A stretch of DNA of 64,000 nt. It comes from Christiangramia lutea (GTDB lineage Bacteria; Bacteroidota; Bacteroidia; Flavobacteriales; Flavobacteriaceae). Below, in pieces: positions 1 to 64,000 of this stretch. The notes under the pieces were generated by a model. That model did no database searches. It worked only from the letters and a program-made list of their open reading frames with translations, and was not told the DNA's origin. The first letter of the stretch is position 1. Every line of letters starts with the position of its first letter. The position numbers were made by a program, and so were the translations under genes. The stretch is from positions 124,001-188,000 of the forward strand of contig NZ_JAKVTV010000001.1 of assembly GCF_022489035.1 (NCBI RefSeq). The letters run 5' to 3'.

Positions 1-542
1 TCTTAAAGTTGACATATATAATATTTAAGTTGTGTTTTCGTCTTAATCACTCTTCTAAAAAATAATAGAAAGCCGTCGATCAAATAGTTAGACGGCTTGA
101 AGGTGCGAATATAGGATTTCTACATTGAAAATTTGAAAATTTAAAGCTTAAAAATTGCTAAAATTTTATTTTACCCCTATTTAAAAGGGGTATCCTCAAA
201 ATTTAACTCCTTTTTATAATTTCACACCCCTATTTATAAAGGGGTTTAAGATTAAATTAATATTTAACCAAAAAATCCTCTTCAGCTTTACCTTTATATA
301 AAATCTACTAATGGGTAATCTGAGTTTAAGGTTGGAAGCTAAACCATATAACAGGCTTCGATAAATCAACTCAGGGATTATACCAGCTGAAGGGCCAGAG
401 ATCTATATCAAAGTCAGATAATATTAAGGTTACCGGAAAAAATTTATTTAAACAGTGGAATCTTGTTCGGTGTGAGCTTATATTTAAACCTAAGATGATA
501 TTAAAATTAAGGGCCGTCGATAAAAAGCTTTAATTTTTAAGA
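1..542. other. gene-free AT-rich stretch with small palindromes
   Basis: I see no credible coding region here. It holds an 8-bp perfect stem at 70-98 (AAGCCGTC / GACGGCTT) that is followed by a T-rich run on the minus strand, so it could terminate minus-strand transcription. It also holds two near-identical palindromes at 172-192 and 226-245, both of the form ACCCC-TATTTA-GGGGT. The rest has no recognisable signal. Confidence 0.5.
70..98 (-). terminator. possible intrinsic terminator
   Basis: The stem AAGCCGTC/GACGGCTT has a 13-nt loop and is followed on the minus strand by a T-rich tract. It lies about 445 bp beyond the antiporter stop, so it may belong to another transcript. This is a weak call. 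Confidence 0.35.
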
Positions 543-1487
543 TTATATAAAAGCCAGTAAGATAAAGACTGAATAACCCGCCAGTAAAACAAAGCCTTCT
601 TTGCGTCCCATCTCAGAATATTTTGGGATAAGCAACATTGGTAACAAAATAAAGGCCATACCCAGCATCCAAAACATATCGTTGCTAAGTATTTTAGAGG
701 ATTGAACTACCACAGGCTTTATTAACGCTGTAAGACCTAGAACCGAGGCGATATTGAAAATATTAGATCCTATAAGATTTCCTAAAGATATTGCCTTTTC
801 CTTTTTTATTGCCGCGATCAATGAAGCTGCAAGTTCAGGAACACTTGTCCCAACCGCAATTACAGTAACAGAAACCACCCGCTCACTAATACCTAGTTGG
901 GTAGCAAGATCTACCGCACCTTTAACTAAAAGCTCAGAACCTCCCCAAAGCGCAAAGATCCCAATTATTAACCATATGGACATTTTAAAACCGGTAACTT
1001 CCCGAAGTGATTCATCCACTTCCTCTGCGATTACATTATCTTTCCTTCTGGAACGTTTAATTAAAATAAATAGATAGACCACCAATCCTAAAAGCAAAGC
1101 ACCGCCTTCAATCCTTGTGAGTGTATTATTACTTAAAAGGAAAAAATAAAGAACAATGGAAAACACCATCATTATGGGCCAGTTAATTCGGTAAAAGTCA
1201 CGATCTACCATAAGTGGCGAAACCATGGCCGTTATGCCAAGCACCAAACCTATATTCGCGATATTAGAACCAATCACATTCCCCAAGGAAATATCTGAGA
1301 ATCCATCAATAGCTGCCTGAAGACTAACCAGTAATTCTGGCGCCGAGGTAGCAAATGATACTACGGTCAATCCAATCACCATCCTGGAAATGTTCAATTT
1401 CAAGGATAAAGCTACTGATGACCTCACCAGGAACTCCCCTCCTATTACCAGCAACACAAAGCCAACGAGTAGATAAACAATGCTCAT
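543..1487 (-). CDS. calcium/sodium antiporter (CaCA/YrbG family)
   Basis: This is a 314-aa inner-membrane cation exchanger that is predicted to move Ca2+ against Na+ (family knowledge). The sequence shows two inverted alpha-repeat halves. The first has TSAPELL near residues 47-53 and GNVIGSNIANIG near 69-80; the second has TSVPELAASL near 213 and GNLIGSNIFNIASVLG near 235-250. These are the ion-binding signatures of the CaCA superfamily. About ten hydrophobic segments surround a charged cytoplasmic loop (RRKDNVIAEEVDE). The length is normal for YrbG-type proteins. It is transcribed away from the blaI-like gene and has no operon partner. The substrate preference cannot be decided from sequence. 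Confidence 0.9.
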   Translation of the reverse strand: MSIVYLLVGFVLLVIGGEFLVRSSVALSLKLNISRMVIGLTVVSFATSAPELLVSLQAAIDGFSDISLGNVIGSNIANIGLVLGITAMVSPLMVDRDFYRINWPIMMVFSIVLYFFLLSNNTLTRIEGGALLLGLVVYLFILIKRSRRKDNVIAEEVDESLREVTGFKMSIWLIIGIFALWGGSELLVKGAVDLATQLGISERVVSVTVIAVGTSVPELAASLIAAIKKEKAISLGNLIGSNIFNIASVLGLTALIKPVVVQSSKILSNDMFWMLGMAFILLPMLLIPKYSEMGRKEGFVLLAGYSVFILLAFI

Positions 1488-1545
1488 AAAACAAATTTTG
1501 GCGAAGATAGAAGAAATGCCTTAAAAATCAGCGAGATTAAAAAAC

Positions 1546-1571
1546 AACTACTTTTATAGTTTATCAACTAT
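1546..1571. promoter_or_regulatory. candidate BlaI-family operator (overlapping dyads)
   Basis: A perfect dyad ATAGTT-TATC-AACTAT lies at 1556-1571, and an overlapping dyad AACTA...TAGTT lies at 1546-1561. They end 10 bp upstream of a TATATTTG -7 box, which is where a self-repressing BlaI/MecI regulator would bind. The assignment is inference from position and symmetry. Confidence 0.45.
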
Positions 1572-1580
1572 TTTTTTCGT

Positions 1581-1588
1581 TATATTTG
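1581..1588 (+). promoter_or_regulatory. Bacteroidota -7 box for the blaI/M56 operon
   Basis: TATATTTG matches the TAnnTTTG consensus and sits 28 bp before the ATG of the BlaI-like gene. Confidence 0.55.
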
Positions 1589-1616
1589 AAAATAATTAGA
1601 CAGAAAGTATATTTCC

Positions 1617-1979
1617 ATGGAAAAACTTACCAATAAAGAAGAGGAGATCATGCGAGTCCTTTGGGAGCTCGAAAAAGCCTTCGTGAAGGAGGTTCTGCCA
1701 GAATTAAAGGATCAAAAGCTACATTACAACACAGTTTCCACGATCATAAGAAATCTCGAAGAGAAAGGTTATGTATCCCATAAAGCTTTCGGAAATACAC
1801 ATCAATATTTTCCGCTGGTAAGCAAAGAGAAATACCGGAAGCAATTCATGAATATGGCCACTAAAAGATTCTTTGATAATTCTTTTAAAAATGTAGTCTC
1901 CTATTTCGCCAAGGAAGAAAAGATAAGTGCAGATGAACTAAGGGAGATACTGGATATTATCGAAAAAGGAAAAAAATAA
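1617..1979 (+). CDS. BlaI/MecI/CopY family transcriptional repressor
   Basis: This 120-aa winged-helix repressor has the family-typical opening (LTNKEEEIMRVLWELEKAFVKEV) and the motif YNTVSTIIRNLEEKGYVSHKAFG, which is the recognition helix and wing. The C-terminal half would mediate dimerisation and be cleaved by the partner protease in the BlaR1 paradigm. Its stop codon overlaps the ATG of the M56 gene (TAATG), so the two are translationally coupled. A dyad just upstream of the -7 box suggests autorepression. No beta-lactamase gene is adjacent, so the target regulon is unknown. Confidence 0.9.
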   Translation: MEKLTNKEEEIMRVLWELEKAFVKEVLPELKDQKLHYNTVSTIIRNLEEKGYVSHKAFGNTHQYFPLVSKEKYRKQFMNMATKRFFDNSFKNVVSYFAKEEKISADELREILDIIEKGKK

Positions 1980-4009
1980 TGGAAAGCTTGCTCATATATT
2001 TTTTTAAAGCCTCTGCCCTGCTCTCGATCTTTTATCTGAGTTATGTTTTACTGCTAAAAAGAGAAACTTCTTTTCAGTTAAATAGAAAATTCCTTTTATC
2101 AGGATTGCTTTTTTCAGCGATACTCCCTTTAATCTATTTTACTAAGAAAGTCTATATCGAGGCCAGCCCTAGTAACTATAATTTTATCACAGAAACTGGG
2201 GTGAGCAATCAAATACCTGTGGAAAATACGATTGACTGGTGGCAAATTGGCGGAATTACTTATATGGTAATTACAGTTTTTTTTCTACTTAGACTTTTCC
2301 TTCAATTTGGCTCTGTTCTCAAAATAATTTTATCGCATAAGTTTGAAAATAAAGCTGGCATTAATTATTTAAAAACTTCAGATACTAAATTACCGTTTTC
2401 GTTTTTTAATTACGTGGTCTTTAATCCGGAAAAACATTCAATTAAGGACCTGGAACTAATTCTTGAACATGAGAAAGTTCATGCCAGGCAGTTTCATTCA
2501 GCAGATATTTTATTTGTGAACTTAGCAACTTGCATTATATGGTTCAACCCCTTAGTATGGCTTTATAAAAAAGCTATTGAACAGAACCTGGAATTCATAG
2601 CAGACCGCGAAACGGTTAACAATAATGCCGATTTAAAGCAATACCAGCATGCGCTGGTACAAGTTTCAATAGCCGATTTTACTCCGGCACTCACTAATCA
2701 TTTTTATAAATCATTTATCAAAAAACGAATTCTTATGTTAAACAAAAAATCATCAACACAAAGTCCGGCATGGAAGTTAGGCCTGGTTATGCCCCTAATC
2801 CTTGCTTTCATGCTACTTTTTAATGTTAGAACCGAAGCACAGGTAGTTGAGACCAAGGAGACCAAAAACATCAAAGAAGCGCCTGCTCCTGAAAGGGTTG
2901 AGGAATTAGAAATTGAGGAAGTAATCGAACTCGATGACGAGCTTGCAACAAATGAAGAAGTTAATATAGAAATTAAAGAAGCTCCTCAGGAAAACTGGAT
3001 CCTTAGAAAATCTCCAAGATCTGAAAATCCTTCAGCCAACTTAGGTAAGGATCTGCTCTACGTTCTAAATGGAAAAAGCTATAAGGCTAGAAAATTAAAA
3101 GGAAAATACATCGCTTTGGAAAGTAGACCAAAGATACTAACCGGTGAAAAAGCGGTCTCCCAGTATGGTGATAATGCTGAAAATGGTGCTATCATTATTC
3201 CGAAGGCAGATATAATCAGGAATTTTGATAAGGTTATGGACGAAGCTGAGGGAAGGACCGAGTTCTCAGGAAGATATATCATGGTAGATGAATATGGAAA
3301 ACCAAATTATGTAAGGCTTAATTCTTCTACTAGTGCTCCTCGGCAACAAAGGATATTCCAGGGAGGAAATCACGCCCAGGTCAGAGTCTCCCCCGCAATG
3401 AATAATCACTATGTAGTAAGGAGTTCGAGCCCGAAATGGAATTCAGATAAAAATATTGTGTATGAATTCAAAACAGATGGTAAAAAGAATGGTAAGAACA
3501 AAAATAAGGTCAGGGTTCGTAGAATTTCCAATGACTCAAATAAGATAAGTATTAATACACAGGAAGCAGAGCCTATTTACGTGGTTGACGAAGAGATCCA
3601 AACTAAAGATTATATCCAACTAATCGAGCCTGAAGAAATTGCTTCTATAAATGTTCTTAAGGGTGGAATGGCGATCAAGGAATATGGAAATAAAGCTAAG
3701 AATGGAGTGATTATAATAAAGACCAAGGAATTCTCGGGAGAAAGCAAAGCAGCGATTTTTCAGATTAAAAATTCTTTTACTCCAGAACAGATCGAAGCAC
3801 TAAAGAATGAGGTTAAAGCCAAAACCCAATATACCCTTGAACTTAAGGACATCAAAAGAAATGAAGATGGCATTATAACCAACATTAATGTGAGGTTTTA
3901 TAATAGTAAAAGCATGGTTAATTCCCAATATAACAACGAGAATGGGATACCAGATATTCTTGTAGGCTTAAGACCAGGGGGTGGACTTACAATTTCAGCC
4001 TCGGAATAA
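1979..4009 (+). CDS. M56 family metallopeptidase (BlaR1-like sensor) with plug-like C-terminal segments
   Basis: This 676-aa membrane protein pairs with the upstream repressor. Hydrophobic segments fill roughly residues 1-125. The zinc motif HEKVH is at residues 164-168, followed by a further hydrophobic segment (ILFVNLATCIIWFNPLVW) and ENLEFIADRE-type helices that are usual in M56 proteases; a last TM segment is near residue 265. The long periplasmic C-terminus has two SusC plug-like stretches, one around residues 360-410 (VLNGKSYK...YGDNAENGAIII) and one around 525-580 (YVVDEEIQ...INVLKGGMAIKEYG...NGVIIIKTK). By family logic a periplasmic signal triggers cleavage of the repressor. The ligand is unknown. 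An intrinsic terminator follows directly. Confidence 0.85.
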   Translation: MESLLIYFFKASALLSIFYLSYVLLLKRETSFQLNRKFLLSGLLFSAILPLIYFTKKVYIEASPSNYNFITETGVSNQIPVENTIDWWQIGGITYMVITVFFLLRLFLQFGSVLKIILSHKFENKAGINYLKTSDTKLPFSFFNYVVFNPEKHSIKDLELILEHEKVHARQFHSADILFVNLATCIIWFNPLVWLYKKAIEQNLEFIADRETVNNNADLKQYQHALVQVSIADFTPALTNHFYKSFIKKRILMLNKKSSTQSPAWKLGLVMPLILAFMLLFNVRTEAQVVETKETKNIKEAPAPERVEELEIEEVIELDDELATNEEVNIEIKEAPQENWILRKSPRSENPSANLGKDLLYVLNGKSYKARKLKGKYIALESRPKILTGEKAVSQYGDNAENGAIIIPKADIIRNFDKVMDEAEGRTEFSGRYIMVDEYGKPNYVRLNSSTSAPRQQRIFQGGNHAQVRVSPAMNNHYVVRSSSPKWNSDKNIVYEFKTDGKKNGKNKNKVRVRRISNDSNKISINTQEAEPIYVVDEEIQTKDYIQLIEPEEIASINVLKGGMAIKEYGNKAKNGVIIIKTKEFSGESKAAIFQIKNSFTPEQIEALKNEVKAKTQYTLELKDIKRNEDGIITNINVRFYNSKSMVNSQYNNENGIPDILVGLRPGGGLTISASE

Positions 4010-4033
4010 TAAAAAATTTGAATGCCATTAAAA

Positions 4034-4065
4034 AACCTGTCAATCTTATAGTTGACAGGTTTTTT
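4034..4065 (+). terminator. intrinsic terminator after M56 gene
   Basis: The stem AACCTGTCAA/TTGACAGGTT is followed by a T run. It separates the blaI-M56 operon from the small gene downstream. Confidence 0.85.
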
Positions 4066-4076
4066 GATACTTTCTT

Positions 4077-4084
4077 TATCTTTG
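4077..4084 (+). promoter_or_regulatory. -7 box for small ORF
   Basis: TATCTTTG lies 17 bp before an ATG at 4102. A TTG about 22 bp upstream (4052-4054) could serve as the -33 element. Confidence 0.5.
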
Positions 4085-4101
4085 GTTTAAATCAACCAAC
4101 C

Positions 4102-4254
4102 ATGAAAAAGAAATTTTTTAAATTTTTATCCAAGTTGAATAAGAAGTTTTTACCGAGTTATTCTAAACAGAAATTGGATCTACGAAAAGCCAGCAAAATT
4201 CAAATGGCTCTTATAGGCTGGAAACTTTGGGTTACCAAAAATTCGCTGGATTAG
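4102..4254 (+). CDS. small basic hypothetical protein (50 aa)
   Basis: This short reading frame is rich in Lys and Phe, beginning MKKKFFKFLSKLNKKF and ending in a possible amphipathic helix (IQMALIGWKLWVTKNSLD). I start it at the ATG at 4102 because upstream in-frame sequence runs through the terminator stem at 4034-4065 and a -7 box sits at 4077. Its stop overlaps the convergent apt stop by a few bases. I do not recognise the family. The strongly cationic composition could suit nucleic-acid or membrane contact, but that is speculation. Confidence 0.55.
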   Translation: MKKKFFKFLSKLNKKFLPSYSKQKLDLRKASKIQMALIGWKLWVTKNSLD

Positions 4255-4766
4255 GAATACTTTATTAAGGACGACACATCGTATTTTGAAATCCTATCGG
4301 CCCCTTTAAGAAAACCTAGCTCCACGAGAAAATTACATTGCACAATTTCTCCTCCGCATTTTTCTATCAGCTTACAGGTAGCTGCAGCAGTACCCCCTGT
4401 GGCCAGTACATCATCGTGAAGCAAAATCTTTTCTCCTTTTTTAATAGCATCTTCGTGTATTTCCAGTGTATCGCTTCCATATTCCAGTTCATAATTCTCA
4501 GAGTGGGTCCTATGGGGTAATTTTCCGGGTTTACGAACCGGAATAAATCCCGCATTAAGCTTATCAGCCAGAAGAGTGGCAAAGAAAAATCCTCTTGACT
4601 CTATACCTACGACCTTATCAATATTCGTGTGTGGCAAGTTATCTATAAACATTCCCACCGCAAGTTGCATCGCTTTTGGATCAAGCAAAAGTGGAGTTAT
4701 ATCCTTATAACTAACACCTTTCTTTGGAAAATCCTGTACGTCCCTTATGAATGATTCTAATTCCAT
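4251..4766 (-). CDS. apt: adenine phosphoribosyltransferase
   Basis: This 171-aa purine salvage enzyme converts adenine and PRPP to AMP in the cytoplasm. The type I PRTase PRPP-binding loop is visible as ILLHDDVLATGGTAAA near residues 113-128. The family opening FPKKGVSYKDITPLL near residues 14-28 and the GIESRGFFFA segment near 53-62 are characteristic of Apt. The length is normal. It follows the DUF2461 gene by 9 bp and is probably co-transcribed with it. Confidence 0.95.
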   Translation of the reverse strand: MELESFIRDVQDFPKKGVSYKDITPLLLDPKAMQLAVGMFIDNLPHTNIDKVVGIESRGFFFATLLADKLNAGFIPVRKPGKLPHRTHSENYELEYGSDTLEIHEDAIKKGEKILLHDDVLATGGTAAATCKLIEKCGGEIVQCNFLVELGFLKGADRISKYDVSSLIKYS

Positions 4767-4775
4767 GTTTTTATT

Positions 4776-5429
4776 TTAAACAGTTATCGCGTGATTCAGA
4801 TAATTTCTGAATGGTAACATTTTTTTATAAATATCAACCAGCTTTTCCTGAAAATCATCTTCCATGATCTCTTTTTGGGTAAGTTCATGCATCACCGCAA
4901 AGCTTTTATTTCTAAGAAGATCTATGTGCTCATGGTCTTGAGAATATCCTTTAGGGGCAGTCTTTAATTTTTCTTCTTCCATGAGTCCCCCAAAGGTTTC
5001 CTTAAAAGACTTTTCTCTCAGAATCTTTTTAAATTCATTTCCATTATAATCTATTGCCGCCCTAATACTGTCCAGAATCTGCTTTTTCGGTTTATAGAAT
5101 CCTCCGGCTACAAAACTACCATTGATACCAATATGAATGTAAAAGTCACCTTTGCCCTTTTCCTTATCCAGGCCTGCACCGAAATGATCTTTGTAAATGG
5201 GTTTATCAGGATGAAACAGTAAATTATTATTGATGCGGTTTATAGCCTGTTTCCCGGTAGTTGGGGAATAATCTGGATCTACAGCTGCCAGTTTTATATC
5301 CATTTCATTCAGCCACTTAATATAAAAATCCCTCACCTCGTGGTATTGTTTTCTGTGCTCGTCCATCCACTCTTTATGGTTATTCTTATTGAGGTTTCTT
5401 AGAAACTGAAATAACTTGTTGAAGCTCAT
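4776..5429 (-). CDS. DUF2461 domain-containing protein
   Basis: This 217-aa protein has the DUF2461/TIGR02453 pattern: FLRNLNKNNHKEWMDEHRKQY near residues 9-29, then RINNNLLFHPDKPIYKDHFGAG near 64-85 and GSFVAGGFYKPKK near 109-121. The family is widespread in Bacteroidota and fungi and has no established biochemical function. No signal peptide is seen, so it is probably cytoplasmic. It is the upstream gene of a likely two-gene unit with apt. Confidence 0.85.
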   Translation of the reverse strand: MSFNKLFQFLRNLNKNNHKEWMDEHRKQYHEVRDFYIKWLNEMDIKLAAVDPDYSPTTGKQAINRINNNLLFHPDKPIYKDHFGAGLDKEKGKGDFYIHIGINGSFVAGGFYKPKKQILDSIRAAIDYNGNEFKKILREKSFKETFGGLMEEEKLKTAPKGYSQDHEHIDLLRNKSFAVMHELTQKEIMEDDFQEKLVDIYKKMLPFRNYLNHAITV

Positions 5430-5619
5430 ATTTTTCTTTTAAAGATATTAAACGGATAAGAAAGGTAATATTCCACACCGTAATTAGGAATAATTCAAAA
5501 CCCTAAAATATCATAAACTTTTATTAATCAACGTTTTGCATTCATGTAAAAATCATTTGAGTTAATCCCAAAACTCATTTCAGGGTATATTTAATTGCTT
5601 AACCACTAAATTTAAGGCT

Positions 5620-5958
5620 ATGAGTTATAAAAAACTGGGAGAAGACGTCTATCTTCCGAAACAGCAAGGAAAACCTCTTCAGAATATTAGGGATATCAAA
5701 TTCAATTATTATTTATCTAGCAGGATCGATGGTGCAAAAATATACCTTGATATCACCTCAAAAATTTTTGGATCTGGTAATACATATATCAGAAAATCCT
5801 GCTATAGGGTGAACTTAGGAGAAATGGAAGATTGTGTAAAAAGAAATATAAAGGAGCATATGTTACATTTAGGTATTCCCCCAAACTTTATTCCTAAATC
5901 GTTGAAGAATGTGAAGAAAATTAAAAACCAAAACCTGTATTCAGAGAAATCATTTTAA
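5620..5958 (+). CDS. hypothetical protein (112 aa)
   Basis: I do not recognise this family. The protein is basic and soluble-looking, with no signal peptide or TM segment. The centre (YYLSSRIDGAKIYLDITSKIF) alternates polar and hydrophobic residues as in beta strands. It is a single-gene unit closed by a strong terminator at 5986-6014. The coding call rests on the open frame, the ATG start and the terminator placed just after it. Confidence 0.6.
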   Translation: MSYKKLGEDVYLPKQQGKPLQNIRDIKFNYYLSSRIDGAKIYLDITSKIFGSGNTYIRKSCYRVNLGEMEDCVKRNIKEHMLHLGIPPNFIPKSLKNVKKIKNQNLYSEKSF

Positions 5959-5985
5959 AGCATTTTTTTCATACTTCTCCAGATG

Positions 5986-6014
5986 AACCCTGCTATTTTC
6001 AGCAGGGTTTTTTT
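5986..6014 (+). terminator. intrinsic terminator
   Basis: The stem AACCCTGCT/AGCAGGGTT with a 6-nt loop is followed by seven Ts. It ends the 112-aa gene's transcript before the TonB receptor promoter. Confidence 0.9.
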
Positions 6015-6143
6015 GTTGAATTAAATCTATACAAAAAAATAACTTTTTAAATAAATTCTAAAAACCTGTATTTCATTAATTTATGTTTTAAAAATTGAAA
6101 CTAATAACTCAAAAATTTAATATTACACTTAAATAGGAAATAG

Positions 6144-6152
6144 TACTTTTGC
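6144..6152 (+). promoter_or_regulatory. -7 box of TonB receptor gene
   Basis: TACTTTTGC fits TAnnTTTGC. It overlaps an upstream TTG codon at 6149, so that codon cannot be in the mRNA leader, and this supports the ATG at 6191 as the true start. Confidence 0.65.
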
Positions 6153-6190
6153 AGAAATTTAAGATTAACTTAACACAACACAAATCAAAC

Positions 6191-9100
6191 ATGAAAAGAT
6201 TATTACTGCTATTTACAGTAGCATTACTTACAGGATTAACCGCTACTGCTCAGGTAACGACAGCAGAGATTAGTGGAGATGTTTTTTATGAGGGCAGCAC
6301 CCCTCTTCCCGGAGCTAATGTTACCGCAGTGCATACCCCAACAGGAACTACATACGGAGCTGTTACTAATTTTGATGGAGGATTCAACCTTTTAAATCTT
6401 AGGGTTGGTGGTCCATACAAGATTTCTGTTAGTTACGTAGGATTTAAAACTTCAGTAATTGAAGGTATTAATCTTAATCTTGGACAAACTTTCAATGTGG
6501 AAGTGGAGATGGTATCTGATGCTACTCAACTCGATGCAGTGGTTATCAATGCTACCAGAAACCAGATCATTAACAGTGATCGTACTGGTGCCGAAACCAA
6601 TATTGGAAGGAGAGAATTAAAATCTCTTCCAACTATTTCCAGGTCTGCTTCAGATTTTTATCGATTAGAACCTACTGCTTCAAGTAATGGGTCTTTTGGA
6701 GGAAGAAATGACCAATTCAACAACTTTAGCCTTGATGGATCTATCTTCAATAACCCATTCGGGTTGGATGCAGCTACTCCTGGAGGTCAAACCAATGCGC
6801 AGCCAATTTCGCTAGACGCGATAGACCAAATACAGGTTTCTACTGCTCCTTACGATGTTACCCAGGCTGGTTTTACTGGAGCTTCTGTAAATGCAGTTAC
6901 TAAAAGTGGTAGTAATGAAATTGAAGGTACCGTCTACGGATTCTACAGAAACGAAGAAATGACAGGTGATAAAGTGGGTGGTGATGATATAATCGTACCA
7001 GACCTTAAGCAGGCGCAATACGGATTCAGCATAGGAGCTCCAATTGTAAAAGACAAACTATTCATATTTGCCAATTTTGAAAAAGACGACCGTGAAGACC
7101 TTGGATCTAACTTTGTTGCCGGAAGACCTGGATTAACGGGAGCTAATGTTTCAAGAGTTTCTGCTGAAGACCTTGATTATGTGAGAACAGAACTGGCTAA
7201 CTTAGGATATGAGACAGGACCTTATGAAGGTTTTACACATGAAACTGCTTCCACAAAAGGTATTTTAAAACTTGACTGGAACATCAACCAGGATCATCGT
7301 TTGGCGTTCATCTATAACTTCATGGATGCATCCAGAGATCTTCCTGCTCACCCGGAAGCTGGTGGAAGAAGAGGACCAGACTTTACTACGCTTCAGTTCA
7401 GAAACTCTGGTTATACCATCAACAATAAGATCGACTCGTGGTTAGTTGAACTTAACTCTAATTTTGGAAACAACATATCGAATAAATTCCAGGCAGGTTA
7501 CACTTTCTTCGATGACAGCCGTGATCCTTTTTCTACTCCTGCCCCTGCAATGAGCATACAGGAAGACGGGACTCGTTATATTATTGTTGGGCACGAGCCA
7601 TTCTCGATCAATAACAGGTTAGAACAGAATGTTTACCAGATCACCAATAACCTAAACCTGGTATCTGGGAATCATACCTTTACATTTGGAGGTAGCTTTG
7701 AAAAATTCGAATTCGATAACTCTTTTAACCTTGGAGCTTATACCTATTTCAATGAAAATGGCGGAGTTGGTTTTTTTGCGCCAGATTTTGCAAGTGTAAG
7801 AACCAATCCTGCAAATCCAGGTGGAAGTTTCCAGGAGGCTATAGAAAACGGGCTTATTGCTGAATCATTAACGAATGCTCAAAACGTATTCGACATGAAT
7901 AATGAGAACGGCAGCTGGGCACTTGCCGAGACCAATGTTGGTCAGCTTGCATTTTATGCTCAGGATAGATGGAAGATCACTGATGACTTCACCTTCACTT
8001 ATGGTCTTCGGGTTGACAAACCGTTATATTTTGACACTCAGGAAAAGATCCAGGAGAATATCGACAGACTTGCTGGAGGAACTTTCCCTGATGGAGATTA
8101 CCAGCCAGGGATCACTTATTTTGATGAAAACGGCGACCCAACCAACCTTAGCAGTTTAGACCTTCCTTCTAAAGACCTACTTTGGTCTCCAAGACTTGGT
8201 TTCAACTGGGATGTTTTTGGAAATAACAAGTTGCAGGTTCGTGGAGGTACAGGGATCTTTACAGGTAGACTTCCATTCGTTTGGATTGGGAACCAGGTTG
8301 CCAACCCGGCATTCTATTTCTACCAGACTACTGCACCAGACTTCCAGTTCCCACAGGTTTGGAGAAACAGTTTAGGAGCAGATTATAGATTTGAAAATGG
8401 TCTTGTGGCTACTACAGATTTCATTTACACAAAGGATCTTAATGCGCAAATGGTAAGAAATTATGGTCTTGCTAATCCAACTGGAAATCTTAACGGTGTA
8501 GACAATAGACCAGTTTACCTTGACAGCGACAGAGCAGTTAACGAATTTGGTGGTATCACCAACGCTTATGTATTCACAAATACTGACGTAGGATATTCAT
8601 TCAACTGGTCTACGAAACTTGCTAAAAGTTTTGAAAATAATTTTTACGCCAGTATTGCTTACAATTACCTGAAAGCTGAAGATGCCAGCTCCATCGAAGC
8701 TGAAATTTCCAGTGATGCTTATGATCGTAATCCAGTACTTGGAAATACTAACGAAGCGGTTAGCACTCCATCCAGATATGGTGACAAGCACAGAATCGTT
8801 GGTCAGTTAAACAAGGAATTCAACTACGGAAAAGATAACAGATGGAGAACCTCTATTGGAGCATTCTATGAGTATGCTCAGGGAGGAAGATTCTCTTATA
8901 CTTATTCTGGGGATATCAACAATGACGGTTCTGGACTAAATGACCTTATTTATATCCCTACCCAGGAAGAACTTCAGCAATATACTTTCACAGGAACGCC
9001 TGAGGAACAGGAAACTCAGAGACAATCTCTGGAACAGTTCATTCAGCAAGATGATTATCTTAACGAAAACCGCGGGGATTATGCTGAAAAATACGGAATT

Positions 9101-9394
9101 CTTAGTCCATGGAGAGGTCGTTGGGATGTAAAAATTCTTCAGGACTATAACTTCAAAGTGGGAGAAAAAACGAATACTATCCAGTTAAGTTTAGATATAC
9201 TTAACTTCGGAAATCTATTGAACTCAGATTGGGGTGTAATTGAACTGCCTGTAAATGATCAGCCAATTGGGGTGAATGTAGGTGAAGACAATACACCGGT
9301 ATACACTTTTGGAGACCAGACCAGGACTTTTACCAATGATTTCAGTCTTGATTCAAGATGGCAGGCCCAAGTTGGTTTACGTTATATTTTCTAA
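6191..9394 (+). CDS. Oar-like TonB-dependent outer membrane receptor
   Basis: This 1067-aa outer-membrane protein starts at the ATG at 6191, which gives a clean signal peptide (MKRLLLLFTVALLTGLTATAQ). Residues about 25-110 form a carboxypeptidase-regulatory-like beta-sandwich domain (GANVTAVHTPTGTTYGAVTN). A plug domain follows around 130-240 (FNNFSLDGSIFNNPFGLDA, APYDVTQAGFTGASVNAVTK), then a long beta-barrel ending in an aromatic residue (LRYIF). The family resembles Myxococcus Oar and flavobacterial SusC-like transporters. No SusD partner is adjacent, so it is not a classical polysaccharide-utilisation pair, and the ligand is unknown. A DndB-type or phage link is not suggested. Confidence 0.88.
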   Translation: MKRLLLLFTVALLTGLTATAQVTTAEISGDVFYEGSTPLPGANVTAVHTPTGTTYGAVTNFDGGFNLLNLRVGGPYKISVSYVGFKTSVIEGINLNLGQTFNVEVEMVSDATQLDAVVINATRNQIINSDRTGAETNIGRRELKSLPTISRSASDFYRLEPTASSNGSFGGRNDQFNNFSLDGSIFNNPFGLDAATPGGQTNAQPISLDAIDQIQVSTAPYDVTQAGFTGASVNAVTKSGSNEIEGTVYGFYRNEEMTGDKVGGDDIIVPDLKQAQYGFSIGAPIVKDKLFIFANFEKDDREDLGSNFVAGRPGLTGANVSRVSAEDLDYVRTELANLGYETGPYEGFTHETASTKGILKLDWNINQDHRLAFIYNFMDASRDLPAHPEAGGRRGPDFTTLQFRNSGYTINNKIDSWLVELNSNFGNNISNKFQAGYTFFDDSRDPFSTPAPAMSIQEDGTRYIIVGHEPFSINNRLEQNVYQITNNLNLVSGNHTFTFGGSFEKFEFDNSFNLGAYTYFNENGGVGFFAPDFASVRTNPANPGGSFQEAIENGLIAESLTNAQNVFDMNNENGSWALAETNVGQLAFYAQDRWKITDDFTFTYGLRVDKPLYFDTQEKIQENIDRLAGGTFPDGDYQPGITYFDENGDPTNLSSLDLPSKDLLWSPRLGFNWDVFGNNKLQVRGGTGIFTGRLPFVWIGNQVANPAFYFYQTTAPDFQFPQVWRNSLGADYRFENGLVATTDFIYTKDLNAQMVRNYGLANPTGNLNGVDNRPVYLDSDRAVNEFGGITNAYVFTNTDVGYSFNWSTKLAKSFENNFYASIAYNYLKAEDASSIEAEISSDAYDRNPVLGNTNEAVSTPSRYGDKHRIVGQLNKEFNYGKDNRWRTSIGAFYEYAQGGRFSYTYSGDINNDGSGLNDLIYIPTQEELQQYTFTGTPEEQETQRQSLEQFIQQDDYLNENRGDYAEKYGILSPWRGRWDVKILQDYNFKVGEKTNTIQLSLDILNFGNLLNSDWGVIELPVNDQPIGVNVGEDNTPVYTFGDQTRTFTNDFSLDSRWQAQVGLRYIF

Positions 9395-9416
9395 TATTAC
9401 TTACCACATAATTCCA

Positions 9417-9451
9417 AAAAAAGCAGTCTTAGAAATAAGGCTGTTTTTTTT
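9417..9451 (+). terminator. intrinsic terminator after TonB receptor
   Basis: The stem AGCAGTCTTA/TAAGGCTGTT is imperfect, has a GAAA-type loop and ends in a run of eight Ts. Confidence 0.8.
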
Positions 9452-9482
9452 TATCTTTAGTTTTCACCCGACAATTACTTCG

Positions 9483-10031
9483 ATGAATAAATGGACCGAA
9501 GAGATCGATAAAATAACCGGTAGATTTGTAAACTCTTTCAGTATGCTTTCAGAAAAAGACCTGAACTGGAAACCTTCACCGAAAGTATGGAGCATTGCCG
9601 AAAACATTGATCATCTAATTACTTTAAATGAAACATATTTCCCTGGTTTCAGCAAACTAAAAAAAGGCACCTACCAGCTGCCCTTTATCTCCAGGTTTGG
9701 TTTCGTGGTTAATTTCTTCGGAAACATGATCTTAAAATCAGTTCAGCCAGATAACCTGAAGAAAACTAAAACCTTCCCTATCTGGAGACCGAAAAAAAGT
9801 GAATTCAGCAAGAATATACTTAACCGGTTTGAGGAACATCAAAAAAGATTAAAAGAAGAGATAGAAAAGATAGAAGATAAGGTAAAGGAGAATGCTGTTA
9901 TATCGTCTCCTGCCAATAAAAATATCGTATACAGGCTTGAAACTGCATTTGACATTCTGGTTGCTCATGAAAAACGGCATTATTTACAGGCAGAAAATGT
10001 ATATAAGCTATTAAAGACCGAAAAAAGTTAA
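9483..10031 (+). CDS. DinB family protein
   Basis: The ATG at 9483 gives a 182-aa DinB-superfamily four-helix protein (WKPSPKVWSIAENIDHLITLNETY near residues 28-51). The His in NIDHL and the C-terminal LVAHEKRHYLQAENV (near residues 158-172) fit the usual metal-binding His triad of bacillithiol/mycothiol-transferase-like DinB proteins. The frame is open further upstream, but that part overlaps the TonB gene and its terminator. Its substrate is unknown. It precedes the RidA gene by 22 bp and may share a transcript with it. Confidence 0.8.
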   Translation: MNKWTEEIDKITGRFVNSFSMLSEKDLNWKPSPKVWSIAENIDHLITLNETYFPGFSKLKKGTYQLPFISRFGFVVNFFGNMILKSVQPDNLKKTKTFPIWRPKKSEFSKNILNRFEEHQKRLKEEIEKIEDKVKENAVISSPANKNIVYRLETAFDILVAHEKRHYLQAENVYKLLKTEKS

Positions 10032-10053
10032 GTCTTCAACTAAAATTTTAAAA

Positions 10054-10560
10054 ATGAAATATCTTTTAAGCCTGGTAATTTGTTTTAGTATTCATCTCGT
10101 TAGCTTTTCTCAGACACCGGAACAAAATCTTGAAAAATTGGGTATCGAATTGCCTGAAGTGACCACACCTGTAGCTAATTATGTGAAATGGCGCCAGGCA
10201 GGAAATCTTCTATTTTTAGCTGGAGACGGCAGCGAAGTAAAAGGTAAATTAGGCAAAGACCTTTCTATAGAAGAAGGCTATGAAGCAGCCAGGCAAACCG
10301 GTATCGATATTATCAGCACTCTAAAGGCAGCGACCGGAGACCTCAGCAGAATCAAGCAGTTCGTAAAAGTTAGAGGCATGGTGAATTGCACTCCAGATTT
10401 CTATGATCAGCCCAAAGTGATAAATGGTTTTTCAGATCTGATGGTAGAGGTTTTCGGCGAAAAAGGAAAACATGCCCGGGCCGCCGTAGGACATTGCTCC
10501 TTACCATCCAACATTGCAGTGGAGATCGAAGTTGTGGTAGAGCTGGAAGGTACACCTTAA
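10054..10560 (+). CDS. RidA family protein with signal peptide
   Basis: This 168-aa protein has an N-terminal signal peptide (MKYLLSLVICFSIHLVSFSQ) and a YjgF/YER057c/UK114 domain (GNLLFLAGDGSEVKGKLGKD; ARAAVGHCSLPSNIAVEIEV). RidA proteins deaminate reactive enamine/imine intermediates, but this is the longer YjgF-like subgroup. The canonical RidA catalytic Arg lies in an RaAV context; here ARAAVG near residue 143 fits. Export to the periplasm is unusual for classical RidA and argues for a different substrate. It is convergent with the serine hydrolase gene. Confidence 0.82.
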   Translation: MKYLLSLVICFSIHLVSFSQTPEQNLEKLGIELPEVTTPVANYVKWRQAGNLLFLAGDGSEVKGKLGKDLSIEEGYEAARQTGIDIISTLKAATGDLSRIKQFVKVRGMVNCTPDFYDQPKVINGFSDLMVEVFGEKGKHARAAVGHCSLPSNIAVEIEVVVELEGTP

Positions 10561-10565
10561 TTTTT

Positions 10566-11899
10566 TCACATTTTAATACCTTTTATCTCATTTCCATTAA
10601 TATTGATTATCATATCATTTCCATCAAATTCTATGCGGAGTTCACTGGTATAGGTTAACTTCAAAAAACCATCTGAAGCGGCAAGGAGTTCGTCGTCAAG
10701 AAAAAGTCGGCCATCAAATTCCTGTAATTTCAGCTGAGAACGGTCTATGCCCAAATGCTTTTTAAGTTCTGCTTTACTAAAAGAGTACCAGCCCAGATTC
10801 TGACTGTAGTTATCTGGTTTGGCAAGTTCAGCTTCAGCAGGTAAATTTACAGATTCTCCCTGTGTGACCAGGTAAAGATCTCTCAATAATTGCAGGATAG
10901 GCGTATTTCCCCAATTAGAAGTAATACCTATAAAACCACCAGTATCAGGTATCCGAATAATCACACTTTTAGTTCCATAACCACTACCCGCGGCAAAATA
11001 GATTTTCTCTTCCCCAAATGATTTGATGCTCCAGGCATAACCTTCGGCATCGGTTTCCCCGCTTTGAATATGTGGCTGAAACAGAAGTTCAGAATACTTT
11101 CCATCAAGAATGATCTCATTTTCTATTCCTCTGATATACCTGTACAGATCATTGGGATTAGAATATAAACCGCCTCCGGCATTGTCTCCCAAATGCTTAC
11201 TCCTTTGAGCAGATTCAAGACCTTTCGAACTAAGTCTATAGGGTACCGCCTGATTTTCAATAACATTCTGCCCGTCATAATAGCCAATATTTACCAGCTG
11301 TAAAGGTTCCAGAATATTCTCTTTAAGATATGCTTTATAACTTTGCCCGCTCACCTCTTCTATAATTGCGCCAAGGAGAATAAATCCTGGGTTAGAGTAT
11401 TCGTACCGCTTCCCAGGCTCGAACATCAAGTCAATTGTTTCAATCATTTTTAATTGCTGTGCAAATGTCTTTTCATGATGAGCCTGTATTCCAGACTCCC
11501 TGGGAAGCCCCGAGCTATGGGTTAATAAATGATGAATGGTCACTTTGTCTTTCCAACTGGCATTTAATTTGGCAGGTATAGAGCAATAGGCTTATGGAGC
11601 TCTAACCTAGAATCCTGAGCCAGCCTGAGGATCGCGGTTGCGGTGAAGGTCTTTGAAATAGAATTAATTGAAAATCTGGTTTCAGCAGTATTTGGAATGC
11701 CAAAACTTCGGTTCGCCAGTCCAAAGCTATCCTCGTAAATATCTTCATTATTCAAAACAACTTTAACATTGCCTGAAAACCCATAGATTTTCTGGTAAGA
11801 TTCGCACACCTGTTTAAACTGTTGAGTGGTAGAACCTGGCTGGGCAGAAAATTTTAAAAGGCATCCAAAAAACAGGGCAATGATTAACGTATGTTTCAT
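10566..11899 (-). pseudogene. serine hydrolase (beta-lactamase/class C-like), frameshifted
   Basis: Two adjacent frames make up one beta-lactamase-related serine hydrolase. The first (11564-11899) has a signal peptide (MKHTLIIALFFGCLLKFSAQ) and the catalytic SxxK (NSISKTF), then stops after LYLPN. The second (10566-11543, open upstream of its GTG) continues with TIHHLLTHSSGLPRE, the Tyr motif YSNPGF and the C-terminal domain. Restoring one base in the CCAAATTA run near 11564-11572 joins them in frame through LPKLNASWKDKVTIHH. The gene is therefore a recent single-base deletion, a phase-variable allele or a sequencing error. No part of the domain is otherwise missing. Confidence 0.85.
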
Positions 11900-12004
11900 A
11901 GTTTAAGGTATTAGAAGAAACCGAATTAAGGTCATTTCAAGGATGGTTGAAATTTGACTTTATTGAGATATTTTTCTATAAATATCAATTGTTGGAATTC
12001 GGAA

Positions 12005-13387
12005 TTATGATTTACCATCTATAATCTCATGAAGGCCTTCCAGAATTTCATCATTTTCATCCAAAAGATGATCTTTTATTTTGATATCAGGTATAACTCC
12101 TTCTGCTTTTCTACTGCCGTTCACCCGAACAATATATCCTTTTGAAATATTCACAACGATGCCGGTTTCGGGTAACGTATACTGAAAAATGGAAGCATAC
12201 AATGAAGGATATTCTCCGGTTTCCTCTCCTACAATAGTTCCGAAACCATAATCCTGGATCTGGGCCGCTGTAACTGCAGATTGGGAATAGGAATGCCGGT
12301 TTACCAAAACATAGACCTTTCCGAAAAATCTTCTACCTAAAGGCTGAGGTTGTTTTTCTTCAAAATCGTATGTGTAGATTTCACCGTTTTTATGATCAAG
12401 AATACTTTTCCAGAAGCCCTGGGTAGTATCATAACTTTTGCGGACATGATCTTTCAAGACCTCACTCGTCTTCAGGGAAAATTCTGAATTCCACTTAAAA
12501 TTTTTATCGGCTATATATGAAACCAGGTAATCACTAAGTGCATCATCCCCACCAGGATTGTTTCTTAGGTCGATAATAAGGTTCCTGCTTTTTATTTTAT
12601 TGATCTCGACAAATGAAGAATCTATAAATTTTTGAAACTTCTCTTCTTCACCGCTAAATCCGCCTGGGTTTAAATACGCGGTTCGGCCTAAAAATATTAG
12701 TTTTCTCTGCGAATTTAAAATATCCACCCTCCTGTACTCGAATTCCTCCATTGCCTTAATTGCCGGTAGCCTGTATATTCTGTTTTCTCCCTTAGAGCTT
12801 ATTTCCACTTCGAAAACGTCTTGTTGCCCGTAAACCTGCCAGTAATAACGCGGAAAAGCAAATAATTCAATCTTTGCATCCTTAAAATAAGGCCTTTCCG
12901 CAGAAACCTGGAGATACATTTTTCTTTTAATTCCGGAAATGGATTTACCATTAATGCTCAAAACTTCTGCACCATGAACAATGGAGTCTATCCCAGACCA
13001 GTTTTTTCTTACCAGGGCCTTATCGTCTTCAAAGGCGATCTCCAGGGGAAAGACCTGTCCCCCATTTTGCGCAAACTCTATATAGGATTGCGCCGGAAAA
13101 TCTATCCAGGTATGTCCATTATTTGCTGCAGAAGTGAGCTGCTGATAGAGATTTATTGTTTCCAGAAGGCTAAAACTATCTTTGACTACAGAAGATCTCA
13201 GCTTTTCATATTGGTTTGAAAATTCATCTTCAGAAGTGTAGGCATAAAGATTGTAATGCGCTTCCTTAAGCGTCTCATTCAAATTTTGAAGGTCATTTAA
13301 AACCTGTGCATTGGAAAAACATGGTTTCTGCCCGAACACCTGAAGACTTAAAAATAGGGCAAGAAATATAATGTATTTTGATCTCAT
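12005..13387 (-). CDS. S41 family peptidase (C-terminal processing protease-like)
   Basis: This 460-aa secreted protease has a signal peptide (MRSKYIIFLALFLSLQVFGQ). The S41 catalytic domain shows LIIDLRNNPGGDDALSDYL near residue 270, then VYVLVNRHSYSQSAVTAAQI near 345-364, where the second Ser of SYSQS is the likely nucleophile, and GEETGEYPS downstream. A PDZ-like segment around 125-160 is weak. It has no operon partner. Family members process tails of envelope proteins or act as tricorn-like peptidases; the substrate is not predictable here. It is the first chromosomal gene left of the integrated element. Confidence 0.85.
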   Translation of the reverse strand: MRSKYIIFLALFLSLQVFGQKPCFSNAQVLNDLQNLNETLKEAHYNLYAYTSEDEFSNQYEKLRSSVVKDSFSLLETINLYQQLTSAANNGHTWIDFPAQSYIEFAQNGGQVFPLEIAFEDDKALVRKNWSGIDSIVHGAEVLSINGKSISGIKRKMYLQVSAERPYFKDAKIELFAFPRYYWQVYGQQDVFEVEISSKGENRIYRLPAIKAMEEFEYRRVDILNSQRKLIFLGRTAYLNPGGFSGEEEKFQKFIDSSFVEINKIKSRNLIIDLRNNPGGDDALSDYLVSYIADKNFKWNSEFSLKTSEVLKDHVRKSYDTTQGFWKSILDHKNGEIYTYDFEEKQPQPLGRRFFGKVYVLVNRHSYSQSAVTAAQIQDYGFGTIVGEETGEYPSLYASIFQYTLPETGIVVNISKGYIVRVNGSRKAEGVIPDIKIKDHLLDENDEILEGLHEIIDGKS

Positions 13388-13522
13388 ATTCCAGACTTTG
13401 CTTTATAGACGAGACTATAAATTAAGTGTTGCAAAAACGTTTGGATGGAATTTAAGAAAAAATTGCATTGCGAGATAAAGTTCCTTAGCCTTAGCTCCGG
13501 AAAGGTTGGAAAAATTACATAA

Positions 13523-13562
13523 TAAAAAACCCTAACTAACAATTCAATAGTTAATTAGGGTT
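13523..13562 (-). terminator. ancestral tRNA-Arg terminator, displaced by the element
   Basis: The stem AACCCTAACTAAC/GTTAATTAGGGTT has one mismatch and is followed on the minus strand by TTTTTTATTA. It lies 5 bp beyond the duplicated tRNA 3' end at 13567-13582, which is where the tRNA-Arg terminator would have been before insertion. Confidence 0.75.
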
Positions 13563-13566
13563 CACT

Positions 13567-13582
13567 TTGTGACCTCGCCAGG
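13567..13582. repeat. att repeat, distal copy
   Basis: This is a 16-bp exact copy of the tRNA-Arg 3' end, without any other tRNA sequence next to it. It marks the left junction of the element. Confidence 0.9.
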
Positions 13583-13645
13583 GTCGTTACTTAAAAAGCT
13601 ATTATCCACACTTTTCGATAGTTCACAAACAATTTTAGTTACCAG

Positions 13646-13669
13646 AGGGATAATTATAGGGATAATTTT
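13646..13669. repeat. paired integrase arm-type repeats, left end
   Basis: Two AGGGATAAT copies start at 13646 and 13658, exactly 12 bp apart. The same pair with the same spacing occurs at 24707-24727 near the other end. The right part overlaps the dndB stop codon. Confidence 0.6.
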
Positions 13670-15018
13670 TAATCATTTGCTTCTAACTCTTTTAGAGCTA
13701 ACACCCTGTCATCGTCTAAGGTCTTTGGCGGCCAAATCGCCAAATGCATATCTAGATAAAAATATTTCTTACCCCTTTGATTAAACGAGTATCTATTAAT
13801 ATCACTAATGTTTAGATTCGATAGTTTAAATAAGAATTTACCATAAAAAATATCATCAGCGAAACCATAATCAATAGGATGTTTTATGGGAAATTCCATC
13901 AAGATATCATCTAGAATATTCATTAATGCATCATAACCCACTGAAGTTTGTAAAATATTCTTTGGTACCTTTTTTTCGAAATCCCAATATGACAACTCCT
14001 CATCATTAGTTTCTTTGAAGATAAATACCTTTCTAATTTCATAAAAATAGTAGAATAAAATATCTGAAATAAAAAAATCATTATCCGTAGCATAGTAATT
14101 CCTAAACGGTAAAAACTTTTTAGAACCCGATGATCTGTTTAGAAGTTTTTTTCTTTCCTTATATCTATCATTTTCTGATTCTCTTAAATTTTCTGATATA
14201 CGAGAAACTATAGACTTAACCATTGCGGCTTGAGTTAAAGGAGGATTTTCTCTTCCCCGATAACTTTCACCGTAAAGTTTAATTCGCTTATAAAAAGGTG
14301 ACTTACTATGTCCATTTAAACTTAAAACAACTTGAAGAGCAGTTTTCTGAGGTGTATCTGTGGTGTCTAAGCCAAATAAGCTATAAACTAAATTCTGGGA
14401 AACTCTTTTTTGTGTTCTGTTGATAGTAGAAAATATCATGGCCTGATATTCTAATGTTTTATCAATGAAAAAAGTAACTACCAATTCTATCTCTCTTAAA
14501 TCTTCTAAACGATTTTGATACTTTTTTAATTGAGCTTCCAAATCGTCGGAATGATTTTTTCTCAGAGTTCTAATTAATGTATTGATTTCTTCTTCTAATC
14601 TCGCAATAGCTACTTCAATACCACGAATTCTGTGTTGACCATCAATTATAGTAATAAAAATATTACCATCTTTTTTATCTAATTCCTGAAAAACTCTGGA
14701 TTCCAATTCAATTTCAACTTGACGATCATTATGAACTTCATAATTTTCTATAACCTCTCTTGGTATATGAAGCACAATATTGGTAGGAAACGTTGCGTCC
14801 GGATCATGGATTAAAAAATCCGCAATTTTTTGGACTCTCGAATTTTCAATATTTCTTTGAATTTCTCGATTATAAATCGGGTTTTCTTCTTCATCATATC
14901 CTACAATCAACCTTTTAGTATAACGAGTGAATTTAAAAATGTTCTCGATAGAATATACACCTATCAAAAAATCTTGTTTATTCTGCCTAACCGGAATTGC
15001 CTTTATATTCTCACTCAT
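13669..15018 (-). CDS. dndB: DndB-like DGQHR-domain protein of the phosphorothioation system
   Basis: The ATG at 15018 gives 449 aa; a TTG 9 bp upstream is also in frame but would sit inside the preceding gene. The signature DGQHR is at residues 126-130 (FITIIDGQHRIRGIEVA), with the typical IFSTINRTQKRVSQNLVYSLF stretch near 205-225. DndB is dispensable for phosphorothioation and acts as a transcriptional or modification-density regulator in characterised systems (family knowledge). The residue stretch EEEINTLIRTLRKNHSDDLEAQLKKYQNRLEDLRE is likely a coiled insertion. The start overlaps the stop of the 4-TM gene (TAATG). It is the last gene of the operon, whereas classical dnd operons start with dndB. 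Confidence 0.85.
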   Translation of the reverse strand: MSENIKAIPVRQNKQDFLIGVYSIENIFKFTRYTKRLIVGYDEEENPIYNREIQRNIENSRVQKIADFLIHDPDATFPTNIVLHIPREVIENYEVHNDRQVEIELESRVFQELDKKDGNIFITIIDGQHRIRGIEVAIARLEEEINTLIRTLRKNHSDDLEAQLKKYQNRLEDLREIELVVTFFIDKTLEYQAMIFSTINRTQKRVSQNLVYSLFGLDTTDTPQKTALQVVLSLNGHSKSPFYKRIKLYGESYRGRENPPLTQAAMVKSIVSRISENLRESENDRYKERKKLLNRSSGSKKFLPFRNYYATDNDFFISDILFYYFYEIRKVFIFKETNDEELSYWDFEKKVPKNILQTSVGYDALMNILDDILMEFPIKHPIDYGFADDIFYGKFLFKLSNLNISDINRYSFNQRGKKYFYLDMHLAIWPPKTLDDDRVLALKELEAND

Positions 15019-15581
15019 TAGTTCCAACCTTTACCATGTTTTTTTCCGCCATCTTTTCTTATGTAATCATCATAAGTTTCTAATTCGTAAGCCTTTTGAT
15101 ACATTTCATCCCTAATAATGAAAATATGAGAACCTACTCGAATAGAAATACCCAACACAATTAGACCTATAATTAAAATTAGAATTAATTGAAATAAATT
15201 ATCTGGCTTATAAAATGCAGGAAGAAAATATAATACTGTACCTATCAATATTAATGTGATCTTGTAATCACTTAACTTTTGAAACAAATTAATAGCATCT
15301 TCCTTTAAATTATCATTCTTATACTCTTTCTTTCTTATTAAATAGCTGGACATTGCAAAAAGAATATTTATTCCTAATAGAGATATACTCCCACCAATTA
15401 GATGATTTTTGAACTCTTGAGCATTTCTAAAAACCAATATGAAAAAAGCCGAAAGAATTATTATTCCAATAGGGAACCATAAATTGTGAAAGAACCATTT
15501 CTGAAATTCTGGATTATTTTTCTTCTTACATCGATCAATTATTTCCCTTTGTTTTTCAGTATACTTAAAATGTCCAAACAT
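15018..15581 (-). CDS. 4-TM membrane protein embedded in the dnd operon
   Basis: This 187-aa protein is not one I recognise. Hydrophobic segments lie near residues 35-51, 61-81, 107-124 and 129-149. A charged N-terminus (1-30, with KKKNNPEF) precedes them, a basic cytoplasmic linker (RKKEYKNDN) lies between the second and third, and a soluble tail runs from 155 to 187 and ends KKHGKGWN. It starts 5 bp after the dndE stop and overlaps the dndB start by one base, so it is translated with the modification genes. No catalytic motif is visible. A membrane effector or localisation factor for the dnd system is a reasonable hypothesis, not a demonstrated role. Confidence 0.8.
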   Translation of the reverse strand: MFGHFKYTEKQREIIDRCKKKNNPEFQKWFFHNLWFPIGIIILSAFFILVFRNAQEFKNHLIGGSISLLGINILFAMSSYLIRKKEYKNDNLKEDAINLFQKLSDYKITLILIGTVLYFLPAFYKPDNLFQLILILIIGLIVLGISIRVGSHIFIIRDEMYQKAYELETYDDYIRKDGGKKHGKGWN

Positions 15582-15586
15582 TACTT

Positions 15587-17140
15587 TTACTTAGTATTAA
15601 AAATTTTTCCAAATTCGAATTCATCAATATTGGAAATAGATTGTCTAGGTTTTATCTCTTCCATAGATCGATTAACCTTGGTTCTCTGTTTTTCTCCTGC
15701 ACCTAAAAATTTGCTTATAGCTTTCCAGTTATTTCCATCTTTTATAGACATTAGAAAGGCTGACTGGCACATAGAAGAAAAATCAAATTCAGGTTGATTG
15801 AACTCTTCAATTCCTTGAGAAACAAGCATAACAGCCACACCTTGTGACCTAATTTCTCTTAAAAGTTTTTCAAGAATTTCCTGAGATTTTTTCTCCTTAA
15901 ATACATTATGAGCTTCATCAATTAGCAGAACATATCTAAGGGCGCTATGATCTTTCTCTATAGCAACTTTATCCATATTCATGAAAGTGTTATAGAGATA
16001 ATATATTACAAGAAAAGTAGCAGTAAATCTAACCTCTTTACTTAATTCACCTGAAAGACTGAAATAATAATTATTATTGATAAAATCTCCCTTCTTCTCA
16101 TTATCGAATAATTCAATTTCGGTAAGACCTATTAATATTTGAGTAAGACTTGAAGGCTTATCTCCAGCTATCTCATATACATTCTCCAGAATTTCTTTGA
16201 TCGTTGGATAAGAACCATCCTTATGGTTCTCAAATGAGGATATAGTAGCATCCTTTAAATTTTGTTTCTGAACGTTTCCAAGATTAGCATATTTTGAAAT
16301 TATATCAACAAAACGTCCAATACCTACAATCTTATTCTTTTCATTAACATTATCAATAAAGGACAAGGGATTAACAGGAAAAGATTTTTGAGGTGTATCA
16401 ATTAATTCTGCATTAGTAACATTAAAAAAACTTTTAAAGTCATCATTGTCTTTATCACTCTCATTTAAACCCTTAAAATCCAGGTAAAGAAAATTAACTT
16501 TACCCTTACTTTCCTGAACAATTCTTTCTAAAATTTTTCTGGAAAAGTAAGATTTTCCGGTTCCAGAATTACCGGCGACGGCAATATGGCAATTATTATA
16601 TTTAGAAGTGTTATTAGGTGTGAAGTATATTTTTTCTGCTTCTTCGGTTTCTCCTACGAGTATTTTTATTGGATCAGCATAACCTTCTTTATCCTCAATG
16701 TAGAAATTATTATTTCTGGAAAACTCGAATCGATCATCCACATTTTCCATTTCTTCAATACCCAATTCTATATTATCGAGTAAAAACTCAAAACCCGAGA
16801 AATTTGAATTCTCTTCAAAAAAAGTATTAATCAATTCTAGTCCATGATCAAGATGCATTTTGATATACTTCCTGATATTAGAATCATCCTTATGTAGAGA
16901 ATACTTTTGACATATTAAAGCTATATAATAATCTCGATAATTACCGAATAGAGTTTGATCTTTATATTCTTTTCCACCGAATGGTTTCAGATCATTTTCT
17001 AAACTTAACTCATGAGATTTACTTATGGAATAAGCTATTGCTATTCTGGATATATGATTTTCAGTACCTAAACTCAATCGATTTGTTAATACCTTAACGA
17101 ATGGTTCAGTTTCTGGCGCAGTACTTATATTAAATTGCAT
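15587..17140 (-). CDS. dndE: DndE fused to a HerA-like ATPase
   Basis: Residues 1 to about 110 resemble DndE, a small DNA-binding component of phosphorothioation (NISTAPETEPFVKVLTNRL, HISRIAIAYSIS). From about residue 150 a P-loop ATPase of the HerA/FtsK type follows: Walker A AGNSGTGKS at 189-197, Walker B LLIDEAH at 405-411, and VMLVSQG near 438-444 as a sensor strand. At 517 aa it is far longer than stand-alone DndE (about 110-130 aa). From memory, a comparable integrated form (DndEi) with helicase activity has been described in the flavobacterium Riemerella. Its ATG lies inside dndD with an 11-bp overlap. It would couple ATP-driven DNA translocation to nicking and sulfur insertion. Confidence 0.85.
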   Translation of the reverse strand: MQFNISTAPETEPFVKVLTNRLSLGTENHISRIAIAYSISKSHELSLENDLKPFGGKEYKDQTLFGNYRDYYIALICQKYSLHKDDSNIRKYIKMHLDHGLELINTFFEENSNFSGFEFLLDNIELGIEEMENVDDRFEFSRNNNFYIEDKEGYADPIKILVGETEEAEKIYFTPNNTSKYNNCHIAVAGNSGTGKSYFSRKILERIVQESKGKVNFLYLDFKGLNESDKDNDDFKSFFNVTNAELIDTPQKSFPVNPLSFIDNVNEKNKIVGIGRFVDIISKYANLGNVQKQNLKDATISSFENHKDGSYPTIKEILENVYEIAGDKPSSLTQILIGLTEIELFDNEKKGDFINNNYYFSLSGELSKEVRFTATFLVIYYLYNTFMNMDKVAIEKDHSALRYVLLIDEAHNVFKEKKSQEILEKLLREIRSQGVAVMLVSQGIEEFNQPEFDFSSMCQSAFLMSIKDGNNWKAISKFLGAGEKQRTKVNRSMEEIKPRQSISNIDEFEFGKIFNTK

Positions 17141-19226
17141 CTACTTTTTCTTTTTGAAAAACTTCGAATAGTTCTGAAGCTGGATCTACATTAAAGAAGG
17201 AACTATTTTCGTTACTATAATTCTGAATTAGATATGCCTTATTCACTTTAGGTAGTAAAATATTATACTCTTCCTCCGACATTTCTTTTTTCAGGAGAGG
17301 AAAAATTATGACTTGATCTGAAACCTCAGGATAAAAATGCTTAACAATACTTGAAGAGTGATCAACATCAAATTTCTGCATTGGAGAGTCTATAAATACT
17401 GGAAAATCAATATTCGACTCTTCCACTAGTCCTTTAAGTAATGCGGTAGCGTAGAGCTGTTGCTCTCCTTTAGAAAGAGAATCTTTATTTATTTCTTTTC
17501 CTCTAGAATCAATTAAGTTTATCTCAATATTTTCTCCTAAAATTTCAACGCTAACGTCATCAATAAAACTTTTCTTATGAAGTAATAAATCAAGCCCTTC
17601 TTTTATTCTTTTAGCTAAAGATTGCTTTTTCTCTAATTTGAATTCAGCAATAAAAGTTTTTAAATATTGTATAGACTTCTCTACCTCCTGGCTTATCTTT
17701 TGCTTATCTTTCGAGACTTCTAATTTGTCGGAAATTCTTTTTATTTCCTTCGTAGCATTATTTATGATATTTCTATTCTCCTCAATATCGCCAGAAAGAG
17801 CACCCATTGTTCGCACCTTCTCATCGTATTCTTTTTCTAATTGAGCTTTTTTCTCTCGATCGGCTTTAACCAGAGCATCTTCTGCTTTTTCCTCTGCTAA
17901 TTTGATTCTCTTAGAAATATCGTTTAATTCATTCTTGGCGGTTAAAAACTGGGAATTAATTCTATTAAAGGTTTCTTTAAAGGAAAGTTTAATATTATTC
18001 ACAAATGCATTTAACTCTGCTTTTTCAGACTCGGAGAAATTATGAATTATTTCTAATTCTTCATTCTGATTAGAATCATGAGATAAATGCTTTTTAAGCA
18101 ACTTTTTTAAATTTTCCACATAGAACCCTTGCACTTTATGATTAAATACTAAATCAGCAGGCTTAGGCACCGATATAAGGTCATTGATAATATCGTCTGT
18201 TAATCCATCTATTTTTTCTGAGTCAAATTTCTGAAGGATAATTTCTCGCTCCTTTATAACCTGCTCCAAAACTTTTGTCAATAAATTGCCAGCGATAGCA
18301 AATGGTATAAACTCGTAATGCGTTTTTAAATCGCTATTCAAGGTTGCAACATTGGATTCTAAAGTCTCTTTACGAGATTTTAATTCATTTAACTCCTCGA
18401 CTGTAATTAAACTACCTTTACTGATAAGTTTTTCTTGCAGCTGGTTAATATCAAATTTTAAAGCAAGCCTATCCTCTTCTAGTTCCGAAATTTCATCCTT
18501 TATCTCGATGATTTTCTCTTCAGCATTTTCTGTCTCAACCTTTAACTCTCTTAGTCTTCTTTTTTCTTCTGCATTAGCAGTATCAGATTTCAACTTCGTT
18601 AAATAGTTCCCGAGATCATCTTTTAGATTTTCATACTGCTTAATTCCTAAAACTTCAGAATATGCTTTACTTAGTTTTAATCTTTCCTCTGCGGTATGAA
18701 TTTCAGCTAAAGAGACTATTTTTTCCGCATCAAAGAAGAAAAATTTAGCAATCTCTTTTGGCATTATAAAATCACGGATAAAATGCTCTTCAGTTACATC
18801 TTTAACTAATTCACTTTTGTGATTATCGATTAAAACTTCAATTTCTTCATCCTTATTACCTTCAGTATAATAGGTTCTTGTAACCTTTAACTCATTGCAA
18901 GTTACATCTGGGATATTTACATTACCAAAAGTAATAGAAACGGAAAATTTTGTTTCTCCTTCATGGGCTGCTAACCTATTTAAACTATTCCTTATATATT
19001 GACGATAATTTCCGCTACTTTCTATCTCTTTTTTGTAAATATCATCAACGTCGCTCATTTGCCTTCCGTAAAGACACCATACTAACGACATTAGAAAAGT
19101 GGTTTTACCAAAACCGTTTTTACCACTAATTACAATGATATTATTTTCTTCATTTACTGAAAGGTCAATTGAATTTTCACCCTTGTAAATTCTGAAATTA
19201 TTGAGCTCGATACTTTTAATTATCAT
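17130..19226 (-). CDS. dndD: DndD, SMC/Rad50-like ATPase of DNA phosphorothioation
   Basis: This 698-aa ABC-type ATPase is split by a long coiled coil. Walker A GKNGFGKT is at residues 35-42, an FFFFDAEKI motif lies near 163-171, and the C-terminal lobe has the signature LSKGEQQLYATALLKGL near 600-616 with Walker B FPVFIDSPMQKFD shortly after. The coiled coil runs roughly from 200 to 560. I see only two cysteines, both outside the hook region, so there is no Rad50-type zinc hook. In characterised systems DndD hydrolyses ATP to provide DNA structural change or nicking. Its ATG overlaps the dndC stop (TAATG), and its end overlaps dndE. Confidence 0.92.
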   Translation of the reverse strand: MIIKSIELNNFRIYKGENSIDLSVNEENNIIVISGKNGFGKTTFLMSLVWCLYGRQMSDVDDIYKKEIESSGNYRQYIRNSLNRLAAHEGETKFSVSITFGNVNIPDVTCNELKVTRTYYTEGNKDEEIEVLIDNHKSELVKDVTEEHFIRDFIMPKEIAKFFFFDAEKIVSLAEIHTAEERLKLSKAYSEVLGIKQYENLKDDLGNYLTKLKSDTANAEEKRRLRELKVETENAEEKIIEIKDEISELEEDRLALKFDINQLQEKLISKGSLITVEELNELKSRKETLESNVATLNSDLKTHYEFIPFAIAGNLLTKVLEQVIKEREIILQKFDSEKIDGLTDDIINDLISVPKPADLVFNHKVQGFYVENLKKLLKKHLSHDSNQNEELEIIHNFSESEKAELNAFVNNIKLSFKETFNRINSQFLTAKNELNDISKRIKLAEEKAEDALVKADREKKAQLEKEYDEKVRTMGALSGDIEENRNIINNATKEIKRISDKLEVSKDKQKISQEVEKSIQYLKTFIAEFKLEKKQSLAKRIKEGLDLLLHKKSFIDDVSVEILGENIEINLIDSRGKEINKDSLSKGEQQLYATALLKGLVEESNIDFPVFIDSPMQKFDVDHSSSIVKHFYPEVSDQVIIFPLLKKEMSEEEYNILLPKVNKAYLIQNYSNENSSFFNVDPASELFEVFQKEKVDAI

Positions 19227-20551
19227 TAGGCTGAAATATGTTTTTTATAAATGTTCTCAATATCCTCTATAAGACCTCTTCTCCTCATCATAATAACTTT
19301 TGATTTTTCGAGTTTTATTAGATCTTGAATAAGTTTAAATTGAGACTTGTCCCCACCACAAGATGATAACAACAATTCTTCTTCTTTTTGAATTGCGTGA
19401 TTATGCTCCTTCATATCGAGAGTTTTATTAAAGACTTTATTGTAAATATCGGAAACTTTATAATCAAAAAACAAATCCCTATACCAAGTAACTTGAATTG
19501 CAATTAACTCTTGATTATTAATGAGTTCAATCTTATGGCCCAAATCATTAATTTCTTTCTGCGCCAAAAAGATTCTTTCTAATATTTCTGCTCTATGTTT
19601 CAATTTTACAACACCACCATTCGGAGTTGCGGCTTTATTACCGTTACGCCTAAAATCTGATCTATTTTCAGGTTTATTCCTTTCATCTTGAATCCAATTT
19701 CTTAGATCTCTCAATGGAATTAACCAATCATTACCGTTCTCAATTTGGGCTGAAATAGATTTATCTTTATTTACTACTGTACAAGTCCAACATCCAAATC
19801 TACTTTGTCCGCAAGATTTATGAGATTTATTTGCTACCATTGTGGGACATTCATAATCATCCGCACTAGCATCAGAATAAATGCTAAATAACTCCGAATT
19901 ATCTGCACCCCAAGGAGATTGAAAAGAATTGATAATGTACCATACTTCTTCCAGCTCTAGATTTTTAATAGGAGAATATACAAATACATTTTTTTGCAAA
20001 GGATGCTTCGTAAGCCTTTTACCCTTAACTTCATGTTTCTTAATAGATTTTGCTCTACTAGCACTTTCACTTTTTCTCGTTCCGACTAATATTATTGCCT
20101 CATCTTCTGGTTTTAAAGTTTCTTCAATAAATCTTGAAGTAGGCTTAATTTTCAATCTTTCGGTACACCACCTAAATGAATTGTTCGGCGCAGGATAACC
20201 CTTTCCTATTAAATTTACCCAAAACGAATCCTCTAGTCTAGGTTTTGTAGTCCTAACCTTTACGGGTAAAGAATGCTTTAATGCCGCTTTCTCTATTTTC
20301 TCTAAAACCCCATAAACATAATTTGTAATTATGGGATTTTCAACTAGTGTGTCATTGCAAACAACCCACACTTCTCTCTTTAAAAATTCTTCTCCAAAAT
20401 GTTTTTTAACCTTTAGTAGATTCAGCCAGACTAAGGTTAACAATACCGTTGAATCTTTTCCTCCACTAAAGCCAATAATCCAAGGACGATTATTATCATC
20501 TATTAAGTATTGGTCAACCAATTCGTTGACAATATGGTCAGCTTTTTTCAT
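19226..20551 (-). CDS. dndC: DndC, sulfurtransferase of DNA phosphorothioation
   Basis: The ATG at 20551 gives 441 aa; a GTG six codons upstream (20569) is an alternative. The PP-loop SGGKDS sits near residues 29-34. Cysteines likely to bind a 4Fe-4S cluster appear as SFRWCTERLK and in the cluster DYECP...SCGQSRFGCWTC, followed by the DndC-specific stretch NGNDWLIPLRDLRNWIQDERNK. The enzyme belongs to the PAPS-reductase superfamily and moves sulfur from a cysteine desulfurase to the DNA backbone. No dndA is present in the operon, so a host IscS/SufS would have to supply sulfur. It is the first gene of the operon after a 354-bp gene-free gap. Confidence 0.93.
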   Translation of the reverse strand: MKKADHIVNELVDQYLIDDNNRPWIIGFSGGKDSTVLLTLVWLNLLKVKKHFGEEFLKREVWVVCNDTLVENPIITNYVYGVLEKIEKAALKHSLPVKVRTTKPRLEDSFWVNLIGKGYPAPNNSFRWCTERLKIKPTSRFIEETLKPEDEAIILVGTRKSESASRAKSIKKHEVKGKRLTKHPLQKNVFVYSPIKNLELEEVWYIINSFQSPWGADNSELFSIYSDASADDYECPTMVANKSHKSCGQSRFGCWTCTVVNKDKSISAQIENGNDWLIPLRDLRNWIQDERNKPENRSDFRRNGNKAATPNGGVVKLKHRAEILERIFLAQKEINDLGHKIELINNQELIAIQVTWYRDLFFDYKVSDIYNKVFNKTLDMKEHNHAIQKEEELLLSSCGGDKSQFKLIQDLIKLEKSKVIMMRRRGLIEDIENIYKKHISA

Positions 20552-20569
20552 ATCCTGTAAAGAAAGCAC

Positions 20570-20905
20570 TTATACAATACACTTTCAAAAAGAATTAAAT
20601 CAAAAATGAAGTTTTTTTTAACAATTTAATTCACGATTAATAGCTCATGTTCTATGAACTTATTAAATTAAAATTAAGATGTAATAAACCTTATTTAAGT
20701 TATTACCAGCAATAGGTGTTTCAAAAGTTTTTAAAGTCATTAGAAAGTGATTAAAATGTGGAAGAGAATACAAGTAACCAGTTTTCAAACCAGTACGTGT
20801 ATCCCCGTGTTTAAACCTATTCTAATTTTTACTTTATCCCGTGTGAAATTCGCCTTTAAGTATATATATATCTATAGTACAATAATCGTAGTAGTCTTCT
20901 CCTTA
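20570..20905. promoter_or_regulatory. gene-free AT-rich region upstream of the dnd operon
   Basis: This region must contain the promoter and 5' leader of the minus-strand dnd operon. I find no clean TAnnTTTG box. Copies of CGTGT-type words occur at 20795-20802 (ACGTGTAT), 20807-20813 (GTGTTTA) and near 20850, and the first two words recur at 22272-22285. A short frame on the plus strand here has no coding character. Confidence 0.4.
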
Positions 20906-21892
20906 TTAAGTAGAATAATTTTTAATAAGTAGGCTATCCTTTTTATTACTAACTGCAATTAAAACATTATTATAAAAATGCCATTTATCACCCTTCGTAA
21001 AATGTTCGTGTAACTCTTGAATATAATTAACCATTTCACTTTTACGATTCTTAGAAAAATATTGAAATGTATACAGAGCACGGTCGACACCTACTTTTTT
21101 AGTAAAAAGAAAATTATGATAGTTTTTAGTCTCAAGTGGATTTAGTTCATTTCTTTCGACACGTTTCGAATCAGAAAAAAGGTCGCATATTTTTGCTTTA
21201 TAAAAGCTAGATTTCCAATCTTCAATTAAATCGTTCCAATTATCCTTAAAGCTTTTAAAGGTTCGAATCTCTTTTTTCTTCCGATAACCTGATTTAGCAT
21301 TTATTTTAATTTCAAATCTTAATATAAAAAGATGCTTTCTCAATCTATCTGCTACTTTTCCTGAAATTATACGCCTATCCTTCATCTCAAGCAATTTATC
21401 ATAAAAAATCAATCGATACTTTGCGCCTTTAAAATAAACAGAAGAAGCACTCCATCTTTCAATTGTTAATTCTGGGTAGCTTGTCAAGCAGGGGATAAAT
21501 CTGTCGTATGCACTTGGCAATTTAATATTACCTCCAATTTCGATGTAATTCAATTCTAATTCGTAAATAAATTTCGAATCTACACCTAATCTTTTTGAAA
21601 TCAATTCCACACACTCGCAATAAGCTGAATATGACAAATCATTAACTGCATTTTTGCCTCCATATTTCCATTTTCTCAAATTCCCTTCAAGGAATATTTT
21701 ACATCCATTTGGAGTTTGTTTAATTTTTACCTCTAAAATTTCTGTTAGATTATGATTATAGATTTCTATAATCCAAACCTTACCTTCTTTATTTTTATTT
21801 CCATATATCAATTTTACGTTACAGTATGGATCTAAATAAAATTCTGGTATTTCCCCTTTTGATTTAAAATAGTCCATCATAGCCTTTCTCAT
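20906..21892 (-). CDS. putative replication-initiation protein (phage/plasmid gpII/X-like)
   Basis: This 328-aa protein shows the layout of phage and plasmid replication proteins of the gene II/X type: an aromatic-rich N-terminal domain (EGNLRKWKYGGKNAVNDLSYSAY), a centre with SSVYFKGAKYRLIFYDKLLEMKD near residues 148-170, and LFILRFEIKINAKSG near 187-201. I cannot point to a decisive HUH motif, so the assignment is by overall pattern. It overlaps the HTH gene by 29 bp and is co-transcribed with it. In small integrated elements, an integrase-HTH-Rep order is common and would allow replication after excision. Confidence 0.5.
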   Translation of the reverse strand: MRKAMMDYFKSKGEIPEFYLDPYCNVKLIYGNKNKEGKVWIIEIYNHNLTEILEVKIKQTPNGCKIFLEGNLRKWKYGGKNAVNDLSYSAYCECVELISKRLGVDSKFIYELELNYIEIGGNIKLPSAYDRFIPCLTSYPELTIERWSASSVYFKGAKYRLIFYDKLLEMKDRRIISGKVADRLRKHLFILRFEIKINAKSGYRKKKEIRTFKSFKDNWNDLIEDWKSSFYKAKICDLFSDSKRVERNELNPLETKNYHNFLFTKKVGVDRALYTFQYFSKNRKSEMVNYIQELHEHFTKGDKWHFYNNVLIAVSNKKDSLLIKNYST

Positions 21893-22241
21893 TTAGATAA
21901 ATTTCCAATTCTTCTCTTTTTACTCTGATAGATGAGCCCGGACTTCTTTGCATAGTCCTTAGACCGTCATTAGCCCAACGATCAAAAGTTTTACGAGAAA
22001 TTTTTAACTGGCGCTCAATCTCTTTTGGCGTTAGAATATCATCCTTTCTTTTAATTTCATAAAGTTTCGTTTTGAATGAATCCCTCAAACTTTCGATTTC
22101 TCTTTTGAGTTCTTGATCAAATTTCTCTTTATATTTCTCTCTAAATTCTTTGTTTTTTCTTTTATCCTCATTTGATCGATTCAGAATAAAAATTTTAAAA
22201 TTTTTGATACTCTCTTTAGAATTGTAATCTAATTTTTTCAT
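21864..22241 (-). CDS. excisionase-like helix-turn-helix protein
   Basis: This 125-aa protein has a long charged helical N-terminus (residues about 1-65, Lys/Glu-rich, likely coiled coil) and a MerR/HTH_17-type DNA-binding domain at the C-terminus: LTPKEIERQLKISRKTFDRW near 72-91, then a wing with RSPGSSIRVKREELEIYL. Such domains occur in Xis excisionases and element regulators. It overlaps the Rep-like gene, suggesting they are coregulated. An excisionase or a Rep activator role is inferred from the context. Confidence 0.7.
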   Translation of the reverse strand: MKKLDYNSKESIKNFKIFILNRSNEDKRKNKEFREKYKEKFDQELKREIESLRDSFKTKLYEIKRKDDILTPKEIERQLKISRKTFDRWANDGLRTMQRSPGSSIRVKREELEIYLNEKGYDGLF

Positions 22242-22325
22242 CTTTTTTTGTATTAAGTTTATATCTACCTAATACACGTAAACACTTTTATTGTACAGCA
22301 GAATCCTGTTAAAAAAAAGTTAAAA

Positions 22326-22348
22326 CAAAAAACCGCCCAATCGGCGGT
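22326..22348 (-). terminator. intrinsic terminator after the secreted cargo gene
   Basis: The stem ACCGCC/GGCGGT with a 5-nt loop is followed on the minus strand by TTTTTTGTTTT. It separates the 252-aa gene from the HTH-Rep unit. Confidence 0.75.
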
Positions 22349-22416
22349 CTCTTTAATCTAAAAATTGAAGGTTTGGTATGTTTTTTATTCTATCTCTGCT
22401 ATAATTATTGATCTTC

Positions 22417-23175
22417 TTAAAATCTATCTATTCGTGGCACATTAAATTCTAAAAGATGACGGTAATCAGATTCTTCAAGTTTAATTTCATCTAAAACATC
22501 GACAAAGTCAAATCTTTTTGACGTTCCCTCAATATCAATCATAGGACTAACCATTTCAGGAATAGAAAAATTAATTTTTATCTCTTGACCATCCTCATTG
22601 ACTAAAATCGCTTTACCTTCATAATCATTACAGGTTTTAGCTATATAACTCTTCTCCTTATACCTTATTCTTAACAAACATTCATCTGAATCTATTTTTC
22701 CAGCTATCAAAAATTGAAGTTCACTATTTTCATTTTCCAGTACCCATCCTTGAATATATCTAAATTTATTTTCAGATATCTTCTCAGTTTTTTCTTCGGG
22801 AATTTCAAAATAATTTTCGATTATATAATTTGACCAATATTTAGCTTGATCAACATTTCTGGTTATGGCATAAAGATTTGGCTCACAGTTATCAATGTAA
22901 ATACACAAATCTTCAGCAATTCCACTTAAGATCTTATCTCTGACGTTCCTATTATTTGGATTAGTAAATTCTGGAATAATCTTCTTAAACTCATTCTCTG
23001 TACTAATATTTAGCCACTCAGCAATCTTTTCAGTCATACCTCCATATCGATAGAATTCATCAATAAGGTCGAAGGAGAATGCTACAACCTCCTCTCTATT
23101 TAAGCCATTTTCATAAGATTGTCCAAAACCCTGATAAAAATTTAAACAAATAAGTAATATTACAAGTTTTTTCAT
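22417..23175 (-). CDS. secreted protein of unknown function (element cargo)
   Basis: This 252-aa protein has a signal peptide (MKKLVILLICLNFYQGFGQ) and an acidic mature part. I recognise no domain. The middle (EKISENKFRYIQGWVLENENSELQFLIAGKIDSDECLL) looks beta-rich, and there are several Cys (LCIYIDNCEP, DECLLRI, AKTCND). It has its own terminator and lies between the integrase and the HTH gene, so it is accessory to the element. A periplasmic location is predicted; function is open. Confidence 0.7.
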   Translation of the reverse strand: MKKLVILLICLNFYQGFGQSYENGLNREEVVAFSFDLIDEFYRYGGMTEKIAEWLNISTENEFKKIIPEFTNPNNRNVRDKILSGIAEDLCIYIDNCEPNLYAITRNVDQAKYWSNYIIENYFEIPEEKTEKISENKFRYIQGWVLENENSELQFLIAGKIDSDECLLRIRYKEKSYIAKTCNDYEGKAILVNEDGQEIKINFSIPEMVSPMIDIEGTSKRFDFVDVLDEIKLEESDYRHLLEFNVPRIDRF

Positions 23176-23196
23176 TTTATAAATGTTTAAAAAAAA

Positions 23197-23327
23197 GCGT
23201 GGAACTGAATCCTACGCCCTTCAAGTACCGCCAAGCACTCATCCGACAAATAGGAACAGCCCACGCCGTAGCGTGAGCGTTCAACTATTACATCTGTCGG
23301 AATTCTAAAATTGGCGGTTTTGAAGGG
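23197..23327. repeat. long nested hairpin between integrase and cargo gene
   Basis: Four nested perfect arms are spaced across 111 bp: CCCTTCAA (23217-23224) with TTGAAGGG (23320-23327), CCGCCAA (23228-23234) with TTGGCGG (23311-23317), CCGACA (23243-23248) with TGTCGG (23295-23300), and ACGC (23263-23266) with GCGT (23271-23274). A second hairpin (GCGTGGA/TCCTACGC, 23197-23217) abuts it. The composition is richer in GC than the surroundings. It could be a structured RNA, a replication or transfer origin, or a dispersed palindromic element. Confidence 0.65.
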
Positions 23328-23394
23328 ACAAGTAAAAGCTAACGCTTCTTAATATGTTCTTTATACATTATTTCATAAAGCTAAAATAGATAAT

Positions 23395-24540
23395 TTATTC
23401 AGTAAAGCTTACGCTCATTACAGACTTCTCTAAAGTATCATCATCACTATTCAAATACCTTCCAGTCATATCCATACTCCCATGCCCCATAAGTTTCATA
23501 ATATGAGAAGCTGGAACATTATTATTAGCCAATAATGATCCAAAGGTATGACGCCCTGTATGAAAGCTTACTCTTTTATTTATTTTAGACCATCTTGCCA
23601 AAAGTTTCAAATCTCTGTTAACCGCAACATTAGATCGATAAGGAAAAAGCGTTTTACGATAAGAACTTTTGTATTTCATTATCAAAGCAACCACTTCACT
23701 TTTAAGGAAAATCTTTATTTTCTTACTGGTTTTTTTCATCCTTAATTCAATATAATTATCTTTAAATTGTTCTTTATTAATTGAAATTACATCGGAATAT
23801 CTTAACCCTGTATAGCAACTAAATAGAAATAAATCCCTAGTTAAATTTAATCCTGGCTCCATAGAACCTATATTAAGATCGAGCTTCCTTAAACGTGAAA
23901 TTTCCTTTACATCCAAATATTCCTCTCTAACATTTTCCTTTGGCTTAGGAATAAGTTTACAGTAATTTTTGCTTAGCAAGTCTAAACGAATAAATTCCTC
24001 TAAAGTGCATATTAGGGTTTTTCTTCTAGTAGCTATTCCACTTGGGCCAATTCCTTCATCCTTTAAGTACTCGAAAAAATCTGAAAAGAATGCATAATCC
24101 AAATCACTAACACTTAGATTAGCTTTATATTTCTTTAGTTGCTTACCTAATTACTTATAATGATATTGAGTTCCCGGTTTAATAGTTCTAAATTTCTTTT
24201 TACAGAACTTTTCAAAATGAACATAAAAATCCTTTGTACCGCTTCCATTATAGAAATTTTTAATCATCTCTAGACTAATATCCTTATCCTGTAATTCACA
24301 GTCGGTTATAAAGTCTTTAAAAGATTGTTCTCTCTTTTCTAAGTTACGTTTAAGCTTACTGAGCTTCATCCCCTTTGGATAAGATTTTTTAGAATCCCAA
24401 TCAGTTGGCTTCAAAGATTTTCCTACTGGCAATCTCAACAAATCAGAATTTAGAATAATTTGGTAATACAAGGGGCATGTACCATCTTTCTTCGTTTTGT
24501 CCTTTCTCAAAATCGTTTTTACAGAATAAGAATATTTCAT
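23395..24540 (-). pseudogene. tyrosine recombinase (integrase) interrupted by an in-frame stop
   Basis: A single 381-codon integrase frame is broken by one TAA at 24151-24153. The upstream part (129 aa) has the arm-DNA-binding domain of Bacteroidota integrases (VKTILRKDKTKKDGTCPLYY) and the start of the core-binding domain. The downstream part continues in the same frame and holds the catalytic set: Arg (CYTGLRYSD), Lys (KKTSKKIKIF), HTGRH, and GHGSMDMTGRYL with the nucleophile Tyr. Only one codon is lost, so the mutation is recent or a sequencing error. A TTG within the distal part could start a fragment without arm binding. The gene lies next to the tRNA end, as usual for site-specific integrases. 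Confidence 0.88.
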
Positions 24541-24706
24541 AGTATAAATTTTACGTTCATCTTACTTATACCTCGGAACGTTTTTTTTCTTCACACTAAA
24601 GTTCTACGAATATTTACAAAATTCAAAGCAATCCCAGTGGCAATAAGGGTTTTGGGGAAATGTTAAAGTTTAAAATTATAAGAATTTTCCCGGTTTTGGG
24701 AATCGA

Positions 24707-24727
24707 AGGGATAACTATAGGGATAAT
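24707..24727. repeat. paired integrase arm-type repeats, right end
   Basis: AGGGATAAC at 24707 and AGGGATAAT at 24719 have the same 12-bp spacing as the pair at 13646-13669. The pair lies about 100 bp inside the right att copy. Confidence 0.6.
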
Positions 24728-24730
24728 AAT

Positions 24731-24760
24731 TTTGACGTAATTTGACGTAATTTGGGTAAA
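24731..24760. repeat. tandem decamer repeat
   Basis: TTTGACGTAA occurs twice in tandem (24731-24750), followed by a degenerate third unit TTTGGGTAAA. It sits between the arm-type repeats and the tRNA-side att, a usual place for integrase or excisionase binding. Confidence 0.55.
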
Positions 24761-24764
24761 CTAG

Positions 24765-24796
24765 AAAACAAAAAACCCCGCTTTTAGCGAGGTTTT
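24765..24796 (-). terminator. element-supplied terminator for tRNA-Arg
   Basis: The stem AAAACCCCGC/GCGAGGTTTT with one mismatch is followed on the minus strand by TTTTTTGTTTT. It lies about 35 bp beyond the tRNA 3' end, inside the element, and replaces the original terminator now at 13523-13562. Confidence 0.75.
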
Positions 24797-24827
24797 ATAG
24801 ACTTGAATAGTCAAATTTAGTATTTCG

Positions 24828-24843
24828 TTGTGACCTCGCCAGG
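24828..24843. repeat. att repeat, tRNA-proximal copy
   Basis: This 16-bp sequence forms the last 13 nt of tRNA-Arg plus 3 nt beyond it. It is identical to 13567-13582. Confidence 0.9.
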
Positions 24844-24904
24844 ATTCAAACCTGGAACCTTCTGAGCCGTAATCAGATGCGCTATTCAGTTGCGCCACGA
24901 GGCC
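24831..24904 (-). tRNA. tRNA-Arg (anticodon ACG)
   Basis: The 74-nt sequence folds as a cloverleaf: acceptor GGCCTCG/CGAGGTC with one G-U pair and discriminator A, D-stem GCGC/GCGC, anticodon stem TCTGA/TCAGA with loop TTACGGC (ACG), and T-stem CCAGG/CCTGG. It is intact despite serving as the integration site. A perfect -7 box lies upstream at 24940-24948. Confidence 0.95.
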
Positions 24905-24939
24905 TTATCAATAAAGCTTTACTATTCTGCAAAGCGGGT

Positions 24940-24948
24940 GCAAATATA
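24940..24948 (-). promoter_or_regulatory. -7 box of tRNA-Arg
   Basis: TATATTTGC on the minus strand fits the consensus exactly and lies 35 bp before the tRNA 5' end. Confidence 0.65.
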
Positions 24949-24999
24949 AATCATTATTCTAAAACTAAAAACCCTTTTCAGAAAAAAGTAAATAAAAAA

Positions 25000-25023
25000 A
25001 TAAAGGCGGGGTTACCGCCTTTA
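25000..25023 (-). terminator. intrinsic terminator after the M57 protease gene
   Basis: The stem AAAGGCGG/CCGCCTTT with a 5-nt loop is followed on the minus strand by ATTTTTTTATTT. Confidence 0.85.
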
Positions 25024-25047
25024 TAATAAGTACCCGGGTTATTTTAT

Positions 25048-25881
25048 TTAGTATAGGTAGTTAAGGGCTGTAACATCATTAGATCCAAATTCTCCATCTT
25101 CATTGGCTCCAAAACAGGCAAGCATAACAGAAGTTGAATCATATCCTGTTGGGGTTCCAGGAATATGTACAGCTCCATCAGGATTTGCACTTTCACCAGA
25201 CTGTCCACAACTTTGTCTGCTAAACCAGTCGGTATGACGAAGCCCAACAGAATGTCCAATTTCATGTGTAATTACATGCTCATTAGTATTGGTACTGTAT
25301 GCTTCCATACCTGAATAGATCTGAACGTACTTGTAAGGATTTCCATTGCTAGGGAAACCGGCAACTCCGCCAGCCTGTTCGTTAGGGTTCTGATATACAA
25401 CGATATCATAAGGGCCATAATTGGTTCCAAAAGTTAGAGTAAAAGTGATCCCGATATTAAGAGCATTATAATTATCGATAGACCAGCTTAAAGCATTTCT
25501 TTGTTTATTGGTTAAGGCCTGAGAACCGCCAGTGTACCCAATAACATTTACTGTTCTGGGTGTACTAACCAGGTTGTAGGTACGATACTGCTTATCTGTT
25601 ATTGAAGCAGATGACATGGTATTCATTTGCTCCTGGGACATGGCAATATCACCTTCAATTAGATAGTTTTCAATAAAGCTTCCATCAGGTAATAACATAT
25701 TGTTCTTTTTAATATGCTTTGAATTGAAATTAAGATCAGAAACTTTTTGGCGTAACTGATTCGAAATTTCTGGTTCCTCCTGCACCATATTATCTGAAGT
25801 TATTTCAGAAACCTGGTCTTTTTCACAAGAAGAAATTACGGCAACCGCCATAAACAAGGTAAATAGTTTAATTGTTTTCAT
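25048..25881 (-). CDS. M57-type zinc metalloprotease, lipoprotein
   Basis: This 277-aa secreted protease has a lipoprotein signal peptide with lipobox ISSC (Cys 19). The zinc-binding motif HEIGHSVGLRH is at residues 206-216, giving His206, Glu207, His210 and His216 as in the dual-action HEIGH/M57 family. The pre-domain (20-105) is likely a propeptide. It stands alone with its own terminator. It probably acts on extracellular protein; the substrate is unknown. It is the first chromosomal gene right of the tRNA-Arg. Confidence 0.88.
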   Translation of the reverse strand: MKTIKLFTLFMAVAVISSCEKDQVSEITSDNMVQEEPEISNQLRQKVSDLNFNSKHIKKNNMLLPDGSFIENYLIEGDIAMSQEQMNTMSSASITDKQYRTYNLVSTPRTVNVIGYTGGSQALTNKQRNALSWSIDNYNALNIGITFTLTFGTNYGPYDIVVYQNPNEQAGGVAGFPSNGNPYKYVQIYSGMEAYSTNTNEHVITHEIGHSVGLRHTDWFSRQSCGQSGESANPDGAVHIPGTPTGYDSTSVMLACFGANEDGEFGSNDVTALNYLY

Positions 25882-25990
25882 AAGTAAGTTTAAGTGTTTG
25901 GGGTACTTATGACAACAACTTAGTAAAATCTATGGGTTTGATAGGGTAACAAAAGTTAAATTGTAAGAAAATACTTAAAAACGTTAAAAA

Positions 25991-26266
25991 TTAAACGATT
26001 TCTGCACTTAAACCGGCATCTAGTATTTTAGAACATCTGGGCTTTAAATCTTCGTAAGAACCGGTTTTTACCGTACATTTTCCTTTATAATGAACCAGGA
26101 TGGAACATTGTTCTGCCTGTTCTGGAGTATGGTCACAGGCATAAATAAGTGTTTCTATAACATGATCAAAAGTGTTATAATCATCATTATATAATACAAT
26201 CTCGTTTTGTTTTTTCTTTTTGGTCTTTACTTCAACCTTCTCTAATAATTCTTCTTTCGTGCTCAT
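25991..26266 (-). CDS. clpS: ATP-dependent Clp protease adaptor ClpS
   Basis: This 91-aa adaptor delivers N-degron substrates to ClpAP-type proteases. It shows the core NEIVLYNDDYNTFDHVIETL near residues 20-39 (canonical LYNDDYNTxxxV) and the C-terminal beta strand part with a conserved His-type pocket (LVHYKGKCTVKTG). The length is normal for flavobacterial ClpS. It follows prmA by 56 bp on the same strand. Confidence 0.93.
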   Translation of the reverse strand: MSTKEELLEKVEVKTKKKKQNEIVLYNDDYNTFDHVIETLIYACDHTPEQAEQCSILVHYKGKCTVKTGSYEDLKPRCSKILDAGLSAEIV

Positions 26267-26322
26267 CTTCCAAACATTTCTCTTTCAAAAAAGTCTAAAT
26301 ATACAAATTAATGATAAAAATT

Positions 26323-27156
26323 TCAGCGTGAAAATTTTGCAGCGATCCATTCATTTTTTTCAAAATTTTCTATATACTTCAAACCAATCTTTTCACAGGC
26401 TTTTTTTATAGCAGGTAGATCTCCTTTATAGAAACCACTCAAGTACAGATCTCCTTCGGCCTTCAGGCTGTTACCATAAACCGGCAAATCCCGAAGTAGA
26501 ATATTACGGTTAATGTTAGCAAGGATCACATCATATTCACGCCCTTCGAGCAGCTCTGCTCCGCCCTCTTCCACATTAATATGCTCACAATCATTCGTGC
26601 TGATATTTTCCAGAGTATTCAAATAACACCAGTTATCGATATCAATGGCATCAATGGTTTTAGCCCCTTTCATCGCAGTAAGAATGGCCAGTACACCGGT
26701 ACCACATCCCATATCCAGGACAGACTTTTCTGTCCATTCATTTTTAAGGATATGCTGAATCATCATATGAGTGGTCGCATGATGTCCAGTCCCAAATGAC
26801 ATTTTAGGCTCTATAACAATATCGAATTCTGTATCTGGCTTTTCATGAAATGGCGCTCTTACGCTACAAATATCCTCTACAAGGATCGGTGAAAAGTTCT
26901 TTTCCCATTCTTCATTCCAGTTCACCCTTTCGATCTCCTTTAGATCATAGGTGATCTTGAAATCTTCAGACTGCAGTATATGTACTCCTGCCAGGATGTC
27001 CTCTTCATATTCTTCTTCAGGGATATAAGCTGTAATACCATCTTCGTTTTCCACAAAACTTTCAAAGCCGAGGTATCCAAGTTCGGCAATCAGAATTTCA
27101 GAAGCGGGCTGAACCGGCTCTATATTAAAATGAAATTCAAGATAATTCCCTGCCAT
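26323..27156 (-). CDS. prmA: ribosomal protein L11 methyltransferase
   Basis: This 277-aa SAM-dependent enzyme methylates ribosomal protein L11. The Rossmann motif I is VLDMGCGTGVLAI near residues 145-157, preceded by the family-specific PKMSFGTGHHATTHMM near 120-135. The N-terminal third (1-90) is the substrate-recognition domain (YLEFHFNIEPVQP). The motif ILANINRNIL (near 205) is the catalytic NPPF-like strand in PrmA. It follows tpiA with a 2-bp gap, so both are on one transcript. Confidence 0.94.
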   Translation of the reverse strand: MAGNYLEFHFNIEPVQPASEILIAELGYLGFESFVENEDGITAYIPEEEYEEDILAGVHILQSEDFKITYDLKEIERVNWNEEWEKNFSPILVEDICSVRAPFHEKPDTEFDIVIEPKMSFGTGHHATTHMMIQHILKNEWTEKSVLDMGCGTGVLAILTAMKGAKTIDAIDIDNWCYLNTLENISTNDCEHINVEEGGAELLEGREYDVILANINRNILLRDLPVYGNSLKAEGDLYLSGFYKGDLPAIKKACEKIGLKYIENFEKNEWIAAKFSR

Positions 27157-27158
27157 TA

Positions 27159-27911
27159 TTAGAATGAATTTACAATCTGAACAAAATCTACTGCGTTAAG
27201 GCTTGCTCCTCCAATAAGACCACCGTCTACATCTTCCTTCGCAAAAATCTCTTTCGCATTATTCGGTTTCACACTTCCCCCATAAAGAATAGAGGTATTT
27301 GAAGCTACTTCCTTTCCAACATTTTTCTCAAGCAGGTTTCTAATATGCTTATGCATTTCCTGAGCCTGCTCCGGGCTGGCGGTTTCTCCTGTTCCAATTG
27401 CCCAAACCGGTTCATAGGCCAGGATAATATTCTTCCAAGCACTCTGCGGAAGATTAAAAAGCGCCTCTCTTAACTGAGTCTCTACCAGGTCAAAATGCTT
27501 TCCACTCTTTCTATCTTCAAGCTCTTCACCGAAACAGAAAATTACCGTCATTTCATTATCTATAGCGGCATTTACTTTCTTGGCCAGGATTTCCCCATTT
27601 TCATTGAAATAAGCCCTGCGCTCACTATGTCCCAAAATCACTGTGGTTACACCAACACTTTTAAGCATTGCTGCTGAAACTTCGCCGGTGTAAGCTCCCT
27701 TATCATTTTCATGCATATTCTGGGCAGCCACTATTACAGGAGTCCCTTTCAAAGCCTGAAACGTAGGATATAAATTGGTGAAAGAAGGTGCTACCATAAC
27801 TGTAGCTTCAGGATCTTTTACCATCTGAAGTTTTAATTTACCAAGTAATTCTTCTGTCTCGGCAAGATCGTTATTCATTTTCCAGTTTCCGGCAACTATT
27901 TTATCTCTCAT
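27159..27911 (-). CDS. tpiA: triosephosphate isomerase
   Basis: The ATG at 27911 gives 250 aa, beginning MRDKIVAGNWKMNND with the catalytic Lys. The general-base segment ILAYEPVWAIGTG (near residues 158-170) and the electrophile His in ILGHSERR (near 93-100) are present. A longer in-frame extension to 27959 starts right at the predicted transcription start and is rejected. The enzyme interconverts DHAP and glyceraldehyde-3-phosphate in glycolysis. A perfect -7 box is at 27967-27975. Confidence 0.95.
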   Translation of the reverse strand: MRDKIVAGNWKMNNDLAETEELLGKLKLQMVKDPEATVMVAPSFTNLYPTFQALKGTPVIVAAQNMHENDKGAYTGEVSAAMLKSVGVTTVILGHSERRAYFNENGEILAKKVNAAIDNEMTVIFCFGEELEDRKSGKHFDLVETQLREALFNLPQSAWKNIILAYEPVWAIGTGETASPEQAQEMHKHIRNLLEKNVGKEVASNTSILYGGSVKPNNAKEIFAKEDVDGGLIGGASLNAVDFVQIVNSF

Positions 27912-27966
27912 AATTGTAATTTTTGGTTCGATAGTAATGTTCATTGTGTCTCTAAACACAACGCTA

Positions 27967-27975
27967 GCAAATATA
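27967..27975 (-). promoter_or_regulatory. -7 box of tpiA operon
   Basis: TATATTTGC on the minus strand matches the consensus exactly. It would place the transcript start a few bases upstream of 27959. Confidence 0.65.
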
Positions 27976-28055
27976 AGGAAAGGAGAAATGATTGACTCTT
28001 AAACCAAAGCCAAACCTTATATTTTTAGTAAGTTTTTAAAAGTTCCTGCTGAAAA

Positions 28056-29150
28056 TTATAATTCGATATCTGAAGCGTCGAACCAGTGTTTTTTCTGGGT
28101 TATCGTACCCTGATTCAAAGTAAGAAAACCTGGATTGGATCTCACGATGGTCTTTAAGGCGGTCTCATCTGTTTGATAAAAATCGAAGTTAAGATTAAAT
28201 TCCTTTTTCAATTTTTCCTGAAGATCGGTTCCGGAAGCAGTAAGCCCTATAACCTTATAACCTTTTTGCAAAGCTTCTTCGCTTAAAGATTTTACGGCAT
28301 CATAACCATCTATTTCAGTAACTCTTAGGTTATAAGTAACGATCAAAAGCACCTTTTCAGCAGAAAGCACTTCCTGGGTGATATCCCCTTCGTCTCCCTC
28401 GATCACAAAATCATGAATGGGAGGAATGGCGTTTTCACCGGTCTGGGAAGTTTCCACTCCTACGAATTCTCCGTCTACCTGTGGATATGCGCCATTGTTC
28501 TGAATGACCTTTTCTTCGCCATTCACATTAAATTTCCAGCTATAGATCACTTCGGCTTTTTCTGCTCCTTCCGGTAATTGCATCTTTTCAGGAATATTAT
28601 TTCCAATTTTATAGGGTCTGAAATCCATCATAGGCAAATGCATCAGTACGTGATAACAAAAGGCAAAGCAGGCCATGAAAGAAGCAAATATTACCCACTT
28701 GTGATACTTCACCGGAAAGATAGGATTGATATATTTTTGATTGAAGAAGATCACAAGGATGAGAACTAGAAGAATTACATCCTTATAAAAGGACTCCCAT
28801 GGAGTTAACGGGATCGCATCCCCAAAACACCCACAATCGGTCACCTTATTATAATATGCTGAATAAAAGGTAAGAAATGTAAAAAAGACGATCATTAAAA
28901 GCAGGCTCCAACTCGTAAATTTCGGAGCATAACCAATGAGCAACATGATCCCCACAACAAGTTCAAATATCACGATCAAGATCGCTATGATAAGGGCGAA
29001 GGGAATGAGGAAAGTGATATCCAGGACCGGTTCGCTGAAATATTCCTGCAATTTATAAGAGAAGCCAACAGGATCGTTAAGTTTTATAAATCCTGAAAAA
29101 ATAAAAAGAACTCCTACCAGTATTCTGGCAATACTTACAATTGCTTTCAT
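28056..29150 (-). CDS. BT_3928-like DoxX-domain membrane protein
   Basis: This 364-aa protein has four TM segments in the first 150 residues that form a DoxX/MauE-like domain (LVGVLFIFSGFIKLNDPVGF; TDCGCFGDAIPL near 105-116 with two Cys typical of redox partners), one further TM near 155-170, and a soluble C-terminal region (190-364) that resembles a thioredoxin-like fold without a visible CxxC. In Bacteroidota this gene commonly neighbours DUF1599, folP and tpiA. A role in thiol redox of the envelope is suggested by the DoxX/MauE family only. Confidence 0.82.
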   Translation of the reverse strand: MKAIVSIARILVGVLFIFSGFIKLNDPVGFSYKLQEYFSEPVLDITFLIPFALIIAILIVIFELVVGIMLLIGYAPKFTSWSLLLMIVFFTFLTFYSAYYNKVTDCGCFGDAIPLTPWESFYKDVILLVLILVIFFNQKYINPIFPVKYHKWVIFASFMACFAFCYHVLMHLPMMDFRPYKIGNNIPEKMQLPEGAEKAEVIYSWKFNVNGEEKVIQNNGAYPQVDGEFVGVETSQTGENAIPPIHDFVIEGDEGDITQEVLSAEKVLLIVTYNLRVTEIDGYDAVKSLSEEALQKGYKVIGLTASGTDLQEKLKKEFNLNFDFYQTDETALKTIVRSNPGFLTLNQGTITQKKHWFDASDIEL

Positions 29151-29155
29151 TTATA

Positions 29156-29719
29156 TTAGTTTTTGGCTGCGGTATTTTCTTCGGCCTCGCTAAAATGGAT
29201 CATGGCAAATACCGAATAATTGATCATGTCCTGGTAGTTGGCATCTATACCTTCGCTAACCAGAGTTTTACCTTTATTATCTTCGATTTGTTTTACTCTG
29301 AGCAGTTTTTGAATAATAAGATCGGTTAATGAACTAATTCTCATATCACGCCAGGCTTCACCATAATCGTGATTTTTGTTCATCATTAATTTTTTAGTTT
29401 CAGAGATCTTCTCATCATATAGCTTAATAGCATCTGCGGGCGAAAGATCCGGCTGATCGGCGATTCCTTTCTCCAGCTGGATTAGCGCCATTACAGAATA
29501 ATTGATGATACCTATGAATTCAGATTTTTCATCTTCATCTACTTTTCGCACTTCACTTTCCTGTAATTGCCTAATACGCTGAGCTTTTATAAAGATCTGG
29601 TCGGTAAGAGACGGCAACCTTAAAATTCTCCAGGCACAGCCGTAATCTTTCATTTTATTTAGAAACAAACTGCGGCAAACTGCGACCACCGCATCGTATT
29701 GTTTTGAGGTATCCTGCAT
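29156..29719 (-). CDS. DUF1599 domain-containing protein
   Basis: The ATG at 29719 gives 187 aa with two tandem DUF1599 units: MKDYGCAWRILRLPSLTDQI in the first and NHDYGEAWRDMRISSLTDLI in the second, each followed by a K(A/L)xRxxQ(L/I)xE helix. An extension to 29752 would overlap folP's 5' region and is less likely. The function is unknown. The repeat relation to tRNA-nucleotidyl or MazG-like folds has been proposed for related DUFs, but I cannot support it here. It is 5 bp from the DoxX gene and divergent from folP. Confidence 0.85.
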   Translation of the reverse strand: MQDTSKQYDAVVAVCRSLFLNKMKDYGCAWRILRLPSLTDQIFIKAQRIRQLQESEVRKVDEDEKSEFIGIINYSVMALIQLEKGIADQPDLSPADAIKLYDEKISETKKLMMNKNHDYGEAWRDMRISSLTDLIIQKLLRVKQIEDNKGKTLVSEGIDANYQDMINYSVFAMIHFSEAEENTAAKN

Positions 29720-29808
29720 GAAGTAGATGTAATTTGCGTAAATTTCGGGCAAATATTTCAGATAGTCAAAAGTTAATTTCCAGGCTCACGAAAAACCTAA
29801 ATACCGAA

Positions 29809-30633
29809 ATGCTCATTAACTGTAAAGGAAATCTCATCGACCTGTCGAAACCTAAGGTTATGGGAATCATAAATATCACGCCCGATTCGTTTTATAGCGG
29901 AAGCAGGTCCAATTCAGACCGTGAAATCCTTGAAAACACAGAAAACATGCTGAAAGAAGGAGCGACCTTTCTTGACCTGGGAGCTTACAGTTCAAGACCT
30001 GGAGCCGATGATATTCCGGTAGAGGAAGAATTGCAGCGAATGATGCCGGTTATAGAACTTATCTTGAAAGAATTTCCAGATGCGATCCTTTCCATTGACA
30101 CCTTTAGAGCTGAAGTTGCCGAAAAAAGCCTGAATGCTGGTGCCGCGATCATTAACGATATTTCGGCAGGTCTACTTGATGACGGAATGCTAGAAATTAT
30201 TGCTAAATATCAGGTTCCTTATATCATGATGCACATGAAAGGCACTCCGCAAACCATGAAAAACCTAAACCAGTATGAAGATCTCACTGCCGATGTGCTT
30301 ATCTATTTTTCTGAAAGGATAAAAGCTGCCAGAAATATTGGCTTAAATGATCTAATAGTTGATCCCGGATTTGGGTTTGCCAAAAATGCCGACCAGAATT
30401 TTGAGCTTTTGTCAAAACTGCAACTGTTTAGAATTTTAGAGCTACCAATACTCATCGGGATATCCAGGAAAAGTATGATCTGGAAAAAATTGCAAATTTC
30501 AGCAAATGAAGCCCTAAACGGAACTACTGTTTTAAACACTTTAGCATTGCAGAAAGGAGCAAATATTTTAAGAGTTCATGACGTTAAGGAAGCTATGGAA
30601 TGCATCAAATTAACCAGTGAATTATCTAACTAA
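29809..30633 (+). CDS. folP: dihydropteroate synthase
   Basis: The ATG at 29809 gives 274 aa, starting MLINCKGNLIDLSKPKVMGI. The pterin-site signature MGIINITPDSFYSGS (residues about 18-32) and GATFLDLGAYSSRPGA (near 50-65) are complete, as are the IVDPGFGFAKN loop and IGISRKSM near the sulfonamide/pABA site. It makes dihydropteroate from pABA in folate synthesis. The adjacent cdaA is 37 bp downstream on the same strand, a conserved Bacteroidota pairing. Confidence 0.95.
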   Translation: MLINCKGNLIDLSKPKVMGIINITPDSFYSGSRSNSDREILENTENMLKEGATFLDLGAYSSRPGADDIPVEEELQRMMPVIELILKEFPDAILSIDTFRAEVAEKSLNAGAAIINDISAGLLDDGMLEIIAKYQVPYIMMHMKGTPQTMKNLNQYEDLTADVLIYFSERIKAARNIGLNDLIVDPGFGFAKNADQNFELLSKLQLFRILELPILIGISRKSMIWKKLQISANEALNGTTVLNTLALQKGANILRVHDVKEAMECIKLTSELSN

Positions 30634-30670
30634 TTTTAGTTTTTCTATTTTTACATAAAACCCCCGCAAT

Positions 30671-31444
30671 TTGGACATCATAGATCTTCGAATTCTCGAT
30701 ATTCTGGATATTGTTTTTGTAGCACTACTACTCTACTATGTTTATAAACTTGTACGTGGTACTGCGGCCGTGAATATTTTCATAGGAATTGTAGTGATCT
30801 ACCTGGCCTGGCTCCTTACCCAGCTGCTTCAAATGGAATTGTTGAGCAGCGTTTTAGGCGAGTTCATTGGGGTGGGTGTGTTTGCCTTAATCGTAGTTTT
30901 TCAGCAGGAGATCAGGAAATTCCTGTTGATGATTGGTTCCACAAATTTTACCCAGAAGGGAAAGTTCTTTAAGAGTTTTAAGTTTAGTCGTGAAGATTTC
31001 GACTCGAAAACAGATATAGATGCGATCATCGATGCCTGTGAGGCTATGGGTAAAACCTACACCGGCGCATTAATGGTCATTCAAAAAAATAATAAGCTCG
31101 ATTTTGTAAAGAATACAGGTGATGAAATGAAGATCGAGCTGAACCAGCCCATCATAGAATCTATTTTTTTCAAGAACAGTCCGTTACATGATGGCGCCAT
31201 GATCATCGAAGATAATAAGATCACGGCTACGAGGGTGATTTTACCTGTTTCGAATGACAGGTCCATTCCGTTGAGATTCGGTTTAAGACACAGGGCTGCC
31301 GTTGGAATTACCGAAAAGACAGATGCGCTTGCACTTATAGTAAGTGAAGAGACCGGGCAAATCTCCTATGTTAGGGACGGGCAGTTTGTAATGTTCGAGA
31401 CCAACGAGGAGCTAAAGGAAAAATTAAAAGAAGATCTTAGTTAA
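30671..31444 (+). CDS. cdaA: diadenylate cyclase CdaA
   Basis: This 257-aa enzyme makes c-di-AMP from two ATP. Three TM helices occupy residues about 10-75, followed by a DAC domain with the catalytic motifs DGAMII (near 173-178) and RHRAAVGITE (near 205-214). The start is TTG at 30671; no ATG would keep the conserved N-terminal DIIDLRILDILDIVFVALLL. It follows folP closely, and c-di-AMP would then regulate turgor and K+ handling. CdaR and GlmM, its usual firmicute partners, are not in the window. Confidence 0.93.
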   Translation: MDIIDLRILDILDIVFVALLLYYVYKLVRGTAAVNIFIGIVVIYLAWLLTQLLQMELLSSVLGEFIGVGVFALIVVFQQEIRKFLLMIGSTNFTQKGKFFKSFKFSREDFDSKTDIDAIIDACEAMGKTYTGALMVIQKNNKLDFVKNTGDEMKIELNQPIIESIFFKNSPLHDGAMIIEDNKITATRVILPVSNDRSIPLRFGLRHRAAVGITEKTDALALIVSEETGQISYVRDGQFVMFETNEELKEKLKEDLS

Positions 31445-31450
31445 ATTCTT

Positions 31451-33217
31451 TTATAAAGCCTCCTCAGCCTTAAACTGAACTTCATAAAGCTTGCGGTAAT
31501 AACCATCGGTTTTTTTGAGCAGCTCTTTGTGGCTTCCTATTTCCACAATTTCACCTGCATCCATAACTATGATCTTATCTGCTTTTTTAATGGTAGCCAG
31601 CCGGTGTGCGATCACTATCGAAGTCCTTCCTTCCGTGATCCTATCTGTCGCATCCTGTATAAGTTGCTCGCTATAGGAATCTACAGATGAAGTGGCCTCA
31701 TCCAGGACAAGTATACTAGGGTTACTCACGTAGGCACGTAGGAATGAAATTAGCTGTCGTTGACCGGAAGAAAGCATGGCTCCTCTTTCCTTGACGTTGT
31801 AATAGTATCCGTTAGGAAGCGAACTAATAAATTCATGAATTCCTATTTGTTTAGATGCCCTAATCACATCCTCATCCTTAATATCAGGATTATCAAGATT
31901 GATATTGTTCATGATGGTATCTGCAAAAAGAAAAACATTTTGAAGCACCACCGCAATTTGCTCTCGTAAGGAACTTAGCTTGATATCCTTAATATCTGTA
32001 CCATCTACCAGAATAGAACCGCTATTTATTTCATAAAACCTGCTAAGCAAATTAATAATGGTCGATTTCCCAGCACCTGTTGCTCCTACGATAGCGACGG
32101 TCTCCCCTTCTTTTACTTTGAAAGAAATACCCTTAAGAACTTCTTCATCTTCAACATAACTAAACCTTACATCTTTAAATTCAATGTCTCCTTTCAAATT
32201 ATCAATCTCCAGTCTTCCTTTATCCTCGATACTGGCTTCCGTATCCAGAATTCCGAAAACTCTGTTCGCCGCGACCATTCCCATTTGCAGGGTATTAAAT
32301 TTATCAGCGATTTGTCTTAACGGCCTAAAGAGCATTTGGGATAATTCAATAAATGCTACGATAATACCAAGAGACATTTCATCTCCTGCCACTACCCTTA
32401 ATCCACCAAACCAAACGATCAAACCAATTGTAATAGAAGAAGACATTTCAGCAATAGGGAAGAAAATCGAGTTATACCAAACCGTTTTTACCCAGGCTTT
32501 TCTGTGTTTATCATTGATCTTTCTGAAATTATCATATTCAGTCTTTTCTCTGGTAAACAACTGAACAATCTTCATCCCTGTAATTCGCTCCTGAACAAAG
32601 GTGTTAAGGTCGGCTACCTGAGTCCTCACATCTTCAAAAGCCAGTTTCATTTTCTTCTGAAAGACGCGTGTGGCATATATAATGAATGGCAATACTGTTA
32701 ACACCAGTAAAGTTAATTCCCAGCTTTTATAGAACATCACTCCAAGAACTACAAGCATTTTTAGGAGGTCACTAATGATCATGAACAATCCCTGACTAAA
32801 AATACTGGCAATGGTCTCAATATCACTCACCGCCCTGGTAACAAGCCTCCCTACGGCAGACTTGTCGTAATACTTCATTTTAAAGCCGAGCATATGCTCG
32901 AAAAGCTTCACCCTTATATCTCTTACCACACTTAGTCCAAGCCAGTTGGCGTAATAAATAAAGCAGAATTGAAAGACCACCTCAAGAACCAGAACACCAA
33001 GCATAAGGCTTACATAGTAAATGAGACTTTCAAAATCTGAAGTCATCAAGGCTTCATCTATGGTTTCCTGTAAAAGTATAGGTCTTAAAACAGCAAAAAG
33101 AGATACCAGGATCGCCGCAACCCCAACGAAATAAAAAATTCGCTTATAAGGATTGGTATATTTAAGCAAGCGCTTAAAAAGATCCATATCGAATGCATTT
33201 CCCGTCTTTGATGCCAT
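31451..33217 (-). CDS. ABC exporter, MsbA/multidrug-type (fused permease-ATPase)
   Basis: This 588-aa half transporter has six predicted TM helices in residues 20-310 and one nucleotide-binding domain: Walker A GATGAGKST (near 381-389), Q-loop VVLQNVFLF, signature LSSGQRQ and Walker B ILVLDEATSSVD. It would work as a homodimer to export a lipid or drug-like substrate. It overlaps nothing; its stop lies 6 bp from the cdaA stop (convergent). It precedes truA in reverse orientation by 3 bp, so truA is the upstream gene of the same transcript. Confidence 0.9.
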   Translation of the reverse strand: MASKTGNAFDMDLFKRLLKYTNPYKRIFYFVGVAAILVSLFAVLRPILLQETIDEALMTSDFESLIYYVSLMLGVLVLEVVFQFCFIYYANWLGLSVVRDIRVKLFEHMLGFKMKYYDKSAVGRLVTRAVSDIETIASIFSQGLFMIISDLLKMLVVLGVMFYKSWELTLLVLTVLPFIIYATRVFQKKMKLAFEDVRTQVADLNTFVQERITGMKIVQLFTREKTEYDNFRKINDKHRKAWVKTVWYNSIFFPIAEMSSSITIGLIVWFGGLRVVAGDEMSLGIIVAFIELSQMLFRPLRQIADKFNTLQMGMVAANRVFGILDTEASIEDKGRLEIDNLKGDIEFKDVRFSYVEDEEVLKGISFKVKEGETVAIVGATGAGKSTIINLLSRFYEINSGSILVDGTDIKDIKLSSLREQIAVVLQNVFLFADTIMNNINLDNPDIKDEDVIRASKQIGIHEFISSLPNGYYYNVKERGAMLSSGQRQLISFLRAYVSNPSILVLDEATSSVDSYSEQLIQDATDRITEGRTSIVIAHRLATIKKADKIIVMDAGEIVEIGSHKELLKKTDGYYRKLYEVQFKAEEAL

Positions 33218-33220
33218 CTG

Positions 33221-33964
33221 CTATATTCTAATATTTTCAGGATATTCTATCCTGGTTAAATATAATCCATGGGCCGGCACCGATGTCCCGGCTTTTCCAC
33301 GATCTCTGCTTTTAATCACTTCATGAATATGAGATTCCGGATATTTTTCCTGGCCAATTTCAATAAGTGTTCCAACCACTGCCCTCACCATATTCCTTAG
33401 AAACCTATCGGCGGTAATATGAAAAACAAGCCTGTTACCATCTAATTCCCACCTTGCCTCTTCTATTTTGCAATTATAGGTCTTTACATCTGTTCTGCTT
33501 TTGGAAAAACATTTAAAATCTGTGTATTCCTTCAGTTCAGATGCCGCCTTATTCATTTTTTCAAGATTCAGTTCATGCTTTAAGAACCAGGCAAAATCAA
33601 CACTAAATGCATCTTTTTCCTGAATAATATGATATTCGTAACTCCTGGAAACAGCATCGAACCTTGCATGAGCCTCATCCTTCACCTTGAAAATATCAGA
33701 AATGGCGATATCTTTTGGCAGCATGGAATTCAACTTATATTTCAGCAATTTCGTATCGATCTCTTCTTCATAATCGAAATGTGCGAACATCTGTTTTGCA
33801 TGCACTCCGGCATCGGTTCTTCCGGCACCAACAATATCGATCTTTTTTCGAAGTACCTTGCTAAGATTCTGCTCCAGAACTTCCTGAACGCTTATCGATT
33901 CTGGCTGATTTTGCCAGCCATGATATGCTTTTCCAAAATATGAGAGTTCTATAAAATACCTCAA
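33221..33964 (-). CDS. truA: tRNA pseudouridine(38-40) synthase TruA
   Basis: The TTG at 33964 gives 247 aa beginning LRYFIELSYFGKAYHGWQNQP. An apparent longer start (TTG at 33997) lies on the -7 box itself (TATCTTTGC) and cannot be translated. The catalytic Asp is in GAGRTDAGVHAK (near residues 45-56), with RSYEYHI and the C-terminal FLRNMVRAVVGTLIEIG in place. It modifies uridines 38-40 in the anticodon stem. It is the first gene of the truA-exporter unit. Confidence 0.93.
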   Translation of the reverse strand: MRYFIELSYFGKAYHGWQNQPESISVQEVLEQNLSKVLRKKIDIVGAGRTDAGVHAKQMFAHFDYEEEIDTKLLKYKLNSMLPKDIAISDIFKVKDEAHARFDAVSRSYEYHIIQEKDAFSVDFAWFLKHELNLEKMNKAASELKEYTDFKCFSKSRTDVKTYNCKIEEARWELDGNRLVFHITADRFLRNMVRAVVGTLIEIGQEKYPESHIHEVIKSRDRGKAGTSVPAHGLYLTRIEYPENIRI

Positions 33965-33993
33965 GCTCCGCTTTCTTTTTATATTAGCGAAAT

Positions 33994-34002
33994 GCAAAGA
34001 TA
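33994..34002 (-). promoter_or_regulatory. -7 box of truA
   Basis: TATCTTTGC on the minus strand fits TAnnTTTGC exactly; it decides the truA start codon. Confidence 0.65.
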
Positions 34003-34074
34003 AGGCAATTATAACAAGGATAAAGCCTTTAAAGAACCTGCTTTGTTAAACGAATTTTAAATGTTGATCTCAAT

Positions 34075-34563
34075 TTGAAAAAAATACTTCTACTTAGTGA
34101 TACCCACGGACACATGGACGATCGAATTCTTCATTATGCTGAGCAGGCAGATGAAATTTGGCATGCTGGAGACATAGGAAACCTGGAAGTCACAGATAAA
34201 CTTAAGATCATTAACCCTTTAAAAGCGGTATATGGAAATATCGATAATGCGGAAATTAGAAAGGAATTTCCGTTGAATAATAGATTTATGTGCGAAGACG
34301 TGGATGTTTGGATCACCCATATTGGCGGTTATCCAGGTAGGTATTCACCAGCCATTAGAGAGGATATCAGGAAAGACCCACCAAGGATCTTTATTTCCGG
34401 TCATTCTCATATTTTAAAGGTGATGAACGATAAAAATCTAAATTTATTACACATGAATCCCGGAGCAGCAGGAAAGCAGGGGTTTCATAAAAAACGAACC
34501 ATGTTGAGGTTTAAGATCAACGGAAAGGACATAAGTGACCTTGAAGTAATTGAACTGGAATAG
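34075..34563 (+). CDS. YfcE-family metallophosphoesterase
   Basis: This 162-aa phosphodiesterase has a complete calcineurin-like motif set: LLSDTHGH near residues 5-12, HAGDIGN near 33-39, GNIDN near 57-61 and ISGHSHI near 107-113, then HMNPGAA. The start is TTG at 34075, since an upstream ATG is out of frame. The family (YfcE/MJ0936) hydrolyses phosphodiesters with Mn2+ in vitro; the physiological substrate is unknown. It is divergent from truA. Confidence 0.9.
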   Translation: MKKILLLSDTHGHMDDRILHYAEQADEIWHAGDIGNLEVTDKLKIINPLKAVYGNIDNAEIRKEFPLNNRFMCEDVDVWITHIGGYPGRYSPAIREDIRKDPPRIFISGHSHILKVMNDKNLNLLHMNPGAAGKQGFHKKRTMLRFKINGKDISDLEVIELE

Positions 34564-34607
34564 AGGATAAATTTTAATTCAATTTCTAAGTCCATTTTGA
34601 GGTATTA

Positions 34608-34638
34608 AAAAACCCGAAGCTTTCACTTCGGGTTTTTC
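34608..34638. terminator. bidirectional intrinsic terminator
   Basis: The stem AACCCGAAG/CTTCGGGTT is flanked by A5 on one side and T5 on the other, serving the convergent phosphoesterase and DUF4293 genes. Confidence 0.85.
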
Positions 34639-34666
34639 ACGCACTAATACTACTAAGATGATAGGC

Positions 34667-35077
34667 TTATCGTAATCGGTCTACAGATTTTACGAGATCT
34701 TCGTCCTTTTTGATGGCCTTATTGGCCAGAACAAGAAAAACGATAGAAATAATAGGAAGAAACATCCCAATACCCTTCTCTGAAATATCCATTTCTCCGG
34801 GTAAAGTTAGAGACCAATAAACAAACACTCCTAGTAAAAAAAGGTTCAATATTATATTAAGTCGGCCCAGAACAAACTGAAGCTTTCTATTCTTAAACAT
34901 AAATATACTTACCAGTGAAATTGCCGCCGATGCTATAAACATCCCAAAAGCGATCAACTCATCCTGGGCATATATAGACTCACCTACAGAATTCTCCCAA
35001 AGCGAAAATACGAAAATAAGTCCAGCACTCGTTATAGCTGCTAAAAGTAAGTAAATAGTCTGTATTCTTTGAAGCAT
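34667..35077 (-). CDS. DUF4293 family membrane protein
   Basis: The ATG at 35077 (MLQRIQTIYLLLAAI) gives 136 aa. The longer frame from 35140 would start upstream of the predicted -7 box. Four TM segments are visible, near residues 5-25, 45-65, 75-95 and 105-125. The family is conserved in Bacteroidota, often beside rho, as here in divergent orientation. No function is known. Confidence 0.85.
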   Translation of the reverse strand: MLQRIQTIYLLLAAITSAGLIFVFSLWENSVGESIYAQDELIAFGMFIASAAISLVSIFMFKNRKLQFVLGRLNIILNLFLLGVFVYWSLTLPGEMDISEKGIGMFLPIISIVFLVLANKAIKKDEDLVKSVDRLR

Positions 35078-35096
35078 ATTTCTTGCGATTGCGGGA

Positions 35097-35104
35097 CAAA
35101 AATA
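35097..35104 (-). promoter_or_regulatory. -7 box of DUF4293 gene
   Basis: TATTTTTG on the minus strand fits TAnnTTTG and lies about 20 bp upstream of the ATG at 35077. Confidence 0.55.
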
Positions 35105-35268
35105 AAAGATTCTTTTTAGAATTACAGAGTAAAAGTTCAAAATAAAGTTGTATTATTGCAGGAACAATTCGTAACCCGTTCAACGTTGGTTACTTAAGTC
35201 TCCAAACTTTTTGTTCTTCCTCGAGAAGTTTTAAAATCAACCCAAACGAAAATTATTTTAACGCATAC

Positions 35269-36906
35269 ATGTTTGAAATTTCAGAATTAAAAGCTAAAAA
35301 GCTTCCTGAACTTAAGGAAATCGCTGAGACCCTGAATGTTCCTAAGTACAAGACATTAAAAAAGCTAGATTTGGTATATCAGATACTCGACTACCAGGCA
35401 TCAAACCCAAAAAAAGTCAAAGAAGTTCTTACCGATGATAATCAGGAGCCAGAAAAAGCTAACAAACCAGCGAAAGTAGGAAGCGAAAAGAGGCCTCCAA
35501 GATCTTCTTCGCCAGGAAAGTCTTCACATTCCAAGCCATCAGGTAAAGATTCTTCTTCTCAGAAAGACGACAAAAAGAGTAGCGCCCCGGCTAAGAATAA
35601 TAATAACCGGGACAGAAATCAGTCTAATAAAAAAGACAATCGAGGTGGTCGTAATGACAACAGGAACGACAATCGTAACGATAACAGAAATGATAATCGC
35701 AACGATAACCGTAATGACAACCGCAATGACCACAAAAAGAATAATGGTAATCGCGATAACAGGAATCGTTACCGTGAGCCAGATTATGAATTTGATGCGA
35801 TCATAGAGAGCGAAGGAGTACTGGATATCATGCAGGACAATTATGGTTTCCTAAGATCCTCAGATTACAACTACCTTACGTCTCCTGACGATATTTATGT
35901 ATCTCAATCACAAATAAGACTTTTCGGTTTAAAGACCGGGGATACAGTACAGGGACAAATTAGACCTCCTAAAGAAGGAGAGAAATATTTCCCTTTAATC
36001 AAGATCAATAAGATTAACGGACTCGATCCACAGGTGGTTAGAGACCGTGTTTCCTTTGAACACCTTACACCTCTATTTCCTAAAGACAAGTTCAACCTGG
36101 CAGAAAAGCAAAGTTCTCTTTCTACCAGAGTAATGGATCTTTTCGCTCCTATTGGAAAAGGTCAGCGTGGAATGATAGTTTCCCAACCTAAGACAGGTAA
36201 AACAATGTTACTAAAGGATATCGCTAATGCAATTGCAGCGAACCATCCTGAAGTATACCAGATCGTTCTTCTAATTGATGAAAGACCTGAAGAGGTAACT
36301 GACATGCAGCGAAATGTAAAAGGTGAAGTTGTAGCTTCAACTTTTGATAAGGAGGCACACGAGCACGTTAGAGTTGCAAACATCGTATTAGAAAAAGCAA
36401 AACGTCTGGTAGAATGTGGGCATGATGTAGTGATCCTTCTGGATTCAATTACCAGACTTGCCAGAGCATACAATACTGTGCAGCCTGCCAGCGGTAAGGT
36501 ATTGAGTGGTGGTGTTGATGCCAACGCTCTACATAAACCAAAAAGATTCTTTGGGGCAGCCCGTAATATTGAGAACGGAGGTTCTTTATCAATTATAGCA
36601 ACTGCATTAACTGAAACTGGTTCTAAAATGGACGAAGTTATTTTCGAAGAATTTAAAGGAACCGGTAACATGGAGCTTCAGTTAGACCGAAGAATTTCCA
36701 ACAGAAGAATATTCCCTGCGATCGATCTTGTTTCATCAAGTACACGTAGAGACGATCTTCTTTTAGATGACAATACGATTCAAAGAATGTGGGTGCTTAG
36801 AAAATATCTTGCAGATATGAATCCTGTAGAAGCCATGGAATTCATAAATGACAAAATTAGAAACACTCGCAACAATGAAGAATTTCTAATCTCCATGAAC
36901 GGTTAG
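35269..36906 (+). CDS. rho: transcription termination factor Rho
   Basis: This 545-aa hexameric RNA helicase has an N-terminal Rho_N SAP-like domain (residues 1-45), a low-complexity insertion (about 50-170) with Ser/Pro/Lys-rich then Asn/Asp/Arg-rich sequence, the cold-shock-type RNA-binding domain (180-265), and the ATPase core with Walker A SQPKTGKT, Walker [17 protein letters not shown] and the Q/R-loop parts. Six tandem NDNR units are seen at residues about 129-152 (35653-35724). Long disordered insertions are known in Rho of Bacteroidota and are linked to RNA binding or phase separation. A near-consensus -7 box TATTATTGC lies at 35151-35159. Confidence 0.96.
35653..35736 (+). repeat. 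12-bp coding repeat (NDNR) inside rho
   Basis: Six full units and one partial unit of AA(Y)GA(Y)AA(Y)(CGN/AGR) encode Asn-Asp-Asn-Arg. Units differ at synonymous positions. Confidence 0.9.
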
Positions 36907-36930
36907 ATATACTGTTAAACCCTACTTATA

Positions 36931-36962
36931 AAAAGCCGGAAATAAATCTTCCGGCTTTTTTA
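36931..36962 (+). terminator. intrinsic terminator of rho
   Basis: The stem AAAAGCCGGAA/TTCCGGCTTTT has a 7-nt loop and a T-tail. Confidence 0.85.
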
Positions 36963-37023
36963 ATGGGATTAATCCAACAAGTCTATTTTTAGCAATTTCA
37001 TAATTTCGAAATTTCTTTAGAAG

Positions 37024-37052
37024 AAGCTGAAACAAGTTCAGCTTGACGTGAA
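37024..37052. repeat. REP-like palindrome (copy 1)
   Basis: An 8-bp perfect stem AAGCTGAA/TTCAGCTT with loop ACAAG is followed by GACG. Related copies are at 47689-47706 and 47728-47752. Confidence 0.6.
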
Positions 37053-37162
37053 TCACCAAAATGTTGCTTAGATAAAGAGATGAGCTTTAAAAAGACCAAT
37101 TCTCAGTAGATACCACTAATATGGGACAACATTAAACAATCTGAAATATCAAATGTTAGGTA

Positions 37163-37230
37163 TAAAAAAACTCCATCTTTCGATGAAGCTTTTTGAGCGG
37201 GAGTTTCCGCCAAAACTTTACGACATTTTT
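37163..37230 (-). pseudogene. degenerate tRNA-Gly 3' half with duplicated terminator
   Basis: A 33-bp block (37171-37203) matches the terminator and 3' acceptor strand of tRNA-Gly at 37283-37315 with four mismatches. Two of the changes are compensatory in the terminator stem. Beyond it only the CGACATT word is still shared, at about the expected spacing. The T-loop and anticodon arms are lost. It is a relic of a tandem tRNA duplication or an old integration scar. Confidence 0.6.
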
Positions 37231-37273
37231 CTTTGACTGAAAATAAATACGTTAGCCTACCTTAAAATTCACA

Positions 37274-37302
37274 ATAAAAAAAGCCCCATCTTTCGATGAG
37301 GC
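37274..37302 (-). terminator. intrinsic terminator of tRNA-Gly
   Basis: The stem GCCTCATC/GATGGGGC with loop GAAA is followed on the minus strand by TTTTTTTATTG. Confidence 0.8.
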
Positions 37303-37307
37303 TGTTG

Positions 37308-37380
37308 AGCGGGAGACCGGGTTCGAACCGGCGACATTCAGCTTGGAAGGCTGACGCTCTACCAACTGAGCTACTCCCGC
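37308..37380 (-). tRNA. tRNA-Gly (anticodon TCC)
   Basis: The 73-nt sequence has acceptor GCGGGAG/CTCCCGC with discriminator T (usual for bacterial Gly), D-arm GCTC/GAGC, anticodon stem TCAGC/GCTGA with loop CTTCCAA, and T-stem CCGG/CCGG around TTCGAAC. The CCA end is not encoded. Confidence 0.95.
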
Positions 37381-37427
37381 CTGTGGCTGCAAATATAATC
37401 TGATTGATATTCAAAAACCAAAAAAAA

Positions 37428-37880
37428 TCACAGCTTTTTTAAAAAATGATAGCCTCTGATTATATACCCAAGATTCATGTAAAATTTGTGAGAACTAAAA
37501 TTCTCTACATAGGAGTTCAACTCCACTGTCTCACAACCTTTTGACTCCGCGTACTCATGCACGAACCGAAACAATGCTTTTCCAACACCTTTCCTCTGAA
37601 ATTTATCCTCAATGTAAATGTGATCTGCCTTACAGCATCTTCCAGCATAGTGCCGGGTCATAAACCAAAGACCAAAAACCCCTATTAATCTATCTTTTTG
37701 ATAAATACCAAAGCATTCATAATTCTGATCGAACATTTCCAGAAGTCTTTGTTTTAAAATATACTCTGCAGGTGGCTTTGAATGTAGTTTCTTGAGATAA
37801 GGTAAAACTTCGGCAAAATCTTCCTTTAAAATCTTGTTAAATGCCACTTCCATGATTCTGTTTTCTGCTAAAATAGTCAT
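37428..37880 (-). CDS. GNAT family N-acetyltransferase
   Basis: This 150-aa protein carries the GNAT acetyl-CoA-binding motif A (DKFQRKGVGKALFRFVHEYA near residues 96-115) and motif B (NSYVENFSSHKFYMNLGYI near 124-142). The likely real start is the ATG at 37853 (MEVAFNKI), nine codons in; both are given as possible. The substrate is unknown. It is divergent from clpP, with about 50 bp between them. Confidence 0.87.
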   Translation of the reverse strand: MTILAENRIMEVAFNKILKEDFAEVLPYLKKLHSKPPAEYILKQRLLEMFDQNYECFGIYQKDRLIGVFGLWFMTRHYAGRCCKADHIYIEDKFQRKGVGKALFRFVHEYAESKGCETVELNSYVENFSSHKFYMNLGYIIRGYHFLKKL

Positions 37881-37929
37881 ATTTTTAGCTTCGACTTAAA
37901 AAAGAAATAACACATCATAAACCTATTTC

Positions 37930-38481
37930 ATGAAAAATAAAGACGGTAAGATTCAGGATTTAATCGACATCAAATTACTTGAAAAAAGAAAGATCTACAT
38001 GTGGGGCGAGGTTAATGATAAAACTGCCAAATATGTGATTGACAGGTTGGAATATCTGGATCTTGAGGGTGATGGTGAAATTCAGTTATTTATTAACAGC
38101 CCAGGAGGCTATGTAACCGATGGGTTTGCAATTTATGATACAATAATGAGTTTGGGTGCTCCGGTTTCAACTATTTGCACGGGACTGGCCGCCTCTATGG
38201 GTTCAATTCTACTATCTGCCGGTAAGAAAGGCAGAAGGTTTATCCAGCCACATGCAAAAGTAATGATTCACCAACCTAGTGGTGGCGCGAGGGGGCAGGC
38301 TTCGAATATTGAAATTGCTGCGAATGAGATCCTTAAAACAAAACATCTTAGTGCAGAGATACTTGCTGAAAATTGCGGACAAACAGTAGACAAGGTTTTA
38401 AAGGATTTTAACCGGGATTACTGGATGGATGCAAAAGAATCCCTGGAATATGGAATAGTTGATGATATTTTTAAAAAATAG
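37930..38481 (+). CDS. clpP: ClpP-type serine protease (solo paralogue)
   Basis: This 183-aa subunit has the full catalytic set: Ser in GLAASMGSILL near residue 96, His in MIHQPSGG near 121 and Asp in RDYWMDAKESLEYG near 171. It forms tetradecameric proteolytic chambers with an AAA+ partner. No clpX or tig is adjacent, and it is shorter at the N-terminus than housekeeping ClpP, so it could be a second ClpP or the main one relocated. It is followed by a GNAT gene 2 bp downstream. Confidence 0.88.
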   Translation: MKNKDGKIQDLIDIKLLEKRKIYMWGEVNDKTAKYVIDRLEYLDLEGDGEIQLFINSPGGYVTDGFAIYDTIMSLGAPVSTICTGLAASMGSILLSAGKKGRRFIQPHAKVMIHQPSGGARGQASNIEIAANEILKTKHLSAEILAENCGQTVDKVLKDFNRDYWMDAKESLEYGIVDDIFKK

Positions 38482-38483
38482 GT

Positions 38484-38765
38484 ATGGATATAAAGCATAA
38501 AGAAAATGATAGCCGGGGGATGTTTTACATCCAAAATGAAAAGGGTCTAATTGCTGAACTCACCTATCACAAAAGCGAAGAGAACGTTATTACGATAGAC
38601 CATACCGAGGTTAAAAGAGAAATGGAAAACCAGGGTATTGGCTCCAGCCTGGTAAAGAAGAGCGTGGAATTTGCTCGTGAAAACGATCTGAAGATAGACC
38701 CACTTTGCCCCTTCGCCGAAGTTCAGTTCGAAATGAACGAATCTTACGCAGACGTTAGAGCATAG
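38484..38765 (+). CDS. small GNAT-like acetyltransferase (YjdJ/COG2388 type)
   Basis: This 93-aa protein matches the truncated GNAT subfamily (ITIDHTEVKREMENQGIGSSLVKKSVEFARENDLKIDPLCPFA). The Q-G-I-G loop contacts acetyl-CoA, and the conserved Cys in DPLCPF is the proposed catalytic residue of this subfamily. It starts 2 bp after clpP and is translated with it. The substrate is unknown. Confidence 0.85.
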   Translation: MDIKHKENDSRGMFYIQNEKGLIAELTYHKSEENVITIDHTEVKREMENQGIGSSLVKKSVEFARENDLKIDPLCPFAEVQFEMNESYADVRA

Positions 38766-38795
38766 CTAGTTTATTTTCTGAGTTAAGGTTTCATA

Positions 38796-40430
38796 ATGCG
38801 CAGCCCCAATCTCCTGTTCATAACATTTTTTCTACTTTTCAATTTTGGTTGTAAAGAAGAAAATATAAGGAAAGAGGGTACCTCGAAAAAACTCGCTATG
38901 GAGGTCACTCAACTTACAGATGCGGGAAATATTGATGACTTTTTTGAGGTTAGCCCAGAGAAGCAAGAAATTGAATTTTACGATCTTCAGAAAGTTGGTG
39001 AGTTTTATAAGGAACGTAATTTTGAGCCGGTTTGGAACCATAAAGAGTTAAGGGACGACCTTTACAGGAATATTGAAAATATTGAAGAGGAAGGTTTATT
39101 TTTTGAAGATTATCATGGAGAAAAAATTCAGGCCCTTTATAATTCTTTGGATACAAATACCGAAGAGGAGAACAACCAACTCGAAATTCTTCTAACCGAC
39201 GCCTTTTTAAGACTTTCTGAAGACCTTGCCACCGGAAAATTGAATCCAAAAGAGATCTACGAAATTTGGGGAAGTCCGTTGAATGAGATAAATTCTATAG
39301 AGATATTGAATTCGGCAATTTCGGAAAGGGATATAAGCAAAGCATTAAATTCCCAAAAACCTGATCACATTGTCTATAAAGGTCTCAAAAAGGCCCTGGC
39401 AGAATACAAACGAACAGATTGGCGGAATATCGAGGAAACTCGAATCTCAGAGGGGAAATTGATTAGGCCGGGAGAGGACGACGAAAGAATACCTGCCATT
39501 ACCAAAAGATTATCGGAACTCGGCTATTACAGTCAACGGATAGATTCACTAAATTTCAACTACAATAAAGATATTCAGGAGGCTCTTAAAGATTTTCAAA
39601 AAGCTCATGATCTGCAAGTCGATGGATTACTGGGTAATACAACCGTTAAAAACCTGAATTATACAAAAGAAGACAGGCTTCACCAGATCCTTGTTAATTT
39701 GGAAAGGTGGAGATGGCACCCTGGAGACCTTGGCGAACATTACATCATTATTAACATCCCAAATTACCAACTCAGTGTGGTTAAAAACGGGGACACTATT
39801 AGAACTCATAAAACAGTAGTTGGTACTCGCCATAGAAAAACACCGGTTTTCTCTGATGAAATTGATTACATTATCTACAACCCTACATGGACTATCCCTC
39901 CTACTATTAGAAAAAGAGATGTTATTCCCGGTGTTCTGCGGGATAAGGAATACCTGAGTAAAAAGAATATTGAGATCTTTGACAGGAATGGAGATATGGT
40001 AGATCCATCCACCATAGACTGGAACAGCAACGAACCAAAATTATACACCTATAGACAACCTGCAGGAGTCACAAATCCTCTGGGCACCGTCAAGATCATA
40101 TACCCAAACAAGTATATGATCTATCTTCATGATACGCCATCAAAGAACCTTTTTAAAAATAATGCCAGAGCGCAGAGCTCGGGCTGTGTAAGAGTAGAAG
40201 ATGCTCAAAGTCTCGCGAAATACCTTTTGAATGACCAGGAAATCTATGATGATGAAAAAATTGAAGAGATACTTCATTCGGGAGAAACTACTGAGATCTC
40301 AGTAAAACAAAGAGTACGCGTGCATCACTTTTACTGGACAGCCTATCAAAAAAAAGATACCACCAAATTTATTGATGATATCTATGATCTAGACCAGGAA
40401 CTTTGGGCTTTACTTTCGCCCGAAACCTGA
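38796..40430 (+). CDS. L,D-transpeptidase (YcbB/LdtD-like), lipoprotein
   Basis: This 544-aa envelope enzyme has a lipobox (LFNFGC near residue 19). Order: an N-terminal scaffold (60-200), a peptidoglycan-binding domain (240-290: KDIQEALKDFQKAHDLQVDG), and a YkuD catalytic domain with HDTPSKNLF and SSGCVRVEDAQ (near 438-475), where Cys is the nucleophile. It would form 3-3 cross-links in peptidoglycan or link lipoproteins. It converges with the second transpeptidase-like gene at 40430/40431. Confidence 0.9.
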   Translation: MRSPNLLFITFFLLFNFGCKEENIRKEGTSKKLAMEVTQLTDAGNIDDFFEVSPEKQEIEFYDLQKVGEFYKERNFEPVWNHKELRDDLYRNIENIEEEGLFFEDYHGEKIQALYNSLDTNTEEENNQLEILLTDAFLRLSEDLATGKLNPKEIYEIWGSPLNEINSIEILNSAISERDISKALNSQKPDHIVYKGLKKALAEYKRTDWRNIEETRISEGKLIRPGEDDERIPAITKRLSELGYYSQRIDSLNFNYNKDIQEALKDFQKAHDLQVDGLLGNTTVKNLNYTKEDRLHQILVNLERWRWHPGDLGEHYIIINIPNYQLSVVKNGDTIRTHKTVVGTRHRKTPVFSDEIDYIIYNPTWTIPPTIRKRDVIPGVLRDKEYLSKKNIEIFDRNGDMVDPSTIDWNSNEPKLYTYRQPAGVTNPLGTVKIIYPNKYMIYLHDTPSKNLFKNNARAQSSGCVRVEDAQSLAKYLLNDQEIYDDEKIEEILHSGETTEISVKQRVRVHHFYWTAYQKKDTTKFIDDIYDLDQELWALLSPET

Positions 40431-41168
40431 TTATACGTTTAACAGTTCAGAATTCTCAAGATAGTTCTTATCATTTTTATGAATATAAACTACAGATTTA
40501 CCCTTGATCTTATGGATAAGCTCCTTGGCAATTTTATTAGGTACTGCCGGGCATCCATAACTTCTCCCGAGCCTCCCTACTCTATTGATGAACTCAGGTT
40601 CAGTATAATCGGCACCGTGAATAACTACATAGCGGTCACGCGCATTTGAGTTGAATTTTTTTTCCATTCCGTCTATAAAAAGGGAAAGTCCGTTTTTTCC
40701 GTAGTAAGTTTCACCGGTAACATAAAAACCTAAAGAGCTCTTATGAGATTCAGGAGTATTTGAAAAGTTTTTAGCAAACTCCACTCCGGTATTTTTTCCA
40801 TGGGCTACAAAGGTGTTAAAAATCACATCGTTCGTTTCCATATTCAGGATCCACATCCTTTTCTTTTTAGAAGATAAATTGAAATCTATAACCGTAAGAA
40901 GAGAATTTGAAACTTTTCCCTTTTCCGCTAGTTTCGTATAACCAGTGATCGCCTTTTCAAACACAGTTTGATTAGGCATGGAAGCATTTTTATTTAAAAA
41001 GGTGTTATAAAGTTCGGCTACTTTGGCTTTTTCCGACTTTTCTTCCTCTGGAGAGGTTGATGAATTTAAGGTTATTTCGGAATCTTTAGAATTGTTTATT
41101 TCAGCGGTGCTACTAAAAGCGAATGAGAAAATTAATACTCCAACAACAGTAAGGATTCTATATTTCAT
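40431..41168 (-). CDS. murein L,D-transpeptidase catalytic domain protein (YkuD_2 type)
   Basis: This 245-aa secreted protein has a signal peptide (MKYRILTVVGVLIFSFAFSSTA) and the YkuD_2 motif: VIHGADYTEPEF near residues 183-194 and GRLGRSYGCPAVP near 199-211, with the conserved Cys as nucleophile. It is unlike its convergent neighbour in sequence class, so the two are not recent duplicates. A family role in cell-wall cross-linking or hydrolysis is expected; the actual reaction is not known. Confidence 0.85.
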   Translation of the reverse strand: MKYRILTVVGVLIFSFAFSSTAEINNSKDSEITLNSSTSPEEEKSEKAKVAELYNTFLNKNASMPNQTVFEKAITGYTKLAEKGKVSNSLLTVIDFNLSSKKKRMWILNMETNDVIFNTFVAHGKNTGVEFAKNFSNTPESHKSSLGFYVTGETYYGKNGLSLFIDGMEKKFNSNARDRYVVIHGADYTEPEFINRVGRLGRSYGCPAVPNKIAKELIHKIKGKSVVYIHKNDKNYLENSELLNV

Positions 41169-41586
41169 GTATTACTTTTTTTAATTCTGTTAATAAAAAC
41201 CAAAAGTCCTGCCAACATACAAAATTTCAAAAAGAAATTTCAAAATTGACCAATTTTAACAATTCATGCACCTAATTAACTAATAATCAAACCCATAATA
41301 TCTACGGGAGGTAGATTTAAAAACGACAAACTTTTATAGATATTATGGAATAATATTATTTCCCAGTGTTAAATTTTTAAGTAACTGACTATATTGCAGT
41401 TAGAACGATTTGTTAAAATGATAATTGAGAATTTGATAAAATTTGTCATGGATTTTTAAGCTTATGAGTAAGAAGAGGTCTATTTCAGGTTCCAAAAAGT
41501 GAAATCCATATTTAATAAAACATTATACCCTAGGCTCTGGCATTAAATTCAATTGTTTTTATCTTTAACCCCAAACTAAATTCGCA
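41169..41586. other. gene-free AT-rich stretch between YkuD_2 gene and gpmI
   Basis: This 418-bp divergent intergenic region contains a short palindrome ATCTAC-GGGAG-GTAGAT at 41300-41316 and a one-mismatch -7 box TATCTTTA at 41560-41567 before gpmI. I see no reading frame or RNA gene in it. Confidence 0.4.
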
Positions 41587-43104
41587 ATGAATAAGAAGGT
41601 TCTTTTAATGATATTGGACGGCTGGGGAATCACTCAAAATGAAGAGGTATCTGCAGTTGCAAAGGCAAAGACTCCATTTATGGATTCGCTTCCAAATAAA
41701 TTTCCACACGCAACTTTAAGAACAGATGGAATGAATGTTGGGCTTCCAGAGGGTCAAATGGGAAATAGTGAAGTTGGCCACATGAATTTAGGAGCAGGAC
41801 GAATAGTTTACCAAGATCTTGTAAAGATCAATATGGCTGTTGAAAAAGACACACTAAAAGATGAGCCGGTTCTGGAGGAGGCTTTCAGCTATGCTATAAA
41901 AAATGATAAGCCCGTCCATTTTATGGGATTGGTAAGTGATGGCGGAGTACATTCTCATATTAACCATCTTAAAGGTTTACTTTCCGCAGCAGAAAAATTA
42001 GGGGTAAAAAAGAAATATGTACATGCATTTACTGATGGCCGTGACGTAGATCCACATTCTGGAAAAGGTTTTATTGAAGACCTTACCCCCCATTTAAACG
42101 AAACCAATTCTGAACTCGCCTCCGTTATCGGCAGGTATTATGCAATGGACAGAGATAAAAGGTGGGAACGGGTAAAAAAAGCATATGACCTTATTGTAAA
42201 GGGGGAAGGAAAAAAAACTACTGATGCTGTCGCAGCGATTCAGGAAAGTTATGATGAAGGTATTAGTGATGAATTTATCAAACCCATTGTACTGACTGAT
42301 AGTGCGAATAATCCGGTTGCCACTTTAAGTGAAAGGGACGTAGTTATATATTTTAATTTCAGAACAGACAGGGGAAGACAACTTACCCAGGCCCTTTCTC
42401 AGGATGACTTTCCGGAATATGACATGAAAAAACTAGCATTATACTATGTCACCATGACCAAGTATGACGACAGTTTTAAAAATGTAAATATCATATTCAA
42501 AAAATCCAATATAAAGGCCACGCTTGGAGAGGTACTGGAATATGAAGGTAAAAAACAGATAAGAATCGCAGAAACTGAAAAATACCCTCATGTCACTTTC
42601 TTTTTTTCCGGAGGACGAGAAGAACCATTTCAAGGTGAAAAAAGAATCATGTGTAATTCTCCTAAGGTTGCCACTTATGATCTTCAGCCAGAAATGAGCG
42701 CTTTCGAGATCAGGGACAAGATTCTTCCTGAACTCGAAAAAGAGTCTGCAGATTTTATCTGTCTGAATTTTGCCAATCCAGATATGGTTGGTCATACCGG
42801 AGATTTTGATGCAGCCATTAAAGCATGTGAAACCGTAGACACCTGTGCTAAAGCTGTAGCTGAAAAAGCCTATGACCATGGATATTCAGTAATAATTATT
42901 GCCGATCATGGCAATAGTGAAGTCATGAAGAATCCAGATGGAAGTCCTAATACTGCCCATACAACCAATCCGGTTCCCCTAATTCTTATGGATAAGGATA
43001 AAAAGAATATCAAGGATGGTAAGTTAGGCAACATTGCTCCGACTGTTTTAAAACTGTTGGGAATCTCCCAGCCAGATCTAATGACAGAAGACCCATTAAT
43101 TTAA
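41587..43104 (+). CDS. gpmI: 2,3-bisphosphoglycerate-independent phosphoglycerate mutase
   Basis: This 505-aa Mn-dependent enzyme of the alkaline phosphatase superfamily converts 3-phosphoglycerate to 2-phosphoglycerate. The N-terminal metal site is ILDGWGIT and the catalytic Ser lies in GNSEVGHMNLGAGR (near residues 60-73). The central domain shows TDGRDVDPHSGKGF, and the C-terminal metals bind in NPDMVGHTG and IADHGNSE. The length is standard. The thioredoxin-like gene starts 6 bp downstream. Confidence 0.96.
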   Translation: MNKKVLLMILDGWGITQNEEVSAVAKAKTPFMDSLPNKFPHATLRTDGMNVGLPEGQMGNSEVGHMNLGAGRIVYQDLVKINMAVEKDTLKDEPVLEEAFSYAIKNDKPVHFMGLVSDGGVHSHINHLKGLLSAAEKLGVKKKYVHAFTDGRDVDPHSGKGFIEDLTPHLNETNSELASVIGRYYAMDRDKRWERVKKAYDLIVKGEGKKTTDAVAAIQESYDEGISDEFIKPIVLTDSANNPVATLSERDVVIYFNFRTDRGRQLTQALSQDDFPEYDMKKLALYYVTMTKYDDSFKNVNIIFKKSNIKATLGEVLEYEGKKQIRIAETEKYPHVTFFFSGGREEPFQGEKRIMCNSPKVATYDLQPEMSAFEIRDKILPELEKESADFICLNFANPDMVGHTGDFDAAIKACETVDTCAKAVAEKAYDHGYSVIIIADHGNSEVMKNPDGSPNTAHTTNPVPLILMDKDKKNIKDGKLGNIAPTVLKLLGISQPDLMTEDPLI

Positions 43105-43109
43105 CCACT

Positions 43110-43664
43110 ATGAATAAAATCTTAATTTTAATTGCGGCTATGACGATTAGTTGTGGCAATACCGTAAATAAACCTTCAGTTAAACCAGATCCAATTGCAA
43201 CTAAAAAAGAAACCATTCAAAAAGATATGCTCTTAGGCAGTTTTGAAAAAGAAGATTTGCAAAAAAAGCCTTTTTCAAAATGGTTTGAACCGAGGTATGA
43301 GAAATTTTCACCTGAAAAAGAATCAATGGAAACCATATGTGATCACATTGGGGAATATAATATCAAAGTTCTTATGGGAACATGGTGTGCAGATAGCAAA
43401 AGGGAAATACCCAAACTTCTAAAGATCCTGGATAACTCGAAATATAACTATGAAAATCTTGAAATGGTGGCCGTAGATTATAATAAGAACACCCCCTCTA
43501 AAATAGAAGAGGAATTGTCTGTACATCGCGTACCTACCATTATCTTTTTTAAAGATGGAAAAGAAGTGAACAGGTTCGTTGAATACTCACAGGCAGAAAG
43601 TATCGAGGAAGATATCGCAAAAATTGTTAGCGGTAAAAAGTACAAAGATTCCTACGCGAACTAA
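43110..43664 (+). CDS. thioredoxin-like lipoprotein with CxxS site
   Basis: This 184-aa protein has a lipobox (MTISCG, Cys 15) and a thioredoxin fold around residues 80-175. The active site reads WCADSKRE, so the second Cys is replaced by Ser; monothiol versions usually bind or isomerise rather than reduce. It has the cis-Pro loop (HRVPTIIFFKDGKEVNRFVEY). It probably acts in the periplasm or at the outer membrane. It follows gpmI closely but shares no pathway with it. Confidence 0.85.
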   Translation: MNKILILIAAMTISCGNTVNKPSVKPDPIATKKETIQKDMLLGSFEKEDLQKKPFSKWFEPRYEKFSPEKESMETICDHIGEYNIKVLMGTWCADSKREIPKLLKILDNSKYNYENLEMVAVDYNKNTPSKIEEELSVHRVPTIIFFKDGKEVNRFVEYSQAESIEEDIAKIVSGKKYKDSYAN

Positions 43665-43716
43665 CTTAAAGTCCAGCTTAATCTTTTAATTAGAAAATAT
43701 TAACTAATTTCGCATT

Positions 43717-44124
43717 ATGCCCAATTCTCTTACGTTAGCAGTTGATTTTGACGGGACTATAGTAGAGAACAGATTTCCAGATATAGGAAAACCTATACTT
43801 TTTGCTTTTGAGTCCCTCAAGAAATTACAGGATGAAGGTCACCGCCTTATTCTATGGACCTATCGTCATGGTGAACACCTTGAAGATGCCGTAAATTTTT
43901 GTGAAAAAAATGGGCTTAAATTTTATGCAGTCAATAAAAGTTATCCTGAAGAAGAATTTGACGATACAATTAGTAGAAAAATCCTGGCAGATATTTTTAT
44001 TGATGACCGTAACCTCGGAGGCATGAAGGGTTGGGGTGAGATTTACCAAATGCTCAGCAAAGATAAACCTCTAAGTAACAAAAAGAAAAAGAAAAGATCC
44101 GGTATATTCGGAAGATTGAAGTAA
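43717..44124 (+). CDS. BT0820-type HAD hydrolase
   Basis: This 135-aa small phosphatase has HAD motif I AVDFDGTIVENRF (Asp-x-Asp near residues 9-11), motif II LWTYR and motif III/IV ADIFIDDRNLGG. A Lys-rich tail (SNKKKKKRSG) is appended. The type is known from Bacteroides structural genomics as a phosphatase of uncertain substrate. It is followed by map after 4 bp. Confidence 0.88.
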   Translation: MPNSLTLAVDFDGTIVENRFPDIGKPILFAFESLKKLQDEGHRLILWTYRHGEHLEDAVNFCEKNGLKFYAVNKSYPEEEFDDTISRKILADIFIDDRNLGGMKGWGEIYQMLSKDKPLSNKKKKKRSGIFGRLK

Positions 44125-44128
44125 TACT

Positions 44129-44944
44129 ATGATAATACCTAAATCCAGAGAAGAAATAGAATTAATGCGCGAAAGCGCGCTCGTTGTTTCAAAAACTCTA
44201 GGAATGCTAGCACCAGAGATCAAGCCTGGTGTGACTACATTACAACTGGATAAGATGGCGGAGGAATTCATCAGGGAGCAGGGTGCAGTACCTGGTTTCC
44301 TTGGATTATATGATTTCCCCAATTCACTTTGCGTAAGCCCCAATGCCCAGGTAGTACATGGAATTCCAAATGATACTCCTCTAAAAGAAGGCGATATTAT
44401 TTCAATTGACTGTGGAGCCATAAAAAATGGCTACTACGGAGATCATGCTTATACCTTTGAAGTGGGTGAAGTTGCACCCGAAGTAAAGAAATTATTAGAG
44501 GTTACCAAGGAATCCCTTTATGTTGGGATTAGAGAATTCAAAGCCGGAAACCGTGTTGGTGATGTAGGTTACGCAATTCAAAAATTTACTGAAGATCACG
44601 GTTACGGCGTAGTAAGGGAACTTGTAGGTCATGGTATTGGAAGAACCATGCATGAAGATCCTGAGATGCCTAATTACGGTCGAAGAGGAAGAGGGAAAAA
44701 GTTTGTGGAAGGAATGGTTGTTGCCATCGAACCCATGATAAACCTTGGAACCAAAAGAATCAAGCAATTACCAGACGGATGGACAATTCTGACTGCCGAC
44801 AATAAGCCCAGTGCTCACTTTGAGCATGATGTTGCGCTGGTTGACGGCAAGCCGGAATTACTATCCACATTTAAATATATTTATGAATCTTTAAAAATCA
44901 ACTTAAAAGAAGAAGACGAATTTAGAGCCAAAGTTTATGATTAA
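44129..44944 (+). CDS. map: methionine aminopeptidase, type I
   Basis: This 271-aa enzyme removes N-terminal Met. The pita-bread fold metal ligands are visible: VHGIPND, SIDCGAIKNGYYGDHAYTF, GHGIGRTMHEDPEM and AIEPMINLG. The length is typical. Its final codons overlap the start of the NUMOD4 gene by 8 bp (ATGATTAA), implying coupled translation. Confidence 0.96.
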   Translation: MIIPKSREEIELMRESALVVSKTLGMLAPEIKPGVTTLQLDKMAEEFIREQGAVPGFLGLYDFPNSLCVSPNAQVVHGIPNDTPLKEGDIISIDCGAIKNGYYGDHAYTFEVGEVAPEVKKLLEVTKESLYVGIREFKAGNRVGDVGYAIQKFTEDHGYGVVRELVGHGIGRTMHEDPEMPNYGRRGRGKKFVEGMVVAIEPMINLGTKRIKQLPDGWTILTADNKPSAHFEHDVALVDGKPELLSTFKYIYESLKINLKEEDEFRAKVYD

Positions 44945-45500
44945 AAGTTACAGACAGGAAATCTGGAAGACCCTACACAAAGATTCCTGGGAAGACCGCT
45001 TTATCTATAAGGTCTCAAATTTCGGAAGAATGATCAGTTATCTGAAAAATCCCGAAGGAGACTTAATGAAAGGCGGAAAAGTAGGTGGATATTTAAACTT
45101 CGCGGTAAAATTGAAGAATGGTAAGCACAAAACTTACTACATTCATCGCATTATTGCAGAAATGTTTTTAGAGAAGAAAGAAGGCGACCAGTACGTGATT
45201 CACAAGAATTTCGTGAAGAATGACAATCGCGTTTCTAATTTGGCATGGGCCACCAAAGACGAATGGGTCCAACATCAGTACAACAGTCCTAAAGTTCAGG
45301 AAAATAAGAAGAAAAGAAAGCTTCGAAAAGTGACTTCTTATTCCAAACTTACCTATGCACAGGCTGTAATACTAAAGAAAAAACTTTTAGATCCAGATAG
45401 AAAAACCCGGATCAAGGTACTTGCCAAACAATTTGGCGTATCCGAAATGCAATTATATCGCATCAAGTCGGGTGAAAATTGGGGAGATATCGAAGTATAG
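44937..45500 (+). CDS. NUMOD4/HNH-type DNA-binding protein
   Basis: This 187-aa protein has an N-terminal NUMOD4 motif (EIWKTLHKDSWEDRFIYKVSNFGRM), a degenerate HNH_3 domain (YYIHRIIAEMFLEKKEGDQYVIHKNFVKNDNRVSNLAWAT) and a C-terminal helix-turn-helix (IKVLAKQFGVSEMQLYRIKSGENW). Such sets occur in phage and homing endonucleases. Here the second HNH Asp-Gly is changed to KNFVKN, so nuclease activity is uncertain. The gene overlaps map and the following methyltransferase, suggesting it is domesticated and not a mobile intron. Confidence 0.85.
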   Translation: MIKSYRQEIWKTLHKDSWEDRFIYKVSNFGRMISYLKNPEGDLMKGGKVGGYLNFAVKLKNGKHKTYYIHRIIAEMFLEKKEGDQYVIHKNFVKNDNRVSNLAWATKDEWVQHQYNSPKVQENKKKRKLRKVTSYSKLTYAQAVILKKKLLDPDRKTRIKVLAKQFGVSEMQLYRIKSGENWGDIEV

Positions 45501-45505
45501 ATATA

Positions 45506-46270
45506 ATGAGTAGTCTTTTTAAACTGGCCTTAAATTCAATTCCCAGGCCTGTTCTTATTAGAATGAGTTACCTGGTAAGGCCGTTTTTAAAGATCTACCT
45601 CAAAGGAGATCGGTATACCGACCCTATTGACGGGAGCGGTTTCAAAAAGTTTCTTCCTTACGGATATGAAGACCAGCGGGAAAACGTTCTTTCCCCGTCT
45701 ACCCTCTCGCTTGAGAGGCACAGGCTTCTATGGCTTTATTTGAAGAATGAAACCGATTTTTTCAGCAATCATCATAAGGTATTACATTTCGCTCCCGAAC
45801 AGGCGTTTTATAAGAGATTCAGAAATCTTTCGAACCTTGAATATGTCACAACAGACCTCAATTCACCTCTGGCTGATGTCAAGGCTGATATTTGTGCCCT
45901 GCCGTTCGAAAATGAGAGTTTCGACTTTATTTTATGCAACCACGTTCTGGAGCATATACCTGATGACAAGAAAGCCATGGAGGAGCTATATAGAATACTA
46001 AAGCCTGGAGGAACGGCAATTTTACAGATACCTCAGGATCTAAATAGGGCTGAAACCTTTCAGGATGATTCTATCACAGATCCAAAAGAACGCGCAAAGA
46101 TCTTTGGTCAATATGATCATGTTAGAGTCTATGGAAGAGATTACTTCGATAAGCTAAGAGCTATTGGCTTCGAAGTAGAAGAAGTAGATTTTACTTCAGA
46201 ATTATCTGCTGCTGAAATTAATAAATACCGACTGGCAAAGGGAGAGATCATCCCGGTTTGCCATAAATAA
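45506..46270 (+). CDS. class I SAM-dependent methyltransferase
   Basis: The ATG at 45506 gives 254 aa; an earlier in-frame start at 45479 lies inside the previous gene. The SAM-binding fold is of the Methyltransf_11 type: VLHFAPEQAFYKRF near residue 87, LEYVTTDLNSPLADVKADICALPF near 105-128, FILCNHVLEHIPDDKKAM near 135-152 and LKPGGTAILQIP near 160-171. Related proteins methylate small molecules or lipids; the substrate is unknown. Confidence 0.85.
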   Translation: MSSLFKLALNSIPRPVLIRMSYLVRPFLKIYLKGDRYTDPIDGSGFKKFLPYGYEDQRENVLSPSTLSLERHRLLWLYLKNETDFFSNHHKVLHFAPEQAFYKRFRNLSNLEYVTTDLNSPLADVKADICALPFENESFDFILCNHVLEHIPDDKKAMEELYRILKPGGTAILQIPQDLNRAETFQDDSITDPKERAKIFGQYDHVRVYGRDYFDKLRAIGFEVEEVDFTSELSAAEINKYRLAKGEIIPVCHK

Positions 46271-47284
46271 CTATTTTACCAGATTCTTCTCAAATCCTGA
46301 AGTGCTGAATATTTCCATTCCACCATCTTCTTTAGAATACATGATATAAGCCTCGACGCCATTAATTCTTTCCAGCATCGCTTTGGTTTTATCCAGTCCC
46401 ATAGCCATAAATGCCGTAGCATAACCATCTGCAAGCATACAGTTTTCAGCAATTACCGAAGCACTTAGAATATTACTTCTTTCGGCCTCCCCTGTCTTGG
46501 GATTTATAGTGTGTACAAACTTCTGCCCGCTTATAGAGTCTGTTCTGTACTTTCGGTAATTTCCAGAAGTAGCCATGGCCGCATTGATCAATTTAACCTT
46601 AGCATATAGTTTTCTTTTACTTCCTTGATGGTTTGGATCATCAACACCTACCAGCCAGGACGCTTCATTTTCTAAATTGTTACCCTTGGCCCTTAACTCT
46701 CCTCCAAGTTCGATCAGGTAATTATTAATACCCTTAGAATCCAAATATTCTGCAACAACATCAATAGTATAGCCCTTAGCAATCGCATTAAAATCTAAAT
46801 ATATTGCTGAATGTTCCTTTTGAATGCTATTATCTTCCTCTATTCTGATCTTATCGAATCCAACCAGGTTTTTAAGCGAATCCAGTTGGATGCTATCGAT
46901 TTGTTTTAGCGACTCACCAGGACCAAATCCATAAGCATTTACGAGCACACCTACCGTAGGATCAAAAAAACCATCACTCTCCCCGAAAATCTTATCTGAA
47001 GCATTGAAAACTTTTTTGAAATGTTCATCCACTACTACGGAACTATCTCCCCTGTTAATTTTAGAAATATCAGATTTAGTGATATAAGTGCTCATCGAAG
47101 AATTTATCTCATCAATAATACTGTCCATTGCTTTTTTGAACTGAAGCTCTTCATCAGCAAAATATTGAACCGAATAGGTCGTCCCAAGAGCTTCGCCGTA
47201 ATATTCGTGCTTTTTGACCTCAGTCTCTTTATTACATGAGAGCAATGTAATTACAGATACAATTAAAATAAGTGTTCTTTTCAT
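46271..47284 (-). CDS. apbE: FAD:protein FMN transferase (ApbE), lipoprotein
   Basis: The ATG at 47284 gives 337 aa with lipobox ITLLSC (Cys 15); the longer frame to 47413 would overlap the upstream gene and lack a signal peptide. The ApbE fold is evident: GEALGTTYSVQYF, NSSMSTYI, FDPTVGVLVNAYGFGP, YLDFNAIAKGYTIDVV and ATSGNYRKY. It transfers FMN from FAD to Thr in NqrB and NqrC. Being the last gene after nqr and the 118-aa protein on the same strand supports that role. Confidence 0.93.
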   Translation of the reverse strand: MKRTLILIVSVITLLSCNKETEVKKHEYYGEALGTTYSVQYFADEELQFKKAMDSIIDEINSSMSTYITKSDISKINRGDSSVVVDEHFKKVFNASDKIFGESDGFFDPTVGVLVNAYGFGPGESLKQIDSIQLDSLKNLVGFDKIRIEEDNSIQKEHSAIYLDFNAIAKGYTIDVVAEYLDSKGINNYLIELGGELRAKGNNLENEASWLVGVDDPNHQGSKRKLYAKVKLINAAMATSGNYRKYRTDSISGQKFVHTINPKTGEAERSNILSASVIAENCMLADGYATAFMAMGLDKTKAMLERINGVEAYIMYSKEDGGMEIFSTSGFEKNLVK

Positions 47285-47285
47285 A

Positions 47286-47642
47286 TTAAAATTCCTTCCA
47301 GCCTGAATAATTGACCACATAATCTTCATCACTGGTGATTGGTTTTTCATAATCATTTGAATTCGCCAGGCCAACCCCGGCGTAAAAGGTACGGGCATTA
47401 AATTTTTGAGCATGCTCTTTGATCTCCTTCATAAAAGCGGGATCAAAGGCGTTTGGATCATCTGGATAGGTAATTGCTCTAACGATCACAAAATGTAGTT
47501 TTGTTGCCTTTAAAGCAACAAATTGCGGATTTCTTTTGAGCTTAGAGTTAACTCCAAGAAACTCGTAACCATTATCCTCCAGATCTTTCCCCACGATGTT
47601 CATGGCCAGATTATGCAATTCCTGTTCATTTAATTTCGACAT
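47286..47642 (-). CDS. conserved nqr-linked protein (118 aa)
   Basis: This cytoplasmic-looking protein lies between nqrF and apbE (1 bp before apbE). Similar short proteins in Bacteroidota genomes are often labelled as Nqr subunit F by location, but it has no ferredoxin or FAD motif, so that label would be wrong. The sequence is rich in aromatic residues (YPDDPNAFDPAFMKEIKEHAQKFNARTFYAGVGLA). Assembly or maturation of Na+-NQR is a guess from the neighbourhood. Confidence 0.75.
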   Translation of the reverse strand: MSKLNEQELHNLAMNIVGKDLEDNGYEFLGVNSKLKRNPQFVALKATKLHFVIVRAITYPDDPNAFDPAFMKEIKEHAQKFNARTFYAGVGLANSNDYEKPITSDEDYVVNYSGWKEF

Positions 47643-47688
47643 AGCGCAAAGATAAAAATTAGCTGATTGAAAATAGGTTCTGGCCTGG

Positions 47689-47706
47689 ATGAACTTGTTT
47701 CAGCTT
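47689..47706. repeat. REP-like palindrome (copy 2, partial)
   Basis: On the minus strand it reads AAGCTGAAACAAGTTCA, matching copy 1 at 37024 in one arm and loop. The right arm is broken. It lies inverted to copy 3, 22 bp away. Confidence 0.55.
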
Positions 47707-47727
47707 ATTGAATTAAATCTTATAAAG

Positions 47728-47752
47728 ATCCTGAACCAAGTTCAGGATGACG
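47728..47752. repeat. REP-like palindrome (copy 3)
   Basis: An 8-bp stem ATCCTGAA/TTCAGGAT with loop CCAAG is followed by GACG. It has the same layout as copy 1 (stem-ACAAG-stem-GACG) with compensated stem changes. Confidence 0.65.
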
Positions 47753-47784
47753 TAAAACATAATTTTAGAACATTATATAAAAAA

Positions 47785-47810
47785 AAATCCCGCCGAAGCG
47801 GGATTTCTGT
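47785..47810 (-). terminator. intrinsic terminator after nqrF
   Basis: The stem AAATCCCGC/GCGGGATTT with a tetraloop is followed on the minus strand by a T8 run. It begins 6 bp from the nqrF stop; read-through would be needed to reach the 118-aa gene and apbE. Confidence 0.8.
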
Positions 47811-47815
47811 ATTTA

Positions 47816-49102
47816 TTATCCTCCGAAATCATCGAAGCGAATATTCTCTGGCGGGATTCCAAAATCCTCTCCCATTTTCTGAACGGCCTTGTTCATTAAT
47901 GGAGGTCCACAGAAATATAGTTCAATCTCTTCTGGTTCTTCGTGATGAGACAGGTAGTTATCGATCACTACCTGGTGAATGAATCCTACGAATCCGTCAC
48001 CTTCATCATCAAGACTTGATTTCACTTTCCAGTTATCTTCTTCCATCGGCTCTGAAAGTGCCAGGTAGAATTTAAAATTAGGAAAATCTCTTTCTAGTGC
48101 TCTAAAATGTTCTGAATAGAATAATTCACGCTTAGAACGACCACCGTACCAGTAAGTCACTTTTCTACCGGTTTTCAGGGTTCTGAATAAATGATATAAG
48201 TGAGATCTCATTGGTGCCATTCCGGCTCCACCACCTACGTAAAGCATTTCCGCTTCACTCTCATTGATAAAGAATTCACCGTAAGGTCCAGAAATTGTTA
48301 CTTTATCTCCCTTCTTAAGACCGAAAATATAAGATGAAGCAACACCCGGGTTAACATCCATCCATCCATCTTTAGCTCTATCCCATGGCGGAGTAGCAAT
48401 ACGTACGTTCAGCATGATCTCACGCCCTTCAGCTGGATAAGAAGCCATAGAGTAAGCTCTTTCAACCGTTTCAGGGTTTTTCATAACCAGTGGCCAAAGA
48501 TTAAACTTGTCCCACTCGGCTTTAAATTTATCTGGAGTTTCGTGCTCTTCAGGGTGAGCGGTGATATCCATATCTTCAAATTTCACCTCACATTTTGGAA
48601 CTTCAATTTGAATATATCCACCTGCTTTATAGTCCATATCTTCAGGAATCTCAACAACGAATTCCTTAATGAACGACGCCACGTTATAGTTTCTAACAAC
48701 CGTAGCTTCCCATTTCTTAATTCCGAAGACTTCTTCAGGAATGGTAATTTTCATATCCTGTTTCACCTTCACCTGGCATCCCAATCTCCATCCATCAGCG
48801 ATCTCTTTTCTGGTAAAATGAGGCTCCTCTGTAGGAAGAATTGCACCACCACCATCTTCAACGATACACTTACACTGGATACAGGTTCCACCTCCACCAC
48901 AGGCAGAAGGAAGGAAAAGTTTATTATCACCCAGGGTTGAAAGAAGTGTTCCACCTGAACCTACTTCCAAATCTTTTTCATTATTAACATTGATAGTCAC
49001 AGGTCCTGACGGAGTCAGTTTTGCCTTGGCTCCCAAAAGGATAGAAACCAATAACAAAATAAGAACTAAAAATACTACTATACTCGCTATTATAACTGTC
49101 AT
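47816..49102 (-). CDS. nqrF: Na+-translocating NADH:quinone reductase subunit F
   Basis: This 428-aa electron-input subunit has one N-terminal TM ([20 protein letters not shown]), a 2Fe-2S ferredoxin domain with [12 protein letters not shown] and a fourth Cys later (RLGCQVKV), then an FAD domain ([15 protein letters not shown]) and NADH-binding part ([27 protein letters not shown]). It takes electrons from NADH on the cytoplasmic side. The C-terminus [10 protein letters not shown] is typical. It ends the core nqrA-F operon. Confidence 0.97.
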
Positions 49103-49117
49103 AATCTTTCTTTTCGA

Positions 49118-49732
49118 TTATAATTTAATTCCCATAAAACTCATAAAACCTAGTGCCATTAATCCGGTAATGATAAAAGTGATACCAAGACCTTTTAATG
49201 GAGCAGGAACATTTGAGTATGCAATTTTTTCTCTAATGGCCGCAATTGCAAGAATTGCCAGGAACCACCCAATTCCACTTCCTAAACCGTAAGTAACCGC
49301 TTCTGAAATTCCGGAGAAATCTTTTTGCTGCATGAAAAGTGAACCACCAAGGATTGCACAGTTCACCGCGATAAGAGGAAGGAAAATACCTAACGCACCG
49401 TATAATGCCGGAGCGAATTTTTCGACGATCATTTCTACGAGTTGTACCATGGAAGCGATCACCGCGATAAACATGATAAAACTCAAGAAGCTAAGATCAA
49501 CCTCGGCATATTCCGCACCTAACCAACTTAGGGCTCCCGGTTTTAGCAGGTAATTATCAAGTAAAAAGTTGATAGGTACAGTTACAACCAGTACGAAAAT
49601 TACGGCAGCACCTAAACCAACAGCTGTTTTTACAGTTTTTGATACCGCCAGGTAGGAACACATTCCCAGGAAGTAGGCGAATATCATATTTTCAATGAAA
49701 ATACTTCTTACAAATAGATTAACTAATTCCAT
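49118..49732 (-). CDS. nqrE: Na+-NQR subunit E
   Basis: This 204-aa six-TM protein of the NqrDE/RnfAE family opens with [18 protein letters not shown], the half-helix with the conserved Cys that binds the intramembrane iron with Nqr[22 protein letters not shown] near 160-180 is family-typical. It is 16 bp from nqrF. Confidence 0.96.
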
Positions 49733-49759
49733 TCTTTATACTTTTTTGCTATTCAGCTA

Positions 49760-50506
49760 TTAGTTTTCTTCAATTAGTTTACGGTTTCTTGCACGCTGCA
49801 CCCAAATGATAACTCCTACCACGATAAGAGCCATTGGAGAAAGCAACATTAAACCGTTATTCTCGTAGCCTAGTGAATAAAGACCGGTGGATTCAGCAAG
49901 GGTCGCTCCTTTATGACCAAGAACTTCAAAGCCGAATAATTTTCCAGAACCTAAAAGCTCTCTGAAAAATGCCACTATGATCAGTATAAGTCCATAACCG
50001 GCAGCGTTACCAATTCCGTCAAGGAAGGATTTGTAAACTCCGTTTCCAAGAGCAAAAGCTTCCAGACGTCCCATTACGATACAGTTAGTAATAATAAGAC
50101 CAACGAAAACCGAAAGCTGCTTACTTACGTCGAAAGCATAGGCTTTAAGAACCTCACTTACCAGGATCACAAGTGATGCTACCACCACAAGCTGAACGAT
50201 AATACGAATACGGCTTGGGATAAGGTTTCGCAACATAGAAATGATCATGTTACTAAAGGCCATTACCACCATTACCGCGATCGCCATAACTATTGCCGGT
50301 TCTAACTGAACCGTAATCGCCAGTGCCGAACAGATACCTAATACCTGTACCGTAATCGGGTTGTTATCATCTAAAGGATCTGATAATAATTTTCTATTCC
50401 CTTTGGAAAGAAAATGCTCTTTTTCTTCAGAATCTGAAAGAAAAAGGATCATTTCCTGTTTCTTCTCTTCCTCTTTAGCAGAGTTGAATTTTGTCTCTTT
50501 AGCCAT
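49760..50506 (-). CDS. nqrD: Na+-NQR subunit D
   Basis: This 248-aa membrane protein has an N-terminal soluble extension of about 40 residues ([17 protein letters not shown]) that is longer than in Vibrio NqrD (about 210 aa). The core has the half-helix with Cys ([13 protein letters not shown]), the conserved [14 protein letters not shown] and six TM segments. It pairs with NqrE in a pseudosymmetric membrane core. It begins 2 bp after nqrC. Confidence 0.95.
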
Positions 50507-50508
50507 AA

Positions 50509-51252
50509 TTATTTTATTGCTACTTTAATATCCTTTTGCTTCTCGAAATAAGGCAAATAACGCTTCAATCTTTCAGAGATCATATCTGAAACTCCGTCTC
50601 CGGTAATTGTTGCTCCGGAAATCGCGTCTACTTTATTATCATCCTTATCTGAAACATCAATGTTTCCTTTTACTACAGATACACCAACAAGATTTCCATT
50701 AGAATCAAAGATTTTTTCATCTTCAAATTTCTTCTTGAACCATTCTTTAGTGATCTCTGCTCCAAGTCCAGGAGTTTCTCCCAGGTGATCGAAGGTTGCA
50801 CCTTTAATAGTATTGATATCGTCCTTTAGAGAAATGTATCCAAAGATCGCGTTCCAAAGTCCGTTTCCTCTAAGTGGAACGATATAGTACTTAGAACCCT
50901 CAACCTCTGCAACATAAAGAGGGAATACCTGTTCAGATACATCCTTCTTAAGTTCTTTAGCAAGGTCAACCTTAAAAGCATCTACATCTTCGGCTACTGA
51001 ACCATCTTCTTTAAGTGCGATTTGATCAACGATATACTGGTCATATAATTCTTTCGCTCCAGCTCTATCTGTTTCGATACCCACAGTAGCTAGAATATTC
51101 TGCATTTTTTCCTGACGGATATTCTCCTGCTGTGTAGGTTGAAGTGAGGTCGCAGCAAACGCAAGTACTGCAGCAACTACAACTACCATGATCACGGCAA
51201 ACATAAATGTATAACCGTTACTATTTGTTTTATTTACTGATTTCTCTTCCAT
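50509..51252 (-). CDS. nqrC: Na+-NQR subunit C
   Basis: This 247-aa subunit has a single N-terminal TM and a periplasmic FMN-binding domain. The covalent FMN site is the Thr in [13 protein letters not shown] near residue 218, the consensus for ApbE-type flavinylation. [15 protein letters not shown] near 160-175 is also family-typical. It passes electrons between NqrB and the NqrDE iron site. Confidence 0.96.
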
Positions 51253-51254
51253 AA

Positions 51255-52442
51255 CTATGCTGTTTCTACCTGAGTATTAGCCTTTTCAAGTCTTTTCTTT
51301 CTTCTCTTCACATTCGCCTCGATCACATAATGGTCTATGGTAGGTGCAAATACGTTCATTAAAAGTATTCCAAGCATTACTCCTTCTGGATAAGCCGGGT
51401 TAAAAATACGTATCATCACAGAAAGGAATCCAATAAGGAATCCATATATCCATTTACCTTTCATAGTTTGAGCCGCTGAAACTGGGTCTGTCGCCATAAA
51501 AACGATACCAAATGCAAGTCCACCAACAATAAGATGTAAGTACCATGGGAAGTTTGTCAATGCGTTTCCTTCTACACCAAGTGAAGGAAGAGCGTTGAAA
51601 ATAAGTCCCATTACGGCAGCACCAATAAAAGCACTAAGAATAATTCTCCAGCTTCCAACTTTGGTCAAAATAAGTATTAATGCACCTGCAAGAATACAAA
51701 TTACTGAAGTCTCGGCGATTGATCCCGGGATCATACCAGAGAACATATTCATTGCTGAATAACCAACTTCATTTCCTGAAGCCAATGTACCAAGAATTGT
51801 TTCTCCTGAAACCGCATCTACTTCAGAAGCATTGCTTACCCAAACCGCATTACCAGACATATAAGTAGGATATGCGAAGAAGGCGAATGCACGAGCAGTA
51901 AGAGCAGGATTCAGAATATTCATTCCGGTTCCTCCAAAAGCTTCTTTACCTATAAGAACTGCAAATACTACAGATAATGCCACCATCCAAAGAGGAATAT
52001 CGATCGGCATGATCATGGGAATAAGCAATCCTGTTACCAGATAACCTTCATTCACCTCATGACCTCTAAAGATCGCAAAGGCGAATTCGATCCCTAAACC
52101 AACTGCATAAGAAACAGCGATCATAGGAACGATCTTTAATGCACCTTCAATGAATGCATCCATAAAAGGAACACCGTTTGCATATTCTGGCAATTGGTGC
52201 AGGTATTGATAACCTCCATTCCACATTCCGAAAATAAGCGCCGGAACAAGAGCAAGAACCACGGTGATCATGGTTCTTTTAAGGTCTACCGCATCACGAA
52301 TGTGAGCTCCTTTTTGTGTTGTATGATTGGGAGTAAAAAGGAATGTATCCAGGGCATTGATCGCCGGGGCATACTTTTCTAGTTTTTGTCCTTTATTAAA
52401 GGGCTCCCTTATTTTATCTAATCTTTGTCTAATCCATTCCAT
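51255..52442 (-). CDS. nqrB: Na+-NQR subunit B
   Basis: This 395-aa polytopic subunit carries the Na+ channel and the second covalent FMN. The site reads DAVSGETILG near residues 213-222: the acceptor Thr is kept, but the usual SGAT is SGET. About ten TM segments, including GKEAFGGTGMNILNPALTARAFAFFAYP, are present. It is 3 bp from nqrC. Confidence 0.96.
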   Translation of the reverse strand: MEWIRQRLDKIREPFNKGQKLEKYAPAINALDTFLFTPNHTTQKGAHIRDAVDLKRTMITVVLALVPALIFGMWNGGYQYLHQLPEYANGVPFMDAFIEGALKIVPMIAVSYAVGLGIEFAFAIFRGHEVNEGYLVTGLLIPMIMPIDIPLWMVALSVVFAVLIGKEAFGGTGMNILNPALTARAFAFFAYPTYMSGNAVWVSNASEVDAVSGETILGTLASGNEVGYSAMNMFSGMIPGSIAETSVICILAGALILILTKVGSWRIILSAFIGAAVMGLIFNALPSLGVEGNALTNFPWYLHLIVGGLAFGIVFMATDPVSAAQTMKGKWIYGFLIGFLSVMIRIFNPAYPEGVMLGILLMNVFAPTIDHYVIEANVKRRKKRLEKANTQVETA

Positions 52443-52456
52443 AGTTCTTCAGCTTT

Positions 52457-53800
52457 TTAACCTACTTCGGTGATCATTAAATCCAGACCTAATCTAATCA
52501 CTTCCTGAATTTCTATTTTAGAAGTATTCACATATTCTACCAAAGCAAAATCTTCAGGAGCTACTTCATAGATCCCTAAATTTTCCATTTTTTCGATATC
52601 ACCAGCCATACATGCTTTTATAAGCTGCATAGGATACACATCCATTGGCAGAACCTCCTCCATTTCCCCTGTTACTACTAAGGCACGCTCTTCACCGTTT
52701 AAGTTGGTTGTAGGAGTATATTTTCTCTTTGGAAATAACCAGGATAGAGAAGTCTTGGAATTAGAGTGAATGTTATTGTAAGTAAAAGGCAACCAACCGA
52801 ACATGCGGTAATTATTACCTTCAGGAATTAAAGTAACTTCATTATCGAAGAAGCCTACATATTGATTATTGGAAAGCTGAGTTCCCGTCAATACATCCCC
52901 TGAGATAATTCGAACATCATCTGACGCCTGACCAATAAGGTCTGATACATTGCATCCAATCTTGGTTTGATAGTACTTTCTATCTTTAGCCTCACTACCT
53001 GTTACAGCTATAGTTCTATCTGCAATCACATTTCCAGTTAGGAAAACATTACCTATAATAGCCACATCCTCTACTCCAACTGTCCAGGCTCTTTCTCCCC
53101 TGTTCATAGGATCGATCTTATGGATCTGAACTCCCACATTACCAGCCGGATGATCTCCTTTCACATGGTGCAACTCAACACCTTCTATATTTTTAAGGTA
53201 TTGTGCTGAACTCTCATCTACAGAAAGATGAACTTTCCCAGGGGTAAGCTTTCTTAAAGCATTGATACCTTCCTGGAAAGCCTCCAGCTTATCTTTAATG
53301 ATAAAACCTTTATCAGCCGCAAGAGGCGCAGTACTTACTGCAGATATAAAGATAGCTTTAGGAGTATCCTTTGGATCGGCAACGATATCATAAGGTCGCT
53401 GATAGATAAAAGCTCCACAACCACTTTCAAGGATTCTTTCCTTTACATCTTTAGCTTCAGCTTTTGCAGCGTCCATTTTACCAAAATCACGATAAGAATC
53501 TTCAGCATCTGCCTCGATAATTACTTCAAGGATCCTTCTTTTGTCTCCTCTTTTGATTTCTTTAAGAACACCACTTACAGGTGTGGTAAAGCGAATTTGT
53601 TCTGTATATTTTGAGTAGAAAATCTCATCACCGGCAAGAAGTTTTGCTCCTTCTTTAACAACCATTTTAGGTACAACAGTGTGAAAATCTGGCGGTTTGA
53701 TCGCATAGGTCTTGGACCTTGGAGCCTTAACAAGCTCTTTTTCCGCCTCCCCTTCTAATCGCAGAGATAATCCTCTTTTAATTCGAATGTCTTTTGACAT
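52457..53800 (-). CDS. nqrA: Na+-NQR subunit A
   Basis: This 447-aa peripheral subunit lacks TM segments and binds quinone near NqrB. It starts with IRIKRGLSLRLEGEAEK, followed by the RnfC-like barrel (FHTVVPKMVVKEGAKLLAGD) and HVKGDHPAGNVGVQIHKI. It is the first gene of the operon; a perfect -7 box is 40 bp upstream. Confidence 0.96.
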   Translation of the reverse strand: MSKDIRIKRGLSLRLEGEAEKELVKAPRSKTYAIKPPDFHTVVPKMVVKEGAKLLAGDEIFYSKYTEQIRFTTPVSGVLKEIKRGDKRRILEVIIEADAEDSYRDFGKMDAAKAEAKDVKERILESGCGAFIYQRPYDIVADPKDTPKAIFISAVSTAPLAADKGFIIKDKLEAFQEGINALRKLTPGKVHLSVDESSAQYLKNIEGVELHHVKGDHPAGNVGVQIHKIDPMNRGERAWTVGVEDVAIIGNVFLTGNVIADRTIAVTGSEAKDRKYYQTKIGCNVSDLIGQASDDVRIISGDVLTGTQLSNNQYVGFFDNEVTLIPEGNNYRMFGWLPFTYNNIHSNSKTSLSWLFPKRKYTPTTNLNGEERALVVTGEMEEVLPMDVYPMQLIKACMAGDIEKMENLGIYEVAPEDFALVEYVNTSKIEIQEVIRLGLDLMITEVG

Positions 53801-53839
53801 AGGATGGAGTGTATGTTAAAATTTTTAGTTTAAAGTCGT

Positions 53840-53848
53840 GCAAATTTA
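53840..53848 (-). promoter_or_regulatory. -7 box of nqr operon
   Basis: TAAATTTGC on the minus strand fits TAnnTTTGC exactly, 40 bp from the nqrA ATG. Confidence 0.65.
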
Positions 53849-53913
53849 TGAATTTTCACTCCATTTATCCCAAGAAATAATAGAATTTTACTTTCATCAA
53901 CTGTTAAAATAAA

Positions 53914-53945
53914 TTGACCTAAAACGCTATTTTCTTTTAACTTTG
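53914..53945 (+). promoter_or_regulatory. promoter of T9SS plug gene (-33/-7)
   Basis: A TTG at 53914-53916 and TAACTTTG at 53938-53945, separated by 21 bp, match the two-part Bacteroidota promoter. The ATG follows 16 bp later at 53962. Confidence 0.55.
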
Positions 53946-53961
53946 TCTATTATCATATTTT

Positions 53962-55215
53962 ATGAAAGGCTTATTACTATTTCTATTCCTGGGAGGAATT
54001 GGTTTCTCGGCCTTAGGCCAGCACGCAAAAGAAATGACCCCTCCCGCTTTTATCAAAACGATTATTTTTCAGGGTGAATCTAATGAGAATTATGGTAATC
54101 CCGTAGTAAGACTTGGCGGAACTTTAAATTTAAGTTTCGACGATATTATTGGTGATGAAGCCGACTATTATTACACCATAGAACATTTTAATTTCGACTG
54201 GACACCGAGCCAATTGAGTAAAAATGAATATTTGGATGGCTTTGACAATGTGAGGATTCTCAATTTCACTAATGCCCTCAACACCATTCAACCCTACACT
54301 CATTACGAACTCAGCATTCCAAATAAGAACGTTAAGCGATTAAAGGTTTCAGGGAATTATATTTTAAGCGTTTTCAATTCAAACCGTGAATTGGTGTTCT
54401 CAAGAAAGTTCATGGTTTACGAACCACTTACTCAGGTTGCTGCTGAAATTAAAAGATCCAGGGACCTGAATTTTATTGACGAAAAGCAGATCGTGAATTT
54501 CAGCATAAACTCACCAGATCTTTTACTGAAGAATCCGGCGCAAAATGTGATGGTGAGTCTCATCCAGAATTATAATTATAAGCTGGCTATAAACAACCTG
54601 GAACCTCAATACACAATTGGAAATGAACTTATTTATAGGTATGACGCCGAATCTTCTTTCTGGGGAGGCAATGAATTTCTCCAATTCGATAATAGGGAGT
54701 TGAGGGTTTCTACTGCAGATATAGCAAGCGTGGAACTGGAAGATCTTTATCATCATTACCTGTTTTTGGATTTCAACCGTAATAATGAGCCTTATACATA
54801 TAATCCAGATATAAATGGCGGATTCGTAGTGAGAAACCTCCAGGCTCAAAATTCAAATATTGAGGCAGAATATGTCTGGGTTCATTTCCGTTTGAAGAAT
54901 TACGAGAACATAGGAAAATCAGAATTTCACATTTATGGCGGCTTCAATAATTTTGAACTCGACGAAAGTACACTTCTTAAATATAACCGGGAAACGGGTT
55001 ATTATGAAGGCGCCAGGTTATTTAAGCAAGGATATTACAATTATAAATATGTGCTTCTAAACCAGGATGGCAGTATTGATGATGGTTTTAATAGTGGAAA
55101 CTTTGATGAGACAGAGAATATATACAGCATCCTGGTCTATTACAGTCCGCCAGGTGCGAGATTTGACAGGATGATTGGTGTTGGCTATGCAAATTCTGAG
55201 AATATTCGAAACTAA
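53962..55215 (+). CDS. type IX secretion system plug protein (DUF5103)
   Basis: This 417-aa secreted protein has a signal peptide (MKGLLLFLFLGGIGFSALGQ). The DUF5103 fold is recognisable by PVVRLGGTLNLSFDDI, DYYYTIEHFNFDWTPSQLSKNEYLDGF, YTHYELSIPN and the C-terminal EFHIYGGFNNFELDE...GYYNYKYV. In the T9SS, the plug protein closes the SprA translocon pore on the periplasmic side. It is followed by the DUF3667 gene after 12 bp. T9SS presence fits the giant secreted protein at 59.5 kb. Confidence 0.88.
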   Translation: MKGLLLFLFLGGIGFSALGQHAKEMTPPAFIKTIIFQGESNENYGNPVVRLGGTLNLSFDDIIGDEADYYYTIEHFNFDWTPSQLSKNEYLDGFDNVRILNFTNALNTIQPYTHYELSIPNKNVKRLKVSGNYILSVFNSNRELVFSRKFMVYEPLTQVAAEIKRSRDLNFIDEKQIVNFSINSPDLLLKNPAQNVMVSLIQNYNYKLAINNLEPQYTIGNELIYRYDAESSFWGGNEFLQFDNRELRVSTADIASVELEDLYHHYLFLDFNRNNEPYTYNPDINGGFVVRNLQAQNSNIEAEYVWVHFRLKNYENIGKSEFHIYGGFNNFELDESTLLKYNRETGYYEGARLFKQGYYNYKYVLLNQDGSIDDGFNSGNFDETENIYSILVYYSPPGARFDRMIGVGYANSENIRN

Positions 55216-55227
55216 TATTCCTCCGCC

Positions 55228-56346
55228 ATGCTGGAAAAATATAATACGAAAGACGCACTTTATAAGTACCGGGGAAAAACCTGTTTAAATTGTTATCTCC
55301 CCCTGGAAAAGAGCGACCATTTCTGTCCCAATTGCGGACAAAAGAACACCACTAAAAAATTAAGTTTTGGTGATTTTTTTGTTGAATTCTTCTCAGGCCT
55401 ATTTAATTATGATTCCAGGTTCCAAAGAACTTTAAGGGTTCTTCTTTTCAAACCCGGAAAGATCTCTAAAGATTTTATCAACGGTAAGAGAATGCGATAT
55501 GCGAATCCTTTCCGCTTTTACCTGAGTGCCTCAATTATATTTTTCCTTATCGCGGGACTTTCAAATCGATTTGAAGGAGTGAATTTTGCAGAACAGGAGC
55601 AAGGTTTTGAGAATCAGGTAAATAAAATAGGACAGGACAGTATTTTAAAATCTGAATTAAAAGAAATCCCAGCTATAAAAGAGAATAACATTCCGGTGGA
55701 TTCAATTTTTCAGAATGTAACCCGGGGAAAAGATACCGTAAAAGAAACCTACCAGGACATATATTTCACACAGGCACAAATGGACACAATGAGTTTTCCG
55801 GAAAGAACCGGTAAAAAACTCACCATTTTCTACAGGTATTACAAGGAAAATAAGAACCCGATTGCGGAAGAAGTCCTTAAAGACCTGAACTATGAAAATA
55901 CAGCCTGGAACCAGTGGTTATATAGGAAAGCTGTAAAATTTGACCTATTCTACAATAACCCCAAGCTCTTTGCAGATTATTTTACCAATAAACTGCCTTT
56001 TATAATATTCTTCTACCTACCAATTTTCGCCCTTTTCATATGGCTAATTTATATAAGGAGACCGTTTAATTATATGGAGCATCTCATCTTTGCCTTCCAT
56101 GTTCAAACCACCCTGTTCGTTCTCTACATTATTGGTTATTCTGTAGATTATTTACTTCAATCAGATTGGGGGTTCACCCTTGCTAATACGGTTTTTGTTT
56201 TCTATTTGTATAAGTCCATGAGGAACTTTTACGAACAGGGCCGTGTTAAAACGATTTTAAAGTTCATAATTCTAAACTTTATATTTTTTACTTTAGCAAC
56301 TATAGCAACAATTATAGCGGTAATTGTTTCTTTTTCAATTTATTAG
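55228..56346 (+). CDS. DUF3667 domain-containing zinc-ribbon membrane protein
   Basis: This 372-aa protein has an N-terminal zinc ribbon, CLNCYLPL...FCPNCGQKN (four Cys near residues 19-38), then the DUF3667 part (SFGDFFVEFFSGLFNYDSRFQRTL, FKPGKISKDFINGKRMRYANP). TM segments lie near 95-115, 255-275, 285-310, 315-335 and 345-370. The function is unknown; a membrane regulator or scaffold is possible. It starts 12 bp after the plug gene. Confidence 0.85.
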   Translation: MLEKYNTKDALYKYRGKTCLNCYLPLEKSDHFCPNCGQKNTTKKLSFGDFFVEFFSGLFNYDSRFQRTLRVLLFKPGKISKDFINGKRMRYANPFRFYLSASIIFFLIAGLSNRFEGVNFAEQEQGFENQVNKIGQDSILKSELKEIPAIKENNIPVDSIFQNVTRGKDTVKETYQDIYFTQAQMDTMSFPERTGKKLTIFYRYYKENKNPIAEEVLKDLNYENTAWNQWLYRKAVKFDLFYNNPKLFADYFTNKLPFIIFFYLPIFALFIWLIYIRRPFNYMEHLIFAFHVQTTLFVLYIIGYSVDYLLQSDWGFTLANTVFVFYLYKSMRNFYEQGRVKTILKFIILNFIFFTLATIATIIAVIVSFSIY

Positions 56347-56348
56347 AA

Positions 56349-56735
56349 ATGACACATCAGGTCACTAAAGGCATAAAAATTTCTGTCGATACACATTTCG
56401 AAGGGATGTTCTACAAGAACTATAAGATGCATTTTGCCTTTGGTTATCAGATTACCATAGAGAATCGTAGTAACGACCCTGTTCAATTAAAATCTAGGTT
56501 CTGGCAGATTCATGATTCACTTAATGATATAGAAACCGTTTCGGGAGAAGGTGTGATTGGCAAAAAGCCAGTAATACAACCAGGAGATAGTCATAGTTAC
56601 CAAAGTGGATGTTTACTTACCGGACCTTTCGGTGCCATGCACGGGCATTATAATATGGTGAACCTTACTAGCAAAGGGAAATTCAAGGTAAGAATACCAT
56701 CCTTTAAACTTAATGCTCCTTACGCGTTGAACTGA
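56349..56735 (+). CDS. apaG: ApaG protein
   Basis: This 128-aa protein has the ApaG fibronectin-III-like fold: GIKISVDTHFE, HFAFGYQITIENRSNDPVQLKSRFW, and GVIGKKPVIQPGDSHSYQSGCLLTGPFGAMHGHY. The family is linked to Co2+/Mg2+ tolerance and Ap4A metabolism in gammaproteobacteria; in this phylum the role is not known. It overlaps the convergent NRDE gene by 16 bp at the 3' end. Confidence 0.92.
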   Translation: MTHQVTKGIKISVDTHFEGMFYKNYKMHFAFGYQITIENRSNDPVQLKSRFWQIHDSLNDIETVSGEGVIGKKPVIQPGDSHSYQSGCLLTGPFGAMHGHYNMVNLTSKGKFKVRIPSFKLNAPYALN

Positions 56736-57439
56736 AAATACTCTTTAAAAGTTTCCTTTGTTTCCAAATCTTTGTATTCGAACTCCAGTTCTTTTTTTGA
56801 ATTGAAAACCTGGCTAACGCTTCGTGTTTTTAAAAAGCCCCTGTCTATGATTAGGTCGTATTCCTTGTTCCCTACTCCAGCATTAAGATGAAAGTTTAAT
56901 AGGGAATCTGGGGAGAAACCTTTAGATTCCTTGAGATCTTTGAACCATTCTACTCTTGAGGTTTTCATTTTTTCAGAATATAAAGGAGAAGACGACCAGA
57001 TATGCTCTTTTAGGGGCAGCTTGGTTACCTGCCTGTTCTCACCATCCCAAAGCAGCTCATAAAAGATCAAACCATTAGACCAGTCCACAATAACCATGGT
57101 AAAAGGCTCAATCCCATCCAGCTCATATTTCTTGAGAGAATTTTTCAATTTTTTCTCGCTAAGAAAATCGAGAACCACCACACCCCTGCTTTTCCTGTAA
57201 TCTGGCTTTCTCACATGAGGCTTCCTGGCACCGTTCATCAGGCAAACACATCTCAAATGCTCGCTAACACCAATCCAGGTGCCACCGGCCTTTGCGTCCT
57301 TTGGAAAATATAATTTAGTTTCAGCGTAGATCTCAGACCTTGGCGGAAGTGTTTTTCTGCTTACAGCCTCATCACGGTTTGAGGTAAGAATAAAACCGTT
57401 CATCGAATCTGGATGCGGAACTAAAGTAATCGTACACAT
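56720..57439 (-). CDS. NRDE (TANGO2-like) family protein
   Basis: This 239-aa protein has the NRDE signature: MCTITL at the start, then FILTSNRDEAVSRKTLPP near residues 17-34. The Cys at position 2 and the NRDE motif suggest an N-terminal-nucleophile-like fold. TANGO2 homologues are tied to haem and lipid handling in eukaryotes; in bacteria the role is unsettled. It is cytoplasmic by sequence. Confidence 0.88.
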   Translation of the reverse strand: MCTITLVPHPDSMNGFILTSNRDEAVSRKTLPPRSEIYAETKLYFPKDAKAGGTWIGVSEHLRCVCLMNGARKPHVRKPDYRKSRGVVVLDFLSEKKLKNSLKKYELDGIEPFTMVIVDWSNGLIFYELLWDGENRQVTKLPLKEHIWSSSPLYSEKMKTSRVEWFKDLKESKGFSPDSLLNFHLNAGVGNKEYDLIIDRGFLKTRSVSQVFNSKKELEFEYKDLETKETFKEYFQFNA

Positions 57440-57578
57440 GGGTGAATTTCAAAATTTTAAGGAAAATTACAAAAAAAGTTAAGCTTTCGTGAAGGGTCCT
57501 TTCTCCTACCTGAAAATCGCTTTATTTTTTTACCTTTAGCGCAATTAAAATACAATCGAAAAAAGCAAAAATATAATT

Positions 57579-59222
57579 ATGGGAAAAGGATTTTTTCACG
57601 TTCCTTTAGCAGTTAACGAACCAGTTAAAAGTTATGCTCCAGGAACCCCAGAAAGAGAAGAAGTATTACTTACTTACAAGGATCTATGGAACGCAAATAC
57701 TGAAGTTCCTCTTTATATAGGATCTGAAGAAGTCAAAACAGGAGATACCAGGACAATTAATCCTCCACATGATCATAAACACGTGGTTGGAACTTATCAT
57801 ATTGCCAAGAAAAAGCATGTTGAAAAGGCCATTGAAGAGGCTCTTGAAGCCAGAAAAAAATGGGCTAAATTGGAATGGGAACAACGTGCGGCTATTTTCT
57901 TAAAAGCTGCCGACCTTATCTCCGGACCATACAGACAGAAGATGAACGCTGCTACCATGATTGGGCAGTCCAAGAATATTTACCAGGCTGAAATTGATTC
58001 TGCAGCAGAAATTTGTGACTTCCTGCGCTTTAACGTAGAATTCATGTCTGAACTTTATAATGAGCAACCAATTTCTTCTGATGGTAACTGGAACCGTGTT
58101 GAGTACAGACCACTTGAAGGATTTGTATATGCCATAACTCCTTTCAACTTTACCGCGATCGCCGGAAACCTGCCATCTAGTGCAGCTCTTATGGGGAACG
58201 TTGCTGTTTGGAAGCCAAGTGACAGCCAGATGCTATCAGCACAGGTGATCATGGAAGTGTTTAAGGAAGCTGGACTTCCAGACGGCGTAATTAATATGGT
58301 AAATGGTGATCCAGAAATGGTGACTGATACCGTATTAGCAAGTCCTGATTTCGCGGGAATTCACTTTACCGGAAGCACTAATGTATTTAAAGGTATCTGG
58401 GCGAAAATTGGTAATAATATTAATAAATACAAAAGCTACCCAAGAATCGTTGGGGAAACAGGAGGTAAAGACTTTATCCTTGCGCATCCAACGGCGAATC
58501 CAAAACAGGTTGCTACGGCCATCTCAAGAGGAGCATTTGAATACCAGGGACAAAAATGTAGTGCAGCTTCCAGGGTATACCTCCCAAAAAGTCTTTGGCC
58601 ACAGATCAAGGATTACGTAGTAGAAGATGTAGAGTCTTTCAAAATGGGATCTCCCGAAGATATGACCAATTTCATTAACGCAGTTATTCATGAAGGTTCT
58701 TTTGATAAACTTGCAAGTTATATCGATAAGGCTAAAAAGGATAAAAATGCTGAAATAGTAGTTGGTGGTAATTATGATAAATCTAAAGGTTACTTTGTAG
58801 AACCAACGGTGATCCTGACTACAGATCCTCATTACACTACCATGGAAACCGAATTATTTGGTCCTGTGGTAACGATCTATGTTTATGACGATAAGAATTT
58901 TACCGAGAAGAAATGGGCAGACATCTGCGAAACTGTAGACAACACCAGTATTTACGCATTAACCGGAGCTATTTTATCCGGTGACCGTTATGCCGCGGCC
59001 CAGGCCACAGATTTACTTCAAAATGCTGCCGGTAATTTTTACATTAACGACAAGCCTACGGGAGCCGTTGTTGGTCAGCAACCTTTCGGAGGTGCCAGAT
59101 CCAGTGGTACAAACGACAAAGCAGGATCTAAGATGAATCTTATGAGATGGGTCTCAGTAAGATTGATCAAGGAAACCTTTGTTCCCGCAACAGATTACAG
59201 ATATCCTTTTATGGGAGAATAG
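57579..59222 (+). CDS. pruA: L-glutamate gamma-semialdehyde dehydrogenase (P5C dehydrogenase)
   Basis: This 547-aa aldehyde dehydrogenase has the catalytic Cys in YQGQKCSAASR near residue 326 and the Glu in ETGGKDF near 292. The N-terminal FHVPLAVNEPVKSYAPGTPER is specific for the monofunctional P5CDH class, as is the C-terminal QQPFGGARSSGTNDKAGS. It oxidises glutamate semialdehyde to glutamate in proline catabolism. The proline dehydrogenase is not adjacent. A strong terminator follows. Confidence 0.95.
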   Translation: MGKGFFHVPLAVNEPVKSYAPGTPEREEVLLTYKDLWNANTEVPLYIGSEEVKTGDTRTINPPHDHKHVVGTYHIAKKKHVEKAIEEALEARKKWAKLEWEQRAAIFLKAADLISGPYRQKMNAATMIGQSKNIYQAEIDSAAEICDFLRFNVEFMSELYNEQPISSDGNWNRVEYRPLEGFVYAITPFNFTAIAGNLPSSAALMGNVAVWKPSDSQMLSAQVIMEVFKEAGLPDGVINMVNGDPEMVTDTVLASPDFAGIHFTGSTNVFKGIWAKIGNNINKYKSYPRIVGETGGKDFILAHPTANPKQVATAISRGAFEYQGQKCSAASRVYLPKSLWPQIKDYVVEDVESFKMGSPEDMTNFINAVIHEGSFDKLASYIDKAKKDKNAEIVVGGNYDKSKGYFVEPTVILTTDPHYTTMETELFGPVVTIYVYDDKNFTEKKWADICETVDNTSIYALTGAILSGDRYAAAQATDLLQNAAGNFYINDKPTGAVVGQQPFGGARSSGTNDKAGSKMNLMRWVSVRLIKETFVPATDYRYPFMGE

Positions 59223-59245
59223 ACAGAATTCTTGGTAATTCTTAA

Positions 59246-59275
59246 AAGCCGCCTTATTTGGGCGGCTTTTTTTAT
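59246..59275 (+). terminator. intrinsic terminator of pruA
   Basis: The stem AAAGCCGCC/GGCGGCTTT has a 7-nt loop and a T-tail of eight. Confidence 0.9.
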
Positions 59276-59509
59276 TACACTGATTTAAAGCAGGTTATAA
59301 ATACCAGATTTTTCACCTACTGATTTCATCGACTATTAACGTTTTTTAGCGAAAATTTAGGATAATTTAAATAATTTCAGTTAATTTTATTTACTATTTC
59401 GCTTACCCCCAGCAGTTTGCGAAGTGTTTTTATTGCTGCCCCACAGCGTTTTTTACCCCTTTTATCATATCCCTACTTTACTATTTATTGTAATTAAACC
59501 TTGATAACT

Positions 59510-62500
59510 ATGGTTCAAAAATTACATGGGAAATTTTTATGGTTCTTATTTTTCCTCCCTGCACTAGTATGGGGGCAAGCTTGTCCTACGTCTGTCCCTA
59601 TTTCAGCTAACCCAGGGAATAATGTTTGTGATGGGACTGAAGTTACTTTTACGGCAACCTCTAGTGGCGGAACAGGAACTTTATCTTACCAATGGCAAAT
59701 TAACAGTGCAAACCAGGGAAGTGCCAGTTCTTCAAATACTTTTACGCCTTCCAGCTTAAGCAACGGGGATAAAATTAGAGTAATCGTCACTTCTTCAGAT
59801 GATGCCAGTTGTTCTAGGAGCAGCAGTCAGATTACGATGACTATTAATTCACTTAAAACTCCAACCGTAAATATAAGCTCCTCTCCTTCTACTAAATGTG
59901 TAGGTGAGAATGTAACTTTTACTGCGGCTAATACTAATGCAGGTTCTAATCCTACCTATTCCTGGTTTGTCAATGGCAATGCTACCGCTGCACAAACTTC
60001 TTCGTCGAACACATTTTCAACTTCCGGTCTGCCAGTTGGAGCCAATAGTATTCGGGTAGTTCTAAGCAGTAGCCTAACTTGTGTTACATCAGCAACTGCC
60101 GAAAATACAGCCAATATAACGATAACTGATAATGCAAGTATCAATACTCCTGGAAATAAAGACCAGGCTAATGTTTGCATCAGTACACCAATAGATCCAA
60201 TTGTTTTTAATATTGGAGGTAGTGGAAATGGAGCTAGCGTTGTAGGGCTTCCTCCGGGAGTTAGCGGAAATTATAGCAGTGGAAATTTCACCATAAGCGG
60301 TTCTCCTTCTACAACTGGAACCTTTAACTATACCGTCACCACCAGTGGATCTTGTGAATCTGTTGCTGAAACTGGCTCCATCACAGTACTGAACAATGCA
60401 ACGATCAGTCTCTCTTCCTCTAATAATGTGCAGGAAGTTTGTCAGGATGAAGCTATTCAGGCTATAAACTATAATATTGGTGAAACCGGAACAGGAGCTA
60501 ATGTTACCGGCCTACCTGCTGGAATTTCAGGAAATTTCTCTGGCGGAGTTTTTACTATTTCCGGATCGAGTTCAGTTACAGGAACCCATAATTACAGCAT
60601 TACCGCCACCGGAACCTGTGGAGATTCCAATACTCTTAACGGTTCTATTTCGATCAACGAAAACCTGGAGCCTTCGGTTAGCATTACCTCATCTGATGCT
60701 GATAGTACTATATGTGCTGGTACTGAGGTTACTTTTACGGCCAATGCCACGAATGGAGGAAGTTCTCCTTCGTATCAATGGCAAATCAACGGTGCAAACG
60801 CGGGCACGAACAATTCATCCTTTACTACCAGTTCATTATCCGATGGCGATACGGTTACCGTTATTCTAACTTCTGATGAAACCTGTGTAACTCAGTCAAC
60901 GGTAACCAGTAACACAATTGCGTTTACCGTAAATCCTAATTTGACTCCGAGTGTAACAATCACAGCCAGTGACAGTGATATTTGTACAGGAGACACTGTA
61001 GATTTCAGTATAGATTTTATAGAAAACCAAGGAACGAATCCAACATATCAATGGAAACTGGATGGTGCCAATGTAGGAGGTAATAGTGACACCTTCTCTA
61101 CATCAAATCTTACAGATGGCCAGGTCGTATCACTGGTAATTACATCCAGTGAAACCTGCTTGGCAACAGCTACCGCAACAAGTAATGAAGTTGTTACTAT
61201 TGTTAACCCAAATTTAACTCCTGAAATTACCATAGTTTCCAACGATGCAGATAATATTATTTGTTCCGGATCTAACATAACTTTCAATGCCACTCCAGTT
61301 TATGGAGGGTCAAACCCATCCTATCAATGGTATGTAGATGGGAGTCCAGTAGGATCTGGAGGAGCTTCATTTAACACCGCAGGTTTAACTGATGGCCAAA
61401 CTGTAAAGGTCTTAATGACTTCTGATGAGGAATGTCTTGCTTTAAATACAGCTGAAAGTAATGAAATTACTGTTCAGGTAGATAATTCGATAACCGGTAT
61501 TACCCCCGCTTTCGACACTACGAATCCAGCTCATAATAGCACTGCAATTTGCCCGGTAACAGAGGTTGTTTATAAAGTAAATCCAATTCCCGGTGCTAGG
61601 TCTTATAATTGGACTTATCCATCTGGATGGACTGTTGTTTCCCAAAACGGTAATTTAATCACTCTTAAAGCAGGGACCAATGCTCAAAGTGGAAATATTT
61701 CAGTTACCGCTGTTAATAATTGCGGTAACTCTGCTACTCTTACTGAAAGCGTTAGCACTGGTACCGTTGTTTTAGTGGATGCAGGACCAGATCAAAATGT
61801 TTGTATTGGAACCAATCAAGTCAATTTAGCCGGGCAAATTGGTGGAGTAATTACAAAATCTAAAGATTGGAGCTGGAGTGCTAGTGTTTCTGGAGGATCA
61901 TTTTCAAATGGTGGTAATAACCTAACCGGAACTTATTCTCTGCCTAATTCCATTAGAAACAACGGAGGAACGGTAACCATAACCATAACTTCAATAGACC
62001 CAAGTGGACCATGTGGACCCAAAACTGATTCTATGGTGTTAACAGTGGTAAAAAATGCCACGATTTCAAACCCATCCAATAAAAATCAATCCGTCTGTGT
62101 CGATAATTCAATAACTAACATAGACTTCAATATCACCGATGCCGGGACCGGAGCTACTGTTTCTGGGCTACCCGCAGGAGTAAACGGATCTTTCAATGCC
62201 GGAATTTTCACTGTTTCAGGCACCCCTACGGAAGCAGGCGTCTTTAATTATACGGTGAATACTACAGGTAATTGTACAGGTCAACAAACTTCACAAAGTG
62301 GAACTATTACGGTTTCTCCAGATCATACGATCAGTGATCCTGCCAACAAAGTTCAGGAAATTTGTATTAATACAGCCATTGAGAATATTCTGTTTACAAC
62401 GAATGAATCGGTCACAGATGCAAGCGTTTCAGGACTTCCAGCCGGGCTTTCCGGTGTTTTCGCTTCCGGAACTTATACCATTAACGGAACCGCAACAGAA

Positions 62501-64000
62501 GCGGGAACTTTCGATTATACAGTGACCACCATTGGAAATTGTAATTCCACTTCACAAACGGGAACAATTACAGTAAAACCAGACCCAACTATAGATACTC
62601 CGGTCAATGTGGACCAGGAAGTTTGTATCAATGCAGCAATCGACAATATTCAGTTCAACATTTCTGAACCTGCTACCGGAGCTAACGTAACCGGCTTACC
62701 AGCAGGCTTAACCGGGAACTTTAACAACGGGGTATATACAATCTCAGGTTCTCCATCTGAAGATGGTGAATTTATTTACGAAGTGGTTACCACAGGTGGA
62801 TGTGAGCAGGTTAGCTCAGGAGGAACTATAACCGTAATACCAGACCCAACAGCCACCATAGTATATCCGGGAAGTATTTGTACTTCGATAACTGGTAGTG
62901 TAAATGTTACCCTGGATGGTACTGGAGACTATCAGGGCGGAACTTTTTCAGCAACTCCGAATGGTCTTACCATAAGCCCGAGTTCGGGAGCGATCACTCC
63001 TGGGTCTAGCACACCAGGTGAATATACTATTACTTATACCGGTCCAGACATCTGTGAACCGGCTATAGCAACTGCTGAAGTAACTATAAATGCAGTACCT
63101 TACGCAGAACTATCCTATGAAGATCCATTCTGCACATCAGATGAGAACCTTCAAAACCCTATATTTACTAATGGGGTTGGTGATTATGAAAATGGTGTAT
63201 TTTCTTCTTCCGAACCAGGAGGACTTGAGTTAGATCCTGTTAACGGAATCATTTACGCCAAAACCAGCAGCCCTGGAACCTATGATGTTTTCTACACCAT
63301 AGCAGCAGATCCCGATGGAACAGGATGCGGTGAGGTTATATTACAAACTGAAGTAGTAATAACTCAAAGTCCGCAGGTAATTATCTCCTATCCAGAAACC
63401 ATTTGCTCTACAGAAACTGTTGGAGTAACAATTAATGGAGAAGCTGGAAACTGGGAAAACGGTACATTTTCTGGAACTAATGGATTGGCTATAGACTCTG
63501 ATGGAAATATAGATGCAACTTCGAGTTCGCCAGGCCCTCATACTATAACTTACACCATAGAATCTGCTTCCGGCTGCGAAGAGGTAATTTCAACGGCCGA
63601 TATTATTATAAAAGAAACCCCTGTGATTACAACAAATCCGGTAAATACGGGCACCTGCTCAAACAGTCCGGCAGAATTTGAGGTGATCGCAACCGGGGAT
63701 GATCTTAATTACCAATGGTATAAAATTGTGGGAGGAACTCCAGAGGCGATCCCTGGAGAAGATGAAGCCGTTTTATATTTCTCAAACGCAACGTCAGTAG
63801 ATGCAGCAGAATATTATGTAGTAGTTTCTGGGGATGACGCCTGTACTGAAGCTACATCGGAAACGGTTACCCTGAATGTAGACGAAGATATCGTAATTAC
63901 TGAACCTACAGAAGATATTACAATTTGTGAAGATGAGGAAGAGGAAATAACTTTTGTATTTATGGGGTATGCCAATGGTGCCCCACTAACCTTCGATTGG
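59510..64000 (+). CDS. giant secreted repeat protein (adhesin-like), partial
   Basis: An open frame of exactly 1497 codons runs from the ATG at 59510 to the window edge with no stop. A signal peptide (MVQKLHGKFLWFLFFLPALVWGQ) is followed by two repeat types. Type A (Ig/PKD-like, about 75-85 aa) has CxGTEVTFTA...PSYQW...LxDGxxVxVxxTSxExC and occurs five times. Type B (about 85 aa) has NKxQxVCxNxAI...FNI...GLPAGxxGxF...FTISGxP...FNYTVTTxGxC and also occurs five times. Each unit has Cys near its start and end, suggesting disulfide-bonded beta-sandwiches. It is low in Lys and rich in Ser/Thr/Gly/Asn, typical of surface adhesins of gliding flavobacteria. A C-terminal T9SS sorting or gliding-motility domain is expected beyond the window. 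Confidence 0.9.
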   Translation, partial: MVQKLHGKFLWFLFFLPALVWGQACPTSVPISANPGNNVCDGTEVTFTATSSGGTGTLSYQWQINSANQGSASSSNTFTPSSLSNGDKIRVIVTSSDDASCSRSSSQITMTINSLKTPTVNISSSPSTKCVGENVTFTAANTNAGSNPTYSWFVNGNATAAQTSSSNTFSTSGLPVGANSIRVVLSSSLTCVTSATAENTANITITDNASINTPGNKDQANVCISTPIDPIVFNIGGSGNGASVVGLPPGVSGNYSSGNFTISGSPSTTGTFNYTVTTSGSCESVAETGSITVLNNATISLSSSNNVQEVCQDEAIQAINYNIGETGTGANVTGLPAGISGNFSGGVFTISGSSSVTGTHNYSITATGTCGDSNTLNGSISINENLEPSVSITSSDADSTICAGTEVTFTANATNGGSSPSYQWQINGANAGTNNSSFTTSSLSDGDTVTVILTSDETCVTQSTVTSNTIAFTVNPNLTPSVTITASDSDICTGDTVDFSIDFIENQGTNPTYQWKLDGANVGGNSDTFSTSNLTDGQVVSLVITSSETCLATATATSNEVVTIVNPNLTPEITIVSNDADNIICSGSNITFNATPVYGGSNPSYQWYVDGSPVGSGGASFNTAGLTDGQTVKVLMTSDEECLALNTAESNEITVQVDNSITGITPAFDTTNPAHNSTAICPVTEVVYKVNPIPGARSYNWTYPSGWTVVSQNGNLITLKAGTNAQSGNISVTAVNNCGNSATLTESVSTGTVVLVDAGPDQNVCIGTNQVNLAGQIGGVITKSKDWSWSASVSGGSFSNGGNNLTGTYSLPNSIRNNGGTVTITITSIDPSGPCGPKTDSMVLTVVKNATISNPSNKNQSVCVDNSITNIDFNITDAGTGATVSGLPAGVNGSFNAGIFTVSGTPTEAGVFNYTVNTTGNCTGQQTSQSGTITVSPDHTISDPANKVQEICINTAIENILFTTNESVTDASVSGLPAGLSGVFASGTYTINGTATEAGTFDYTVTTIGNCNSTSQTGTITVKPDPTIDTPVNVDQEVCINAAIDNIQFNISEPATGANVTGLPAGLTGNFNNGVYTISGSPSEDGEFIYEVVTTGGCEQVSSGGTITVIPDPTATIVYPGSICTSITGSVNVTLDGTGDYQGGTFSATPNGLTISPSSGAITPGSSTPGEYTITYTGPDICEPAIATAEVTINAVPYAELSYEDPFCTSDENLQNPIFTNGVGDYENGVFSSSEPGGLELDPVNGIIYAKTSSPGTYDVFYTIAADPDGTGCGEVILQTEVVITQSPQVIISYPETICSTETVGVTINGEAGNWENGTFSGTNGLAIDSDGNIDATSSSPGPHTITYTIESASGCEEVISTADIIIKETPVITTNPVNTGTCSNSPAEFEVIATGDDLNYQWYKIVGGTPEAIPGEDEAVLYFSNATSVDAAEYYVVVSGDDACTEATSETVTLNVDEDIVITEPTEDITICEDEEEEITFVFMGYANGAPLTFDW

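Follow-up and report, generated by a model that had tools for sequence, protein, structure and literature searches.

The closest described counterpart of the locus considered here is clade 3 of the HerA/FtsK ATPases (Rakesh, Aravind and Krishnan 2024, PMC10853773), in which the same DndE::HerA fusion is accompanied by the same DndD-type neighbour. The fusion itself is already known from that work, and our locus corresponds to the clade by description, with DndE and a HerA/FtsK domain on one polypeptide adjoining a DndD-type gene. In the accessible parts of its main text, nucleases are placed around the core, while neither a cassette of a membrane protein and a DGQHR protein nor an exchange slot is described.

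Several partners of such cores are known. SspE and DndI combine a phosphorothioate (PT)-sensing NTPase with an HNH nickase; the DGQHR protein of our locus shares their QR, DGQ[HQ]R and FxxxN motifs, whereas an HNH (DUF1524) nuclease domain was not found in it with Pfam or NCBIfam, and the effector role would fall to a separate protein, either the membrane protein or, in related loci, a GIY-YIG-like one. With DndB, our protein has the DGQHR motif and PF14072 in common. The same marking enzymes can also be partnered by DndFGH and PbeABCD, and the membrane plus DGQHR pair can adjoin either of these. The open-licence literature, in the portions available, yielded no membrane partner of DGQHR proteins or PT systems. 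Within these portions, a DGQHR protein appears in PMC3226654 among the Dnd genes of Serratia, with no membrane partner mentioned, PMC4373003 uses "dndI" for islands and not for a gene, and no Dnd genes were detected in the Prevotella strains of PMC5608340. PMC11931770 was set aside, its accessible part not being tied to the dndE::HerA fusion. For many phosphorothioation loci no restriction partner is known, and these are interpreted as orphan or epigenetic systems.

The island and its marking core

The window, i.e. the whole stretch of 64,000 nucleotides of Christiangramia lutea DNA that was analysed, contains an island with the following features:

13567–24843: island, bounded by 16-bp direct repeats at tRNA-Arg
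13567–13582, no strand: left att direct repeat, 16 bp, exact match to 24828–24843
13669–15027, minus strand: second cassette gene, DGQHR protein, a putative sensor NTPase and unlikely to be DndB; the ORF opens with TTG, with an ATG nine bases in
15018–15581, minus strand: first cassette gene, small membrane protein, proposed effector; three hydropathy segments
15587–17140, minus strand: fusion of dndE and a HerA/FtsK translocase domain, 517 aa; PF08870 and PADLOC DndH C-terminus
17130–19226, minus strand: dndD, ABC ATPase; TIGR03185 276 bits, cut-off 246
19226–20569, minus strand: dndC, sulfurtransferase; TIGR03183 408 bits, cut-off 290, E 4e-122
20906–21892, minus strand: 328-aa protein, putative replication protein; the L027 element carries a 31% relative
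21864–22241, minus strand: HTH/excisionase-like protein; PF12728 over cut-off
22417–23175, minus strand: 252-aa protein, cargo; no family over cut-off in Pfam, NCBIfam or PADLOC
23190–23396, no strand: structured non-coding block of the element; L027:5342–5553 at 90.6% identity
23395–24540, minus strand: tyrosine integrase frame; PF17293 and PF00589 halves, one in-frame stop
24828–24843, no strand: right att repeat copy, overlapping the 3' end of tRNA-Arg
24830–24904, minus strand: tRNA-Arg(acg), integration target; Rfam tRNA E 1.1e-10

The island is real, as is evident from the direct repeats at tRNA-Arg, the low GC content (30.5% compared with 38.2% in the remaining window) and the intact dndC-dndD-dndE::HerA core. 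Both copies of the repeat (TTGTGACCTCGCCAGG) are identical over 16 bp with no extension. In the three genomes of the same genus in which the site was compared (L122–L124), the island genes are absent from the 2.8–3.0 kb beyond the same tRNA-Arg.

Residues conserved among relatives are retained almost completely in the core: 131 of 131 columns in DndC, including SGGKDST and seven conserved Cys, 169 of 170 in DndD and 148 of 148 in the fusion, a column being counted when its conservation is 95% or more among 55, 49 and 61 sequences, respectively. The DndE part of the fusion matches PF08870 at residues 9–109 (E 2e-19, 70 bits, cut-off 25) and stays under the cut-off of the stricter DndE model TIGR03184 (41 bits against 72), while its ATPase part matches the PADLOC DndH C-terminus at residues 138–484 (E 1.6e-28). 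The best PADLOC match of DndD, with 589 bits, is PbeC; as PbeC is the CxC ATPase according to the accessible part of PMC10853773, and the DndD translation has no CxC Zn-hook, this identity was rejected.

A preliminary description of the DNA had placed dndC, dndD, a dndE-ATPase fusion and dndB on one strand of a tRNA-Arg island, joined by TAATG or short overlaps. The integration site and the arrangement hold: the core and the two following ORFs all lie on the minus strand with junctions of −1, −11, +5 and −10 nt, TAATG links dndC to dndD, and it also links the membrane gene to the DGQHR gene if the latter starts at its ATG instead of TTG. The three core genes stand likewise, with profiles over cut-off, whereas the name dndB does not.

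The DGQHR protein is probably not DndB

Were the core a true orphan, its marks would serve regulation, redox protection or the maintenance of the island, and the two genes behind it would encode a repressor resembling DndB and a membrane protein present as a bystander. The first of these identities fits the DGQHR protein poorly. This protein scores above cut-off with PF14072 (46 bits, cut-off 29), the broad Pfam model to which the name DndB is attached and which also matches a protein partnered with a GIY gene, yet it reaches only 23 bits with the DndB equivalog TIGR03233, far under the cut-off of 328. Its best NCBIfam model is the generic DGQHR domain TIGR03187 (126 bits, cut-off 58.85), followed by DGQHR_dnd_1 (TIGR04172, DNA phosphorothioation-associated DGQHR protein 1), with which it scores 114 bits, under the cut-off of 450. 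In a quick tree with long branches flagged, three DndB references (among the reference rows, L171 is named by position) and one dndC-adjacent protein form their own branch, and the DGQHR protein of the window groups elsewhere. Moreover, loci L173, L176 and L177 carry a separate dndB alongside the DGQHR gene of the pair. On these sequence comparisons, the window's protein is probably not DndB, in departure from the preliminary description.

An SspE-like fold is weakly suggested by the structure model, whose best alignment in a second look at weak Foldseek candidates, itself weak, is to SspE, with DndI lower. Foldseek returned no significant row for this model, with sulfiredoxin and ParB among the weak ones, and a PDB sequence search with the DGQHR profile gave a single row at E 0.22.

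The small membrane protein

The AF2 model of the small membrane protein consists of four long helices (pLDDT 71, pTM 0.53). Its C-terminal tail carries HGxxW, a motif also present in L028, L032, L035 and L071. Transmembrane segments, here Kyte-Doolittle counts (window 19, 1.6) and not the output of a trained predictor, number 2–5 in the fusion loci. No Pfam family was matched over cut-off, none of seven scanned membrane partners passed an NCBIfam cut-off, and the best Foldseek value for the fold (E 0.67) is meaningless. HlyIII was considered and discarded at 18.6 bits, under its cut-off of 26.2. Since the membrane protein is annotated as "hypothetical protein" in 11 annotated plasmid records and as "accessory gene regulator B family" in E. 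coli, the membrane plus DGQHR pair is easily overlooked.

An exchange slot behind the fusion gene

The pair lies directly behind the stop codon of dndE::HerA. Among 66 related loci, 62 have a visible slot at this position (none is visible in L055, L074, L081 and L084), with the following contents:

Small membrane protein and DGQHR protein, the type of the window's island: 20 of 66 loci
GIY-YIG-like protein (assigned from motifs and sub-threshold Pfam scores) and DGQHR protein: 11 of 66 loci
ParB-like protein (named from PADLOC PD-Lambda-5_A matches and reading) and a second protein without family match: 10 of 66 loci
GHKL ATPase and PF20553: 7 of 66 loci
RhuM: 2 of 66 loci
Other, or nothing recognised: 12 of 66 loci
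Unseen: 4 of 66 loci

In L078 and L038 only the first cassette gene is visible, in L051 the DGQHR gene comes first and is followed by a gene without recognised family, and the membrane gene of L071, missed by the ORF caller, was found by reading the gap. The DGQHR tree covers 17 of 19 complete membrane-type loci, the near copies L064 and L065 being left out; L042, with no fusion ORF called, was left out of the fusion tree.

DNA similarity between cores mostly stops within 7 nt of the dndE::HerA stop codon, with the exception of L053 and L056, both of the GIY type, in which it is lost 181 nt before the stop. On the core tree, a quick one, slot content is distributed nearly at random. These comparisons show that cassettes are exchanged at the stop codon of the fusion, and the region behind the core is probably an effector slot. 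A regulator or a bystander would not be expected to swap with nuclease-like cassettes at the same stop codon, as the orphan explanation demands. Since the pair occupies a slot that holds nuclease-like or other cassettes in related islands, the "orphan" system probably has a defence partner. If the slot is indeed an effector slot, a partner could be predicted for many loci read as orphans, and a four- or five-gene construct could serve to test for a response to modification state that acts at the membrane.

Restriction partners and dndA in the genome

The genome of the strain (31 contigs, 100% complete) was searched for DndH, SspE and DndF. The DndH profile found only the fusion and one weak HerA match (E 0.004), and SspE was not detected, with 6 of 14 controls positive for each. 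The DndF model dnd_assoc_3 gave nothing, with no control positive, and the HNH protein of L034 as a query likewise gave no match, again with no positive control. Of the earlier interpretation, a tRNA-Arg island that carries a phosphorothioation core, with neither DndH nor SspE detected, is upheld; for DndF the search agrees with it, yet with a silent control. According to the parts of PMC10853773 at hand, all eight dnd genes occur in 7% of the recovered taxa, so missing DndFGH is ordinary. The same holds for missing dndA, because the same source gives dndA for 32% of the taxa that have the marking module and the genome encodes three cysteine desulfurase homologues.

These searches speak for a true orphan, as do the 11 of 62 visible loci without any named cassette and the common decoupling reported in PMC10853773 (as far as available). 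In addition, the island's nearest relative has no membrane plus DGQHR cassette, and therefore an orphan or regulatory role is possible. Set against the identity of the DGQHR protein and the swapping at the stop codon, we nonetheless regard this explanation as unlikely, though the best of the alternatives. Orphan status is not supported as the leading reading and is probably wrong; the last alternative of the preliminary description, in which the embedded membrane gene would supply the restriction function, is preferable, because the pair fills a swapped slot, with nuclease-like or other modules in sister loci, and lies beside several DNA-modification systems elsewhere.

The pair outside fusion loci

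Beyond the fusion set, the pair adjoins Dam-type methylases, canonical Dnd genes and Pbe-type genes ("Pbe-type" being a reading of gene order and annotation); in 14 of the 17 loci inspected there, it is linked to genes of DNA modification or to PT-linked ones. Proteobacterial proteins annotated as DGQHR_dnd_1 likewise follow a membrane gene. Of 16 plasmid records, 12 were examined (H3, H5, H6 and H9 were left out); from a further set of 49 records, only the Lactococcus plasmid L170 was inspected outside the 16 plasmids, and here the upstream gene encodes 264 aa with 2 segments. The phage record L169, one of three, has no membrane gene upstream. Among 24 genomes, of which 23 were inspected (G627 was left out), a membrane gene lies upstream in 6, a GIY-like gene was recognised by eye in 3 (L158–L160), and neither type is present in 14; the GIY-like gene of L159, the one of these three that was scanned, has no Pfam match.

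Two adjacent or overlapping genes on plasmids and an island could also be a toxin-antitoxin-like addiction pair that keeps the island or other mobile DNA irrespective of modification, and small membrane proteins are common toxins. The linkage to modification genes in most inspected loci and the exchange with nuclease-like modules argue against this, and we consider it quite improbable. Slightly less probable still is a split FtsK, in which the membrane protein would anchor the HerA/FtsK motor for marking or scanning at the membrane where DNA enters, with the DGQHR protein as ATPase partner. In its favour, FtsK is anchored by four TM segments, a HerA/FtsK domain is part of the fusion, the membrane protein model has four helices and in L108 the pair likewise follows a HerA-type gene. 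Against it, the same core occurs with cassettes containing no membrane gene, and in L165 and L166, where the pair adjoins Dam-type methylases, the stretch compared has no annotated HerA/FtsK gene.

Proposed mechanism

We favour, by a modest measure, the reading of the island as a phosphorothioation-based defence unit in which a conserved marking core is combined with an exchangeable effector cassette of DGQHR sensor and membrane effector. DndC, DndD and DndE::HerA would mark host DNA with phosphorothioates, using sulfur supplied by a housekeeping cysteine desulfurase, while movement of the complex along DNA is probably driven by the HerA/FtsK domain. The two genes that follow would constitute the response cassette. 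Its DGQHR protein may be a ParB-superfamily NTPase, similar to the N-terminal domain in SspE and DndI, that senses how DNA is modified, and could control the membrane protein as effector. Upon encountering foreign or improperly marked DNA, the latter would most likely disturb the inner membrane, leading to growth arrest or abortive infection. The sequence shows the intact core, the membrane plus DGQHR pair, the exchange of this pair against other cassettes at the stop codon of the fusion and its presence next to other DNA-modification systems. The best reading of the effector is a split one, an SspE-like sensor plus a membrane protein; we infer its function, from the modification of the DNA and its sensing to a toxic or protective membrane protein and every step between.

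More tentatively, and with somewhat less than even confidence, the membrane protein and DGQHR sensor may be regarded as a portable two-gene immune effector that reads modification and is recruited, interchangeably with nuclease cassettes, by several kinds of phosphorothioation core as well as by Dam-type methylation. If so, restriction could proceed without DNA cutting, with wrong or missing marks being answered at the membrane, and the dndE::HerA stop codon would be a hot spot of effector exchange.

Accessory genes of the element

The 328-aa candidate replication protein has no family in Pfam, NCBIfam or PADLOC; it may resemble phage pII/X proteins. The HTH/excisionase-like protein scores 24.7 bits with the excise model TIGR01764, under the cut-off of 28.8. 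The structured block matches no Rfam family, and its minus strand (23185–23400) folds with −72.6 kcal/mol (z −6.3). The integrase frame is interrupted by an in-frame stop at codon 130, a stop not noted in the preliminary description.

The island and its predicted phosphorothioation core

The island at 13567–24843, proposed in the preliminary description, is real: it is framed by exact 16-bp repeats, the right copy of which lies inside the 3' end of tRNA-Arg(acg), and its GC content is 30.5% vs 38.2% across the remaining window. No island gene was found in the 2.8–3.0 kb past the same tRNA-Arg in three same-genus genomes. Read from the tRNA along the minus strand, the element carries:

integrase frame, 23395–24540
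structured non-coding block, 23190–23396
gene for a 252-aa protein of no assigned family
gene for an excisionase-like HTH protein
gene for a 328-aa protein of no assigned family
dndC
dndD
dndE::HerA, a fusion of DndE with a HerA/FtsK ATPase
small membrane protein gene, 15018–15581
DGQHR gene

The five genes from dndC to the DGQHR gene are tightly packed (ORF junctions of -1, -11, +5 and -10 nt). DndC and DndD score above the curated NCBIfam cut-offs, while DndE exceeds the Pfam cut-off and misses the NCBIfam DndE model (41 bits vs 72); the second half of the fusion resembles the C-terminal ATPase of DndH (PADLOC match). Since nearly all strongly conserved columns are kept (131/131 in DndC, 169/170 in DndD and 148/148 in the fusion), the core is without sign of decay. 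The fusion and the decoupling of marking modules from DndFGH are already published: the consulted sections of PMC10853773 describe a clade 3 of HerA/FtsK domains fused to DndE next to a DndD-related ATPase, marking modules that are commonly separate from DndFGH, and a linked dndA that is often missing too. Three cysteine desulfurase homologues are encoded in the genome.

Exchange of genes behind the fusion

A scan of genome contigs yielded 66 fusion loci, in which the slot following the fusion stop codon is occupied by different gene sets. L numbers denote comparison loci from other genomes and plasmids.

Slot content in the 66 fusion loci
membrane protein + DGQHR: 20 (L078, only first gene visible)
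GIY-YIG-like + DGQHR: 11
ParB-like + uncharacterised gene: 10 (L038, first gene only)
GHKL ATPase + PF20553: 7 (an Mrr nuclease gene also present in some)
RhuM: 2
DGQHR + uncharacterised gene: 1
something else or nothing recognised: 11
out of view: 4

The slot type differs in 11 of 13 core pairs compared, and in 10 of these 11 the DNA similarity of the core stops within 7 nt of the fusion stop codon; in the remaining one it stops 34 nt before it. L041 and L082 share a slot type with unrelated membrane genes, similarity stopping 1 nt past the stop codon, and L063 and L064 have the slot in common. The sharpest pair, L063 and L062 (the latter from a metagenome bin), is 99.5% identical over 5,855 bp, shows no similarity across the slot and then resumes at 92.6%. 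The same pattern is seen in the isolates L064 and L067 (91.5%, similarity stopping 1 nt past the stop codon). L029 and the uncultured L030, both Kordia, match each other at 87.4% in the core and at 93.6% in the flank downstream but differ in the slot. On the fusion tree, the four cassette types require 21 changes over 48 labelled rows, close to the 23.9 (sd 1.5) obtained with shuffled labels (21 or fewer in 122 of 2000), so that the ancestry of the core is barely reflected in what the slot holds.

The membrane proteins of the fusion loci have 2–5 hydropathy segments, mostly 3 or 4; at least 3 occur in 5 of 174 other ORFs of 135–235 aa from these loci. With 28% identity between the window and L028, compared with 82% for the fusion and 68% for the DGQHR protein, the membrane protein is fast-evolving. 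A C-terminal HGxxW tail motif is found in the window, L028, L032, L035 and L071. Some other members (L033, L063, L088, L090) have an LGG-like motif, the rest of the protein being hardly conserved.

The DGQHR protein

The name dndB given earlier to the second cassette gene holds at the broad level (Pfam PF14072, 46 bits, cut-off 29) but not for the DndB equivalog (23 bits, cut-off 328). The protein scores 126 bits to the DGQHR domain model (cut-off 58.85) and 114 bits to TIGR04172, missing the cut-off of 450. A quick tree built from 55 DGQHR-type proteins, with several long branches flagged, places three DndB references and one more protein, encoded next to dndC, on a branch of their own; the 11 proteins whose partner is GIY-YIG-like make up another. 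All membrane-partner rows except L111 (33 of 34, including the window) fall into one starred set, and membrane versus GIY partner amounts to one change. Annotated dndB coexists with the membrane + DGQHR pair in three proteobacterial records (L173, L176, L177), as does a dndB by position in L171.

The pair outside the fusion loci

A plasmid search with the window DGQHR protein gave 16 records; in all 12 fetched, a same-strand gene for 157–228 aa with 2–4 hydropathy segments lies directly upstream. The genome search gave 7 matches in 395: the own genome, one fusion locus (L110, identical in sequence to L051) and five more, each of which has such an upstream gene. DNA-modification or PT-linked genes occur in the fetched stretch of 14 of these 17 loci.

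Neighbours of the pair in the 17 loci
L106: D12/Dam methylase (PF02086, E 2e-49)
L165: D12/Dam methylase + BglII-type endonuclease
L166: D12/Dam methylase
L176, L177, E. coli L171 (annotated twin, L179): DndCDE with dptG or dptH
L173: DndBCDE
L111, L172, L178: Pbe-type genes, by gene order
L168, L174, L175: FtsK with DndD or similar ATPase
L167: looser link, MT-A70 gene + BglII-type gene, ~2–3 kb off
L107: Schlafen/AlbA_2 gene
L108: HerA-type gene
L109: nothing recognised near the pair in the fetched stretch

Of 5426 complete E. coli genomes, 123 contain a match to the region, and 109 of these cover at least 80% of its length. In E. coli 55989 (L179:3065-4744), the annotation splits the DGQHR gene of the dptH-linked pair into two and assigns the membrane gene product to the accessory gene regulator B family. 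Across 24 genomes with any DGQHR protein, a membrane gene lies upstream in 6, a GIY-like gene (by eye) in 3 and neither in 14, with one uninspected; hence, the membrane partner is not common to all DGQHR proteins.

Judged by sequence comparison, the membrane and DGQHR genes act as one exchangeable cassette, moving together and adjoining several DNA-marking systems. Neither this cassette nor the swap slot was found in the open-licence papers searched. The simplest mechanism would be a split SspE-like arrangement, in which the DGQHR protein would sense how the DNA is modified, leaving execution of the response to the membrane protein. Alternative contents of the same slot include nuclease-like genes. 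Several points count against the split arrangement: its weak structural support, the existence of cassette-free loci, the nearest relative among them, and the regulatory or marking roles of DGQHR relatives, as described for DndB (PMC4507180) and DpdB (PMC12839542).

Further features of the element and its relatives

The integrase frame is interrupted by a single in-frame stop at codon 130, which may render this island copy immobile or reflect a sequencing error. The adjacent non-coding block folds into a long nested hairpin (z -6.3), has no family match in Rfam and may be the element's origin or a regulatory RNA; it is 90.6% identical to L027:5342-5553, the cores of both islands being 78% identical. 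The same-genus site L122 lacks the ORFs at 10566–13387 (beta-lactamase-like and S41-peptidase-like by reading), which in the window separate the island from the nearest gene that L122 also has, so the tRNA-Arg flank is variable beyond the island.

In some loci, a gene of one cluster occupies the place expected of dndD, flanked by dndC and the fusion or immediately preceding the latter:

L031:8440-9402
L034:8440-9402
L072:7962-8924
L083:8922-9884
L038:4076-5047
L092:1-768

The sole member scanned, that of L034, matches HNH_2 (E 3e-13), and a C-terminal part of dndD remains in L031, L034 and L072. The N-terminus of the gene product is reminiscent of a sulfur-binding domain, and a marking locus may have become one that cuts marked DNA. 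Long DGQHR proteins of 717–780 aa are encoded directly behind D12-methylase-like genes (by reading), with no membrane gene, as another possible modification plus sensor arrangement:

L150:5409-8518
L152:1331-4491
L163:1989-5385
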